DNA from: Sinohyriopsis cumingii
Taxonomy: Eukaryota; Mollusca; Bivalvia; Unionida; Unionidae
Assembly (NCBI GenBank): GCA_028554795.2
Contig: CM068827.1
Location: 75,775,244-75,839,243 of the forward strand
DNA: 64,000 nt
Direction of reading: 5' to 3'
In this document: one piece after another, positions 1 through 64,000 of the stretch
How positions within the stretch are numbered: position 1 is the first letter of the stretch
Layout of the letters: every line of letters starts with the position of its first letter
Notes under the pieces: model-generated
The model's database searches: none
The model's input: only the letters and a program-made list of their open reading frames with translations
What the model was told of the DNA's origin: nothing
Position numbers and translations under genes: made by a program

Positions 1-330
1 CCGACCAATCGCAGCGGGCGTCACATACTGCTTGGGTTGACACATGGGGCAGTTCAATCCAACTTGACTAACATGAGTGCGTGTTTCAATTCCCACTCAT
101 GTAAGAGCCTTACACTTAGGTTGTTAAGGACTAAATAGTCCTACAACCTAACGGCTAAATTAAATAGTACTCTTTGAGTACATAAATGCCTGGGGGAGGT
201 GGCTCCAATTCCCTCCCCCAGGAGTAATTAATAAGCACATTAAGTGCACTAACCAGCGGTACATGTCCCTAGTGGACGAACACCACTATAATCCAATTAA
301 GTCAAGTCAAGTCTGTCTGACCATCCCTTG
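1..330 (+). promoter_or_regulatory. Structured leader, copy A, of a stem-loop-terminated gene cassette
   Basis: This stretch folds into successive hairpins. ACATGAGTG (71-79) pairs with CACTCATGT (94-102). TTAGGTTGT (116-124) plus AGGACT (127-132) pair with AGTCCT (137-142) plus ACAACCTAA (143-151). GTACTC (167-172) pairs with GAGTAC (176-181), CCTGGGGGAGG (189-199) with CCTCCCCCAGG (212-222), GCAC (235-238) with GTGC (244-247), and GTCC (265-268) with GGAC (274-277). The same order of hairpins recurs at 5004-5170, 9518-9710 and 10591-10791 with different bases but kept pairing. It lies directly upstream of a short reading frame and a histone-type stem-loop. I infer a transcribed 5' leader. 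The upstream promoter is outside the window. An alternative is the 5' UTR of a retroelement. Confidence 0.6.
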
Positions 331-345
331 TTGACTCGTACTCCT

Positions 346-722
346 ATGAAGATGTGTTCAAGACTAACCAAGCTGAACGAAGCTAACGTGAATTTACATC
401 GTGTCAGGCAAAGCCTGATACCTAAGCCTGAAGAGATAGAGAATGTCAGAATGTTAAAAGTGACCGAAGACCTGATAGAAGAGTTCTTCAGAGAGTAAAT
501 CAAGAAGGAAAAGGAAAAACGGATGGAGAAGTACAGACTTTAGATGCAGAGATAGCAGTAGCAACAGCAACTGCAGCAGCAGGAGGAGGAACCAGAGGTT
601 TTTCGACTACCGAGTGGACATGAAAGAGTTCCTCTTCTCTTTCCGAAGAAGCAGGCTCTATCCTGTCTGAAAGCCTGCTGACAGACGAGGACGCAATATT
701 AGACGATAAAAGATTGCCGTAA
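346..722 (+). pseudogene. Decayed Lys/Glu/Gln-rich small protein gene of cassette A
   Basis: An ATG at 346 opens a 50-codon frame to TAA at 496, beginning MKMCSRLTKLNEANV and containing KVTEDLIEEFF. The same frame continues after the stop with IKKEKEKRMEK and a QQQ/EEE run, interrupted by further stops. A second frame then reads into SESLLTDEDAILDD and ends at TAA 720-722, just 18 nt before a histone-type stem-loop. The pattern is a helical N-terminus followed by a charged tail, broken by stops and at least one frameshift. The motif K-V-T-E-D-L-I resembles LITNELI encoded in another frame upstream of the 9849 gene. No known family is recognised. It sits directly behind structured leader A. 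Confidence 0.4.
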
Positions 723-740
723 CTCCCCTTTCACAAACAA

Positions 741-757
741 CGCCCCTTTTCGGGGCG
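741..757 (+). terminator. Histone-type 3' stem-loop, variant (cassette A)
   Basis: CGCCCC-TTTTC-GGGGCG forms a perfect 6-bp stem with a five-base T-rich loop. The classical histone element has a four-base loop, so this is a variant. It is preceded by CACAAACAA and lies 18 nt after a stop codon. An ATGAAAATAAAT purine stretch follows 15-25 nt downstream, where the U7-pairing box would be. It matches by position the stronger elements at 11468, 62437 and 63227. Confidence 0.5.
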
Positions 758-958
758 ACTCCAATTCTCATGAAAATAAATACTAATTCAATTGCCAATT
801 GCATGTTAGTAAGTTAAAAAATAGAAGTGTGTCTATAAGCTCTTCTTTTCTTTATATTATCTCCAAAATAAATAAAAGTGTGACTATAAGCACTTCTTTT
901 CCCTAACTTGACAAAATAGTCTGTATGTGTTTGTCTTTGTAGCGCCTGTAGTTAAATA
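758..958 (+). repeat. AT-rich spacer with a duplicated AAGTGTG...CTATAAGC box
   Basis: A segment of about 35 bp is repeated twice (roughly 824-860 and 876-902): AAGTGTGTCTATAAGCTCTT, then AAGTGTGACTATAAGCACTT. Each copy contains TATAAG and can fold as AAGTG...CACTT in the second copy. It could be a promoter of a lost downstream cassette; the following Gypsy fragment interrupts it. Confidence 0.35.
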
Positions 959-1751
959 ATGAGTATTTCGTTTAGGTCTGCGCGTTCCATGCTTCTTACA
1001 GCTAGGCTGACCAAATATAGTATAGGGTATTTTAACCTAGACTATTTGGGACATCTTGTATGTGGACTAGGCCAGTTGAAACCTCACCCAGACAAAATAG
1101 GTGAAATCAGAGATGCACCTAGGTCAGAAAGGAAAAAACAAGTAAGATCTTTCCTAGGTTTGATTGGGTTTTACAGGAAAATTGTCACCAATTTTGCGGA
1201 TATTGATAGCCCATTAACAGATCTGAGTAGGAAAGGGCAACCTAATAAAATTCCTTCGGGTGTGTGCCAGGAAAAGGCGTTTAACTCTTTAAAACAGAAA
1301 CTGGTAAGTGCACCAGTCTCAAAGTTGCCAGAATTCAACAAAACTTTTGTTCTGAGGACTGATGCGTCCGATACCGATTTTGGAGCTGTTTTGCTAAGAA
1401 GCAAGAGGGGATGAAATTGTCCATTGCTTATGCAAGTAGCAAATTGCACTCTGTGGAGCAAAACTACTCCGCGATTGAGAAGAAGTGCCTAGCTTTAGTA
1501 TGGGGGATAGCAAATCCCATACGTACATTTTCGGCTTGGAGTTTACCTTACAAACGAATAGCAAATTCCATACGTACATTTTCGAAAGGGAGTTTACCTT
1601 ACAAACGGACCATCAGCCGCTCCTATACTTGAACAAGGCAAAGGTCGCCAACGCAAGATTGATGCGTTGGGTGTTGTCCTTGCAACCGTTTAGTTTCCGA
1701 ATCGAGGCGATTCGAGGGTCAGACAATGTGGGTGCTGATTTTATTAAGTAG
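959..1751 (+). pseudogene. Ty3/Gypsy retrotransposon pol fragment (end of RT and RNase H)
   Basis: Translated fragments carry the junction between reverse transcriptase and RNase H typical of Ty3/Gypsy pol: LGQLKPHPDKIGEI, then KKQVRSFLGLIGFYRK, then FVLRTDASDTDFGAVL (the RNase H catalytic TDAS), then YASSKLHSVEQNYSAIEK, then EFTLQTDHQPLLYLNKAK and the final SDNVGAD. The frame shifts near 1410 and at an internal duplication near 1505-1606, and a stop near 1748 replaces the usual ADxLSR ending. There is no integrase after it and no palm domain before it, so it is a truncated dead copy. The family assignment is secure from these motifs; the exact lineage is not. Confidence 0.85.
1505..1606 (+). 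repeat. Tandem duplication of about 51 bp inside the Gypsy RNase H region
   Basis: The segment ATAGCAAATCCCATACGTAC...GTTTACCTTACAAACGA occurs twice back to back with small differences. It duplicates part of the LQT-coding segment and moves the reading frame, which explains the overlapping short frames here. Confidence 0.7.
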
Positions 1752-1869
1752 GGTGTAATTATCAGATCATTTTCGTTCATTTTTCAAAATTGAATGTTTT
1801 AATAACTGTTTATGTTCATATTCCGTGATTTTTCTACAAATGTTACCACCATTTTAATGGGGTAGGTAT

Positions 1870-2300
1870 TGTCAGGAATTGTAAAAATCCTTTAGTTTAT
1901 CAAATACATGTACTCGGGTTTCTTTTTTGTGTACAACGATACCCGAGGTTGATTTATGTAAAGTATACAAAGATTTCGAAATAGTGAGTTCGGTTTATCC
2001 CATGCCACACGTGCGAAGTGCTTTCGGTGGAAAGAACCGAATACTTCCAGCGCACAGACGATGTACTGCGGTATCATCTATGAATAAATACCTCAGCATA
2101 GGTCAAAGTCTTTAAATTGCGGAACGTCTTGTCAGTGAGCGGTCTACTTTAAGGACTTGCACATCTTCAGCTGTAGAGGTATGTGAGTTATTAATTTCTT
2201 GTGTGTAAGTTATAATTATTGTACTACCACGTTTTATTTTTGTATATTTTCTATGTAAATTCGGCTTACGTAGTATCATGCAAATATTTTCTATTCTTGT
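1870..2300 (+). repeat. Putative 3' LTR of the Gypsy fragment
   Basis: About 120 nt after the RNase H remnant a purine-rich run (AATGGGGTAGGTAT) is followed by TGTCAGGAATTG at 1870, the usual polypurine tract plus TG start of an LTR. ATGAATAAATA at about 2080 could be the polyadenylation signal. I cannot place the right end, and no second LTR is in the window to compare. Confidence 0.4.
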
Positions 2301-2530
2301 TCGTCATCTTGCTAGGGATTTATATTAGCAATATAAAGTTGAAATTTTAAGAAACATCTAGTACCGTAGGATTCTTATCGGGCACGGTAGGTTCACTTCT
2401 GAACTTATCTATTGTTTTGTAATTATTGTGCCGATAATGTAATCTGTATAGATTACGCTATATAACGTCATTACGTTTTATCGTGGATGCCCGTGCCATG
2501 CATAGTACACGGTATTAGATCTATTTTCAG

Positions 2531-2637
2531 CTGACCAGAGTGATCGGAGTGGTCTGAGTGGTCGGACTGACCATAGTAATCAGAGTGATCAGAGTGATTA
2601 GAATTACTGGAGTGATCGGAGTGGTCGTGGTACAAGC
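2531..2637 (+). repeat. Degenerate 9-bp minisatellite (GAGTGATCG type)
   Basis: About twelve imperfect units of the form (A/G)GAGTG(A/G)TC(G/A) run in tandem. Weaker GATTGACCA-type units continue to about 2830. No coding capacity is credible here. Confidence 0.6.
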
Positions 2638-2837
2638 TGTAGAGCTAACCATAGGAAATGACTGTAGCACCTGTGAAACTGAGCCATAGCAGCATTAGAG
2701 CTGAGTAAAGTGTTGATGGTCGAGTAGCAGGTGATCGGACATTGGAGACCGAGATTGGTGGTCGCTGATTACTTGATTGACCAACCTGGACAACTGACTG
2801 CTGGATTGACCAGTATGACTGGTAACCAAGTGTGCTG

Positions 2838-3272
2838 GTTACGGAGTGTGTAATTCCATATCTGTAATATTTTAGCCGTGGGCCAGTCATTATGAGTTTG
2901 TAATACCTAGTGTGTTTTGGGGGCTTTAAAGATATTTTGTACATCTGTCACTTTGTTTTCATCATTTTCATTATCTGAGTGCATACAGTTTTACTATATG
3001 TGTAAAATACCAGTTTTCACTATATGAGTAAAACATATCATTCTTTCGTTAACCCTTTGTGTTTGTACTGTGTACACTCATTTATTTGTATTTTCATTAT
3101 TTAGTTCGTGCGGATTATGTTAACTGATCTAATATCTGGATATTACACGCACGTATTAATCATAATTTTTTTCTCATTCATCATTAAACTTTGTAGAACC
3201 ATCAAAAGTGTTACGTTGTTAATCCAAATTCCCACCCGGTTATTTTGTTACAGATAGCATATTTTTTGGTTC
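2838..3272. other. AT-rich interval with no recognisable gene
   Basis: Apart from weak T-rich runs and a duplicated ACTATATG-GTAAAA phrase near 2992-3030, I see no coding or structural signal here. Confidence 0.4.
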
Positions 3273-3432
3273 GTGGATAGTATATAATAGTTGTTCTTCT
3301 TCCAGTATGTGGATAGTAGATTTTTGGGTTTGTTTTTTCTCATTCACGAGAGTGGATAGTAAATTTTTGGGTTTGTGGCTAGTATAATTTGGGTTTGTAA
3401 ACGTTCGCATACATTTGTGTGGATAGTATATA
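3273..3432 (+). repeat. Dispersed tandem GTGGATAGTA boxes upstream of the acidic gene
   Basis: GTGGATAGTA or close variants occur near 3273, 3308, 3350, 3379 and 3419, several followed by TTTTTGGGTTTGT. Two copies read GATAGTATATA and could act as TATA elements for the genes that follow. Confidence 0.45.
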
Positions 3433-3434
3433 CA

Positions 3435-3581
3435 ATGAAGTCTGCAGCAAACAGAGCAAGAGGTAAAAATACAATGGAGCTAGCAACGGAATTATTAGTC
3501 CCCCACCCAGGCGCTAAACGCAATAAAAGGCTTAGGCCTATTTGTTGCTTCCGGCTAGACTTTAAGAGCCCAACAAAGTAG
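3435..3581 (+). CDS. Small basic reading frame of unknown function, 48 codons
   Basis: ATG at 3435 follows a GATAGTATATACA box by only a few bases and opens a 48-residue basic frame (MKSAANRARGKNTMELATEL..., ending in KSPTK) with TAG at 3579. The N-terminus is rich in Arg/Lys/Ala. It is not a recognisable histone despite its composition. It could be the 5' part of the same cassette as the acidic frame starting at 3645, separated by a frameshift. Low confidence as an independent gene. Confidence 0.25.
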   Translation: MKSAANRARGKNTMELATELLVPHPGAKRNKRLRPICCFRLDFKSPTK

Positions 3582-3644
3582 AACAACGCTTCTCTTAAAC
3601 TGTGAGAATAAAGAAGATAAAAGAAGCCGCCGTGGTGGAAGTAA

Positions 3645-4178
3645 TATGCAACAGCAGAGGGAGCAGTCAGTGCAGACCCACTAGAACAAGAAACCATAAG
3701 CGAAACAGAGGACACAGTTGCAGCTGACCTGGACATGTCATCGACTTCCAAAGACAGTCCAGAAGAATCTTACATCGCAAACGATGAGAGCGAAGAGGAA
3801 GAAATAGATATAGAAGCAGAGGAAGAAGAAGAGGTAACTGACCACCTAATCAATAAGTACAAAGAAACGGGCCTAGCACCAGCGATGGAAGATGTAAAGA
3901 AAGAAGGACATTTCACTAACGCTGTGAAATACATTGCCTATAAATCTTTGGAAACCTAAAAGCCGAATCCTGCCCAATGGTATTACGAGGTCCGGATACT
4001 CACGCAGTACTACTACCACGCCTATTCCAATTATCCTCTCTGGAAACTAGTAGAAGCTGCAGAATTCGTGTCAACCCTGCACCAATACGCCTTGTCGCAA
4101 ATTAAAGGACAAGATAGACGAAATGCGGAAAAGGTCAAGATTGCAGAGGACCACAAAAATAGCCCTTCTAAGAGCTAG
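3645..4178 (+). pseudogene. Acidic cassette protein with one in-frame stop
   Basis: An open frame runs from 3645; its first ATG is at 3735 (MSSTSKDSPEESYIAND). A Glu-rich block (ESEEEEIDIEAEEEEEV) is followed by a folded-looking segment (HLINKYKETGLAP, NAVKYIAYKSLE). TAA at 3957 interrupts it, but the same frame continues for 72 more codons (PAQWYYEVRILTQYYYHAY, then LWKLVEAAEFVSTLHQYAL) to TAG at 4176. Amino-acid composition is coherent on both sides of the stop, so this is either a recently inactivated gene or a read-through. No family is recognised. The spacer after it resembles the one after the 9849 gene, which places it in the cassette series. Confidence 0.5.
4161..4176 (+). terminator. 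Possible degenerate histone-type stem-loop overlapping the stop codon
   Basis: AGCCCT-TCTA-AGAGCT pairs five of six positions around a four-base loop and sits at the expected place at the end of the acidic frame. The stem has a mismatch and the purine box downstream is poor, so this may be chance. Confidence 0.25.
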
Positions 4179-4678
4179 AATTGACTTTTTTATTTATGGA
4201 ACCATTTTGGCTTGGTATCCCATTTTCATACAACTATATTTACACAAACCTGATCCATTGGACTGCCACATCGAAACTTAAAACTTTTCATGACCTAATA
4301 GTGACTAAACATTTTATATGTGGCTTAGACATATTAGTTAAATAGGACAATAATTTCATTTTTATCACGTACATTAAGCACTAGAATTATATCGATTTGT
4401 TAAGAAGTAGGAAAATATTTAGACTTGCTGGATCTGATCTAACTGCGTAGGTGACTAACACATTATTTGTATATTTTATTGTCCATTAGCATAACTGGAC
4501 TAGATTCAAAATAAGTACGGGCTGGCGTTTCTGGGAGTACACAACATCTATAGATGGCTTGCCGAGTTCCTTGCCTCTCGGACATCGTACATTGAGGGCG
4601 ATGTTGAACCATTTCCACCATTTAACTTACCTACCGTATAATATGTGAAGTTATTGTAAGGCACGTCCGTGTGTAAAG
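4179..4678 (+). other. Inter-cassette spacer, AT-rich
   Basis: The part around 4405-4480 (AAGTAGGAAAATATTTAGACTT ... TGACTAACACATTATTTGTA in outline) resembles 10240-10315 after the next cassette (TAGGAAAATTTAAAACTT, then TGGCTAACACATAATTGGTA). This supports a repeated unit containing gene, terminator and spacer. Near 4570-4590 GAGTTCCTTGCCTCTCGGAC is similar to part of the 10390-10430 region. No coding capacity seen. Confidence 0.4.
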
Positions 4679-4687
4679 TATATAAAT
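4679..4687 (+). promoter_or_regulatory. TATA box of cassette B
   Basis: TATATAAAT lies about 20 nt upstream of GTTAGTCTGGCTCCCCAGC, a phrase seen again at the ends of leaders C and D. Spacing fits a TATA-dependent start near 4705-4715. Confidence 0.45.
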
Positions 4688-4699
4688 CATTGCCATCGT

Positions 4700-5230
4700 T
4701 AGTCTGGCTCCCCAGCATCATCCACCCCGCACAAGGCGGTAGAACTTATGATTAGAGTATGAACCCCAAATATCAACTGACTAAATAAATTCCCCTAAAA
4801 TAGACTAAGAAGATCCATTATGTCACCTCTATCCTACAAGCAGCACAAATAATGATTCTCCAAATTGCAAATATGGCTAAGCGACACCATTTCACATTCG
4901 GAAAATGGGGAACGAAATGAAACGATTCCGGATGTAAGGCGCATCCCTTCCACTCAGTCCGACATACCCTTGCCAATGCCAGACATGAACTAGATAAGTT
5001 AGTGTGAGTGGGCCATTCCCACTCACAATGAGTCCCGTGAGATATCAATGTCTCGAAAATCGGACTGATGAAATAACACTTTTTAAGGGCACTAATGCGT
5101 TGGGGGAAGTGGCACCATTCCTTCCTCTTCGAAACAATCGATCAGCCCTAATTGGGGCATTAACCAGTCGTACATGCTGGTAAGGGCGCAAACAACTTAA
5201 ATTTAAATGACCGACCGACCTAGTCTGCCT
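4700..5230 (+). promoter_or_regulatory. Structured leader, copy B
   Basis: Close relative of 9244-9735 over about 490 bp. Hairpins: GTGAGTGGG (5004-5012) with CCCACTCAC (5018-5026); AGTCC (5031-5035) and GAGA (5039-5042) with TCTC (5051-5054) and GGACT (5062-5066); GGGGAAG with CTTCCTC around the loop TGGCACCATTC; GCCC (5145-5148) with GGGC (5155-5158). The conserved unpaired phrase TAATGCGTTGGGG follows the third hairpin. The leader ends in repeated GACC units and CTAGTCTG. The next coding sequence downstream is a decayed non-LTR ORF1 rather than a Lys/Glu-rich gene. Confidence 0.6.
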
Positions 5231-5799
5231 CTCATTCGATTCTCATTCATTCCATTCCATTCTCATACCTGGACTGGACGCCGAGAAGAGCAGCCGTATT
5301 AGGTCTTGCCACTTGTAAGAAGTGTCGGATCCACAAGTCAAAAGATTTTGCTGAAAGTGTCTGGTCATCAAGCTACATTAACCAACTAATCAACCATCAG
5401 TCAACAACAACAGCATCTGTATTCGCAGCCAGCCCATCAGTATCGACCTGCAGACGTGGCTCAGCAGCCCACAAAGCAGATCGACCTGCAGATTTACACC
5501 AGCAGCCCGCCTATCACCACGCCAAGCAATTTCGACCTGCAGAAGAGGCATAGCTGCCCACACACCAGCCCGCCAATCAGTTTTGACCTGCAGAAGAGGC
5601 ATTGATGCCCGCCCAGCGGATATCCAAAAATACGCTAACACCGCCAGTTTTTCAAATCTGTTTAGGGAGGAAATTAAAAGGTAAATTTTATACATTTGGC
5701 ATTAAACCTTCAGGTACCTATCTACTTGTGCTGTTTGGAATATTATTCTTTCTATTTCATTCTTCTCCTTTTGCTCAATAACTAACATTCTTTTATCCC
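5231..5799 (+). repeat. Interval with four CGACCTGCAG-containing repeats
   Basis: TCGACCTGCAG or TTGACCTGCAG occurs at about 5443, 5481, 5532 and 5583, with AGCAGCCC or AGAAGAGGCAT attached, giving imperfect repeats of about 38-51 bp. No long frame is credible; the 101-codon antisense frame here is low-complexity. Confidence 0.5.
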
Positions 5800-8400
5800 T
5801 AATCAACTAATTAGTAGTTGACATATAGACAATACCAACCCCCTGACCCAGTTCCATTTATTCAGATCTTGGCGCTTTTTTTTAACATGTCACGAGTGTA
5901 TAGGTCCCAAGTCAAGAAGAATACCAATATATATACCGTCAGGAAAAGAAACAACATCCTCAATGTGGCTAACAAATTTAACAGTTCCATTAACAACCCC
6001 TCATAATCCCAAATGCTGCATGCAAGGTTGGTGAAAACACAACTAGCAATGACAGTAGTATCAGGACAATTCCTAATGTCAAACCAGATAGCCCCTTCAA
6101 ATTTCATGCCATCTTTGGTCAATTTACATCCAGCCTACCTCATGCTTTATCATCCAACGCCCATTGGACGTGATCTCGCACATACCTTACGACGATCTTA
6201 AGACTACTAATGCAGCTGCTACTCCAGACCATGACAAATTTTCGGAAACATAAGGGATTATCAAAACTTTTGAAATGCCCTCACCCATACAAAGCAGCCC
6301 TGGATTGACTAATCGGGGCTCACTAGCAAACATCACATCCCAAACAACCATGTCAACCCCAAGCAGCCTGGAAATGCTAAACTTCTCTCCCAACAGGAAA
6401 AACCCTATCGAACTTGCTTTCATTTATAATTCAATGGCAACCATAGAAAGGGCTACACCAGAAATATCCACTCATTTTACCATAGATCTCGGATCGTCAA
6501 ACCAAACTGAAGCGAATAAAAGATTCCCAGACTTACCAGGAACCCAATCAACACCAGCACAACTTTCTCACTCAATTGAACCACCTACTCTCACCCCTTA
6601 TTCAACGTTCAACTCATAATCGCCATCACCTTCTATTCCATTGCCAATTAATTATCCTCCGCAATGCTTATCTCCATTACCTCTCACCAACAACCAGTCA
6701 CCCCCAAAACCACCAAAGCCAACAGGTAAGCTATGTGACAGATCCCCCAAACCTTCCCTCAATACTACCAAAAACCAGGGCAGAGATGACGAACGAAATC
6801 TAATCTCTCACATACAGCCATTACTACAAGGCACAATCCAGGACGGACAAACAAACAACTCCAAAACAAGGTGCAAAACCAACTCCAAAGCTAAATTAAT
6901 CCACTCTAGCCAAATGCCATTCCCATCCAAGGAAATATGTATACAAGACACACCATAATTATCAGGAACAGAAGAAGATCAAACTAGTGCAAACGCTATC
7001 ACCTGCTAAGAAGAAGACTACATCTCCAGATGAGAAAAGATACCAAAGAAATGGCTAAACACCAATGAATGGAATACCCAAAGGGAAGAAGCAGCAGACA
7101 GCTCCAAAATAGCAAACCAAAAATCAACAAAAGAACGCCCCTCCGCAAAACCACAAGCAGCAAAGTCTACGAAAGAAGGAACCAAACACAAGACGGAAAA
7201 TGACGACTAAATTACAAGGGAACACCCAAAGAAAAATAATCAATACCACAGTAAAGAACACACGATATGTATCACCTGCGCAAGCTCTAAAACCATTAAC
7301 ATCAGCAACAAAAGCATAGCATTGATCTTGACTAAAACTTACTCAGCAGTCTTTGAAATCATCAGACCAAGAAATAATTATATATTAGTCAGGTGCAGCA
7401 CACTCATACAGGTGGCAAAATACATGTAAATCTAAACAATTGGACCCATCCAAGTAAAAGTAACAAAACATAATGCGCTGACAACAAGCCCTTCGAGCAA
7501 CACCCAGCAGGCCACGAACAAGAACAAAGAAAGGGAACAAAAAACCGATACAATCTCGACAAAAAAGACCAGACCAACCCAAATAAATGTATCGAAACCA
7601 ACTGTAGCCGATGAAAAGGTCATGCAATTGCATGCAAAGTACAGCTCACTAACAATGATGATCTCGCCCGAGAGTTAATAGCCCAAGGAGCTGACATCTC
7701 CAGGGATTCCAGGTTTAGGACTAGTCGGGGGCAGATTACCACTAAAATACTACTGGAATTCAACACAACCCCCATTACTTGTCTACTTCGATGGCTACTC
7801 TAATCCTATCTTAGAGTACATAAATAATTATCGCTTTTGCAGTAATTGCAAAGCATGTGGACATTATGCTAAAAATTGTAAGAATAGGAATCGATGTGAT
7901 ACCTGCGGCGAACCAAAACCGGCCCAGATCGATTAAAGTGTCTTAGAACTATACAGCATGATATAAATGACAAACCGAATGGGACACATGCCCCTAAGGG
8001 CGCACGCTGTACTTGATTCATAAAACAGCGAGTCGCGAGATCAAAGCACCGTCAACAAGCAACCAACATCATCAACGGATCATAAAACGAATCAAAACAG
8101 AAGAAACCCTACTTGCATGTAGTATGGGGGAAAATGTTCAGGCTAATACTGTAAATGGAGCAAAATGTTCCAATGGCGTTGATGACGAAGATCTCCGACA
8201 TATATTCAACATGGGACAGAGATATAGAGAGCCAATGAAAACACTAACTAGCTTGCTAAAGAAAATCGACTCTATGTACTTACCCCGAATTACTGTACCA
8301 AAATATTAATAACCTCAACCAAACTATTGAGGCCATATTAATCTTCCTCAGGGAGATTGATAAAACTGGAAAAATCTAAACATGCCTCTCATATTTAGAC
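5800..8400 (+). pseudogene. Decayed ORF1 (gag-like) of a non-LTR retrotransposon
   Basis: A long tract with Pro/Ser/Thr- and Lys-rich translation runs through several frames (for example SSPGLTNRGSLANITSQ at about 6280 and ERPSAKPQAAKSTKEG at about 7130). It ends in TTKILLEFNTTPIT and a CCHC knuckle, FCSNCKACGHYAKNCKN (Cys/His at 7838-7879, spacing CX2CX4HX4C), followed by RCDTCGE, the start of a second knuckle. This layout (RRM-like strand, then tandem knuckles) is that of Jockey/I-type ORF1. A further helical segment (NNLNQTIEAILIFLREID) ends near 8370. Many stops and frameshifts: dead. No endonuclease or RT follows. Confidence 0.6.
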
Positions 8401-8496
8401 TGGCTTGACATTTCATTTCATTAACTGTCTACCCCCATACCTACCCTATACCTACAAAGTATCCACCTTCAACAACCTTAACAACCAAATGAAACG

Positions 8497-8893
8497 GGTG
8501 GGGAAGTGGGTGCGGAGGTAGTATACGGTTTACCACCCAAGGTAGGGTGCGTACCGCGAAACGCTAGCTGATGCTGCACCTGCACCCATCACCCACTACA
8601 GCACCATTGGTGGATCGGGAGTGTGAATAGTTAAGCAATGCAATGGAGCGACAGACACAAAAGTAGGTCAATTCCCAAACCCCTCATTTACAAAAACAGC
8701 TGGTCGTGTTGCCACCGGATGCCCCTCTTGGTCTGACTGGGTGGGGAATTAGGTGCGTGGGTAGTATACGGTTTACCGCCCAAGGGGGGGGGGGTACCGC
8801 CAATCGCGGGCTGATTCTGCACCTGAACCTATCACCCACTACAGCACCCTGGTTAGTCCGGAAGTATGACCATCTAAGCAATGCAATTGGTGG
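8497..8893 (+). repeat. Two direct repeats of about 150 bp, GC-rich and hairpin-prone
   Basis: Copies at 8497-8645 and 8739-8893 share GGTGGGGAA, GTAGTATACGGTTTACC, CACCTG, ATCACCCACTACAGCACC and AGCAATGCAAT. GGTGGG at the start can pair with CCCACT near the end. The GC content stands out from the surroundings. They are not recognisable as a known small RNA. Confidence 0.6.
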
Positions 8894-8998
8894 TTGGTAG
8901 CCAATTCGCCCTCAACACGTATACTAACAATCTCTACATGCTCTCTCTTTCAACTTAAGGCATGATGGATCATTTAAATATAAGAATCAACACTGACC

Positions 8999-9735
8999 TA
9001 TAAATTTAGATATTATAAAATGGATTAAAGCTCAGCCATCAGGACCTGTTGCACAATGCGACAACGACTTGACCAATAAGTTGTTAAAATTTAATGTAAG
9101 GACCTAAAATTAGATCTATAATGTGGTTAAAAGACCAAAGCCATCAGGACCAGCTACATTTTGTGGCAACTAAAATTATATAACTAAGAAGCATGACCCC
9201 AAAATTTAAAATTATTAGGTGGCTAAAACCCAGCGATCGGGCCCCCAGCACAAGGCGGAAAAACTTATGACCAGAGTATAGACCCAAAAATATTAACTGA
9301 CTAAATAAATCCCCCTAAAATAGACTTGGAAGATCCATTATGTCACCTCTATCCTACAAACAGCACAAATAATGATTTTCCAAATAATAAATACGGCAAG
9401 ACGACACCATTTAACATTCGGAAAATGGGGAACAAAAATAAACAATCCAGGATGTAAGGCGTATCCCTCCCACTCAGTCCGATGTCCCCTTGCCACTGCC
9501 TGAGATGTATTATATAAGTGAGTGCATGTGGGCCATACCCACTCACCACGATTCCCGTGAGAAATCAATGTCTCGAAAATCGTACTAATCAAATAGCACT
9601 TTTTAAATGCTCTAATGCGTTGGGGGACGCGGCACCATACCGTCCCCCCCCCCCGAAAAAATAAATCAGCCCCATATGGATCATTAATCAGTCGTGCATG
9701 TCCGTATGGGCGAATACGACTATAATTGAAACGAC
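8999..9735 (+). promoter_or_regulatory. Structured leader, copy C, with extra tandem modules
   Basis: CCTATAAATTTAG at 8999 could be a TATA box. Three modules of about 90 nt follow (starting near 8998, 9100 and 9192), each beginning GACC-TAAAATTTA and containing CAGCCATCAGGACC or a variant and a small hairpin (GTTGC/GCGAC; GCTAC/GTGGC). From 9244 the sequence parallels leader B. Hairpins: GTGAGTG (9518-9524) with CACTCAC (9540-9546); ACGATT and GAGA with TCTC and AATCGT; GGGGGACG with CGTCCCCC around CGGCACCATAC; GTCC with GGGC. A small gene and a stem-loop follow. Confidence 0.6.
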
Positions 9736-9848
9736 CTAGTCTGGCTCATTACACCAAGAAAACTACCTTTCCTACACAAACTTAATGATGAATTTGATCT
9801 AACTCCAACGCCACAAGTGATATTGATCACCAACGAACTGATTAAGGC

Positions 9849-10004
9849 ATGGCGATCTCAAAATTCAAAGTAACACCTGAATTTGAACACCTGGCCATCG
9901 GGGATATCATCTGCCCGGATTACATCGAGACAGAAGAAGAAGCCAGATGGAAGTTTACACCACCCAAACATCTGAAGGGACTACTATTTCCAGATGAGGA
10001 TTAA
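9849..10004 (+). CDS. 51-residue cassette C protein, acidic, unknown function
   Basis: ATG at 9849 opens a 51-codon frame (MAISKFKVTPEFEHLAIGD..., ETEEEARWKFTPP, ending HLKGLLFPDED) with TAA at 10002. The stop is only 4 nt before a histone-type stem-loop, which makes this short frame believable. An in-phase-broken upstream stretch in another frame (KLNDEFDLTPTPQVILITNE) may be an older N-terminus, suggesting that the gene once started nearer the leader and suffered a frameshift. The C-terminal LLFP recurs in the cassette A remnant (VPLLFPKK). No known domain. Confidence 0.45.
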   Translation: MAISKFKVTPEFEHLAIGDIICPDYIETEEEARWKFTPPKHLKGLLFPDED

Positions 10005-10008
10005 CCTC

Positions 10009-10024
10009 AGTCCTTTTTAGGGCT
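10009..10024 (+). terminator. Histone-type 3' stem-loop (cassette C)
   Basis: AGTCCT-TTTT-AGGGCT makes a six-pair stem (one T-G wobble) with a four-base loop. Flanks are AACCTC before and ACCTAAT after, close to the histone ACCCA flank. ATCAAGAGATTTC follows within 20-30 nt as a possible U7 box. It begins 4 nt after the TAA of the 51-codon frame. Confidence 0.6.
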
Positions 10025-10468
10025 ACCTAATCATTGCCTCTTATCAAGAGATTTCAATTTGGTTTGAAATCTCGACTCGATAATACTATTGTAAACCTAA
10101 TACGATCCTTTGGCCACATGTTCAAAATTAAAACCATAATTCCTAATTAGACACTCAAAAATTTGTAATTGTCGCTCAGGCCTAAATTTCTTTTGATTTA
10201 AATAAATTAATGCACACTATGTGATTTTGGAATTAAACTAAGATAGGAAAATTTAAAACTTAAATCCGAGACTCTAATTACGATTGTGGCTAACACATAA
10301 TTGGTAATAGGGAATACCCAATATATGATCAACTCGGTTGAATTCGGCATTAATAATTTTGGTGTTTCAGGTACGTTCCGGCTACGTTTGGTCCCTACTT
10401 CCGGGTTCCTCTCCTCTCCGCCTGCTCGGACATTAAAAGACTAGTGTGTGGGTCGATTCCAACTCGTC
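10025..10468 (+). other. Inter-cassette spacer C-D
   Basis: AT-rich, non-coding, with a small palindrome (GAGATTTCAA...TTGAAATCTC, about 10050-10075). Part of it (10240-10315) resembles the spacer after the acidic gene. It ends in a more GC-rich promoter-like segment (10380-10430). Confidence 0.4.
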
Positions 10469-10474
10469 TATAAA
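10469..10474 (+). promoter_or_regulatory. TATA box of cassette D
   Basis: CGTCTATAAATCAGGTGC places TATAAA at 10469; the predicted start would be near 10500, upstream of leader D. Confidence 0.45.
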
Positions 10475-10559
10475 TCAGGTGCTCCGGAGAGCGTGTACGC
10501 ACTGAACCGGAGTGACGTTATAGGATCAGTGCTCAATCCTGCGAGACGTCTTATCCTGC

Positions 10560-10850
10560 AGTAATACAGACACAGACATTTATTTACCTCGAGTGCTTGT
10601 TGGGTCCAATCCCACTCAAAAAAACCTTTCATACAGGTCGAAAGAGAGTTACTGTCCTACGACCTGAAGGCTTATCAATTAGCACTTTACGAGTGCATTA
10701 ATGCGTTGGGGACGTGGCACCATTTCTTCCTCCTCGAAAAATCAATCAGCCCCATTTGGGGCATTAACCAGTCGTGCATGGCTGTATCAGCGAATACGAC
10801 TCTAATTAAAACGACCGACCGACCGACTAGTCTGGCTACCCAGCGTTGAC
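10560..10850 (+). promoter_or_regulatory. Structured leader, copy D
   Basis: Hairpins in the same order as in copies A-C: GAGTG (10591-10595) with CACTC (10613-10617); AGGTCG with CGACCT; GCACT (10682-10686) with AGTGC (10692-10696); GGGGA with TTCC around TGGCACCAT; GCCCC (10749-10753) with GGGGC (10758-10762); GCTG (10781-10784) with CAGC (10788-10791). The last two use bases different from copy A (GCAC/GTGC and GTCC/GGAC) yet still pair. It ends in four GACC units and CTAGTCTGGCT. Confidence 0.6.
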
Positions 10851-10908
10851 TAGTCAACACGTTTGGAAAACGAATTTGTTTAATAACTTGAAAGACAGTT
10901 GGTACTGG

Positions 10909-11453
10909 ATGGTGGTTGCCGCCTATGTAGTGGAAATGATTGAAAATGGATGGAGATATCCAGTTACTAAAGTCTTTGTGACAAGACAAGTCTAAAAGTA
11001 GCCAGGGATCTAGTGAAAGGAATGACAGAGGAGAAAGTGGAGAAATTAAGAGGCTTCATTCATCCACAGTATGTGAGAGTGTGAACATTGAAGCAGGCCA
11101 TTGATGATGTGATGAAAGTGAAGATCCTTTTACAAGACATACTGAATTTCACATAGTGGTCTTTCATGGAGTGGGGGCATAATACTTTTACAAAAAGGAG
11201 AAGAAATGATGAGAAAAGTGCTGGAAGAAGAGGTGAAAAAGATTAAAGATAAATGTGCTAAAGAGAGATTGGAGAAAAAAATAGAAAGAATAAAGAAGAC
11301 TTTGAGAAAATGAATTAAAACTGGATGAAGGTGCAGGAAAGATTTAGATTGAAGGGACATCCTGACTGGACACCAAACGATGAAAAGAAGAAAAAGAAGA
11401 AGAAAGGAATCATTGAGAAAGCGAGGAAATGGTTGAAGAACTGGAGAAAATAG
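10909..11453 (+). pseudogene. Decayed Lys/Glu-rich helical protein gene of cassette D
   Basis: From ATG 10909 a coherent but broken protein can be followed: VVAAYVVEMIENGWRYPVTK, then VARDLVKGMTEEKVEKLRG, then LKQAIDDVMKVKILLQDIL, then a strongly charged helix (EEEVKKIKDKCAKERLEKK), then FRLKGHPDWTPND and a Lys run, ending KARKWLKNWRK with TAG at 11451. At least three stops or frameshifts interrupt it. The final stop lies 14 nt before a canonical histone-type stem-loop. The architecture (helical N-terminus, charged coiled-coil-like tail) matches the intact genes at 62506 and 63270. It is not a histone. Confidence 0.5.
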
Positions 11454-11467
11454 AAGAAAAAACCAAA

Positions 11468-11483
11468 GGCCCTTTCCAGGGCC
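11468..11483 (+). terminator. Histone-type 3' stem-loop (cassette D)
   Basis: GGCCCT-TTCC-AGGGCC, a perfect six-pair stem with a four-base loop. It has the exact histone 5' flank CCAAA and ACTCATATG after it. CTCGAAAAGATTTG (11495-11508) is a purine box 13 nt downstream, nearly the same as CTCGAAAAGAGAT beside the - strand element at 62437. Confidence 0.75.
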
Positions 11484-11489
11484 ACTCAT

Positions 11490-11860
11490 ATGCCTCGAAA
11501 AGATTTGCTTTCTTGCCAAACAAAATTGTAGTCGGTTGTATAATTGTTTGTGTGATAGATATATGTTGTATGTGTTATATATGTCTATGTCCCGCCAAGT
11601 GTTCATGGTTTTTTACCCGCTCTATGGTCCGATTGAGGTCAGACCCTTGCTACATTGTTACCAATGTCCCTTACCGTGACGTCATCTCATCTGTACAATT
11701 TATGTTATCCCTATATAAGAAACCCACTTTTCTTTGACGCTATACAGACCCAATATTTCCCATGTTAAATTTTCATTATACAGTCCCACGACATTCCCAT
11801 GTTAAACTTCCCTTTAGGCTATACAGCCCCACTATACTACTACTGTGGTGGATGATGTGA
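11490..11860 (+). promoter_or_regulatory. Spacer, TATA box (11712-11719) and leader start of a truncated cassette E
   Basis: CCCTATATAAGAAACCC gives a TATA box at 11712. About 40 nt on, two units contain TTCCCATGTTAAATTT and TTCCCATGTTAAACTT plus CTATACAG and GTCCCAC. The same CCCATGTTAAATT motif is tandemly repeated in the - strand leader region at 61740-62372. No gene follows; sequence similarity ends near 11860. Confidence 0.5.
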
Positions 11861-12246
11861 GAGATCTCCCCATCTTCTGGTGGCTTTTTGGTTATCGTTA
11901 TCTAGGAGATGATCGATCACGTGTTATTGTCGGGATCGAGCAAGCAATAAAATAAAATATATGAATTGATGGATGGAATAACAAAGGGAGCCGAGATATA
12001 GAACAGAATAACACAAGCCACCGAATCTAAAATACAACAATTGATCAATTACATAAACAAAATGAAATCGAACATTTCATGTGAATGATTCACTTTCAGC
12101 GATAAGTTAGAAAATAAAGCGAATTTCAATTAGCCGTTCTGTTACGGAGAGAACCAAACCAATCTGAGTATGTGTTCTAGTGACAGGTGGAACTCAGACT
12201 GTCTGGCATAACAGCATCACCTAGTTCTTCTGGTCTTTCCGATATT
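11861..12246. other. No recognisable gene
   Basis: AT-rich sequence with a GATCGATCACGTG palindromic segment near 11910. I see no coding or repeat structure that I can support. Confidence 0.3.
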
Positions 12247-12259
12247 CCCCTCCCTCCCT

Positions 12260-12321
<62 letters not shown>
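12247..12321 (+). repeat. (CCCT)n-(CT)n microsatellite
   Basis: CCCT units pass into an uninterrupted CT run of more than 25 units. Confidence 0.95.
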
Positions 12322-12322
<1 letters not shown>

Positions 12323-14552
12323 TTTAGCTTCTTTGGCTCATCAACCCCTTGCATGTTTCCTCACTGTACACTACAGGTGTGTGCAGATGTGCAGAGCTAT
12401 TGTCTTTTTCTTGAAAAAGGTTTGTCTTCTGGGATCAACAAAATTTTCCACTCTCTTGCGTCAGATATGGTCTACCGAACTCAGCCGAACTAGCTATGGT
12501 CATTTGCACTAATACACAAACAACCTATTATTATAAATTGATATCTTGTTAATGTCTACTGTATTCTTAACCGAGAACCATGATATAATTAGCCCTCTCT
12601 TATACTATCACTGCCTCGATGTGCCCCGATGTGCCCATAAATTTACCAGCTGACCTATCAGTCAACGCACGTTCCTAAGACAACACAATCGATTCATTTC
12701 AAAAGTATTCACAACTGAATGACACAGACATTTTTGGATGTCACTCCTTCTCCTAACTACGTTACATTGCTAATTAGCGATTCATTTACATAAATTGCCA
12801 GATATAGGGAAATCAATCATCAGCATAAATGATACAAAACATTTATGACAGATAATTTACATATTCACACAATTTGCATCAGAATAAGTACATGAAATCT
12901 CACACTGCATTACTTATATTACCTACAAACAAGTGCATCAGAACTATGGTACGCTATTCTTGCAACACACGAATCATATAAGCGCACGATTATTTCTGAG
13001 CTCAAGTATGAATTTAAAGCTAATAAATTTAACAATAATTCCAGAATTACATGAATGAATATATTTTGCATGCAGTCGAGACTAACCTTGTGCTTTATTC
13101 GTAATTTTCTTTTACTATGCATCTGAATCTCTCTCTCTCTTTCCGTGACTTCAATTGTCCGACACCACTCGTCATCAAGACGCTTTAATGATAAATAATT
13201 TATATTCCACGGAGTCAAGTCTTCTCCTTCAAGGCAGAAAAACTTGGATTGATTAATTCTAAGAGGAAAACTATTCTAGAACCCTGAATTCTGTCTGGGA
13301 ACACAACCTCGTTTTGCTTAGCCAATCAGGATTACCACTTCACATGCCAAACTTCTTTATCACTCCCAACGAAATCAAAACATCCTATCTAGTCCGCCAT
13401 TATTAATAACCTTTCTGGAAAATATCATTTTATGACACCTGTTACAAATGGACTACAATTTCCTAAGATTTTCCCCCGGTTCATATCAACCGAAGATATT
13501 TTCCCGCTATGATTTCGCGTTAACATTGCATTCATATCTGTTCTTAAAACAAAAGGGTCCTAATTAAACTTTAATTCGTGCCCCAAGCAGAGAGTATTAC
13601 AGATACATCAGTCTTACTTGGTATTTGTCACGCTGACCATGAAAGAACATAGTATGAAATTATCTACTGAACTATTCTACAACAAATTGCACCATAACAC
13701 CTCACAAAAAGTTATTGTGTCTACATTGATCAACACATTTAATTGGTATTCTGATATCGATCATTGGCTATCATTGTCCATTGGACATGAAAAAATAATT
13801 ATCCTAAAACACCTGTCGAAATATCTACCTCTTCACCTGCTTGAACTTAATTTTACCTGGATATATGCTACCACTGATAGACTACGGCGATACCATATGT
13901 GACATACACATAAAATTATCATCAATCCAGAATTAATAAACTCCTGAAACGGCATCGCAAATAATTTTGAAACGACTTATCTTTAGTCCAAAAGATGTTT
14001 TCCTCTCATGTGTACAATATTTAACCAAGACATAAACACAAGTTATAATTTAAATTAATAGTGACATATAAGTCTGTCAGAAACTTATTCCTGGTTATAT
14101 ATCTTACCTAGTTGAACTAAGATATTATATTTCTTACCTGACTGAACAAAGGTCATGCAACACTGATCACAATCTTAGATCTAGCACTAATAATGAATTC
14201 CGACGTCGAGAAACAACCGTTTCAAAACTGTGTATGAGCATCTGTCTTTGTGGAAATCCCTGCCCATCTAGATACGTAACTCAGATTGACTTGCTTCATT
14301 CATAGCTTCAGTAATTATAGTTACTTTTGACTGGATCTAACGATATAATAAACTTCCCATTACAAAATGCTACCATTGTAACCCGATATAAAGTGGAAGT
14401 GTGCAAGTGTGCCGATCCACAGAAGAAAAGAACTTTATAAATATATATTATTTATGTTTGTGATATTAAATTCAAAAGTCAAGAAGATTGAAAATACAGT
14501 ATCATCACCTGATCTATATACTGATGATACTACTTTTTCTGACGAAATCACA
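12322..14552. other. No recognisable gene over about 2.2 kb
   Basis: AT-rich; the short frames present on both strands (for example 94 codons at 13618) have no motif and no splice context that I can recognise. Confidence 0.35.
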
Positions 14553-14835
14553 CCGCTCCGGTGGCCTAGTGGTTAGAGCGTACGCCTCCGATGCGGGAGG
14601 TCGTGGGATTGATCCCCGGCCGAGTCATACTTATAAAAATGGTACTAACAGCTGCCTCGCTCAGCATTAAGAGGTTAATGTTAGGACTGGTTGGCCTGGT
14701 GTCAGGATAATGTGACCGAAGGCCCCAGTGCTAGACAACACTATAAAATGCCACACTGCAGGCATAGTAGCAGCATGACTGAAAAATCGTTAAAGCTACT
14801 TTAAAAAACCAAATCAGATCACATCACATCACTGA
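14553..14835 (+). mobile_element. tRNA-derived SINE, family 1, full length
   Basis: The head GCTCCGGTGGCCTAGTGGTTAGAGCG is an A box in tRNA form and GTGGGATTGATCCCCG a degenerate B box. The body is CAGCTGCCTCGCTCAGCATT, then GGACTGGTTGGCCTGGTGTC, then AATGTGACCGAAGG, then TGCCACACTGCAGGCATAG, and the tail is TTAAAGCTACTTTAAAAA followed by ATCACATCAC repeats. Two further copies lie at 30635 (+) and 55504 (-). Confidence 0.9.
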
Positions 14836-15179
14836 CGAAAACAGATGAAAAAGTGAACTAAACAATAGTTTTGACGTAATATTAAACAAGTTTTAAATGT
14901 GGTAAAGTGAAATTGGCATGGTTGTAAATGCTCGTAAAACAAAGTTTCCGTTCATAAAAAAAACATCAGACAAGAGCAAAAATTAAAAACATATGAACAT
15001 TTTTTATAATAATAAAAAACTGTGGCTTCCAGGGATATGATTTCGGGTATTCTTATTGACAGTAACCTATTTTGGTCTGACTATGTCAATTTCAATTAAA
15101 AGAAGAAAACAAACTTATCTGTGGTTATTAATAAAAATGAAGTATTGCATACAAAAACAATATCGGTCAATGTGGATAT

Positions 15180-15340
15180 GTGAGAAAGCTTGCCGGTAGC
15201 TTCTCGTGTGTCGGTGGTTCTTTCCGGGGTTTTCCCGGGTTCTTCCTCCACCATTAATACTGGCAGCCATGTATAGCCTATCTTGAGCTGAAAAATGGCG
15301 TTAAACCCAATAACAACAACAACAACAACAACAACATTTA
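15180..15340 (+). mobile_element. SINE family 2, 3' part only
   Basis: TTCCGGGGTTTTCCCGGGTT, then CCTCCACCATTAATACTGG, then CAGCCATGTATAGCCTAT, then ATGGCGTTAAACCCAATAAC and an (AAC)n tail. This is the common molluscan type of SINE 3' body. A copy with its tRNA head is on the - strand at 57316-57548. Confidence 0.75.
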
Positions 15341-15925
15341 CAAGAACTACACTCAGCAGTTTGACTATTGTAATATAACATGCGAAAATGCATCTGATAT
15401 TAAAATCTAAACAAAATTATTTTCTTGCAAAAGCGGTCCTGTAAAATTAAATACTAAGTTGGCAAACTGGAAAGATTATAAGGGGAATGTATACATTAAA
15501 CATCATACCATGTCCAGAAGGACTTCACCTTTTAAAACCAAACTGCGGCACACAGTTAGTGCTAAATCTGTCCCAGTTTGCTTGAGAAATACATGTCAAA
15601 GTTTAGAATACAGAACACTCCAAACCATATGTATGTATGTATGTCTACATGTATGTACGTATTTGCGAGATGGGTACTGATCGATTGCACTCTGTATTTT
15701 CTATATAAATATCTTAGAGGACCTCGAAGTAGATTAGCTGTATTATGTAGATGATTGAGTTACCATCATGGAATAAAATCTGTATTTTTACTACTACTGC
15801 TACTATTGCGTACAAAAGAAAATCAAGCAAACAATAACCAAAATGTGTGCACAAGTTATGTGAATGGATGCCACGAATAGGAAGCGAGAATAGAAAACTA
15901 TGTTCTGTAATGAAATAAAACTTAC

Positions 15926-16251
15926 ATTGTTTTGACATTTTTGGTTTGCTCTTGCGCGTCCAAGACAGGTAAATTGGTCAGGGTATCCTTTTGATGACAG
16001 GTGATGACAGTAAATGACGAGCGTTTGGTGGTTGAGGGTTCACACTCACACGTCGCGCCACAAATGTTGCGCGGTTTAGAATGTGATGTTTTATTTTCCG
16101 GTCTATTACTAATATTCTCTGGCATGGTTTCATTATTCTTTCTTCCCAAGCCATTGACAGTATTTGTAAAATCTCTATAGACAACGGCAGAATATATAAT
16201 CGAGACCATTAAATATTCTATTATTAGCAAAATGAAGTACTTTGAGCGCAT
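15926..16251 (-). CDS. First coding exon of a secreted or membrane LRR protein (signal peptide plus LRR N-terminal cap), paralogue 1
   Basis: ATG at 16251 starts a hydrophobic signal segment (KYFILLIIEYLMVSIIYSAV). An Asn/Lys-rich linker follows, then a cysteine cluster CGATCECEPS and FTVITCHQKDTLTNLPVLD, the CxCx...VxCx...L..IP pattern of an LRR N-terminal cap. The exon ends in AAT followed by GTAAGT, a strong donor, after 108 codons plus two bases (phase 2, the usual phase in LRR-coding genes). The exon at 33836-34164 matches it: signal peptide, same cysteine spacing, DTLT, the ending QxKNVxxM, and the same donor and phase. Downstream LRR exons were not located, so this may be an orphan exon or have distant partners. 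Confidence 0.6.
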
Positions 16252-16992
16252 AGTGGTTACTACCTAGAAAGCAAACCACCACAAATATTTACCTTTGACA
16301 GCTGACACGCATTGATAGATTTTTCACAAATTGTTAACAAATGTTGGTTTAAGCGAAGAAATTAAACCGAAGCAAACCACGGTTGTGTACAAAAAAAGTA
16401 CATTCCTTATATTGTACTCCAATGGGAATAATAGAAAAGTCTTATTCGAAACGCGGAACTAGATATTGCCACTTATTGGTAGATATTACCTTATTCAGGT
16501 AAATTTATTCACCTGGGTGCCCTGTGCATATAGTCCATAAACTTCATATTTCATATATAGTGCATATAGTTATTTGGCCACTAACACAACAAAAGCGTCA
16601 ATACCTTTCTTGGATTAGTCTAATTATGTCCAGTTATCGACCATATGCTGACAGGTGGTTGCGATAACATTCCTCACATGATTGCTTGTAATCCTTTCCT
16701 TGTCACTTTCGTAAGTACTCCGTAATATGCTACTAACAGTACGGCAAATGGAAACAGGTCAGCTCTCTGCGAAGCGGCAGGTGCTTCAATATGATCATAC
16801 AATCATACGCAGAGGATATTTCATATAACATTACCTGCTTAAGGTTCTCGGTATGGAAAGGTGCTACTTATTTTAAGTTTTCATCTTTATGTCCCTGAGA
16901 ATCAATGATCTATCAGTCGCCATAAATCTGTAATATATATGCCTGAAGAAGTTATACAAAAGATCAAATCCACACAATGAATGTAATCTTAC

Positions 16993-17170
16993 CTGTAGAG
17001 ATGTAAATGATGAAATATGAACTGAATTCAAATTCTGCCGTTAACATCAGCTGGAACAGAACACCATGCCGAAATAGATTTAGCTTTAGTCCTGGCATTT
17101 TCTGAGATTCGCAGATGTCTATTCGGATGTAATTGCCCATTAATTCTTCATTTGTATTAGAAACTATTAA
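16993..17170 (-). CDS. Possible internal exon resembling the end of an Ig-like domain
   Basis: The - strand frame reads LIVSNTNEELMGNYIRID, similar to the L.I.n...ed.G.Y.C strand of Ig domains although the Cys is displaced (IDIC). It ends in CTACAG followed by GTAAGA, a good donor. The acceptor is uncertain. Position downstream of the 34.16 kb exon and upstream of the 16.25 kb exon would suit a gene on this strand. The domain call rests on a weak motif. Confidence 0.25.
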
Positions 17171-17310
17171 CCTCCCATAGAAACATATCAAGTATGCATT
17201 AGTAAAGAGTTTTCTATATTCGATTCAGGGTTGAATGTTCCTATCAGTCGAAAGAAAATGTTCCTAACTGTCGAAAGAAAATGAGTACTATTTTGTACTC
17301 TCTCTCTCTC

Positions 17311-17312
<2 letters not shown>

Positions 17313-17406
<94 letters not shown>
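17313..17406 (+). repeat. (TA)n microsatellite
   Basis: Uninterrupted TA run of about 47 units after a short CT run; the Tyr/Ile frames on both strands are artefacts of it. Confidence 0.95.
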
Positions 17407-17409
<3 letters not shown>

Positions 17410-18182
17410 GAAATAATTTATAGCAACACTAATTTGATAGCAAAGCGAGTAAACGTGATTTATGGCACTAATGCATTCGGAACACATGACTAAACTTTAA
17501 GAGGAAAAATCATAACGGTAACATCCCTTTATCAGATTCGTTCCTATTTCTAATAAAACAGAATATTTATACTATTCATAATATAAATGCTTCCGAAATG
17601 CTTAAAAATTGGCTTCGAATTGGAATTGGTATATCAGTGTGGTACCAACAGTCAAGTTCTATTTAACCTTAGCAAAATTATGTCAGTGTATACTAGGGAT
17701 GGTGAACGACACTTATATGTCAACAAGAGGCACAAATCCACAACCCTGTCGAACACCCATCAGCAAATTATGCAATCTCATCAACGGGGTCAGAAGCCAT
17801 CACTTGTATGTAACGATAAATCTAATTTTAAACACAAACAATAAAGAAGGTCAAGTACCCGTCCATTTAAGCGTCCTTCGATCTGAATTGCATCTCCGGT
17901 GACAATTTTTACTATAACTGCGCATATAAAAATGTTTCAAGATTTTTACCTTCGGCACATGGTATAAATGGTTCCTAAAGCCAGATATCAATTATCAATA
18001 TTTTTATTACACCCCAAAAATATTAAATAATCTTAAGATGAGCATCGCAAAGATGTAATGTCCAGATCTTTCAAAAACAGCCTAACCATCCAGAATGGTT
18101 AGAATACTAGCGAGTATAACTTGCCCATTGTTTGGTCCATGAATGGATAGTATTCTCTCGGTGGCTGTTGTTGAAAGTCTGG

Positions 18183-18728
18183 GCAATGAAAACAACACAT
18201 TGCATTGATGTATTGTTTGCACTGATGTATTGTTTGTATTGTTATATTAATTGCATTGATTATTTTTTTGCATGGATTTATTGTTTGCATTTTTTTATTT
18301 TTTGCATTGTTATATTTGTTTGCACTGAGGTATTGTTTGCATTGATGTATTGTTTGCATTTTTGCATTGTTTGCATTGTTGTATTGTTTGCATTGTTATA
18401 TTGTTTGCATTGTTGTATTGTTTGCGTTGATTTATTTTTTGCATTGTTGTATTTGTTTGCATTGAGTTATTGTTTGCATTGATGTAATGTTTGCATTGTT
18501 GTATTTGTTTGCATTGAGTTATTGTTTACATTGATGTAATACTTGCATTGATGTATTATTTGAATTGTTGTATTGTTTGTATTGATTTATTGTTTGCATT
18601 GATGTATTGTTTGCATTGTTATATTTGTTTGTATTGAGGTATTGTTTGCATTGATGTATTGTTTGCGTTGATGTCTTGTTTGTATTGTTGTATTGTTTGC
18701 ATTGTTGTATTGCTTGCATTGATGTATA
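18183..18728 (+). repeat. 17-bp minisatellite, about 32 imperfect units
   Basis: The unit is close to TTGTTTGCATTGATGTA; copies vary between GATGTATTG and GTTGTATTG types and a few carry one extra T. The 116-codon + frame and the two - frames across it are repeat artefacts. The Gypsy gag remnant begins immediately after the array. Confidence 0.9.
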
Positions 18729-18749
18729 ATTTGACAGGTGATGTGCATC

Positions 18750-21700
18750 TAAAAAGATTGATAAAGATTATGACAAACTTGGACAGCATGTGTTAGTCGA
18801 AGAGTTCAAGAACTGCATCCATACTGATGACAGATTTAGTTTGATGTAGACCCTTTCGAAAACGCTGCTAGAACAGTTGATGACTAATTTTTTACTCGCA
18901 AAGTTTTATTTTTCTATAAGTTCTCCTTTCAAAAGGTTCTTAGTTAGAAACGGAATCAGCCTCATCGGAATAATCACAAAATCTGAATTTGTTACAACTT
19001 ATAGGAATCAAACTTCTAATAAGACAGATTAGAACTTCTTATCTCTTCATACGTGCGCCTATTGCGTAAATATAGGACACCTTATTTATGATTGCTTTAA
19101 GTTAAAAAAATAAGCAGCAGAATAAAGATAGATCAGTTCCAGATGATCTTGTTTCTCAATGTTCAAAGTCTTGGTCATGTATTGGAAAGAATACATCTAC
19201 TGAGTTAAACAAATGGAGAATTATTAATGATTCATGTCGAAAGGTTCTATATCGCATCTTGGTGATTCGGCCAATCATAACCCTATTAAAATATTAAGTT
19301 TCTCAGAGTCTTTTTTATCGGTACTTTGCCTTGGTCTGAGAAGTCTTCTTCTTCTGAAAGGGTTCTTGTTCAGGGAGTAGAGAGTGGCTTTATTAAATTC
19401 TGCTCCATAATTTAATTTGTCACTTGACATTCTTTCAGCACCAGTGACTATCGGAGCTGTGAAATCTTTGCGCATTGAGGTGCTCGTTTATTGATAGGCA
19501 ATAGCCTAGGTGGTAAAATGGTTATGGTTAATACACTTTGTAACTGGCAGGCATTGTTTGGATCAAACGCATGGTCCTACTGAAGAGGAAATTCCTGATT
19601 CATACCCTGTTTGTGCAGTTACTAGAACTATGGCAAAGAAAGGTCTTGAAAATGGAAGTGATCAGGAACTAGTTCTTCGGCTGAGATATGTATTGGTCAG
19701 AATTTTGGTGAGGTCACTTTTGTCTCCTGAAATTGGTCAGTCAATAGGAAATGATCATTGTGGGCCGCTTCTGACTACTCATTATCTCATTTCTGATTAG
19801 GGTGAAAAACGACAATCACTTGTCGTATAACAGGAAACTGATTTGAATATCCTACTGCAGCTAGATCTTAGCGAAAGAAGTACTAGCTTCCTATTTTGTG
19901 AAATATGGGTACTAATGAGAAAATGGAAACCACCTAAGGTATCCGATGGTGATATCAACTTGTTCTTCTTAAGACGAAGTGACAGTACATGTGTAGCTTA
20001 GCTCATGAAACTCCCGTGGCTGCTAATGTAGGAGTCAGTAACATCTTCCTCAAGAATTTACACTAGGTTTGTTTACCCGAAGATTAAAAGTAATGTTTTA
20101 TAAATACTGTAGATCTTGTCACAGTTGTCAAATGATAGAAAAACCCAACCAAAGACGCCCGAAGATCGTTTGCAAAGTATTCTTGCATTTGACAAACCAT
20201 TTAGCAGAATAAAGCCAGACTATGTAAGTCCTGAAAAACCAAGTCGGGTAACCAATACTTGTTGACCATAATTAAAGATTTCATCACACTTTAAAGAATA
20301 TAATAAGATCTTATTGCTTTGATACTAGAGCAGATTGGGACGAAGGCATTCATTTGCTGTTGGGGCGCCAGTTCAGGAGTCCTTAAGAGTCAACCCTTTG
20401 AAACTTGTTTTTCGACACACTGTTCGTGGACCGTTGAAGTTGTTGATAGAGGAACGTCTTTGAATAGACGAATCAGAGATTAATTTACTTGATTATGTCT
20501 CTGATTCTAAATGCAAACTGTCGAAATCTTTTTTGGCAAGAAATAATCTTCAGTCTACAGAAATACAAAAGAAAGTAATGTATGACAATAATACAAAAGA
20601 AAGAACTTTTCTGCCTGGCTCTTTTAGACATATCTCTATGGTCCCAAAAGAACGAAAGTGACTTAAATTATATAAACTCTCCTGGGAGATCGGAGGCAGA
20701 AATCCCTCCGTCATCAGCCATGTAAATTTGTTTAAGGAGTTTGTTGATAGAGATTGCAATGCTAATCATTCAGTCAATTTAGCTGTACCTGTCCACATGG
20801 TGAAAATGTATATGATGAAGCTTAACTGGATTGTAGTGACTTTGGTTCAACCGGTCCTCAGAATTCGATGATATGAAATAATCTAGATGAGAAATATTCA
20901 CATACACAGCCACATGAAAAGAAATTAAGCATCTATTATGTGAATTTGAGCACTTGTTTCCAGATCCTACGCATGGAACAAATACAGTCTACCATAATAA
21001 TGAAACTATATATTCTAAGCCTGTACAATAGCTCGCTTACAAGATGAATCCTCTAAGGCAAAAACTGTTTAAAAAAGGAAATTGAATATTTGTTGGAGAA
21101 TGATTTTATTGAACCAAACTAAAATACGTGGAGTTCGCCGTGTATTCTTGTGCCGAAACCTCAAACAAAAATATTCCGTATGTACAGTGATTACAGAAAA
21201 GTGAACAGTGCCACCAAGATCTGGTGTCTGCATTGACATAATTTGGAAATGCAAAACGTGCAACAAGTTTAACATGCTAAAAATGATTTTGGCAGATTTC
21301 ATTTACGGATAGAGCAAAAGAAATGTCGACCATTTTCGATTCCGGATAGACACAATCTGTATAAAGTGGTGCCATTTGGTATGAATAAATCTCCGTCAAT
21401 ATTCCAGTGTTTAATGAATACGATAACATAGATCGCTATGATGTGTACATCGAAGACGTCATTGTATGCAGAGACCCTGGAAAGATCAACAGGAAACTAT
21501 CTGGAAATTCTACGGTCGCCTGAGAGAGGCAAGTTTGACAACTAGATTAAGTAAAGTGAGTCTTGCCGAGCTTGTTTAACATTTTAGGACATTGTGAGAC
21601 ATGGTCATGTTAAGGCTATCGAAGCTATGATTGAGGCTATCTCTGAATTCCCTGTGCCTATCAGTAAATGGCAATTGATGTGATTTTGGGATATAGCTGG

Positions 21701-21980
21701 ATACTTTCGGATATTTTGATCCAATGTTTCCAGAATTGCTGATCCCTTGAAAAATGTAGTGTATAAGATGATAAAGTTTCATTGGTCCTACAGATATCGA
21801 GGAGGCATTCTATAAATTTAAGGCCATACTTAAATATGGACCAGTTCTATCAGCTTCAGATTTCAACCATTTGTTTATGATGTTTGTTGATGCAAGTGAT
21901 GCTGAGATCGGCGGCGTATTAATTTAGAAAGATAAAAATGTTGTGCATCAACATTCATTTAATAACATCGATAATTAAAT
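18750..21980 (+). mobile_element. Decayed Ty3/Gypsy element of Gmr1-like gene order (gag-PR-INT-RT-RNase H)
   Basis: Fragments in order: a gag helix (DYDKLGQHVLVEEFKNCI, about 18768); a CCHC knuckle CAYCVNIGHLIYDC (19054-19095); a protease/linker region (VLVQGVESGFIKF, then PVCAVTRTMAKK, about 19360-19640); integrase (YCRSCHSCQMIEKPNQ, about 20110, with DWDEGIHLL and FRHTVRGPLKLL about 20335-20450); the INT C-terminus (YDNNTKERTFLPGSF, about 20580); then an RT start (EFEHLFPDPTHG, LLENDFIEPN, about 20945-21120), RT palm remnants (YIEDVIV, about 21450), and the RNase H start FVDASDAEIGGVLI (about 21885). Only about 200 nt separate INT from RT, with no LTR between, so INT precedes RT. There are many stops; the element is dead. 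LTRs were not identified. Confidence 0.75.
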
Positions 21981-22139
21981 TGTTTGTTAAATGTTATTAA
22001 ATCTGCTGGGGGTTTTTTGCTACTTATATTATGACCACAAAATTGTAACACAATATAATATGAACTCGAGTGCACGCAACACTTCAAGGGTGAGCCCATA
22101 TACATGGCCATTCAGCCCAGTTTGCACTGACAGTGTTGA

Positions 22140-25100
22140 ATAAACAACAGTCGTCGTCGAGTAGCAAAGCCACCACGTAATTAATCAACATCTTTCAGTG
22201 ACTGAGCAAGCCAGTGCAAGAAAAAATACAAAATATGTTTGGGTGTTACCACGTATTCAACCCAATGAATCACTGGTCATGTTGTCAAATCTAGGTTAAC
22301 AATCTCAGTGTACCACTTGCGTCGGATCATCGATACAACTTCATCACACGTAAAGACACATCAGAAATATTTGATTGGTTTTGCCATGGTGAAGTCCAAA
22401 CTGGTCAATGCCGAGGCCATTCGCGAGTTGTTCCAGGTAGTGGAAGACCTCTGCTTGAGAGTATTCTAAGGAGCCGGCTCGGATAACCGAAGGCATTTTC
22501 CTTTGTCTTTGAACTCTATGCGGCATCCAACACTTTTTACAGCGTCATCCCAGATGCATTTTTAACGGTTTCTAACACAGCCGCTTTTGCAACCACAACC
22601 TCTAACAGCGCTGGAATGTTCACGCGTAAGAGAAATATTCCAAAGCTCAATTGCTTTTGTCACCTCTCACCTCTGACTCTGGCAACTTTAATGCGTTCTT
22701 TTGTTTGGTCGCATTAAGTTAAGCTAGTGATTTGGTCAACAACCAGCTAACAATGTGAGTTAACTTTCCCAGAAAACGCCTCGATGTGGCACTGCAATAG
22801 TTTCGTGTTGCGCCTTCTTTTTTCGAAAGCTGCCTTAGGCTTAGTCTAAACATAACTTCGTGATAGGTCATTATTATTATTATTATCATTATTATTATTA
22901 TTATTTGAAAACATTGAATTACTGTGTTACGACCCTTTGATTTTTTACTGAAGTTATGCTGTTAAATAAACAGACTTGTGTTAGTGTTTTGTGCCGATTC
23001 ATGTATGACAATAGACTGTGGCATGCAATTTTAATTTCATGGTGAAATGTTTTTTCGGAGGTTTCCTGGTGGCTGTATAACCGCAGAGAAGCATCAAATG
23101 CCCCTAGTTTTGTCAAACATCATAACACTCTTGGTTTGCTTGGTTTTAATTTCAGATCATAATATCAAACGCCTCGGATACGTGATTTAGTGATTTGAGG
23201 CCATGTTAGGTATATTTTGCCATGAATTTTTTTCCTGAATATCACTTTTCTGGTGTGAGTCTGTTACGTGCGTGAGAAACTACAGTGTCAATAGCCTAGA
23301 CGACTAAAACGGTCTTCCCTGGCAAGTGTAGGAATTAGAGTAGGCATCCACAATGTTAATGGTTACAAGTTAACTTTGCAATCAGCAGCGTCGTAGAGTT
23401 GGAAGATTGTATCGTTGGAGATACATTTGCAGGTTATCATGGCTGTGTGTTCGGCCCCAAATATAAACTTGTGGACATTTCGGCAACACCCGAATATAAG
23501 ACTAAGAGGAATGTCACGCGAAAACCTTAATGAGTCTCCATGAAATTGTTATCAACGCTGTACAAATCCAAGGTTGTAATTTATTCCGGAACTCATTCCA
23601 CGCGCGCGGCAGTTGACACCAAGTCTGACGTTTCTACTAGCAAAATGTGGGTCCACAAAAGCATTCCTTATTATGGTTTTCGATCTTCCTTATCGGATTA
23701 ATTCTTGTTAAACATCTTAGACGTCGTCGAAGATTTGCAGTATTCTTCTATGTATCTGGCGAGTTCGATGATTGCATGACAACACCAAAGGTTTCGAAAA
23801 TTGCTTCAATTTTGTTTGCATCATTGCAGAAAGTGAGCAGCAAAACAACGATATGATGTCATGGTTGACAATTCCAGCCTTGGAACTGGATAACTGTTAA
23901 CTTTCGATTTCCAAAAAGGCCGCACACGGGGAAAAACATAGTTGTGTTCTGCACATGTAAGTCGTTTCTTTGCTGATCGGATACCCTAGCCGGGTACGGA
24001 TAATATTATTAAATTAAATATTAAAACTCTCGGGTTCAGTGATATACCAACAGAGGCGCGCCTATATTAAGCGGAGTGATTGGAAATCTTTGAATTGGGA
24101 CATGATTTTTACTTATATATTATTTGTTTAGTCTAATACCTTGTGCAGCCTGCCGACAATCATAATGCACTTCCAATTGTCAAGTGGTGAAATCACAGAA
24201 TCAGCAATATGCTGTTGAGCAACTCATTAATAATTTACTGTCCATGGTCGGCATTATGTCTTTCGATGGAAGTGCGACTGGAACTGTCTTCGGTGGTGCT
24301 CGAGGAACTAATGGTTATAGTTGATAACAAATCGAATGAACCGCTTGAATTCCGATCCGCAAATACGTGTTTGATGTTATCAACGACTAGCATTACAACT
24401 TGTTTAGCAAAATTGGTGCATCGCTGAAGATCAAGGACACAAACACCTTTTGTTCGCCTCTGAACAATCCCTGAACAAAATCGTTAAGGCCATATCTGTA
24501 ATATATCATGTAAAGGCGTTTGCTTAAGTCAAAAGCAGGCAAGAGTATTACACGGCCAGGTACGACTGTCATTATAGTTAAATCTCATTTCAATATCTAA
24601 TGTAAAATTGTGTTCTAAACGTCTCCCAGCAGAGAACTAAAGTGTGCCCTTTCTGGTCCACAAGGGTAAAACGAATGTGAATCAATCGTGGATTGTATCA
24701 TAGAATATACACGAGCGCCACGAGAGTAATCGAGAGCAAATAACCCGGAGGCAAATTTGTGGGGAAAAAAAACAAAAAACATGAAACATTTAGTAGCTAT
24801 GCTTTTGTAACTCTGTTTTCATACCTGACACTGATGGCGTCACATGCTAAATTCATCAGTATTGTGATGGAGCTTTTGACGTTTGTCCTCGGAAAATACA
24901 TTTGTATCTCTTGGCCAACCTAAAACTGTTCTAAACTATGACTGTGTCATGTTAACCACCTACTGTAGAGATTCGATTGAAATGGCAGAGCTGAGTATGT
25001 ATTTGGTTTTGCGTGTGTGAATTTTTTAATCTTTCTTGGTTACCAATCAAATCTTCAGTCGAATCTCTTTATTGATTAAACCAATGTCCTACACCCAAGT

Positions 25101-27429
25101 GGGGTCCAAAACATTCCAGGTACCTTTCGAGTCGCTATCTACCGAAAACAAAAACGATCTATTCGCGGGTAGACCCCCGAACGGTCGCGATCGAATAATA
25201 GGCCAATTATAATAAACACGCATCAATGATAGTGAAAATTTCGATTGGACAGCCTGTCCCCGCCGTGGTAATGGGAGTAGAGAAAACCATTCTGGTTTCG
25301 TTTATGTGATCGCAATTAAGGAGATTTAATCGTGGTTAGTTTTTCAACAACATTTGTTATCACAGCATGAATTTCACGTGAAACAGGAAGACCATCCGAA
25401 ATTATCATCGTCTTCCACTGTTACGAGTTTATGATCTTAAAATAAATAACAGAAAAAAAGTGAAAACCAACAAGGTTGTAATATTCAACAAATGAGTTTT
25501 TTGCCTCGAACAAAAAGCAAAATTTAAAAAAAGGAAACTTACGTTATATCGAATTAAATCCCAAATAATCATAGAATTACAGCACGTCCTAATAATGAAA
25601 ATGCTGAATAAACATTAGTGAAAATTTAAATTAAATCGAACGTTGTACGTGCTGATTCGCCTAGGACGGCTCGCAAAGTGTTGATGTGAAAGCAGTCTTT
25701 TGTTGGATCAAAAAATACAATCCAAGAAGAAAACATTATTTGAAATACAAATCTCTATTTCCAGGGATGTTATCCGAGCAATTTTGTATTTAAAGAGAAG
25801 AAATAATTTGAATAACTCGAATAACTCCAATTTAAGTACTGAACACGACAATAATTTGATTCTGACCGGATGTTCAATTATGAATGAATACTTTTTTACA
25901 GTAACAATCTCATAAAGTCTTTTACTTGACATCAGGTTACAATAAACATTTTCCATAAGAGAATTACCTAATGGAATAGAACTTTCCAGAAACTTCTTAA
26001 TGTTTACAAAATAAAATATGAGTTATATGTATGAATTTTGTTACAAAATTGCAATATACATCCCGGATTATGTCAGGTACGCTAGCAGAATCCCAATAAG
26101 ACCCAAAATAAGCACGTTAACTTCTATTAATAATGATAATAAAATTAAACACATACACACAGATAATATTTTAACTATGTATTAGTTGTTTATACAATTA
26201 AAAAAATCATTAATTTAAGTCAAGTAGAAATAAATTTGATTTTAGATAAAGTCAAGAAGTCCAACAGACAATGTTACATTACAATAGCATATAATGTTAT
26301 TACAAATATATAAACATCAAATACCAAACAACACAAATTAAATATCCATAAAAAAAAAACATCATCGATGCTTTCAAAACTTTATTGCATCAAACACGGA
26401 AAACTTCTCCTGATCATTGATATCGTTGGTTGATAAGTACCGCTGGCAAATCGATGCAGGCTCATTAAAAACTTCTTTTGTTTTATTGCTTATGCGAACC
26501 TACTCCACTAGTGTCTCTAACCGAACCACAAGACTGTGAGGATCACCATGTCCACCAAATCTTCCATCTGTCTTTGATTGTTGTTCCGAAGTAGGTGTTA
26601 AAGATATTTTGTGTCTGTTCCGACAGGAACTGTTTTCTTCCTTCTTTTTCTCTTAGAACGTTAGTAAATTGTTGTTGCTCCCACGTGGGTGAAGATGTTT
26701 GTTGTTTTGTGGTTTGGTGTTGTACACACCTTTGTGCTGTATAGATGTACTTTCTTCTTGTTGATCCAGTGACGAAACAGATAGTGGGGGTGATAGACGT
26801 TTTTGTTTGTTCCCGTGTAGGTACATGTTTTTCTACCCATCTGTTTTAGAACGATTTGTCGGATTGTTTAGGTTTTTATCATGGTCGGGCTCAGCTTTAC
26901 ATGATGGTCCAGATGTGGGTTTGTATGTTAGTCCGGTTTCTTGTCCTTTTTTCAAGAAAACATTCGTGAGGAAATGTGTGAGTAAATGGCCTGCACAACT
27001 ATTTTAGTAGGTTGACAAGACGGGTAACTTTCTCGTGCATAATGGTTCGCCGTAAGTTGTTTCCATAATGTATCATCTTCTTCCTGGTTTCCTTATTGAA
27101 ATTACTTACATGCTTTAGCAAAAGAATTACTCATCTTTAACCATAACTTGTGATATTCCCGCGAACGTACATACAAGTAACCATTGTAGACTGTGTCAAC
27201 AGATTCAAAGAAGTAGAGCCGACGACGACCAAAAATTCAGCGAATGTCACCTTGATGCATTCGTAAACACCCATCGGATGTTTCTTTGACTGGATCAGAT
27301 TTGATGTTCGTGCAAATTCGCGTCGCTCACAAAGACAGTGCTAAAACAAATGATGCCGGAGTTGCATTTTATTGGGGGGGGGGAGGTATTTTGTTTTGTT
27401 CTGTTCGGGGTTTGTTTGTTTTATGTTTT
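22140..27429. other. Tract with unassigned coding remnants, probably part of the adjacent Polinton-like element
   Basis: This interval looks less AT-rich than its surroundings and has stretches that translate sensibly but are broken. On + these include VGDTFAGYHGCVFGPKYK (about 23425), INNLLSMVGIMSFDGSATG (about 24225) and MSYTQVGSKTFQVPFESL (25087). On - there is a Lys/Asn/Gln/Pro-rich stretch (SVSSLDQQEESTSIQHKG, about 26750). I could not tie any of these to a Polinton capsid, protease, ATPase or integrase. The interval also holds an (ATT)n run at 22870-22903. It is bounded by the Gypsy remnant on the left and the polymerase remnant on the right. Confidence 0.35.
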
Positions 27430-29410
27430 AAAGGCACAAACCACAATCGAGTACATTATGGGACGCACTCATCTTTGACTTATCTTACGACTTCCATGGA
27501 AACAGTGAATTATCTTTTATATGCTTGCTGGCGTCAAATTCGTTTACCAGCAACAGCTGAACTAGATCATGTACACGTGATCGGTTATGATGTGTATTAG
27601 CAATGAGTCTGTGTCTATGTCGGTGTACAACATCTTAATTTTGTCACCGCACGCAGTTTGATCTTATCGTAATAAAACTTAAGCACGAGCAGATTTGATA
27701 AGTAAACACGGACACGAAAAACTAGATTGGCTTAGTAATCTTCATTTATCAATTGTTTACTGTGTACAGCATTGACTCCACCAATGAAGAACTTCCGCAA
27801 CACGAACGCGGGGTCGGCTATAAGCATTCCAAGCTTGTCTACATTTCTAACAGACAAGGTCTATATGTAATCGCTTTTACAGATTTTACATCGTTTTGCC
27901 AAACCACGGCATTATTCATCAGTTTAAAGAAATCTTTTTCAAACTTGTTTATGGCTTTTTGCTCGCAGAGTTTTATTTCTTTGAAGGCACGTAAAGCACT
28001 TTCGGTGCTAGTGGATAATTTATGTGGTCTCGGTGTAACTCGTCTGGATACTCCATATCAACTTTGTAAAGTACCCGATATCACTGTTATTATTATGCTG
28101 TCGTACGTATTTTTCTATGCCTATCCGCTCGGGATCAATACATTCAAACTGTATGGGCTATATCATCGCCACTTTACGCAAGTTATAGGCGTCAAGATAC
28201 ATGACGTAACTGTTTGGGACAGCGAGATTGAATCCGTCCTCGTGCAGATTGTTGGCTCTAGCGCGTATTGGTGGCTCGTCACCGAAAACCATGCTTGGAC
28301 TTTCTTTCAAAAAATAAGTGCTGATCTTTATCAGTGGGCAGTTCCAAATAAACCTTGGTTAACTACAACAATGCATTCCAAGCCATTCATGGTGATGGAA
28401 TGTAATTTGCGAGATCGAACTTGAACACACCTGTTCTCAAACACAGATAATGATTGTCGCCAATGTTTCGAAAATCAAACTCAGAGCTGACAGTGATCGC
28501 CTGCGTGTAGTCACTGACGGAAGTATCTTTTGCGAGACAGCTATAAATGGAAACCCTTTATCGGTGGAGAATGAGTTTCTGAAAATATTACCAAGTCACT
28601 CACCTACTCGTACGGATGGATTCCTTTTCAGATAGACAAGGGAGACGTTCAATCAATAAAAGCACCACCGAGCGCTGGCTGCAATGTTGATCGCCAGTTT
28701 ATTCAGGCTGGAATTGAGAAACTGCAGCGAGCCAATGAAATGTTGCTGACCCAGCATAATCGTTGTATATTCTTTTATATGGTTGGGAATTTCGTTCATT
28801 GGCGCCCTTTAGGTTGCAGCAATTTTTTGCATTATCTGGCCATCATGCCCACACAGGTTATAAAGTACCACTGGAAGTTTGATTTACTTGGGTGCAGATC
28901 CTCTGTATGCATCAGGCAGCGATCTCGAACTTTGGCATCTTTTATAATCATTGCAGATCCAGCAAAGAGTGGCCCCGGAAAACTCGCAACTTACATCGTT
29001 TGTCAAAACATATCTCAAGACCAGGAGTGCTGTTGTCCGATCAAGTTCGTGGCAAAGTTGAGCGATTTAAGAGCTACCTCAACGAATTCCTGGCCATGGT
29101 AAAATTTGATATCTTATTCGCTCCGCCACATCTGACTTCGGTGTAGACAATCTTGTATGGAACTTGTTCAGCAACTGGCGTTTTATCATGATGAACCTCT
29201 GGTGACGACGTCTGGTTGTGTATTGTAATGTTCAAGTATTCAAAGTCTGCATAGATGACAAACATTACTTTCATTTTCTGCTGCACCATTGCAAATTTCA
29301 GATGTTCGTGCTGAATTCCGGCATGATTGTACGCTAGTGTTTTTATTCAAAAATTATTGTCTGAAAGCACCGTTTGCATGGAAATGTCATACCCTCCTAT
29401 AATACTGTGC
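27430..29410 (-). pseudogene. Protein-primed DNA polymerase B of Polinton/adintovirus type, decayed
   Basis: Reading the - strand from about 29.4 kb downwards gives successive hallmarks of Polinton (Maverick)/adintovirus DNA polymerase. First is MKVMFVIYADFEYL, the first exonuclease motif, in an open frame 29289-29074. Then KDAKVRDRCLMHT, a zinc-binding region remnant (about 28940). Then PVVLYNLCGHDG and SLQFLNSSLNKLA (about 28690-28870). Then NSYVMYLDAYNLRKVA, polymerase motif A (about 28170-28218). Then KAINKFEKDFFKLMNNAV (27903-27970), and finally a trace of FDASKHIKDNSLF (about 27500-27545). Stops and frameshifts separate these blocks, so it cannot make a working enzyme. The longest + strand frames over this interval (223 and 120 codons) are antisense shadows. 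Confidence 0.85.
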
Positions 29411-29485
29411 CAGTATACCGTCTTTCATCCACATGCAATGATACCACGAATCTGGACCGTACGACGACAACACATCAATATTTGC

Positions 29486-29487
<2 letters not shown>

Positions 29488-29525
<38 letters not shown>

Positions 29526-29527
29526 GC
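29488..29527 (+). repeat. (TG)n microsatellite
   Basis: TG run of about 18 units with a CG variant at its end, at the edge of the polymerase remnant. Confidence 0.9.
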
Positions 29528-29699
29528 GTCACCAAATCACCTGCGGACCTTCTGTTCCAAGCACATTAACTTCGAGGTCATGGTTAAGCAGCTCCAACTT
29601 ACTGATGTCAGGTTCATAACTGCAGATTGTATTTTAAGAGAATGGTCATTTGTAAACAGGACATTTACATCAATAACTTTTGTCCATGATTGTAGGTTA

Positions 29700-30634
29700 T
29701 AACTAACATGTTGAGCTAACCTTTTTAGGTCAGAATATTCTAGAAAGAGGCTAGTTTACAATTTTAATGGAGTTTTCCATTGGAATGACTGCATCTAGGT
29801 GAATTTAATTGCATATAAATAGGCACTTGATAAAGAAATAATTAATTCCTATCTTAGATCAGGCGCTAGAATCCATTTGTTATCGAAGTTTACAGCTGTG
29901 TTCAGATAAACGTTGATAGGAATAATTTCTTTACATTTTTCATTGGAATTACTATGTACTCGTGGATTGTGGATTAACAGATTATTTTGGAATTATTATG
30001 AACTAATTCAAGTATAGCCTGGATTGAATTAACGTGGTATATCCAGGCGTTTAAGATTATCGAAATTCATTCAGAACATTGTATATTTTTGGACTTTGCC
30101 ATTTATAATTATTTGGGATTTTAATTCGCAATTCCGTAAGTGTCTTTTGAATTATTGCTTTGTATTGTAGAGGAAAAATAACTTGTTTTGGTAAAATCTA
30201 CACAACCGTTTGGTGCTTTGGAAGTATGATTGATGTCTGAGAAAATATTACATCAGTCTAGTATTTTGTTTTAGAAATGGATATGAAGAAAGTATTTTCT
30301 TTGAGTGTTAAGCAGGAGAAGGTTTGAATTCCATGGGTCACTTCAGGGAAAAGAAAACTGCATATATATTATTTACCTGAACAATAGCGGTAAAAAGTCA
30401 TTTTCATGTTGATTTTCAATTGTCGGAAAACATTTTAAAGGTTGGATATGCATACATGTTAGGATATCGTACCTTCAGATAGAATTTCTTATTTCAAATT
30501 TAACATATTTCTTTTAACTGATCTCAAGAGCTGTACCCAATTATACCTTATCATAGCTCTTTGTCACTTTAAGTGGACAGATCAAACTCTTTTCTATAGA
30601 AAATAGTCTTTAAATATCTGAATTAATAATTTTA
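29700..30634. other. No recognisable gene
   Basis: AT-rich, with nothing I can name on either strand. Confidence 0.35.
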
Positions 30635-30948
30635 CCGCTCCGGTGGCCTAAATGATTAGAAAGTCTGCCACGATGCAGGGAGGTTGCGGGTTCGAACCCC
30701 AGCTGAGTCATACCAATGATTTATAAATATGGTACTAGCAGCTGCATTGCTTGGCACTCAGCATTAGGAGGTTATTGATAGGACTGGTCGACCTGGCGAT
30801 AGGATAATGTGACTGGGTAGGATATCATGCTACATGTCTGAAGCATTATGTCTCTTGCTAGACATCACTATAAATTGCCACACTGCAGACGTCGTAGCGA
30901 TAAGACTGGAATGTTTTAAAAGCTATGCTAAAAATTCAAATCACACAC
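30635..30948 (+). mobile_element. tRNA-derived SINE, family 1
   Basis: Head GCTCCGGTGGCCTAAATGAT with a clean B box GGGTTCGAACCCC. The body matches the 14553 copy (AGCAGCTGCATTGCTTGGC, then GGACTGGTCGACCTGGCGAT, then GCCACACTGCAGACGTCG) and the tail is AAAAGCTATGCTAAAAATTC. It ends in a (CA)n microsatellite (30946-30985). Confidence 0.9.
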
Positions 30949-30989
30949 ACACTCACACACACACATACACACACACACACACACACGTC

Positions 30990-33835
30990 CTAATTTTTGT
31001 CTAGACAAACTAACCACTACTTCGGTAATGATGCTTGAAATTAAAATGTATTATGGTCCATTCAGAGTGACAATATTTATACATCTATGTTTTATTGGCA
31101 ATGTATAGCAGTACCCGAACCTGAGGAAAGATTTTAGATCCATAACTTTGCAACCAAGTCTGTTTTGCATCCATATAACATTTCAAACAAATTCAACCAT
31201 GTGATGATTTAATCAGTGTAGTACTTGCACTTTGTACCAAAGAAATCTTTCTTCCATTTGAAGCTTCCCAAACTTAAAAAGGTAAATTTAGATCTTCCAG
31301 CATTAAAGTCTTCACACATGTATCACTGAATGATATATTTACCATTTTATCTACACAAAAGTATTACCTAGCAATGAATCTAACAAAAATGTAGTCATAT
31401 CGGATTTGCCATGTAGGCTGTCCAAGACATAACTTTAAGAACTATGTTCCATGTATATTTCCTTACATTTTCTAAATCTTTGATGAAATCCACCGCATTT
31501 GTTACTGTGTTATATTAGGACATAAATTTATAACATATAAATGGTCAGCATAGATTTTATTGCATTTTCCGTAAATGTATACATTCGAATGAAATTACTG
31601 GAATCCTAGAAACATTAGTGCATGCGAACGTTGCGTTTCCAGTCAAACCACACTCTTGATTGCTTTGTCATCATACGCAAAAGTCTAAAGAAACCTTGTT
31701 GCTGATTGTCTGAATGTCTTAGGTACCACAATAACAAACGATTGTCTTAGGTACCATGATAACATACGATTCTCTTCGGTACCACAATAACTGACGATTC
31801 TCTTAATTAATGTAGTGACACCTGCAAAGTGTCGAAGTATAAGGTTAATTTAAAGTCATTATATCTAAGATTGATATTCTGATTTTATTTATACATTATG
31901 TACTGTAAAATGTATATACTTCCTAAAGTGTGAGTTTTAGATGATACAGTTGTTTTCTGTGTTTGCAATGACCGTGACCTCACGAAAGCAGCTGGTGTTT
32001 CTGAAGGGTTCTTAAACAATCTAATACTGCATTCCCCTAAGGAAACTATTAACCACACATTCAAAATATCAATTTCATACTTTTATGCTGTTTTTATTAT
32101 CTTACTTAATGTTGGCTTAATTCTTCAGTATACAATTTTATGCCGTATGTCGGTACTTCATGCTAAATACTATAAAACAGAGCCTACAAACGAAATGCAC
32201 ATAATTATTCATATCTCCAATATAGGTAAGAATATTTTAAAAAATCTTCATTGAAAACAAATTTGACATGAGTTAAACCTTTTAAACTAACATATGCTGC
32301 AATAAAGACGCATTAATACGCTTCAGCGTTACGCTTCTTTTGAAAACACAATTCCCCATAATGGAACAAATAATAAATTCTAGTAATTTTATAAGACAGA
32401 TGGTATATTCAGTTATCACATACCGCATGCTTATTACGAATAGGAACACAAAATGTATCATGAAAGATACTCTTAACTCTAGAATATAAAAACGTGCCTT
32501 TTTAACTTAATTTAATAAAATAATACAATAATGAAACTTAAGCATCAAAATGAATCAAACGTCTTCTCTACCTTATAAAGATCAACGACATTCAGTTGAT
32601 GACATAACAAGTTGACTACGCGGCTGTGTCAGCGCAAAACTATATTGGAATTTTGTTAAATGTTTCTTTCGTGTATGATCTCTTGACATCTCCGCGATCT
32701 CAATCAAGCAATCTTAAATTGCATGGTTTTCATCACCAAAGGAGTATACCTTTTCCATCGTTGTAGTAGAATTTGAAAACAAAAATCTTTTACAATGTCT
32801 GAAATGTTTGACCACTGAGTTATACTTTTGCATGATTACTCGCACTTTTACTTGGCCCATCGGCGGAACATTTCTCTTCTTCAGTCCATATGATGTATGA
32901 TGGAATCGCCCATACCCTAAAATGGAGCGCAGAAAATAGCAAACCCATTGGAATCGCGTTCTGCAAACAGTCCATCCTAGCCTTTAAATCAAGAAGAATC
33001 CCAATGAGCTTGTGTCCCTGCGTAAGTAACAGTCAATTTAAAAGTACCCCAAATTACATTTTCCTGCCATGAATTCGCTTTTTCAACATCATGGTTTTAA
33101 CTATCGTATTTCTGCAGCAAACTATTCAAATATAAAAGTGCATTTATAAAAAAATTTAAAAGCGTTTTCCAAGCTTTACTTATTACCAATGCAACACACA
33201 AAATAAAAGTTGCAAGGACAAAATGTTGTATTGACGTAATGGCACACAAATAATAAATAACGATAGCCAACCACGAGGAACCGTGTGCAGAATAGTTTGA
33301 AACTGTACAGATCGGTTGTAATATAGTAGATGAAGTACTAGTGAACGGATCACTACGAAATGAAAACGAAACGGAAGAAATAATTAAGCAGAAGATATTT
33401 TAAACAGATAGCTTGTTCCATCGGTTGCAAATGATGACACAGATATTATTTCTCTAGCATACTGTTGTCGCTAGACCGCATATAGTTATCAACCGCCATC
33501 TTTGAAAAAGTACGAAAACAGTCGTATTTTTTAAACATTATATATAGAGCCTGCGTGTAACTTTCAACCAATTAATCAGATCAGTTTATAAGCTAATTTA
33601 GTTTTACTTAAAGCGTTAGAACAGGGGGAAATAATGTAAATATATCCTTGTTTCAAAATATTTTTCATTAAAGATATATATTGCAAAACTCGTATTATAC
33701 ACATTTTGCATTTATTTTTGCCCGTAGCTTCGTCGTTTGAAATTGTTGCTATCAGATCTAGGAGTGACATTGGTTTCATCACGTACTATAAGATTATCCC
33801 CGCATTGATATGACATAATTTTTTTAAAAACTTAC
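30990..33835. other. No recognisable gene over about 2.8 kb
   Basis: AT-rich sequence with a threefold GGTACCA-(T/C)-AATAAC-type repeat near 31720-31790. No exon that I can support. Confidence 0.35.
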
Positions 33836-34164
33836 ATTTCCGTGACATTCTTCATTTGATCTGGAGTTTCCATGACAGGAATATCTGTTAATGTATCCTT
33901 CCGCTTGCATGTTATGATCACCGATGACGAATATTTGCTGGATGAATGTTCGCACGTGCAAAGGGTGTCACAAACTTTGCCAGGGTTAGATGATGAGACA
34001 TACGCTCCTAGAATTTCAACACTGTACAAGGTACTATGGACCGGCATGGTACTAACATAGGTGTCTGAAAAGGTACCAGGAAGAATGCCATCATTTGCTT
34101 CTGTACACAATAGAAAGAGGACCAAAAATCCTGTTGCATTAATAACGAAATATTCTGGGTACAT
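33836..34164 (-). CDS. First coding exon of a secreted or membrane LRR protein, paralogue 2
   Basis: ATG at 34164 starts MYPEYFVINATGFLVLFLLC, a signal peptide likely cleaved near ATGFLVLFLLCTEA/ND. A Ser/Thr-rich linker is followed by the LRR N-terminal cap pattern CDTLCTCEHSSSK, VIITCKRKDTLTDIPVME and QMKNVTEM. It ends in GAAAT followed by GTAAGT after 109 codons plus two bases (phase 2), exactly as in the exon at 15926-16251. The two differ widely in the linker but keep cap, phase and donor, so they are diverged paralogues rather than a recent duplication. Following exons on the - strand (below 33.8 kb) were not found with confidence. Confidence 0.65.
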
Positions 34165-34169
34165 GCTCG

Positions 34170-35752
34170 GTATTTAAGCAAATCATTAACACGCGAACTG
34201 AATATTATTGTGTGCAGGCATGGGGAACATGGAATGTTTCATACTAGGAAATAGGTGTTAAGATATGTTCCAATGTTACCAGTCATAGCGCACAATAGTT
34301 GCCGATGTTTTCTTTACGGCATCTGAAAGTACTTGATCAAATCAGACATGCATCTTCAAATCCATTCACTTAAAAACTGACACACAACAATTTCGAATAT
34401 CCTCTCTTTGGTTAGTTATAGGACACGTAATAAACACATAATAGATCACCAGCCCCAAGACACAATTTAGACTGTGTATAACCGCTAATGCAGACTTGTA
34501 TTACTACGCTTCTGGTTATCGATTACCTTCTAGTCAAGAGCAGGCAATAGTCACCTCGCAACTTAAAGCATTTATTGTCTTCGTGATCGGTCAACTTGCT
34601 TCCTAATTTTGTGACAGGCCTATGAATCATTTTTACCTAATATTCATAAAGAATATATATCTGTAAAAACAGTGACTGTAATTTATTTGCCCTTATTTTC
34701 TTTGCTATAAGCACCATTTTATCATTATACAGCTATTATTTGTCGAAAATACCTTTTACGGTTATATTTCAAATCAAAACGAAAAACAAAACACTTTCAA
34801 CACAAGCGAATTTATGGATCATTTATGAATTAAAGAACTGTTATCTTGATTCCTGTATGAATGACAAACTGTCGATAAAAAATAGCGATTGAAATAAATT
34901 AAATCAATTTTAGCCATATATATAGTTTTGTTTTATTCCATGATCCTTTTCTATTTTCAGCACTGAATGACAAGTAAACAATAATATTTGTCCACGTATA
35001 GCTCTCCAAGTTTCTTCATACATAGGAACATGTTTTAATTCTAATTCGTTTTATCTGATCTGTATAGTTAAAGATTATTCCAGTATAAAGGATAAGTACT
35101 AATTATGTTCCAATTGTAGATCTCAACGGTCAAGCATCAGCTTAATCGCACGTAGCTTTTGTGTATAAATGAATTAGTGGAAGACATTTTCAGTAAATGG
35201 CATTCATAGCCGTCTCATTCGTTGCACGAACATATTAAACCAACTCACCTGTGTCAACCAGTCTAATAGAATTACTTCTTGTTCAAGGAGATAGAATAAT
35301 GTATTTTATTAAATCATATTATGATATGTAAACGACATTTAACGGTAACTGTATGGATACATAGCTATCAAGGTTCTTACCAATAGCTGTACATTCAAAT
35401 ATTCACAAATGTATAAATCGGTTCCTGAAATTATTCATAAATCGGTGACCCCAGGTTGTGAATGGTCGAAGGCGTCGCCTTTGCTGAGAGGTTTAAGGCG
35501 TTCGCTTTTACAGATCACAAACATCTATGTTCGAGAAAGTTTGATTCTTTCATCAACCAATGCGGGCATATGAGAAAGAATGCCAATTACTTCCCGTGGG
35601 TCAAATGTTCCTCCAAGGCTCTTCCATCAGCATATGTACTGACCGCCATGTAGTGTATATCATGTGCACCATATGGCATTAAAGTCCTCCAAAAATCACA
35701 AATCATTGATGCATTAACCTTCGTGTGTACACCATTGAGGCACATATATTAG
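34170..35752. other. Upstream region of the LRR exon; no other gene recognised
   Basis: This would hold the promoter or upstream non-coding exon of the - strand LRR gene. A 63-codon + frame at 35462 has no recognisable motif. Confidence 0.3.
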
Positions 35753-35943
35753 ATTAAAATTCCAAAATAGTCAAATTCGTGTTAGTAATTTGAATTGCAT
35801 TAAAATTCCAAAATAGTCAAATTCGTGTTAGTAATATGAATTGCATTAAAATTCCAGAAATAGTCACATTTATGTTAGTAATCTAAATTGCATTAAAATT
35901 CCAGAAATAATCAAATTCCTGTTAGTAATTTAAATGGCATTAA
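35753..35943 (+). repeat. 46-bp minisatellite, four copies
   Basis: The unit starts ATTAAAATTCCAAAATAGTC and ends GTTAGTAATTTGAATTGC; the four copies are about 85-98% alike, diverging from left to right. Confidence 0.9.
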
Positions 35944-37076
35944 TAGAATGCAAAGTGAAAATTTTAAAGGAATTTACGGTATTGTCAAGTAAATCTTGAA
36001 TGTACCAATAATATTGAATGAGATGATGTAGCAATAGCCTTAATGTAACATAATGATATAATCCAGTATGTCTTTGAATGAGTCCTCAATAATCCCAAAG
36101 TAGAGTTTTATTACAAAACGTTATTGAGTACATTGCAAGTACAATGAGTAATTTAATTTAATAAAATCCTCTAAAATTAAGTCTGAATACAACTTGATTC
36201 GAAAGACTTCTACTACAACAGGAGTAATAATTGATTACCATGTTCTGTATATGAAGACGGTCATCTGATGTATGACAAAACAAAATGCCCTGGATGTGGA
36301 TTATTTTTTGAATGGAAAATTCTATCCAATATGCCAACAAGTTCGCTTCCCGAACATTCTAAAGTCTGACATTCAATGATAGGTCTTGAACTCAAATTCA
36401 AGTAAACAGCTTTTAAAAAATTATATACCTCTACCTTCAATCACTCCTAAAACCGGCATGAGCCTTGTGCTAATAAATTAATTTGCTCTGGAAACTAATA
36501 TATTATGATATTTAACATGACTGTACACAAATTAAGAAAGGAACTTAACAATATTTATTGGGATCCAATGTACCACCGTTACTGCCATGGAAAGGTTTTA
36601 TAATTCGTACTTACCATTCGTCAGAAATTATACTTGATCAAAGATTATGATGAGAAGTTTCATTTACATAAATAGCATAACTAGTTCAGTTACCATACTA
36701 GATTCGTCTGTAACTCTGTCCTGCCATTGTGCTCTACAATTTTTCAATGATTTTGGCAACTGTCATATCTCATCTTTGGTTATCTTCTTTTTTAAAGATG
36801 CCTTGTAACGAACAAAATTAAAATGAATTAAACGATTACACAATTTTGTCTAAATATATTGGAATGTCTTTATTTTTGTCATTAATTTTGTGTATACGTC
36901 TCCCAAGCTGTGTAGGTCGTTTGTTTGAATGTTTTTAAAATACCTTACGTTTGTATTGAGCAAAGAGAAATATTTTCGCTTCTAATTTTACTTTCGTTAT
37001 CGAACAGAACAGTTAGGTCATTTAGCATGGATTAAAGGCGAGGAACATATTTCATTGTCACGTACACATTTTTCAG

Positions 37077-37113
<37 letters not shown>

Positions 37114-39464
37114 AAATTATACAAATATTAATGTAATATTCTTAATTATGTCAATATCTTTAGTGTCATTATACAATATCGAATATTGCTCAAATCAACC
37201 GAAGTACCTTTTCTTTCTTTTAGTATGGTTTTCCATTGTAGTCAATTCTATCATATATTATTAACAAAGATTTTTGTTCAGCTGTGTCATTTAAACAATT
37301 TGCTACCTGGATATCAAATATAAAAGTTGCAAATAAGATAATGCCATTTTTAGCAAGCATGCATTAGAAGTCCACTGACTACCCTGATGTACGCAGAATT
37401 AAACTATCTAACGCAAAAGATCAGTTTGTGTATGTAGTGTTGTGTAAGCTTCAAGCTACAAAATTGTTGTATTTCACAGAATTAAGCAAACAATGTTACA
37501 AATAGTCGAAAACGGATATCTAATTCGCCGTTAATTTCGATAGCACACGGAGTAAAATAATTCCATACAAAGGAACGTGTTTATCAACGTCATGTTGCGT
37601 TATTGTTCGCTGATGTTCAAGGGAACGAAATCCTACTGTACATCTAAAATTCTTTTCTCTGTGTATTAAATTAAATACAATATGTAATATCATTTTTAAT
37701 AGAATACTAGTACATTTCATTCATTCTGTCATTTTAATGAAACACGTAACATTTGATTTTCGGGAAATATTTGTAAGACCCGTCACAATAACTAGGACAA
37801 TGTAAGAATACAATTCGGTGGGTATAACTAAGATACTTTATCAGATTGAATACTAATAAAAACAATATATAACAATAACCTTTTCTGCCCCTAATGGTGA
37901 TATGGCTACTTCTTTGTCATGGCAATTTTGTCTGTGATAAATCAAAGACAGTGGATGAAATACAGTTTTGATATTGCTAAACTGAACAATCGTTGCGAAA
38001 TTAATAATTGTGTAGTATATTGATATAAATACTCTGCCAGGGGAGAGTGATATTAAACTTTCTCAACCAGGACTTATATCAGCAGACCCAGTCTGGTCAG
38101 TTAGTGATTATTAATGTATTCGCGAAGCAAGATGGCAAATATAATTGTCTGCCACATTAACAATCTTTGTTTCTTCTCGGATTCATCGCGTGTAAACAGG
38201 ACCGTCTATCTCTTTGACTCCTTTTCAGGTTGAAAAAGACACCTTTAATCAGAGAGTCCAAAGTCTATCATTCTGCTATTAACGTCTGCTAATATGTCCA
38301 GATATGGCATGCTTGTTTTGGCAGTTGTATGCACCACTTAAAACGCCTCTGCTACATTAAACTATATTATCTATTTTATTGTTAAAGTTACCCAAGGGAA
38401 TTCAGCAAATGCATACAAATGGAGAACAGCAATGATGGTTTTCTCATAATTATGTATAATTTTATTCTATTAATTTGCTATACTTTTGGTGTTAAAATGA
38501 CGCATGGTGCAATCAATGAGTGTTTCACAATGGGTCCTATTTTTTGTATGTTTTCTGTTATGTGATGGTCTTCCGGAAATTTTCATTATTCTTTATATCA
38601 CATACTGAAAAATGAGTTGTATTTTAACTACGGGATGTCATTAAGTTGCATCTTCATTTTTCTTCCGCACTGCAATTCTCCAAATTATTTTGTTTTCTAT
38701 TAGGATTGGCTCGAGGGATAATATTGCTTAGATTTTTGCTTGCGTCACGCAATGATCGATTTCTTGAAAGGCATTGTCTACATAGTCTCATATAAAGGAA
38801 TGATGGTCAAATTTCATTCATTATTCTGCCATCCATAGCCAAATCTAACTCTTAGTATCACGGATTCATTTTATTTGAAGTTGTGGACATTATGGATCAT
38901 CTTGCTATGTGTATTGATAGACATAAATTGTGTCTTAACTTTTTAGTAGCTTTGAGTTTCCCCATAAGTCTTAATATACATTGCGTATTTTCCACGACTA
39001 ACGTTCTGTAAATCTCTCACCAAAAGCCTGATCTTATATAGTTTTTTCATCTTGACAAGTGGAAACTCTAAGTGGAAATGAATTATAGTTGTACGTTGGG
39101 GTTCTACATATAAGTTTGAGATATTGCAATGAAATGAAAGTTAGTATTTCAGTTATTGCTGCCAAGAAGCAGTCACACAAACCTCTATCGAAAAGACAAA
39201 AATGAAGATACTCAGATGTTGATGACATTATGTGATGACATATAAATCAATTTATAGCGATCTATCCGTATGCTTCACTATCACGACAGCGTCAAGATCG
39301 TCCAAGCGTGAAAGATCCCTTCATTGCTAAATCAAACAAAAACAAACCAGAAACAATGAAAATGTGTGTGAGCGTCTCTATTTGTATGTGTGTATATATG
39401 GAAGGGGAGACACAACAGATATATGCTTTTACATTGACATGATTTTAAAATGTTGGAATGAATC

Positions 39465-39465
<1 letters not shown>
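35944..39465. other. No recognisable gene; contains a (GT)n run at 37077-37112
   Basis: AT-rich non-coding sequence apart from the GT microsatellite. No convincing exon on either strand. Confidence 0.35.

Positions 39466-39550
<85 letters not shown>
39466..39550 (+). repeat. (TA)n microsatellite, left flank of the RTE element
   Basis: TA run of about 42 units ending directly at the GGGGGGTGCG start of the retrotransposon. A second, longer AT run lies at its 3' end. Confidence 0.95.
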
Positions 39551-39552
<2 letters not shown>

Positions 39553-39946
39553 GGGGTGCGTGGCCTGGGCCTGACGTCCCGCTTGCCAAAGGAAAGTGAA
39601 GCGTCTCTCATAGCCTCTCCTTCCCAGGTGTAGTGATCGCCGCAGGACCACTTTCTCGCTCTGTGGGGCAGGAGGTTACTTGCATATGGCCTCTCCTACA
39701 CTATTGTGTCCACAGCAGCACCTTCACGCGGTGCCCCCTGTTTTAACAGAGCCTGCTGTGTGGCGCGACCGAGTACCCGGCGGTATAACTGGGTGGGCAG
39801 ACTGGGCTCATTAGCCTTGGCAGGCAACCAGTCTAAGAGAAGGGAAACTCTGACCCCAAACCCGGGCAGATGAAGCTCGTTAGCCTTGTCAGGCAGTTCA
39901 TCTAGGAGAAGGAAACTCTGATTCAAAACCAACCAAGTCCCATCCA

Positions 39947-40234
39947 TTGGATTATGGCTCCACTGCCTTGTGGATATCTTCGGGAGAAGGAAAGGCTACG
40001 GGAGTAAACCCAGACAGAAAATCAGGAGTGGAGCCCCTAAGGTGGCTGGGGGTCGACTACGACCTCCTTCCGGCAGCTCCTGCATCCAAACTGGTGCCAA
40101 ATGTCATGCTCAGCATTCCTTTGGACCCCACCAGCAAGGACGAGAGGGGGATCCTGACGTCTGGGCAGCCCAGGATCTCCATATTCCACGCCCAGGCTTG
40201 CGCCCTGGAGAGGACACTCCAGTCTCGCTACTGA
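39947..40234 (+). other. Open frame in the RTE 5' region (possible ORF0-like peptide)
   Basis: A 95-codon frame without an ATG start (it opens at TTG) reads GVNPDRKSGVEPLRWLGVD and LDPTSKDERGILTSG. It may be translated or simply be the GC-rich 5' UTR. An overlapping frame is also open here, which argues that neither has strong support. Confidence 0.25.
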
Positions 40235-40545
40235 GTGAGGAAACAACACGGAAGCTGACAGTTTACGGGTTATAAGTCCCACCCGATTGGCGTAGGGAAG
40301 GGGCGCCACGGGTCAGCTTTGACGGTGGGAGGGATCATCGTGTCCCACTGGCCAACTATCGCCCGCCTCAAGCCGGGCAGCCCCCGGTCAATAAGGTGTT
40401 GACCCGCCATCGTCTGCCTGCTCCAGTGGGTGTCTGGAGCTCAGTGTGTTGTTCAGCATGACAAGCAGACGGTAACTCCACACCAGACAAAAGAAACAAG
40501 AAACCAATAAAGAAGACTCCAGCTCTTCGATTTGCAAGCTGGAAT

Positions 40546-43975
<3,430 letters not shown>

Positions 43976-44429
43976 GCGTAGGGTGGTAGGGTGTAGATGA
44001 TTAAAATAAAAATTAACTAATACAGCACTGATCAGTACAGACAAACACATATCCTTACTGACCAACATAGTTTTATTGACATCCATCTTTACTGTACAAA
44101 GTACATCGTTTATGAAAGACGCATCCTTACTGGCTTACACGCTCATCTTACTAACCACCACTCACATAACCAAACCCTAACAAAAACATCTGTATGGTGG
44201 ATGTGAAGTATATGGAGAGTTATGTAGGGTAAAACCTAGTTCTACCAATCAACATAGATTCTTAAAGACAATCACCCATGCATGCGGCGAAGGTACGGGA
44301 GAGGTAGTGATCACTAAGAAACCGTTTACCATTTAACAGACACACATATAAGCAAAAGAGATTCAGAGAAAGGGTTAATTATGTTATGTTCGAAAACATA
44401 ATTACACACTCACCTTTGCTATGTAATAA

Positions 44430-45480
44430 TATTATTTCAAACAAAGCTGACGAGGGAACTTGGAAAAAAATCAGTTGTTGTTGGAAAATGATTTCATAGA
44501 ACTAAATAGAAGTAACTAGACTTCACGTATTCTAGTGCCGAAACCAAATAGTATTTTCCTTTGTACTGATTAACCTTTTGAAAGGACTCTGGAAAATTCC
44601 ACTCACGGAAAGAGAAAAGGATGGACTTTTTTAATATAAAATGATGTCATTGGGTAAGAAAGGTTCGACTTCAACTTTCCAACCTTTTATAAGCATGATT
44701 GCATCTAATCTAGATAATTGTAGTGTGTACATCGATTACGTCATCATCTACCTAGAATGGTTACTTGGAAACCATTTGGAAATTCAACTCAGTGATGTAA
44801 ATAATTTAGGTAAAAGTTAGTCTTACCTTGCTTGTGATATAATTTTAGGACATAATTTTTGGCTTGGGCAAGTGAAACCTATAGAAGTTAAGGTCAAGGT
44901 CATCACTGAATTCCCTGTGCCTATCACTGGAAAGCAACCGCTGCGTTTGTGGGGGTATGAGTGGATATTATCGGAAATTTGCCCTAAGTTTTGCATAATT
45001 GCTGAACCTCTGAATAATTTGTTCACTACGAAAATAAAATTTCACTGTTCTAATAAATGCAAGGAGGATTTTGATGAATTAAAGGCCACAGTGTATGGTG
45101 CATTATTTCTTTAAGCTCAAATTATCAGTCAATTGTTTAATATGTCTGCTGATGCTAATGATGTAGCGGTTGGTGGAATATTGATTCAAGAAGACAAAAT
45201 GGAATATTTTTCTGAAACAAAATTAAATAAGCAACAGAGAAAATATTCCGTAATTGACAAGGAATGTTTGGTTGTGATACTTTCTTTTCAACACATTCAA
45301 GTGTGCAATAGTTACACCTCCTCTGATTATTGTATTCAATGATTTATAACCCCATTACATTCATTAACAAACTGATAAATAATCGGAAATAGTTTCGATG
45401 GAGTTTGATATTGCAGGAATACAATTTTGACATCATTCACATCAAGGGAAAAGATGCACTTTCATGTGAGTAGAAGTAAT
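44430..45480 (+). pseudogene. Gmr1-like Gypsy fragment (RT and RNase H)
   Basis: Broken frames carry LENDFIELN and SRILVPKPNS (RT start, about 44490-44560), VYIDYVIIYLEW (about 44730), then LGHNFWLGQVKPIEVKVKV (about 44850), CIIAEPLNNLFTTKIKFHC, then KEDFDELKATVYGALFL (about 45060), MSADANDVAVGGILIQED (RNase H), NKQQRKYSVIDKECLVVIL and finally YNFDIIHIKGKDAL (about 45420). It is the same family as the 18.75-21.98 kb element, but a separate truncated copy. Many stops. Confidence 0.8.
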
Positions 45481-46698
45481 ACATTTTATTATGCATAAAT
45501 TGGTACGTACGACTTTGAAGTAATTTTAATTATTATGGTATCGTATGTATATTTGAATAATATTTAAAAGAAGGCTTTATCATATGCTAATTTGTTCTCC
45601 CTTAACTTTGCATTGCCAGAATCGTTCATTATTTTACGATACTGATCTCGCTCGCAACTTCATATTGCACTTATAAAGGAACTATTTTCTATTGTAAACA
45701 AACAATGGGCGCAGATGGCCAGCACTTTTTGTAAACAAATTATGTACACTCACATAGTAGGCGATTCACGTTTTGGTTGATTACGTTTATTTCTGAATGA
45801 TCTAAAGAAGATATTTTGTGGACTGCCACATACCAGCTGCTTTCCTACATTCCGCGTTAATTGTTTTGATACAATGTTTCGGATTTAGGCGGGAGATGCC
45901 AGATTTCATACAGTTGCTGGGCACCTACAAATAACATACAAGTGACAAGTCATATACAGTCTTCTTTAGCTGGTAATAAGAATGGCAAAAAAAGTATACT
46001 TACAGCTTTACATCCTGAATTTCCTTCCTTATTTCTGCAAATCCTAATTACACGAGTCATGTTATGGGTTCTCAAGCTTGATTATACATTTCTAAATTGT
46101 ACTGTACTTTCGACTATATTCTAAATGCAATTACATCCTCCTTACTGCACTCAAAATGAAATAAACATTAAATTCAATAGTGTCCTTTTGATAATTGCAA
46201 TTGAAAGACTTCATATTTTTCCCACATTATGATTTCAAATATTCAATGACAGAAGAGAAACACACATGCAGATGTCAAGACGCTTCTTCCCCACTATTTC
46301 AATCCGACGTATTTCATGTAGAGTTTGCACAGATGAATCCAGTCCACAATCAAAAAATTTCGTAGAATCGACAAAAATACCAAAATCGATTCATTCCAGA
46401 TCAAAGAGAAAAGTTGTTGCAATGCGCATTAATTAACAATATGAATCTAATTTCAATTTTAAGTAGACCAAAACGTAAATTTATTTCAAAAGTTATGTCT
46501 AGAGCGCGACTAAGTTCAAATTTATGTGGGAGGAATTATTTGAGCATTAATAATGTTGTTGATGTGTAATGATGCGTCTGCGCTTGGGTATTCAGCTTGG
46601 AATACGGCATACATTCAGTTACTTTGTTTATTATAGTGTATTTTGTATATAATTAAGTTTTAAGTAGAATAAGAAAATTATGTATATAATAAAATGTT
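45481..46698. other. No recognisable gene; may include LTR remnants of the Gypsy fragment
   Basis: AT-rich, non-coding. I could not identify LTR ends. Confidence 0.3.
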
Positions 46699-46816
46699 TA
46701 CTGTATTTGTATGGGAAAATATGAACTCGTTTTGTCGGATGGATATAGTGCACTCCCAAGGTCGTGCAATATTCCAACCTAAAACTTCGTTCGTATTTTC
46801 CCATACAAATGCAGTA
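46699..46816. repeat. Short inverted repeat, 28-bp arms
   Basis: TACTGTATTTGTATGGGAAA... (46699-46726) and its near-perfect inverse GTTCGTATTTTCCCATAC... (46789-46816) differ at two of 28 positions and enclose 62 bp. It could be a small MITE or a fold-back element. Target duplications were not found. Confidence 0.6.
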
Positions 46817-48402
46817 ACCTATAATTATTTATGAATCTTTCTTTTTCGTTATAAGGAGAGGTGTAATGTTTATTTAATTTGCGTTGAGTGATTGACCTTT
46901 GCCTATAATTGAGGCTTGGGCCTATCTGACTAATGCCTTTCTTGTAAACAATATTTTACATAGATAATATTTTTCTATGATTGTAGATTATACATTATGA
47001 TAGTTATCATATGTTGGCAATCACTTTTATGCGGCATTCTGACGTTGTAAGTTTGATGAAATGATTTTGCTTATGAATTTGAAGAGAAAATGGCCTTGAT
47101 TCTAGTTTTGAATTTGTGGCAATGTTTTTTATATAAGGGAAAAGCAGAGATAAATTCTTTATTACTCTCTTAACATTAGTCATTAGAGTAATCAATTTTA
47201 CTTGTACTTCAGGTATTATTTGATGTTTCAGCTAATATTGGAAAGGATTTATTTATCAAAGATATTCATTAGAATTACAAAATGCTCATATATACTTTTC
47301 GCTATTGGCACATCAGCACATTCAAAATTGGTATAGAGTTTTCATTCAGAATAAAATATACATATGAACTTAAGACAGAACTTTGCTTTCCACAGCCTCA
47401 TTGAGTTTTGGCAAAACTGATAATTCCTCCTGTAGCTTCTTTTTCAATGACAGCGTCTATATTTTGTTTTTGATACGTGATCTCCAGATTACGTCACACT
47501 TAAATCATTCTGGATTCTTCCTATTTATCCATGTGTTGACACAGTGGTCGTTTTTTCCCGTTTGCTTTTTTAAAAAAACATTTCATTAGTGGCACCAAAG
47601 TTTGACTTTTTAAGAGTATATCCAAAACTTTTAATAACATCGTAGGCAAAAAATAATTTTGCTAGCACCATACTAAAATATAATAATTTGGAACACAAGA
47701 AAGGTCACACGTGATATTTCAATTCCTACTCAACTTACACAGTCATTTCATGGATATCCCAGCTTAATATTTAATTAATATCTACCTCTTCTAGAATGCT
47801 AGATGTCGGAAAAAAATTGTTGATTGTAGTGGGAATTAAAATGAAATTTCAAGTCTGCAATACAATTTAAAGGAACAAGGTATTCAAAAGCAGCAGCATG
47901 AGTCCATGAGATTCCGTAAAATAACTGTATAATATGCATACAAAACGAAAGTAATCATGAGTGACACAGCTGCCTAGAACGTTGAATCCGTTAATAATTA
48001 GTTCTAGCAAACTACAATAATAATTAGAAAAAAATAACATGGTTAGCTTGAACCAGATATAAAGGTCTTAATTTTGTGTTCTTCTTTTGTATTCAGACTG
48101 ACAATGATGCAATGCAAGAAAACTCACTGTTATATTTATTATTACGGTGTAATGCTAAAAAGAACACGTGCTATAAATAGACATCTTAGTTATAGTATAC
48201 AACGAAACTAACACTAGGTCAAAACTATTACTTACTGATAATGACAGTTGTCAGCTAAAACTAAATGAGTGTCTCTATTGTTTTAAAACCTTTTACAGAG
48301 TCATTCTGCTTCGTGAATAGAAGAAGTAAGTGTGTGTGTGTATGCGATTATTGTGATACATCATGCATACTATAATTAGGGTGTTTGTGTATGTGTGAGT
48401 GG
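46817..48402. other. No recognisable gene
   Basis: AT-rich sequence; short frames at 47383 (+) and 47007 (-) have no motif I recognise. Confidence 0.35.
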
Positions 48403-48602
48403 CTATTCTAAGCTGTATGACGCTTGATCAGTCATAAACTGTGGGATCCGATGATATTGCATTAATATAGGTACATTAGCTGCAATTCCATCGTCACCAT
48501 TGGCATCTTGAATTTCTGTCACTTGATAATAACTCATATGGAGAGGGATACTGCTGTCCAGCCAATTGTCTGGTCTGCATTGTAGAAAAGCGTCTACTGA
48601 CA
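48403..48602 (-). CDS. Possible terminal exon encoding a cytoplasmic tail with Tyr motifs
   Basis: On the - strand CTGCATCTCTGTCAG (a plausible acceptor) precedes an open frame reading DAFLQCRPDNWLDSS, HMSYYQVTEIQDANGDD, PILMQYHRIPQFM and QASYSLE, then TAG followed by AT-rich sequence. The composition, with spaced Tyr residues (YYQV, YHRI), suits a receptor tail. Partner exons would lie above 48.6 kb. It could be a chance frame; no family is recognised. Confidence 0.35.
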
Positions 48603-49337
48603 GAGATGCAGGGCTAAGTATTACCATTTTTGGTGTGCATTTTAAGATTTTAAGAACTCACATGCAGACAACATACATCTTGCTAAATGTCCCGATCTTT
48701 TTCAGCTTCAAAAGATTATTGGTACAGCCATCACAAATCATAGCAAAAACAGATGAATTGCAAAACTAAACAGAATTTGAAAAGAGTATCATTTTCCAGG
48801 ATATTTTCTCAAGGGAAATCTCATCGTATGAGTTTTATGTTTGGAATGGTGATTATCAAAAGTAAATTTTCATATTTAATTTCATCCTTTCACAGAAAAT
48901 CTTCTAATCTGCAGAAAAAAAGTTCTTGCTCTTAGATAATCATTTATTTATGCATGCATATGAAAGGTTAAAATAATTGAATATCCGTAAGTGTTGTCTG
49001 ACTGTTACAGTATTATTCTATTACCGAATCGACATACTTCGGATTCTACTTAGCAAAGAAAACCAAAAGCACTATAACATATACTTTCCCTATAAGACTA
49101 AGATGGGTTGCTTTTTCTTTTTTTTTTTTTTTTTTTTGCTTCGTCTTATCATGTGCATTTTCATTTCTTCAAATATTTCATAGCACAACAGAGAGACTAG
49201 TGTAATGCAAATACATTACAACACGATGGATCAATAAAGTCATCAGATTTGAAAATTACTGCGTTGTACTACAATTAAACATTTGAGAACTGGACAACAA
49301 GAACATCTCGACTTGTTAAATAAATATTGTATACACA

Positions 49338-49530
49338 GGAGGAGCCGCTGTAGCTAGGTTGTTAGAGCGTGACTCGTGAAAAAGTGGTTGATGGTTCGAT
49401 ACACATCAAAGCCAGCTCATTTACGCTGCCTCGTCGTGTCCACGGAAAAGGCACTTAGCGCGCTAATCCTCGGCATTATGTAGACAATGATGTGCTAAAT
49501 TGCCGTTGAAACCAAGAAAAGTAATAATAT
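49338..49530 (+). mobile_element. tRNA-derived SINE, family 3
   Basis: Head GGAGCCGCTGTAGCTAGGTT with GTTAGAGCGTGACTCGTG (A box) and GATGGTTCGATAC (B box). The body is GCTGCCTCGTCGTGTCCACGG, then AAAAGGCACTTAGCGCGC, ending in AAATTGCCGTTGAAACCAAG, which continues into the tandem repeat at 49497. Confidence 0.75.
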
Positions 49531-49712
49531 AAGTTTTGCAGTTAAACCAACAAAAGTACAAACAGAATATTGCCGTTAAAACCAATAAAAAAGTACAAAC
49601 AGAAATCGCCGTTAAACCAACATAAAAGCTCAAATATAATATTGTCCTTAAAACCAACAAAAAAGTACAAACAGAACTTGCCGTTAAAATCAAGAAAAGT
49701 ACAAATAAAATA
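49497..49712 (+). repeat. About 36-bp tandem repeat grown from the SINE 3' end
   Basis: Six units of the type TTGCCGTTAAAACCAA followed by AAAAAGTACAAACAGAA. The first unit is the natural 3' end of the SINE (TTGCCGTTGAAACCAAG), so the array was seeded by it. Confidence 0.8.
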
Positions 49713-49719
49713 GTGCAGC

Positions 49720-52170
49720 ATAACTTCTAACAATTAAACATTTCATTATTGTGTAAGAGTGATGACTGACAAGTGAATTAGAAGATCATGAGATAGTAGA
49801 CTAGATGCGCAATTACAACTATTTTCGATACAACAAACACCTGCTTATGAATGACATTTCTAAGACTCCGTTTCTTTAGTCATTTATAATAGACTCTTTA
49901 CTTCCATAATTTATATATAAATAAATACACCAGTTCATAGAGAAAAATATCGTTTGGTCCCTTGCTTGTCCTTTATAGTTGATTTTCTTGGTATGTTCTT
50001 CATAAAGAAGGTACGAGGCTGAACATCCTCTCAATATTTCTTACATTACCTTCCTTTCTATAGTTACATGATTAAACGTCTTATATTCCATTCATTTTCT
50101 CATGCCATGAAATATGAAAACATCTTTTTGAATATAAGATTCTTTAAAATAAGAAGCCATTCATTTGTGTCAAATTACACTGTTCGTCTGCCTTTTTTTA
50201 TATCCTTACAGGAAGGCTCAGATAAACAATAGACTGGATACTGTTGTGACTATATAATAGTAGAGACAGCAACAACGGCGGATTACATATTTTGTTCCTC
50301 TTGTATAAGTGCGATCTTCAAAGGGGGTGGGGGCTTAAAGCATATAATTCTGCATGTAAAATATGACTAGATGCTTTTTTATGAACATTAGGAAATGTAT
50401 TATGTTTGGCTTGTTGCTGTTTACTTTATTTTGCTTTAAAAACATTTTTGATAAAAATAGCTATAGTACAGAAATAAAATTTATGTTTGTTTTTCAAAAT
50501 AGTTTAGTCTTTATACTTGGTTTCTTGAAATTTCATTTTTTTGTCACTTTTGTATCATTTAGTAAGTATTTCTTGATGGAAGTATTCCAGTCCTTGCATA
50601 TTTTCCAAACGACTCTTGCTCAAATCACGTAAAACTTCTTGAAACCTTCTTTTATTTGACTTTTTTTCAATACAGTCTGTTTGATTCACACTATAATATG
50701 TTCTTCGTATCCTCTTCAGATGCTGACAAATTGAGTGATGTACATCGGCATTTTAATAAATATATGTGCCATGTAGATATCGGGATATGAAGCAAGAAAG
50801 AAGCAAAACGGAAAACTTATGACATTCGCTCAACAGTTTATTTCTTTTAAAAGTAATCCTTTTGTCTGCTGATTATTTTTTATATCTCAACAACTCTACT
50901 GTTTTACAATTCTATTAAGTGGATGTCTAAAGAGATTGACTATTTTATCAGATCACGGAGCCGTTCCTGGAACAAATAATCATAGTTAATGTTTATATTC
51001 TAATAAAGTGGGTTTCAACATGTCAGGCTAATGGGTTACGGCAATTGTTGGTTGTTTTAAAATACACATATATAGAATGTGCTTTACTCTTTTAGCATCA
51101 GTCTTTTTTGTCAGCATATGGTTTTACAATGGGATTAATGGAATCCAATATTTTCATATGGAACCTAAAATGCGCAAGAAACGTCGGCTATGCCGGGAGC
51201 CAAGATGATGATATCTCAAACACTTTTAATATGTCTCAACAGGCTTAATTTCTTAAATGTGTTCGTGCTTGTTATTCAAGTTTTACAGCAGAATTTGTTC
51301 TTGACTGAATATAAATTGCGCTAGGAATCTTTTAATGCCATTAAAATCTTTAACCGAACTCCAGTTATCATCTCCTTTTATATCTTCAAGGCTCCCCATT
51401 TTCAAATGTGTGATTCAGGTTAAATTGGGAATTAATTAACACAAAATGAATCAACCAGAACTGTTACCGATTTAGTGGTATTCATTGACGCTCTATAGGG
51501 AAATGTAGGTTGGGAAGTCCTTGAATGAAAACTGATGATAAAAATACCAAATAAATGTTACAAGATATCCACACTACAAACTTCCTTTATTCTTGATAAT
51601 AGAACTAACAAAGCTTAATGTCAAAAACAAATAATTGCATAGATGTTTTCAAAACACGATACAACTAACATCTCATACAAGTATTATCCGTCACCAATAT
51701 ATTGTTTTTCTTTCAAATTTAGGAAGTGAGATCCACACCGAAATGTTTTGTTTATGCATGAATAGTTTTAACTTTCCTGCTTGACTAGTTGCCACAAATG
51801 TATCTTAGATCAGTTTTTTTGCAACTTTGCTTTTAGACCATTCCCACTAAGTATTTTTTAAAAATGTTTTCCATTTTATGAATGTGTCGATATAGGCGAG
51901 ATAATAAATCTTAAACGAAAATAACGGTAAGTACTTAGTCTCTTAAAGAGATGTTTATCTATCTTGTTTGATCTTCTTAAACCATTGAGGCAATATAGTA
52001 CGTGGATCTGCAGGAAATTCATATTATAGGTATTTCCAGGCTAAAAGATATACTGTATAATAAAGAAACTAAACTTCGCAGAAACATAATATGAATTTTT
52101 TGTTTATAATAACCAGGCTTTGTCTCAATACAGTAAACTAAAACTCCCCAACAATGATAATTTATGATTT
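49720..52170. other. No recognisable gene
   Basis: AT-rich; includes a pure T run at 49117-49137 just before this interval's SINE and no exon I can support. Confidence 0.35.

Positions 52171-52234
<64 letters not shown>
52171..52234 (+). repeat. (AT)n microsatellite
   Basis: About 32 AT units. Confidence 0.95.
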
Positions 52235-52236
<2 letters not shown>

Positions 52237-52973
52237 TGCGCGTCGGGTAATTCTGCGCAACGATACGTCATTTCTGTACACGTGTTATTTTGGGTCAAAA
52301 ATCCATTTGGATCAAGAAAGAACGATAGCAATTTAATTAAGAAAAGTTATATTTATAACGTGTATAAATAATCTCCCGCAATTCGACTCGAAATGCATAT
52401 GAAAATGTGATTTCTAAATGTCAACATGACGATCCACTCCATGACCTTCTTGAACCTGTAAACCAGAAAATCCTATATACTATGATATTTTAGAATCATA
52501 CAAATAAATACATTATTTAAAAGATGGAAATGTTTATCTTAAAAAAATTCTGCGTCTTAATCCAAGTTTCCTATTTTGCAAAAAGTTGTCCCACACGTAC
52601 AAAATCGTCTGCTACCCAACGTGTCAACTTGCTGCTAGAACGGCATTCTCAAGAAAATCACAGTCGTATAGTCTGTTTCTAAATTTTTAGTAATTCTTTC
52701 CCATAAACGTGACGTTGTAAATACGTTACATCCTATTCATTGTTGTTTCTCCCACATAATAGCTTATTGTTTTATAAAATGTTGAACTGTACTAAGTTTT
52801 TTTTTAATTTACAAGATCGGTTTAGTTTGCTTAATATCTCTTGCCATTTGTTGGCATTGTTACGTTGAATTTTGTAAAACTAGCTATAAACCTGACCTAA
52901 TTACTCGACTAAAAAGCTAACACAAACAGTCGAAAGTAATGTATTTCATTTTTATAGCATTAATGGAAAAACA

Positions 52974-53200
52974 TTACATCTTTTCAAAGCTGTGCTCAGA
53001 ATTGGCCGACATATCGCCAGTCATGAAAACATGGGGGTGGTATCCCGTATGTCCAAACTTAATATTATTTTGAACAGAATATTCTGGTGACAATTGCTTC
53101 TTTTCAAATGGTAAGCATTGCAGTATTTTATTTTCGTCAATCGATCGAATTTGATAAGCGTTTCGCTTCATTATTGGAGACGGAAACCTTAGGTGCGCAG
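52974..53200 (-). CDS. Possible terminal exon encoding a second, different cytoplasmic tail
   Basis: A - strand frame ending with TAA at 52974 reads FPSPIMKRNAYQIRSIDE, CLPFEKKQLSPEYSVQ, FGHTGYHPHVFMTGDM and SEHSFEKM. Composition (charged, with NAYQI and PEYSV Tyr motifs) is more like a real protein end than most frames nearby. An acceptor could be at CACCTAAG or ATGCAG near 53200-53225. Same strand and style as 48403-48602, so the two might be alternative last exons of one receptor gene. Speculative. Confidence 0.35.
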
Positions 53201-53239
53201 AAATGCCCGACAGCATTGTACATATACTGCATTTCATTA

Positions 53240-55415
53240 TATTACATTACAGTAGCTTCCATTTATTAGGTAGTCTTGGAAAAATGTTATATGATCACCT
53301 CCAACTGAAATAAAAGCACAGCTAACTAGAAATTTGCATTTGGCACATAAAATGAGTAACACATGTCTTTAGGATAAGTAGGCTGAGCAACTTAGATAAA
53401 AGCTTAGAGACTTGAAATCCGTACAGTCTGTGTTTGTTGTCGATGGCTATGCACAACGTATTGACTAGTCAGCTGTGCATTTTACGCTACCATATTTCCC
53501 CAGACACGCCTCAGAGCATAATTTAGTTCTCAGTGAAAAAAGGTTCCCTACGTATTTGAGATCTGTTCAATTTACGTATAATCCTTTTCAATGCCATGCC
53601 TATAGTCCAGTCTACTGTCATTCAAATGTATTCACTTTACCTCCGTATTTTTGGAAAGGTCCAAAAGATTCCTTTGACTTGAACGTCCTGTTAATGAGTG
53701 ATTTTAATGAAGTAAAATTAAAATGAAATGAGAGAAAAGTAAAGAATGTTTAATTGACTAAATTTCAATATCAACCTCTTAATCAATTAATCTTATAGCA
53801 ATATTGTCTTATAATGATCATTTCGCTCGCGATAATGGTGTGATAGTCATGTAAATATGTATCGGTGGAACTACAAACGTTATATTGCTCTACGCTATGT
53901 CTCCACTGTAATGAAATACTGACCACGTAACGATACGAAGAATGTACTTTTTATATAGATTGGAATAATTTTAAATTTGGAATTCCGTTTTATTACTTAA
54001 TGCTAATAACTTGTGTTGTGGCCATATTGATGAAATAAAATTAATTATATCAATGTAATACGCCAATCTATTTATATTCGTTAGTTTTAAAAGCAGCTGG
54101 TCATTTGCCATTCCGATAATTTAGAGCTCCTTAACGACTATGTTGCTCATTTCTTCATAGGAAACTTTGTGTTTCCTTCATGGTTAATCTTTTCACGAAT
54201 CGTGAATACACAATAACTGGGTTTTATTGTACACCACATAAAGCAAAAAAAAGCAAAACAGTTGGGTGCAATCTGTATGAAAATTGGTCTGCTATTATTC
54301 AAGGGGCTACTTGATTTAATTCTACGTTGATATATCTAAAATATTACATATAACCTTCGTCACAATATCGATTTGCAGTTTGTATCCCTTTATATCTACT
54401 ATCGTGTGGAAAAAAGGAAAGACTACCTATAGTTCTGGTCTGTATTTGCATAATTACAAACATCTCATCATTTGTCAACTAATTACTATAGATTGACAAT
54501 ATAAATTTGGTACAGCATCCATGGCAACGTTCGTGATCGTTGAATTAATTTTAGCTCCATACTTATTTATAAATTGTCATGAAAGACTAAATATGGTATC
54601 TTTGTGATACGATACTGTAATTAACCTGGAGAGAGCATTATCAAAGTATCAAAAAGTTCTAGAATGTTCTATCTGTGTGTTGGAATAAAGCATGAAGCTA
54701 AGGGGAGGATAGAGTCACTACTTGTAGTTTTGCAACTTTAAAATCTAGGTTACATCTCCTAATATTGCCCAATATAAAAACTGCAGTTTATTTTATATTT
54801 ACACTGTCTATCTTAACACCTGACTAAATCTTCTTCCGTCTTTAGGTACTAGAGAAAATTACGATACTTTTTCAAAGCAAGAATGGTTGTTATCTGCAAT
54901 AGTCATAACGTTGAAGTGGTATTCTTTTTTAAAAAAAATTAAACAAAAAGAACTTTAGGTCATACATCATTGCGCAATAAATTACCCATAAGGATACTCA
55001 ATATGCCAAGTATTGCAACCTCTTCAACAGTTTTAATGACATTTTTAAGCAGAATCAATAATCCACATAACAAGTTTTATTGCAACAAATTTTTTGAGGT
55101 ATTGACATATCTAATTACAAAGCTGTGGAAGTCTTGATGTGATGTTTCCCTAACTCACGCGTGAAAAACCACTGGGAAAAATGTGAAATACTGATGGACC
55201 CAATAGTAATTATATATCAAGTTTAAAATCGAACTAAGACTATCTTCTGAATATGCTACATGTTATTTTTTTAAATTTTCATAATGTTCACTGAGATGGT
55301 AGAAGACGCACATTTTTTGGCAACAAGAGAATCACGAGTTAATAACGTGCTATAAATTCTAACTACATTTTTAAGTTCCATGAAAAATTAATGTGAGGTA
55401 TCTAGACGGAAAAGA

Positions 55416-55416
<1 letters not shown>
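53240..55416. other. No recognisable gene
   Basis: AT-rich; an 83-codon + frame at 53475 has no recognisable motif. Confidence 0.35.

Positions 55417-55500
<84 letters not shown>
55417..55500 (+). repeat. (GT)n-(GA)n microsatellite
   Basis: GT units with two small interruptions, then GAGAGAGAGA, directly abutting the tail of a - strand SINE. Confidence 0.95.
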
Positions 55501-55501
<1 letters not shown>

Positions 55502-55503
55502 TT

Positions 55504-55790
55504 TGGATTTTTAACGTAGCTTTATCAATTTTTCAGTCATATCGCTACGATGTCTGCAGTGTGGCAGTTTATAGTGACGTCATGCCCAGACATGTAGCAT
55601 GATGTCCCACCCAGTCACATTATCCTGACACCAGGCCGACCACTCCTAACACTAACCTCTGAATGCTGAGCGCCAAGCGAGGCAGCTGCAAGTGCCATTT
55701 TTATAAGTCTTTGGTATGACTCGGCCGGAGATCGAACCCACGACCTCCCACGTCTGAGGCGGACGCTGTAACCACTGAGCAATGTGAACA
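55504..55790 (-). mobile_element. tRNA-derived SINE, family 1, - strand
   Basis: Inverse of the family 1 body: GTGGCAGTTTATAGTGACGT, then CACATTATCCTGACACCAGG, then TGCTGAGCGCCAAGCGAGGC, then the inverted B box GATCGAACCCACG and head. The tail faces the GT microsatellite. Confidence 0.9.
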
Positions 55791-55984
55791 TGTGATAAAA
55801 TGCATTTATGCATACAAAAAATTGTTGCGGTAAAATTTGTTTTAAATGTTTTGCATTTCTTTAAGTGCTTACATTTTCATTTCTTGCTGACATATTGGAA
55901 AGAATGTTGATTCAAGAGTACAATTTGAAGCAACACATACTCTGGTTATCCAATGAATGCAGTATTAGGCTTGTCTTCTAAGCA

Positions 55985-56420
55985 CAATTTTGGTAGGGAT
56001 ACATCAGGTCAATTTTGGTAGGGAAACAACAGTTCAGTTTTGGTAGGGACACATCAGGTCAATTTTGGTAGGGATACATCAGGTCAATTTTGGTAGGGAC
56101 ACATCAGGTCAGTTTTGGTAGGGACACATCAGGTCAATTTTGGTAGGGATATATCAGGTCAATTTTGGTAGGGACACATCAGGTCAGTTTTGGTAAAACA
56201 CACGTAAGAGCAGTTTTGGTAGGGAAACAACATGTCAATTTTGGTAGGGACACATCAGGTCAATTTTGGTAGGGACACATCAGGTCAATTTTGGTAGGGA
56301 CACATCAGGTCAGTTTTGGTAGGGACACATCAGGTCAATTTTGGTAGGGACACATCAGGTCAATTTTGGTAGGGATACATCAGGTCAATTTCGGTAAAAG
56401 ACACATTAAAGCAGTTTTGC
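55985..56420 (+). repeat. 25-bp minisatellite, about 17 units
   Basis: The unit is AGGTCAATTTTGGTAGGG followed by ACACATC. Alternation of CAATTTT and CAGTTTT, with two shortened units near 56200 and the last near 56400, shows internal duplications. Confidence 0.95.
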
Positions 56421-56607
56421 AGACTTCTAAAAAGAATAGGTTTCTAAGAGTTTGTAAAAGAAAATCATGGAATTATGTTTCATTAAGCTAGAAATTTGAC
56501 ATCAGATCAATTATCAATTTACACAGTAAGTTTATTCCAATTATTAAACAAAGAGTTACAGATGCTTTTATTTTTACGTTATAATGAATTATAAAAGTAT
56601 AACAAAT

Positions 56608-56739
<132 letters not shown>

Positions 56740-56789
56740 CTGACAGCGTACTTTGAAGATTATTTCAAATGATTAGCATCCATTATATT

Positions 56790-57090
56790 TGACAAAAACT
56801 CTGTGTATCTGCCCATAATCTGGAATCTGAAACGAATAGATATAGAAGCACCATAATCGATAAAGTTGGAAGAGAATGCATTTTCTGTGCAAACCAGGAA
56901 ATTGACGATGAATACCTTTTTCTGTATGTCCTGTGTATAATAGCCTACGTCTAAACATAATTCGTAAATTCTTCTAGAATATTGCATCAATGCACAAGTA
57001 TACTGAATTGTTAACAACAGTGATAAAAAAATAACATGTTCACTAGCGTACTATGTTTATGAAGAGCTTTAAATAAGATATAGATTATAA
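56790..57090 (+). pseudogene. 3' end of a LINE ORF2 (C-terminal CxxC motif)
   Basis: The + strand reads NRYRSTIIDKVGRECIFC followed by ANQEIDDEYLFLYVLC, the CxxC...IxDExHxLxxC pattern found at the C-terminus of many LINE reverse transcriptase proteins. ILLEYCINAQVY and LAYYVYEALNK follow, typical of the last helices. Only about 300 nt remain, 5'-truncated next to a microsatellite as expected for LINE insertions. Confidence 0.55.
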
Positions 57091-57315
57091 TTTGTAGAGT
57101 AATTTATGAAAAAAAAAATTTATATTTGTCCATCTGCTCCTTTCCAGCACGAGTTTCTGTGTGCATGTAACATTTAAAAAGCATACAATATTTATACTAA
57201 GTATTCGACAGACATGTGTACTTTGAGTATATCGAGCAATACCATCTGTGATGTCATGTCAACTCCTGGAATGTTTAAAGAAGCTAGTGAACTTGAATAA
57301 TAACACATGTATGCT

Positions 57316-57548
57316 GTTATTGTTGTTGTTGTTATATGGTTCAACACCATTTTCCAGCACAATATAGCCTATACATGGCGGCCAGTATAAATGGTGGATT
57401 CATAACCCCGGAAAGAACGAATGACCCACGAGAAGATACCGGAAAGCTTTCTCACATACCTACATTTGCCTAGCCCGAGATTCGAACCCACGCAGACAGA
57501 GGTGAAATGACAGTGATCCATAAGATGAGCGCTTTAGACCACTCATAA
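57316..57548 (-). mobile_element. tRNA-derived SINE, family 2, with head
   Basis: Inverse of family 2: (GTT)n tail, GGTTCAACACCATTTTCCAG, then ATAGCCTATACATGGCGGCC, then AACCCCGGAAAGAACG, then the inverted B box GAGATTCGAACCCACG and an A-box remnant GAGCGCTTTAGACCACTCA. Confidence 0.8.
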
Positions 57549-60316
57549 AATAATTTAGTTTGACAGTGACTGAAAACGTTAATTTCCCTCAAACCATTCA
57601 GTATCCTATAATCGATTATATCTTTATTCTAGATAGAAGTCATAAAAAAACTAAGTTTTTGTCTCGGTTGTTTTTCAGATGACTTGCAAAACGTGATTTT
57701 TAAAAAAAATTTAAAGAGCGGCAGTTACGTTGCTGCCAGTATGAATTAAAGTAAATTGTACTTGAAAGAAAAACAACCTTCAAATCGTTTATAAAGCAAT
57801 ACTGAAAATGTATTCAGTATGACATGAAGAGAACTAATGTCGATAAAAATTATTACAGAATTAAATTTATTACCTGATAGACAGATGTCAGATGGGTTGG
57901 CTCTCTTTCCAGAACCAGCGTTTAGGCAACACGTCTAGAGGGTAGAAAGTACTGAACACAAAATAATTCAGATAAGTCGCAACAGTCTTTAACGAACATG
58001 CTTCAAGAACATGAAACGTATTATATATAGGCGAAACATGGAGAACACTTGATACCTAAGAACCCGAAACCTACAATTGCGTCTTTAATTGTTTATGCAT
58101 CATAAGGCCATATCAAAATAAATCTTAAATTTGATATATATTTGAATTGTTTGCTTGTTTGTTTTTTTTCTTCTTGATTTAATGTGGGGTTTGTACACTT
58201 CTATTTTATGTGATATTTTGTAAACAATATTGTTTACCCTTTTTCTGACTGAAAGATAAATATTAGGAATATTATCTTGGTCTGAGTCAAGGACATTGTG
58301 TTTACCCATGTTCTGTGTTATCATTTTAGTAACAGGCCTTCTAATTATAACTAAACTTTGATCTTGTAAACATTTGGAACCTTCTAGAATGAAATGTTCC
58401 AATAGTTTTAGGGGTATTTCTGGTTGAAAATACTAATTGTGTCCTAGGTCAGGTAGACGAGTACCAGATCTTGCTTGCATGAAACATTATTTATTCCTGC
58501 AATAATATCTGAAGCAGAAATCAGTATTATAGTTGTGTTCAGAGTTTCGTTTGGGCTGTAATTGATTAATTCAGATTGTTTTTTTTCTCTATAAGAATCA
58601 AGTGTTTATCTAAAGTAATATTCTTGGAAATGGAGACTTGGCTTTATAATATTATTCAAACAAGGATATATCCTTGGATATTATTATTGTAATTCAACAA
58701 AAGACTGTTGGCAAGTCATTACTATTTAGGTCATTACAGGCACATTAATACTTCCAGCGTTGGATTTATTTTGGAATACCGATAAAGCTTACTCTGAACT
58801 TTACTCATTAGGACTGGTGGTAGAAATTCTAGGATTATGTGGAATTTATTCAAAATACCGAGAGAATGTTTCATTTTCGTTTTGCATTTTAGGGAAAAAA
58901 GCTGCTTGTTGAATTTTGCAAAACGTTTTGGTTTTCGCTTTTTTCTGTTACTTTGTTTACGACCACATATTCACTAATATTTCAATATATCAAGTAGTTA
59001 CCATTATTTAAAGTTTACTTACTGAGAGGCTCTCTCTTAAACTTCTCACACACTATTTGGTTAAACCACTGTCTGTAATGTGAATCATGAACAATGTACC
59101 AATCGAACATTATCATTTACGTATTTTCTTTCTTGTCCTTTTCTACTCATACTGGCGTATTTTGATCGCTGGTCTTGTACCTTCTTGACTAAAGTGTATC
59201 GGTCCTGGCTACACTCCAGCGCCCTATATTTTTATACCTACTACGATAATGTATGTATAAAATTGCGTACAATTTCTAAGGCAATCTCACAATCTGTTAT
59301 TTTGGTTTTTGTAGCAGTAACACTAGCATTTGCTGTTGCTGTTGTTGTTGCTGCTGCTTTAGTTGCTGCGGATGCTGTAAGTATTATTATTGTTGTTCTA
59401 TTTTTGCATATTTTTTGTTTGTGAAAATGTGACAAGGCAGAGTATTTGAATTAAGCTGTATCTTGTCCTTGAGTTACTCCTGTATTTGCACAGTATAACC
59501 CGAGCAACAACAAAAAAATAGTTTTACCCGTTTTGAAACCTGTAAATAAGATTTTATTGCTTATACCGTTATTTGTATTTAAATTATTTCTCAGACATGC
59601 CAAAATAGTCTACACTGAGGCTATATTCCCAATTCTCTCAAACTACGCTGTATCTGTCCTAGTGTTAACTGCAGGTACATTAAAACACTTAAAACGTTTT
59701 GAATATCAACTTAGCACTATTACAGTGATTCAGTGAATGACACGATAACAGAACACAGTCATATACTGTTCTTAATGGAGAGGAATACGTGTAGTAGTAA
59801 TTAATCTGACATGATAAAAACCACTAACTTAATTCGCGAAGCATTTGTCCTGCTAGTTAAATTAATTAAGATTCAGGTAGTTCTGTATCTTTTTATGTAT
59901 GAATCAATTAATATTATGTTCAGTTTGTTCAGACTATAAAAGCTCATTTTTAACGACGAACAGAACCAAGATGCCTTTAGATTGTTGTAGAAGGTTCTCA
60001 ACTACCTCCTAACAATCCGGATATTGCCTTACAGACATTGACTTTAAATGTACTAGTGAACTGATTAAAGGAAGAGACAAATAAAACAAAATATCTCTTA
60101 TGTAAAATTAAAAACAAATGTGTTTTGATATTATTTCATGGAATAGCTCTGCTTTCAGAAGGAAATGTATATACATTTTTTTCATTGGTTTTTTTTTTTT
60201 TTACTTTGATGATAATAATGCAAGTTTTGAAAATATCTTACGGCGCCATACACCATCGAATTAAAACCTTCTTGAAAGATGGTGAGAATATTAAAGTTTC
60301 AAGCATTCAAGGAAGC
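57549..60316. other. No recognisable gene over about 2.8 kb
   Basis: AT-rich; includes a CTG/TTG-rich run near 59330-59390. A 100-codon - frame at 58100-58402 with a possible TTTATCTTTCAG acceptor inside it could be an exon but shows no known motif. Confidence 0.3.
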
Positions 60317-60430
60317 CGCACTTGCTCAGAGATTATTATATCTGACTCGCATCAACAAGGCTGTGTTAGAATCCTGTCCAGAGCAGGATACATGCTAATG
60401 TTCTGTTTATGGCATACGTCACAAACTTCA
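60317..60430 (+). mobile_element. Decayed tRNA-derived SINE head
   Basis: TTGCTCAGAGATTATTATAT, CTGACTCGCATCAACAAGG and TGTTAGAATCCTGTCC keep the order and spacing of the tRNA A box, anticodon arm and B box, with several substitutions. The body is short and degraded. Confidence 0.45.
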
Positions 60431-60962
60431 TTCTTTTTTGTTCAGCGTATTTAACTAAGATTAACTAATTTGGAATTATATTGAATTCAAAAATGAACAT
60501 TTTTGCATAATATTATTGTGACAAATCAAAAGATTCTTAGCACAAAATAGGGTAATGGCATATTAGCATAAGCGAGACTACAGGCACATCAACCACATAT
60601 TTACATTCAATATTAGTATATATATGGAATACCACTAGAATTCATACATTTTGACATGTGATAAAACCTTTAGGGCTATGTGGGATTTAATATACAATGT
60701 TGTAAATTCTTTTTAAATTTTCAGTCCGTATCCTAGGCAAATAACTTATTTGTTTAATTTTACCAAACTTGTTGGTTTTCGCTCTTTTCTGTTACTTGGT
60801 TTAATAAAATAAAGCCGTAGCAGAAAATTCGGGGCTCGTTTAAAATATTTCAGAAAACTTTGTTTTTAAAATTTAAATTCACATTGTTTTGGAATATTTT
60901 AAGTCCTTGTTATTTTGATCTCACATATTTCAGAAATTTTTAGTGAAACCAACAAGTTTCAC

Positions 60963-61690
60963 GATGTCATTCAAGGTGGAGAACTTTATTATACATCCTA
61001 CCCTGGAACGGTTAGAGTCTTAATAAAGGGTGAATAAACTCCAGCTTGCCAGATAATATGATCTTTCTGAGGCGAAGGCTTCTTTAACAAAGCAAGATAT
61101 ATCAGATGTGTGGTCCAATATTTGGTGGAAAAGACTCTTTGGGGTAAAAATGGGTTTAATTGGTAAGTCTCTATTGGGCTCTGACATGAAAGTTGTGGTA
61201 CTGAAATTAAAACACAAGACGAATATGGAGTTAAGATAGCATCAGCGTCAGAAAGACATCAAAAAGAGACAAATGCAATTGGAGAAGAAGGAGAGAGACA
61301 AATGTAATTAGAGAAATAGAAAGAAGAGAAACAAATGCATTTGCAGAGATAAGCAAGAGAGAGAAAGAGAAGATATGCTAATGCAAATGTAATGAGGAAA
61401 AAATGGGGGGGGGGGGTAAAATACAGATGTAGAAAGAAAGAAAAAAGAGATGAAAATTTACATGCAGAGGGAAAAAGAAAAAATAGAATAAAACATTTTA
61501 TTAAAAGAATTAGAACAGGCAAGTGGAATGCACTCCCCCACTTTACAGATAAATTCTGGCTTTGATGTTACCAGAAATATTAAGTTAGTACCTACATTTA
61601 GAGAAAAAAAACATGGATAAATATTTCCTCATTTGAAACAATTGCTAAAACTTTAAATGCGCAAGATAATATTGGACTTCAGTAGTGTAG
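60963..61690 (+). pseudogene. Gypsy gag 5' fragment, decayed
   Basis: MSFKVENFIIHPTLERLES opens the fragment, the typical start of a Gypsy gag of this group, followed by AKASLTKQDISDVW. An Arg/Lys/Glu/Gln-rich coiled region follows (KKRQMQLEKKERDKCN), and then FDVTRNIKLVPTFREKK and MDKYFL, the capsid-like start. Stops and frameshifts throughout. It ends abruptly at about 61690 against the - strand cassette locus, marking an insertion or deletion boundary. Confidence 0.65.
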
Positions 61691-61699
61691 AGGTTAATG

Positions 61700-61883
61700 G
61701 GACTTCCGTGTTGAAAAAGTCGAAAACGAATTGAGGGTCAACGAGAAAATAACATGGGAATGGCATGGGAGGTTAATGGGAATTTAATATGAGAATGGCA
61801 CTGGGGGTCAATGGGAATTTAACATGGGAATGGCAATTGGGGTCAATGGGAATTGAACATGGTTGACGTCATGGGGTTTTATA
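61700..61883 (-). promoter_or_regulatory. TATA box (61877-61883) and truncated repeat leader of a - strand cassette
   Basis: On the - strand CCCTATAAAACCCC gives a TATA box, followed by about four units containing CCCATGTTAAATTCCCATT and GACCCC. The CCCATGTTAAATT core is the same as in the + strand leader at 11750-11810. The leader runs into the Gypsy gag remnant at about 61690, so its gene has been lost. Confidence 0.5.
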
Positions 61884-61899
61884 GGGACACGAAACACAC

Positions 61900-62154
61900 A
61901 CATAACACCTTCTATTAGCTAAGAATGTACGAGGAGATGAAATCTCACAAAACATACTATCCATCACAACATAAAATTATTTTCCATTATACCCCCTACA
62001 CCCTCCAACATTCCAATACCATTCAACACCCCGTATACAGACTAGCAAAAAACGCACTGTGTTAGCTTAGAATGTAAGAGAAGCAGATGAAATCTCACAA
62101 ACATATTTTTCATAACACCAAAAAAAACCCATCAACTACACCAACAGTAGTGAA
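61900..62154 (-). repeat. Spacer with a duplicated segment of about 55 bp
   Basis: TTAGCTAAGAATGTAC...GATGAAATCTCACAAA at 61915-61962 recurs as TTAGCTTAGAATGTAA...GATGAAATCTCACAAA at 62062-62102. It is part of the inter-cassette spacer. Confidence 0.55.
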
Positions 62155-62372
62155 AGGGGATACCCTACGGACAATGGGAATTAGCATTACAGAACCCCTT
62201 GGGACAATCTACGGACAATGGAAATTTAACATGGCGAAAAATCGTGGGACAATCTACGGACAAGGGGAATTTAACATGGCAATAAATCGTGGGACACTCT
62301 ACGGACAAGGGGAATTTAACATGGGGAATAGAGTTTGGGTTTGTTTAGGGACAAAGGGAATGGAACATGGGA
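62155..62372 (-). repeat. 45-bp tandem repeat between cassettes, leader-like motif
   Basis: Four to five units; on the + strand each reads GGGACAATCTACGGACAAG followed by GGGAATTTAACATGGC. On the - strand the core is CCATGTTAAATTCCC, the motif of the leaders at 61740-61862 and 11750-11810. The antisense 221-codon frame across it is not a gene. Confidence 0.7.
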
Positions 62373-62436
62373 TTTTTTTTAAATTTAAAAAAAGGGGTAG
62401 GCAATTCAAAGGCTATCTCTTTTCGAGATATATGGG

Positions 62437-62452
62437 GGCCCTGAAAAGGGCC
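62437..62452 (-). terminator. Histone-type 3' stem-loop of the 62506-62856 gene
   Basis: On the - strand GGCCCT-TTTC-AGGGCC is the canonical histone mRNA stem-loop (6-bp stem, loop TTTC), with 5' flank ACCCAAA and 3' flank CCCATAT. CTCGAAAAGAGATAG follows 9 nt downstream, a purine box of the kind bound by U7 snRNA. It lies about 53 nt after the stop codon, a normal histone spacing. Confidence 0.85.
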
Positions 62453-62505
62453 TTTGGGTTTTCTTCTGCTTCTAATTTCTTCTTTTCCTCCACCAAGTTC
62501 TTATT

Positions 62506-62856
62506 TTATCTCCTACACTCTTCTTCTCTTTCTTTTTTTTTCTTCTCCTCCTCTTCTTTCTTCTCTTCCTCCTCTTCTTTCTTCTTCTTTTCATTTTCTT
62601 CTTCTTTTTCAATTTTTTCGTTCCAATTGCGTATTCTTATTCTTTCCTCTTCATCCTCCTTCTCCTCCTTGATCTCTTTCATGACACCACTAATCTTGTC
62701 CTTTGCTTTCCTTAAGTTATTAATTTCCATCTTCACACGATGGGGACTATAGGAATAATGGTCTTCAACCAGTCTTAATAGCATCTGTTCCATTATTCCT
62801 AAGTTGTCTAAAACGTCTTGCAAGGTTTGTAATTTGTCCATTTGGTTTGACGCCAT
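62506..62856 (-). CDS. Non-histone Glu/Lys-rich coiled-coil protein with histone-type mRNA end, 116 residues
   Basis: ATG at 62856 lies about 48 nt downstream of a TATAAGAA box and has no intron. Residues 1-65 (MASNQMDKLQTLQDVLD..., MEQMLLRLVEDHYSY, VKMEINNLRKAKDKI) look helical; residues 66-116 are almost pure Glu/Lys/Arg and end EREEECRR. No known domain; not a histone, HMG or protamine, although the cassette (TATA, no intron, short 3' UTR, stem-loop, purine box, no AATAAA seen) is that of a replication-dependent histone gene. I infer S-phase or germline/embryo expression of a non-polyadenylated mRNA. The low-complexity tail makes homology searching hard; a possible artefact is that the Glu/Lys tail is just a purine tract, but TATA and stem-loop positions argue for a gene. 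Confidence 0.65.
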   Translation of the reverse strand: MASNQMDKLQTLQDVLDNLGIMEQMLLRLVEDHYSYSPHRVKMEINNLRKAKDKISGVMKEIKEEKEDEEERIRIRNWNEKIEKEEENEKKKKEEEEEKKEEEEKKKKEREEECRR

Positions 62857-62903
62857 CTTCTTTGTATTCTTTGCAGAATGGTTTGAACAACTAATACTGT
62901 GGG

Positions 62904-63015
62904 TTCTTATACGAAAAGCGCGAACGTGAAGGAAAACATCCCCCTAAAACATAAAATGGATCTTACCTAGATGATGACCAAACATCGCGCGGACGTGAAG
63001 GAAAACATCCCCCTA
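62904..63015 (-). promoter_or_regulatory. Promoter of the 62506-62856 gene: TATA box and duplicated upstream element
   Basis: TATAAGAA (62904-62911 on the - strand) is preceded by an element, here read on the + strand: GCGCGAACGTGAAGGAAAAC followed by ATCCCCCT (62919-62946). The same element recurs at 62987-63014. On the transcribed strand this reads TTCACGTTCGCGC, resembling an E2F-type TTCGCGC site. The same arrangement is found upstream of the next gene (63648 and 63720). Confidence 0.65.
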
Positions 63016-63226
63016 CTTTCTCATTTCATATAATATAACCCTAACTATACTCTCCACATTTGCTAAAAAACCCATAATCGACTATTCACACAAACATACC
63101 TGAGCTCTTACAAACACACAAACACATACACTTTCACTATTAATAAAGAGTTAGTGTTTATTTTCACACTACTCTACCTACTCACATTGGCAAATTAATA
63201 GTTATTTCTTTTCTAGACTATTGGGT
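63016..63226 (-). other. Inter-cassette spacer, - strand
   Basis: AT-rich. 63140-63220 (AGAGTTAGTGTTTATTTTCA, CACTACTCTACCTAC, CACATTGGCAAAT) is nearly the same as 63935-64000, so spacer and terminator region repeat as a unit of roughly 780 bp. Confidence 0.6.
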
Positions 63227-63242
63227 AGCCCTGAAAAGGGCT
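63227..63242 (-). terminator. Histone-type 3' stem-loop of the 63270-63578 gene
   Basis: On the - strand AGCCCT-TTTC-AGGGCT, a perfect six-pair stem and TTTC loop, with the exact histone 3' flank ACCCA. TCTAGAAAAGAAATAAC follows 10 nt on as a purine box. The stop codon is 27 nt upstream. Confidence 0.85.
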
Positions 63243-63269
63243 GTTTGTTTAAACTCCAGATGCACCTAT

Positions 63270-63578
63270 CTAATGGTTGCACCTTCCTGGCCTGGCGCCG
63301 CACACGCATCTTCTTCCCCAGTCTTCTTTCACCTTTCTTCTGGGGAGCGCAGAGGGAGGATGATTCGCTTCAGCACCCCAATCCTCTGTTTCAGGAATAT
63401 TAAACGACATCATCTCTTCTCTTTTCTTTTCCACCTCTTCCCTCTGTCTTCTCTCCTCTTCTTCCTTCTTTATTCTTGCTTCTTCTACGATAGCCTCCGC
63501 TGATAGTTCGTTTACTATGCGCCTGGCATATTCCAGGTGCATCTGTAGTTCTAACAGTTTCACTATTCTGCTATTCAT
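63270..63578 (-). CDS. Non-histone coiled-coil protein with histone-type mRNA end, 102 residues
   Basis: The frame is open upstream to 63599 but its first ATG is at 63578, about 57 nt after the TATA box, so I start there (MNSRIVKLLELQMHLEYARR). Residues about 1-30 are helical, residues about 31-60 a charged coiled coil (EEARIKKEEEERRQREE, VEKKREEMM), followed by a distinct tail FNIPETEDWGAEANHPP, KVKEDWGRRCVCGARPG and CNH. The tail repeats E-D-W-G twice and has a small Cys cluster. It shares promoter, intron-less layout, terminator and charged middle with the gene at 62506 but little residue identity: a diverged tandem paralogue or functional neighbour. No known family. Confidence 0.65.
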   Translation of the reverse strand: MNSRIVKLLELQMHLEYARRIVNELSAEAIVEEARIKKEEEERRQREEVEKKREEMMSFNIPETEDWGAEANHPPSALPRRKVKEDWGRRCVCGARPGRCNH

Positions 63579-63634
63579 TCTTCTGGCTGTGTTGATCAAT
63601 CAACAAGGGTAGCTGGACTGCCGAACGAGTTTCA

Positions 63635-63740
63635 ATTTATACTGAAAGCGCGGACGTGAAGGAAAACATCCCCCTAAAAACATAAAATTCATCTTACCTA
63701 GATCATTAACCAGAACAACGCGCGGACCTAAAAGAAACAC
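63635..63740 (-). promoter_or_regulatory. Promoter of the 63270-63578 gene: TATA box and duplicated upstream element
   Basis: TATAAAT (63635-63641 on the - strand) with the upstream element, read on +, GCGCGGACGTGAAGGAAAAC followed by ATCCCCCT (63648-63675) and a weaker second copy at 63720-63740. Between them lies AAAATTCATCTTACCTAGAT, matching AAAATGGATCTTACCTAGAT of the neighbouring promoter. Confidence 0.65.
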
Positions 63741-64000
63741 TCACTCACTTTTTTATGCTACCCATCACTTCAATCGACTATCCACATACGCAAGGCAATC
63801 CAATCTAACCCCAAATATACACCTCAAACAGCCCAAAAAACCAAACATCATTTTAATCTACTATCCACACCAACCTATTTTATCACTTACAAACACAAAC
63901 ACACAAACTCATACCCTCACATTTTTTAAGAAAGAGTTAGTGTTTATTTTCACACTACTCTACCTACACACATTGGCAAATCTATCGTTATTTCTTTTCT
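63741..64000 (-). other. Spacer and beginning of the terminator region of a third - strand cassette
   Basis: 63935-64000 copies 63140-63214 closely and ends in GTTATTTCTTTTCT, which in the neighbouring cassette lies within the purine box just 3' of the stem-loop. The stem-loop of a third gene is expected within about 30 bases past the window end. Confidence 0.6.

Follow-up and report, generated by a model that had tools for sequence, protein, structure and literature searches.

In the stretch of DNA analysed here (64 kb, hereafter the window), two short intronless genes, A and B, encode proteins that are not histones and are followed by a hairpin and a purine box of the histone type. The explanation that we favour, with a probability of about 0.6, is that they represent a multicopy, intronless, non-histone family of freshwater mussels that is built and processed like the replication-dependent histone genes. 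Observed directly are the anatomy of the two genes, the rarity of their 3′ signal by chance and the fact that the protein of gene A and, in gene B, the first 81 residues are conserved. Three further members, C, D and E, lie in the same window and look decayed.

Structure of genes A and B

The original prediction had described two intronless frames on the minus strand, each preceded by a TATA box and followed by a hairpin of the histone type and a purine box, and re-reading the coordinates confirmed this description (Table 1). The promoter box GGGGGATGTTTTCCTTCACGTCCGCGC is common to both genes, the nearer copy in gene B differing from it by one letter. The 41-nt hairpin piece of gene A folds at -9.2 kcal/mol and that of gene B at -10.9 kcal/mol. 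At the five ends of A to E such folds give a 6-bp stem, with a loop of 5 nt in E and of 4 nt in the other four. What had been claimed of flanks and spacing holds only in part: ACCCA follows the hairpin of gene A, but gene B, whose hairpin is preceded by CCCAAA, has CCCA instead, and the spacers to the purine boxes are 13 nt (A) and 12 nt (B) rather than about 10 nt. The corresponding cleavage-type motif is ACTCA in C and ACCTA in D. The order of the parts is alike at A, B, C and D and looser at E.

Table 1. Positions in the window of genes A and B, of the further members C to E, and of their parts
Feature	Positions	Strand	Remarks
Gene A	63270-63578	-	102 aa; ATG 63578; TAG ending at 63270; intronless
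Gene A promoter box GGGGGATGTTTTCCTTCACGTCCGCGC	63648-63674	-	directly 5′ of TATA box; from repeat families D5/D7
Gene A TATA box TATAAA	63641-63636	-	57 nt between TATA box and ATG
Gene A candidate initiator GGCAGTCC	63622-63615	-	by eye
Gene A histone-type hairpin AGCCCTTTTCAGGGCT	63242-63227	-	27 nt after stop
Gene A ACCCA after hairpin	63226-63222	-	
Gene A purine box GAAAAGA	63213-63207	-	candidate histone downstream element; 13 nt past hairpin
Second copy of gene A post-hairpin flank	63926-64000	-	93% identical to 63140-63214
Gene B	62506-62856	-	116 aa; ATG 62856; TAA ending at 62506; intronless
Gene B promoter box GGGGGATGTTTTCCTTCACGTTCGCGC	62918-62944	-	nearer copy
Gene B second promoter-box copy	62987-63013	-	farther upstream
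Gene B TATA box TATAAG	62911-62906	-	49 nt between TATA box and ATG
Gene B histone-type hairpin GGCCCTTTTCAGGGCC	62452-62437	-	53 nt after stop
Gene B purine box GAAAAGA	62424-62418	-	inside CTCGAAAAGAGATAG; 12 nt past hairpin
Member C	10671-11503	+	second-type promoter; apparently decayed frame related to B
Member C hairpin GGCCCTTTCCAGGGCC	11468-11483	+	RF00032 29.3 bits, E 2.7e-4 in 62 kb
Member C purine box GAAAAGA	11497-11503	+	
Member D	9585-10050	+	second-type promoter; TATAAT 9721-9726
Member D 51-aa frame	9849-10004	+	ends 4 nt before hairpin
Member D hairpin AGTCCTTTTTAGGGCT	10009-10024	+	
Member D purine-type box TCAAGAG	10044-10050	+	
Member E	181-799	+	second-type promoter; ATG 346 opens a broken frame, beginning MKMCSRLTKLNEANVNLHR
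Member E hairpin CGCCCCTTTTCGGGGCG	741-757	+	5-nt loop; missed by strict scan

Strength of the 3′ signal relative to chance

Against the Rfam model RF00032 (Histone3; cmscan on 2 kb), the hairpin of gene A scores 32.0 bits (E 8.5e-7) and that of gene B 31.8 bits (E 9.6e-7). These scores and that of member C are significant yet under the curated gathering score of 34, which places A, B and C outside RF00032 membership at that cut-off. Because A and B score below it, a default scan of the window lists nothing. RF00032 gave no match to member D or member E at E values up to 0.5. The pattern RGCCCTTTTCAGGGCY, allowing up to 3 mismatches, has seven matches in the window against 0.53 expected, a count reached by none of 100 shuffles. 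A strict scan, whose stem and purine-box patterns were composed after the sites had been seen and are biased in their favour, returned four hairpins, those of A, B, C (11468) and D (10009), each with a purine-type box at most 32 nt away; 60 random Markov sequences contained on average 0.07 strict hairpins (largest number 1), none of them with a purine box. The RF00032 scores and the comparison with random sequences put the signal far above chance. Covariation of the hairpin over the five ends (A to E) is not significant, the score being reached by 39 of 500 shuffles and the two-sided pair count by 356 of 500.

Comparison with histone genes

Genes A and B resemble the metazoan replication-dependent histone genes in being intronless, in the TATA box, in the 6-bp hairpin with a 4-nt loop soon after the stop codon, in the CAAA-like 5′ flank, in the ACCCA-type cleavage site (A only), in the purine-rich downstream element 12-13 nt on and in the presence of neighbouring copies. 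In histone 3′-end processing, the purine box pairs with U7 snRNA. The two genes differ from histone genes in their products, neither of which is a core or linker histone: the protein of gene A is near neutral (pI 6.85) and that of gene B acidic (pI 5.25). The hairpin of gene A differs further in having an AATAAA downstream. As had been predicted, no Pfam histone match was found in A or B, nor in 16 relatives of gene A, and no histone occurs among the 15 open reading frames of at least 100 aa in the window, all of which were scanned with Pfam.

In another bivalve, Lucina pectinata, the available part of one report describes a stem-loop near the stop codon of histone mRNAs, and purine-rich elements in four histone genes only, at varying positions (PMC6210712). 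The genes described in that part encode H1, H2A, H2B, H3 and H4 (PMC6210712), whereas A and B are non-histone genes. Hairpins of the histone type are bound by SLBP, according to an excerpt of a second source (PMC5706932), and, in an excerpt of a third, cleavage at ACCCA takes place 5 nt downstream of the hairpin, a minor site lying 7 nt downstream (PMC6303110). The same excerpt calls histone mRNA the only known animal protein-coding mRNA that ends in a stem-loop (PMC6303110), and the portion of a further paper that we consulted reports no SLBP targets outside the histones (PMC2781718). Among the matches listed in a literature search of partial coverage, with few subscription papers, none reported histone-type 3′ ends outside the histone genes. 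The 3′ signal itself is already known; non-histone users of it would be new.

Conservation of the encoded proteins

The protein of gene A consists of a Glu/Arg/Lys-rich N-terminal part, which is predicted to be helical, and a conserved C-terminal module, W..RRCVCGARPGRCxH. We defined its family by an N-terminal ELQMHLE.ARR stretch together with the C-terminal RRCVCGARPGRCxH, and gene A carries both. A search with the single sequence found nine relatives among 20 candidates, with E values down to 9.2e-27. A profile made from nine sequences, eight of them relatives, found at least 16 relatives among 8000 scored candidates; the same eight recur among these, and seven are new. The pI of the relatives ranges from 5.4 to 10.2. 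Fifteen of the 16 listed relatives come from environmental or other JGI/ENA sources, one of them also from a third source; the remaining one is P0018, annotated as a partial protein in the freshwater mussel Sinanodonta woodiana (Unionidae); the longest scaffold recorded for it is 128 Mb. P0012, from ENA, is identical to P0018 at 45 of 47 positions, so at least P0012 looks like mussel DNA.

In the alignment of this family (A3, 17 rows), 16 rows extend as far as the core, and the exact CVCGARPGRC is present in 14 of them, namely gene A and 13 of 15 relatives. The exceptions, CVCGARPGKC in P0017 and FVCRARPGRC in P0014, are each a single-family variant. Gene A lacks two residues (N-W) that are found in all 15 other rows reaching that part. 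Judged by this conservation, gene A belongs to a real conserved protein family. Its C-x-C-x6-C-x-H spacing could, as a guess from the residues, bind zinc as a C/H zinc knuckle. NCBIfam at E 0.01 gave no match for 17 members of the gene A family, Pfam gave only sub-threshold matches for A, B and the 16 relatives (for example Med16_C, SPT2_N, Caldesmon and TAF4), and the solved structures gave one weak match (E 0.38). No protein relative was found in a bacterial and archaeal genome collection, and three pattern matches in bacterial records compare with about two expected by chance on a hand estimate.

For gene B, the search of 8000 scored candidates gave two matches. One of them, P0010, is an S. 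woodiana protein of 82 aa on a 140-Mb scaffold and is identical to the first 81 residues of gene B at 67 positions (83%). The other, P0011 (E 0.48), was treated as a chance match. The Glu/Lys-rich tail and the stop position of gene B are not common to P0010. Since P0010 ends at 82 aa and the reading frame of gene B continues beyond its stop and through the hairpin, the tail of gene B may be recent or eroding. The description of both genes as intact is well supported for A and only partly for B. The S. woodiana relatives of A and B sit on different scaffolds, and they suggest that the window itself comes from a freshwater mussel or a close relation of one. The possibility that A and B form one protein family was considered and set aside, as a profile comparison aligns a single column, and the two were kept apart.

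Further members in the window and alternative explanations

The existence of a family, also foreseen by the original prediction, is upheld by the relatives of A and B and by the further members in the window. At its 3′ end, member C shows 71% DNA identity to gene B across 129 aligned positions. The 3′ flank of member E is 76% identical to that of gene A over 66 positions, and the start of its frame weakly resembles relatives of gene A (tblastn E 2.4, P0008). A second type of promoter is common to C, D and E and to the stretch 5030-5231. From their sequences, all three members look decayed, and the 51-aa frame of D is probably a remnant. Because they nevertheless retain hairpins, retention of the hairpin is no proof of its present use, and in C, D and E the hairpins may persist through shared descent. 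The 3′ flank of gene A is repeated at the very end of the window, which indicates that the array continues beyond it, and one more stem-loop gene would be expected just past that point.

The persistence of hairpins in decayed copies is one of two findings that fit an alternative in which A and B are expressed but polyadenylated, the hairpin and purine box having been inherited from an ancestral histone-type locus and serving rarely, or else alongside a poly(A) site farther downstream, as happens in some histone genes. The other is that an AATAAA starts 64 nt past the hairpin of A and 17 nt past that of E. However, neither AATAAA nor ATTAAA occurs in the 56 nt that follow the hairpin of B, the 77 nt that follow that of C or the 56 nt that follow that of D, and at A and B the hairpin, cleavage site and purine box have been retained together despite differing coding parts. 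We regard this alternative as unlikely.

A second alternative is that the array is mostly repeat, its promoter and 3′ modules having been spread by segmental duplication or by a mobile element, so that B to E would be relics and only A-type genes would matter, if any. The stretch 4711-5231 (+), which carries the second-type promoter, is a direct duplication of 9229-9747 (+) with 81% identity, and neither mismatch-tolerant nor strict scans found a stem-loop of this kind after the 4711-5231 copy before 10009. That three of the five members look decayed would also fit. The clear conservation of the gene A protein and the 83%-identical relative of gene B over 81 residues argue against it, and we consider it quite improbable. 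Compact small genes, S-phase-type signals and the origin of most listed relatives in short environmental contigs might suggest a virus, or an insertion derived from one, that exploits the histone 3′-end pathway of its host. This is very improbable and was rejected: pattern-based scans of viral contigs (gene A only) confirmed no relative, the exact promoter box is absent from these contigs, as is the exact hairpin with purine box, the relatives in mussels lie on scaffolds of 128 and 140 Mb, and the ENA relative P0012 nearly equals a mussel protein.

Two other stretches of the window have some features of such genes. A piece at 960-986 (+) is 89% identical over 27 nt to the upstream promoter box of gene A. 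Directly after it comes part of a retroelement (959-1414) that carries an RNase H-like domain, as if a further family member had been interrupted there by the retroelement. At 3645-4178 (+), two frames in the same register are separated by one stop codon, the first acidic and Glu/Asp-rich and the second of 72 codons; the stretch ends at 4161 in the hairpin-like AGCCCTTCTAAGAGCT, beside which no purine box was seen, and may be another broken gene.

Proposed expression of the genes

In the favoured reading, that of a histone-like family of non-histone genes, RNA polymerase II would start at the TATA box with its shared upstream box and transcribe the short frame. The transcript would bear the hairpin of 6 bp with a 4-nt loop, then the CA cleavage site and then the purine box. 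The hairpin would be recognised by SLBP and the purine box by pairing with U7 snRNP, and cutting the transcript would yield an mRNA without poly(A) whose 3′ end is the hairpin. From the sequence, the mRNAs of A and B are probably ended by SLBP and U7 snRNP in this way. An mRNA of this kind would, we propose, be made mainly in S phase or be held in germ cells and early embryos. We infer for A and B both histone-type processing and expression linked to replication. Their proteins, with a predicted helix and a possible C/H zinc knuckle, might act at replicating DNA.

We lean slightly towards a broader proposal, that freshwater mussels have recruited the SLBP/U7 pathway for non-histone families, giving a replication-coupled regulon outside the histones that comprises two or more types of protein (A and B) and of promoter, the two promoter types both being present in this window. 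Should a conserved family of non-histone genes carry the full signal, the SLBP/U7 pathway would not be exclusive to histones, and one could test directly why a gene requires replication-coupled mRNA.

Other open frames in the window

Two similar short frames on the minus strand, at 15922-16251 and 33832-34164, have a signal-like start and share C.C.....KDTLT..PV (by eye); neither has a Pfam match. On the plus strand, an open frame of 1061 aa at 40555-43740 belongs to a LINE-type element and has endonuclease and reverse transcriptase domains.
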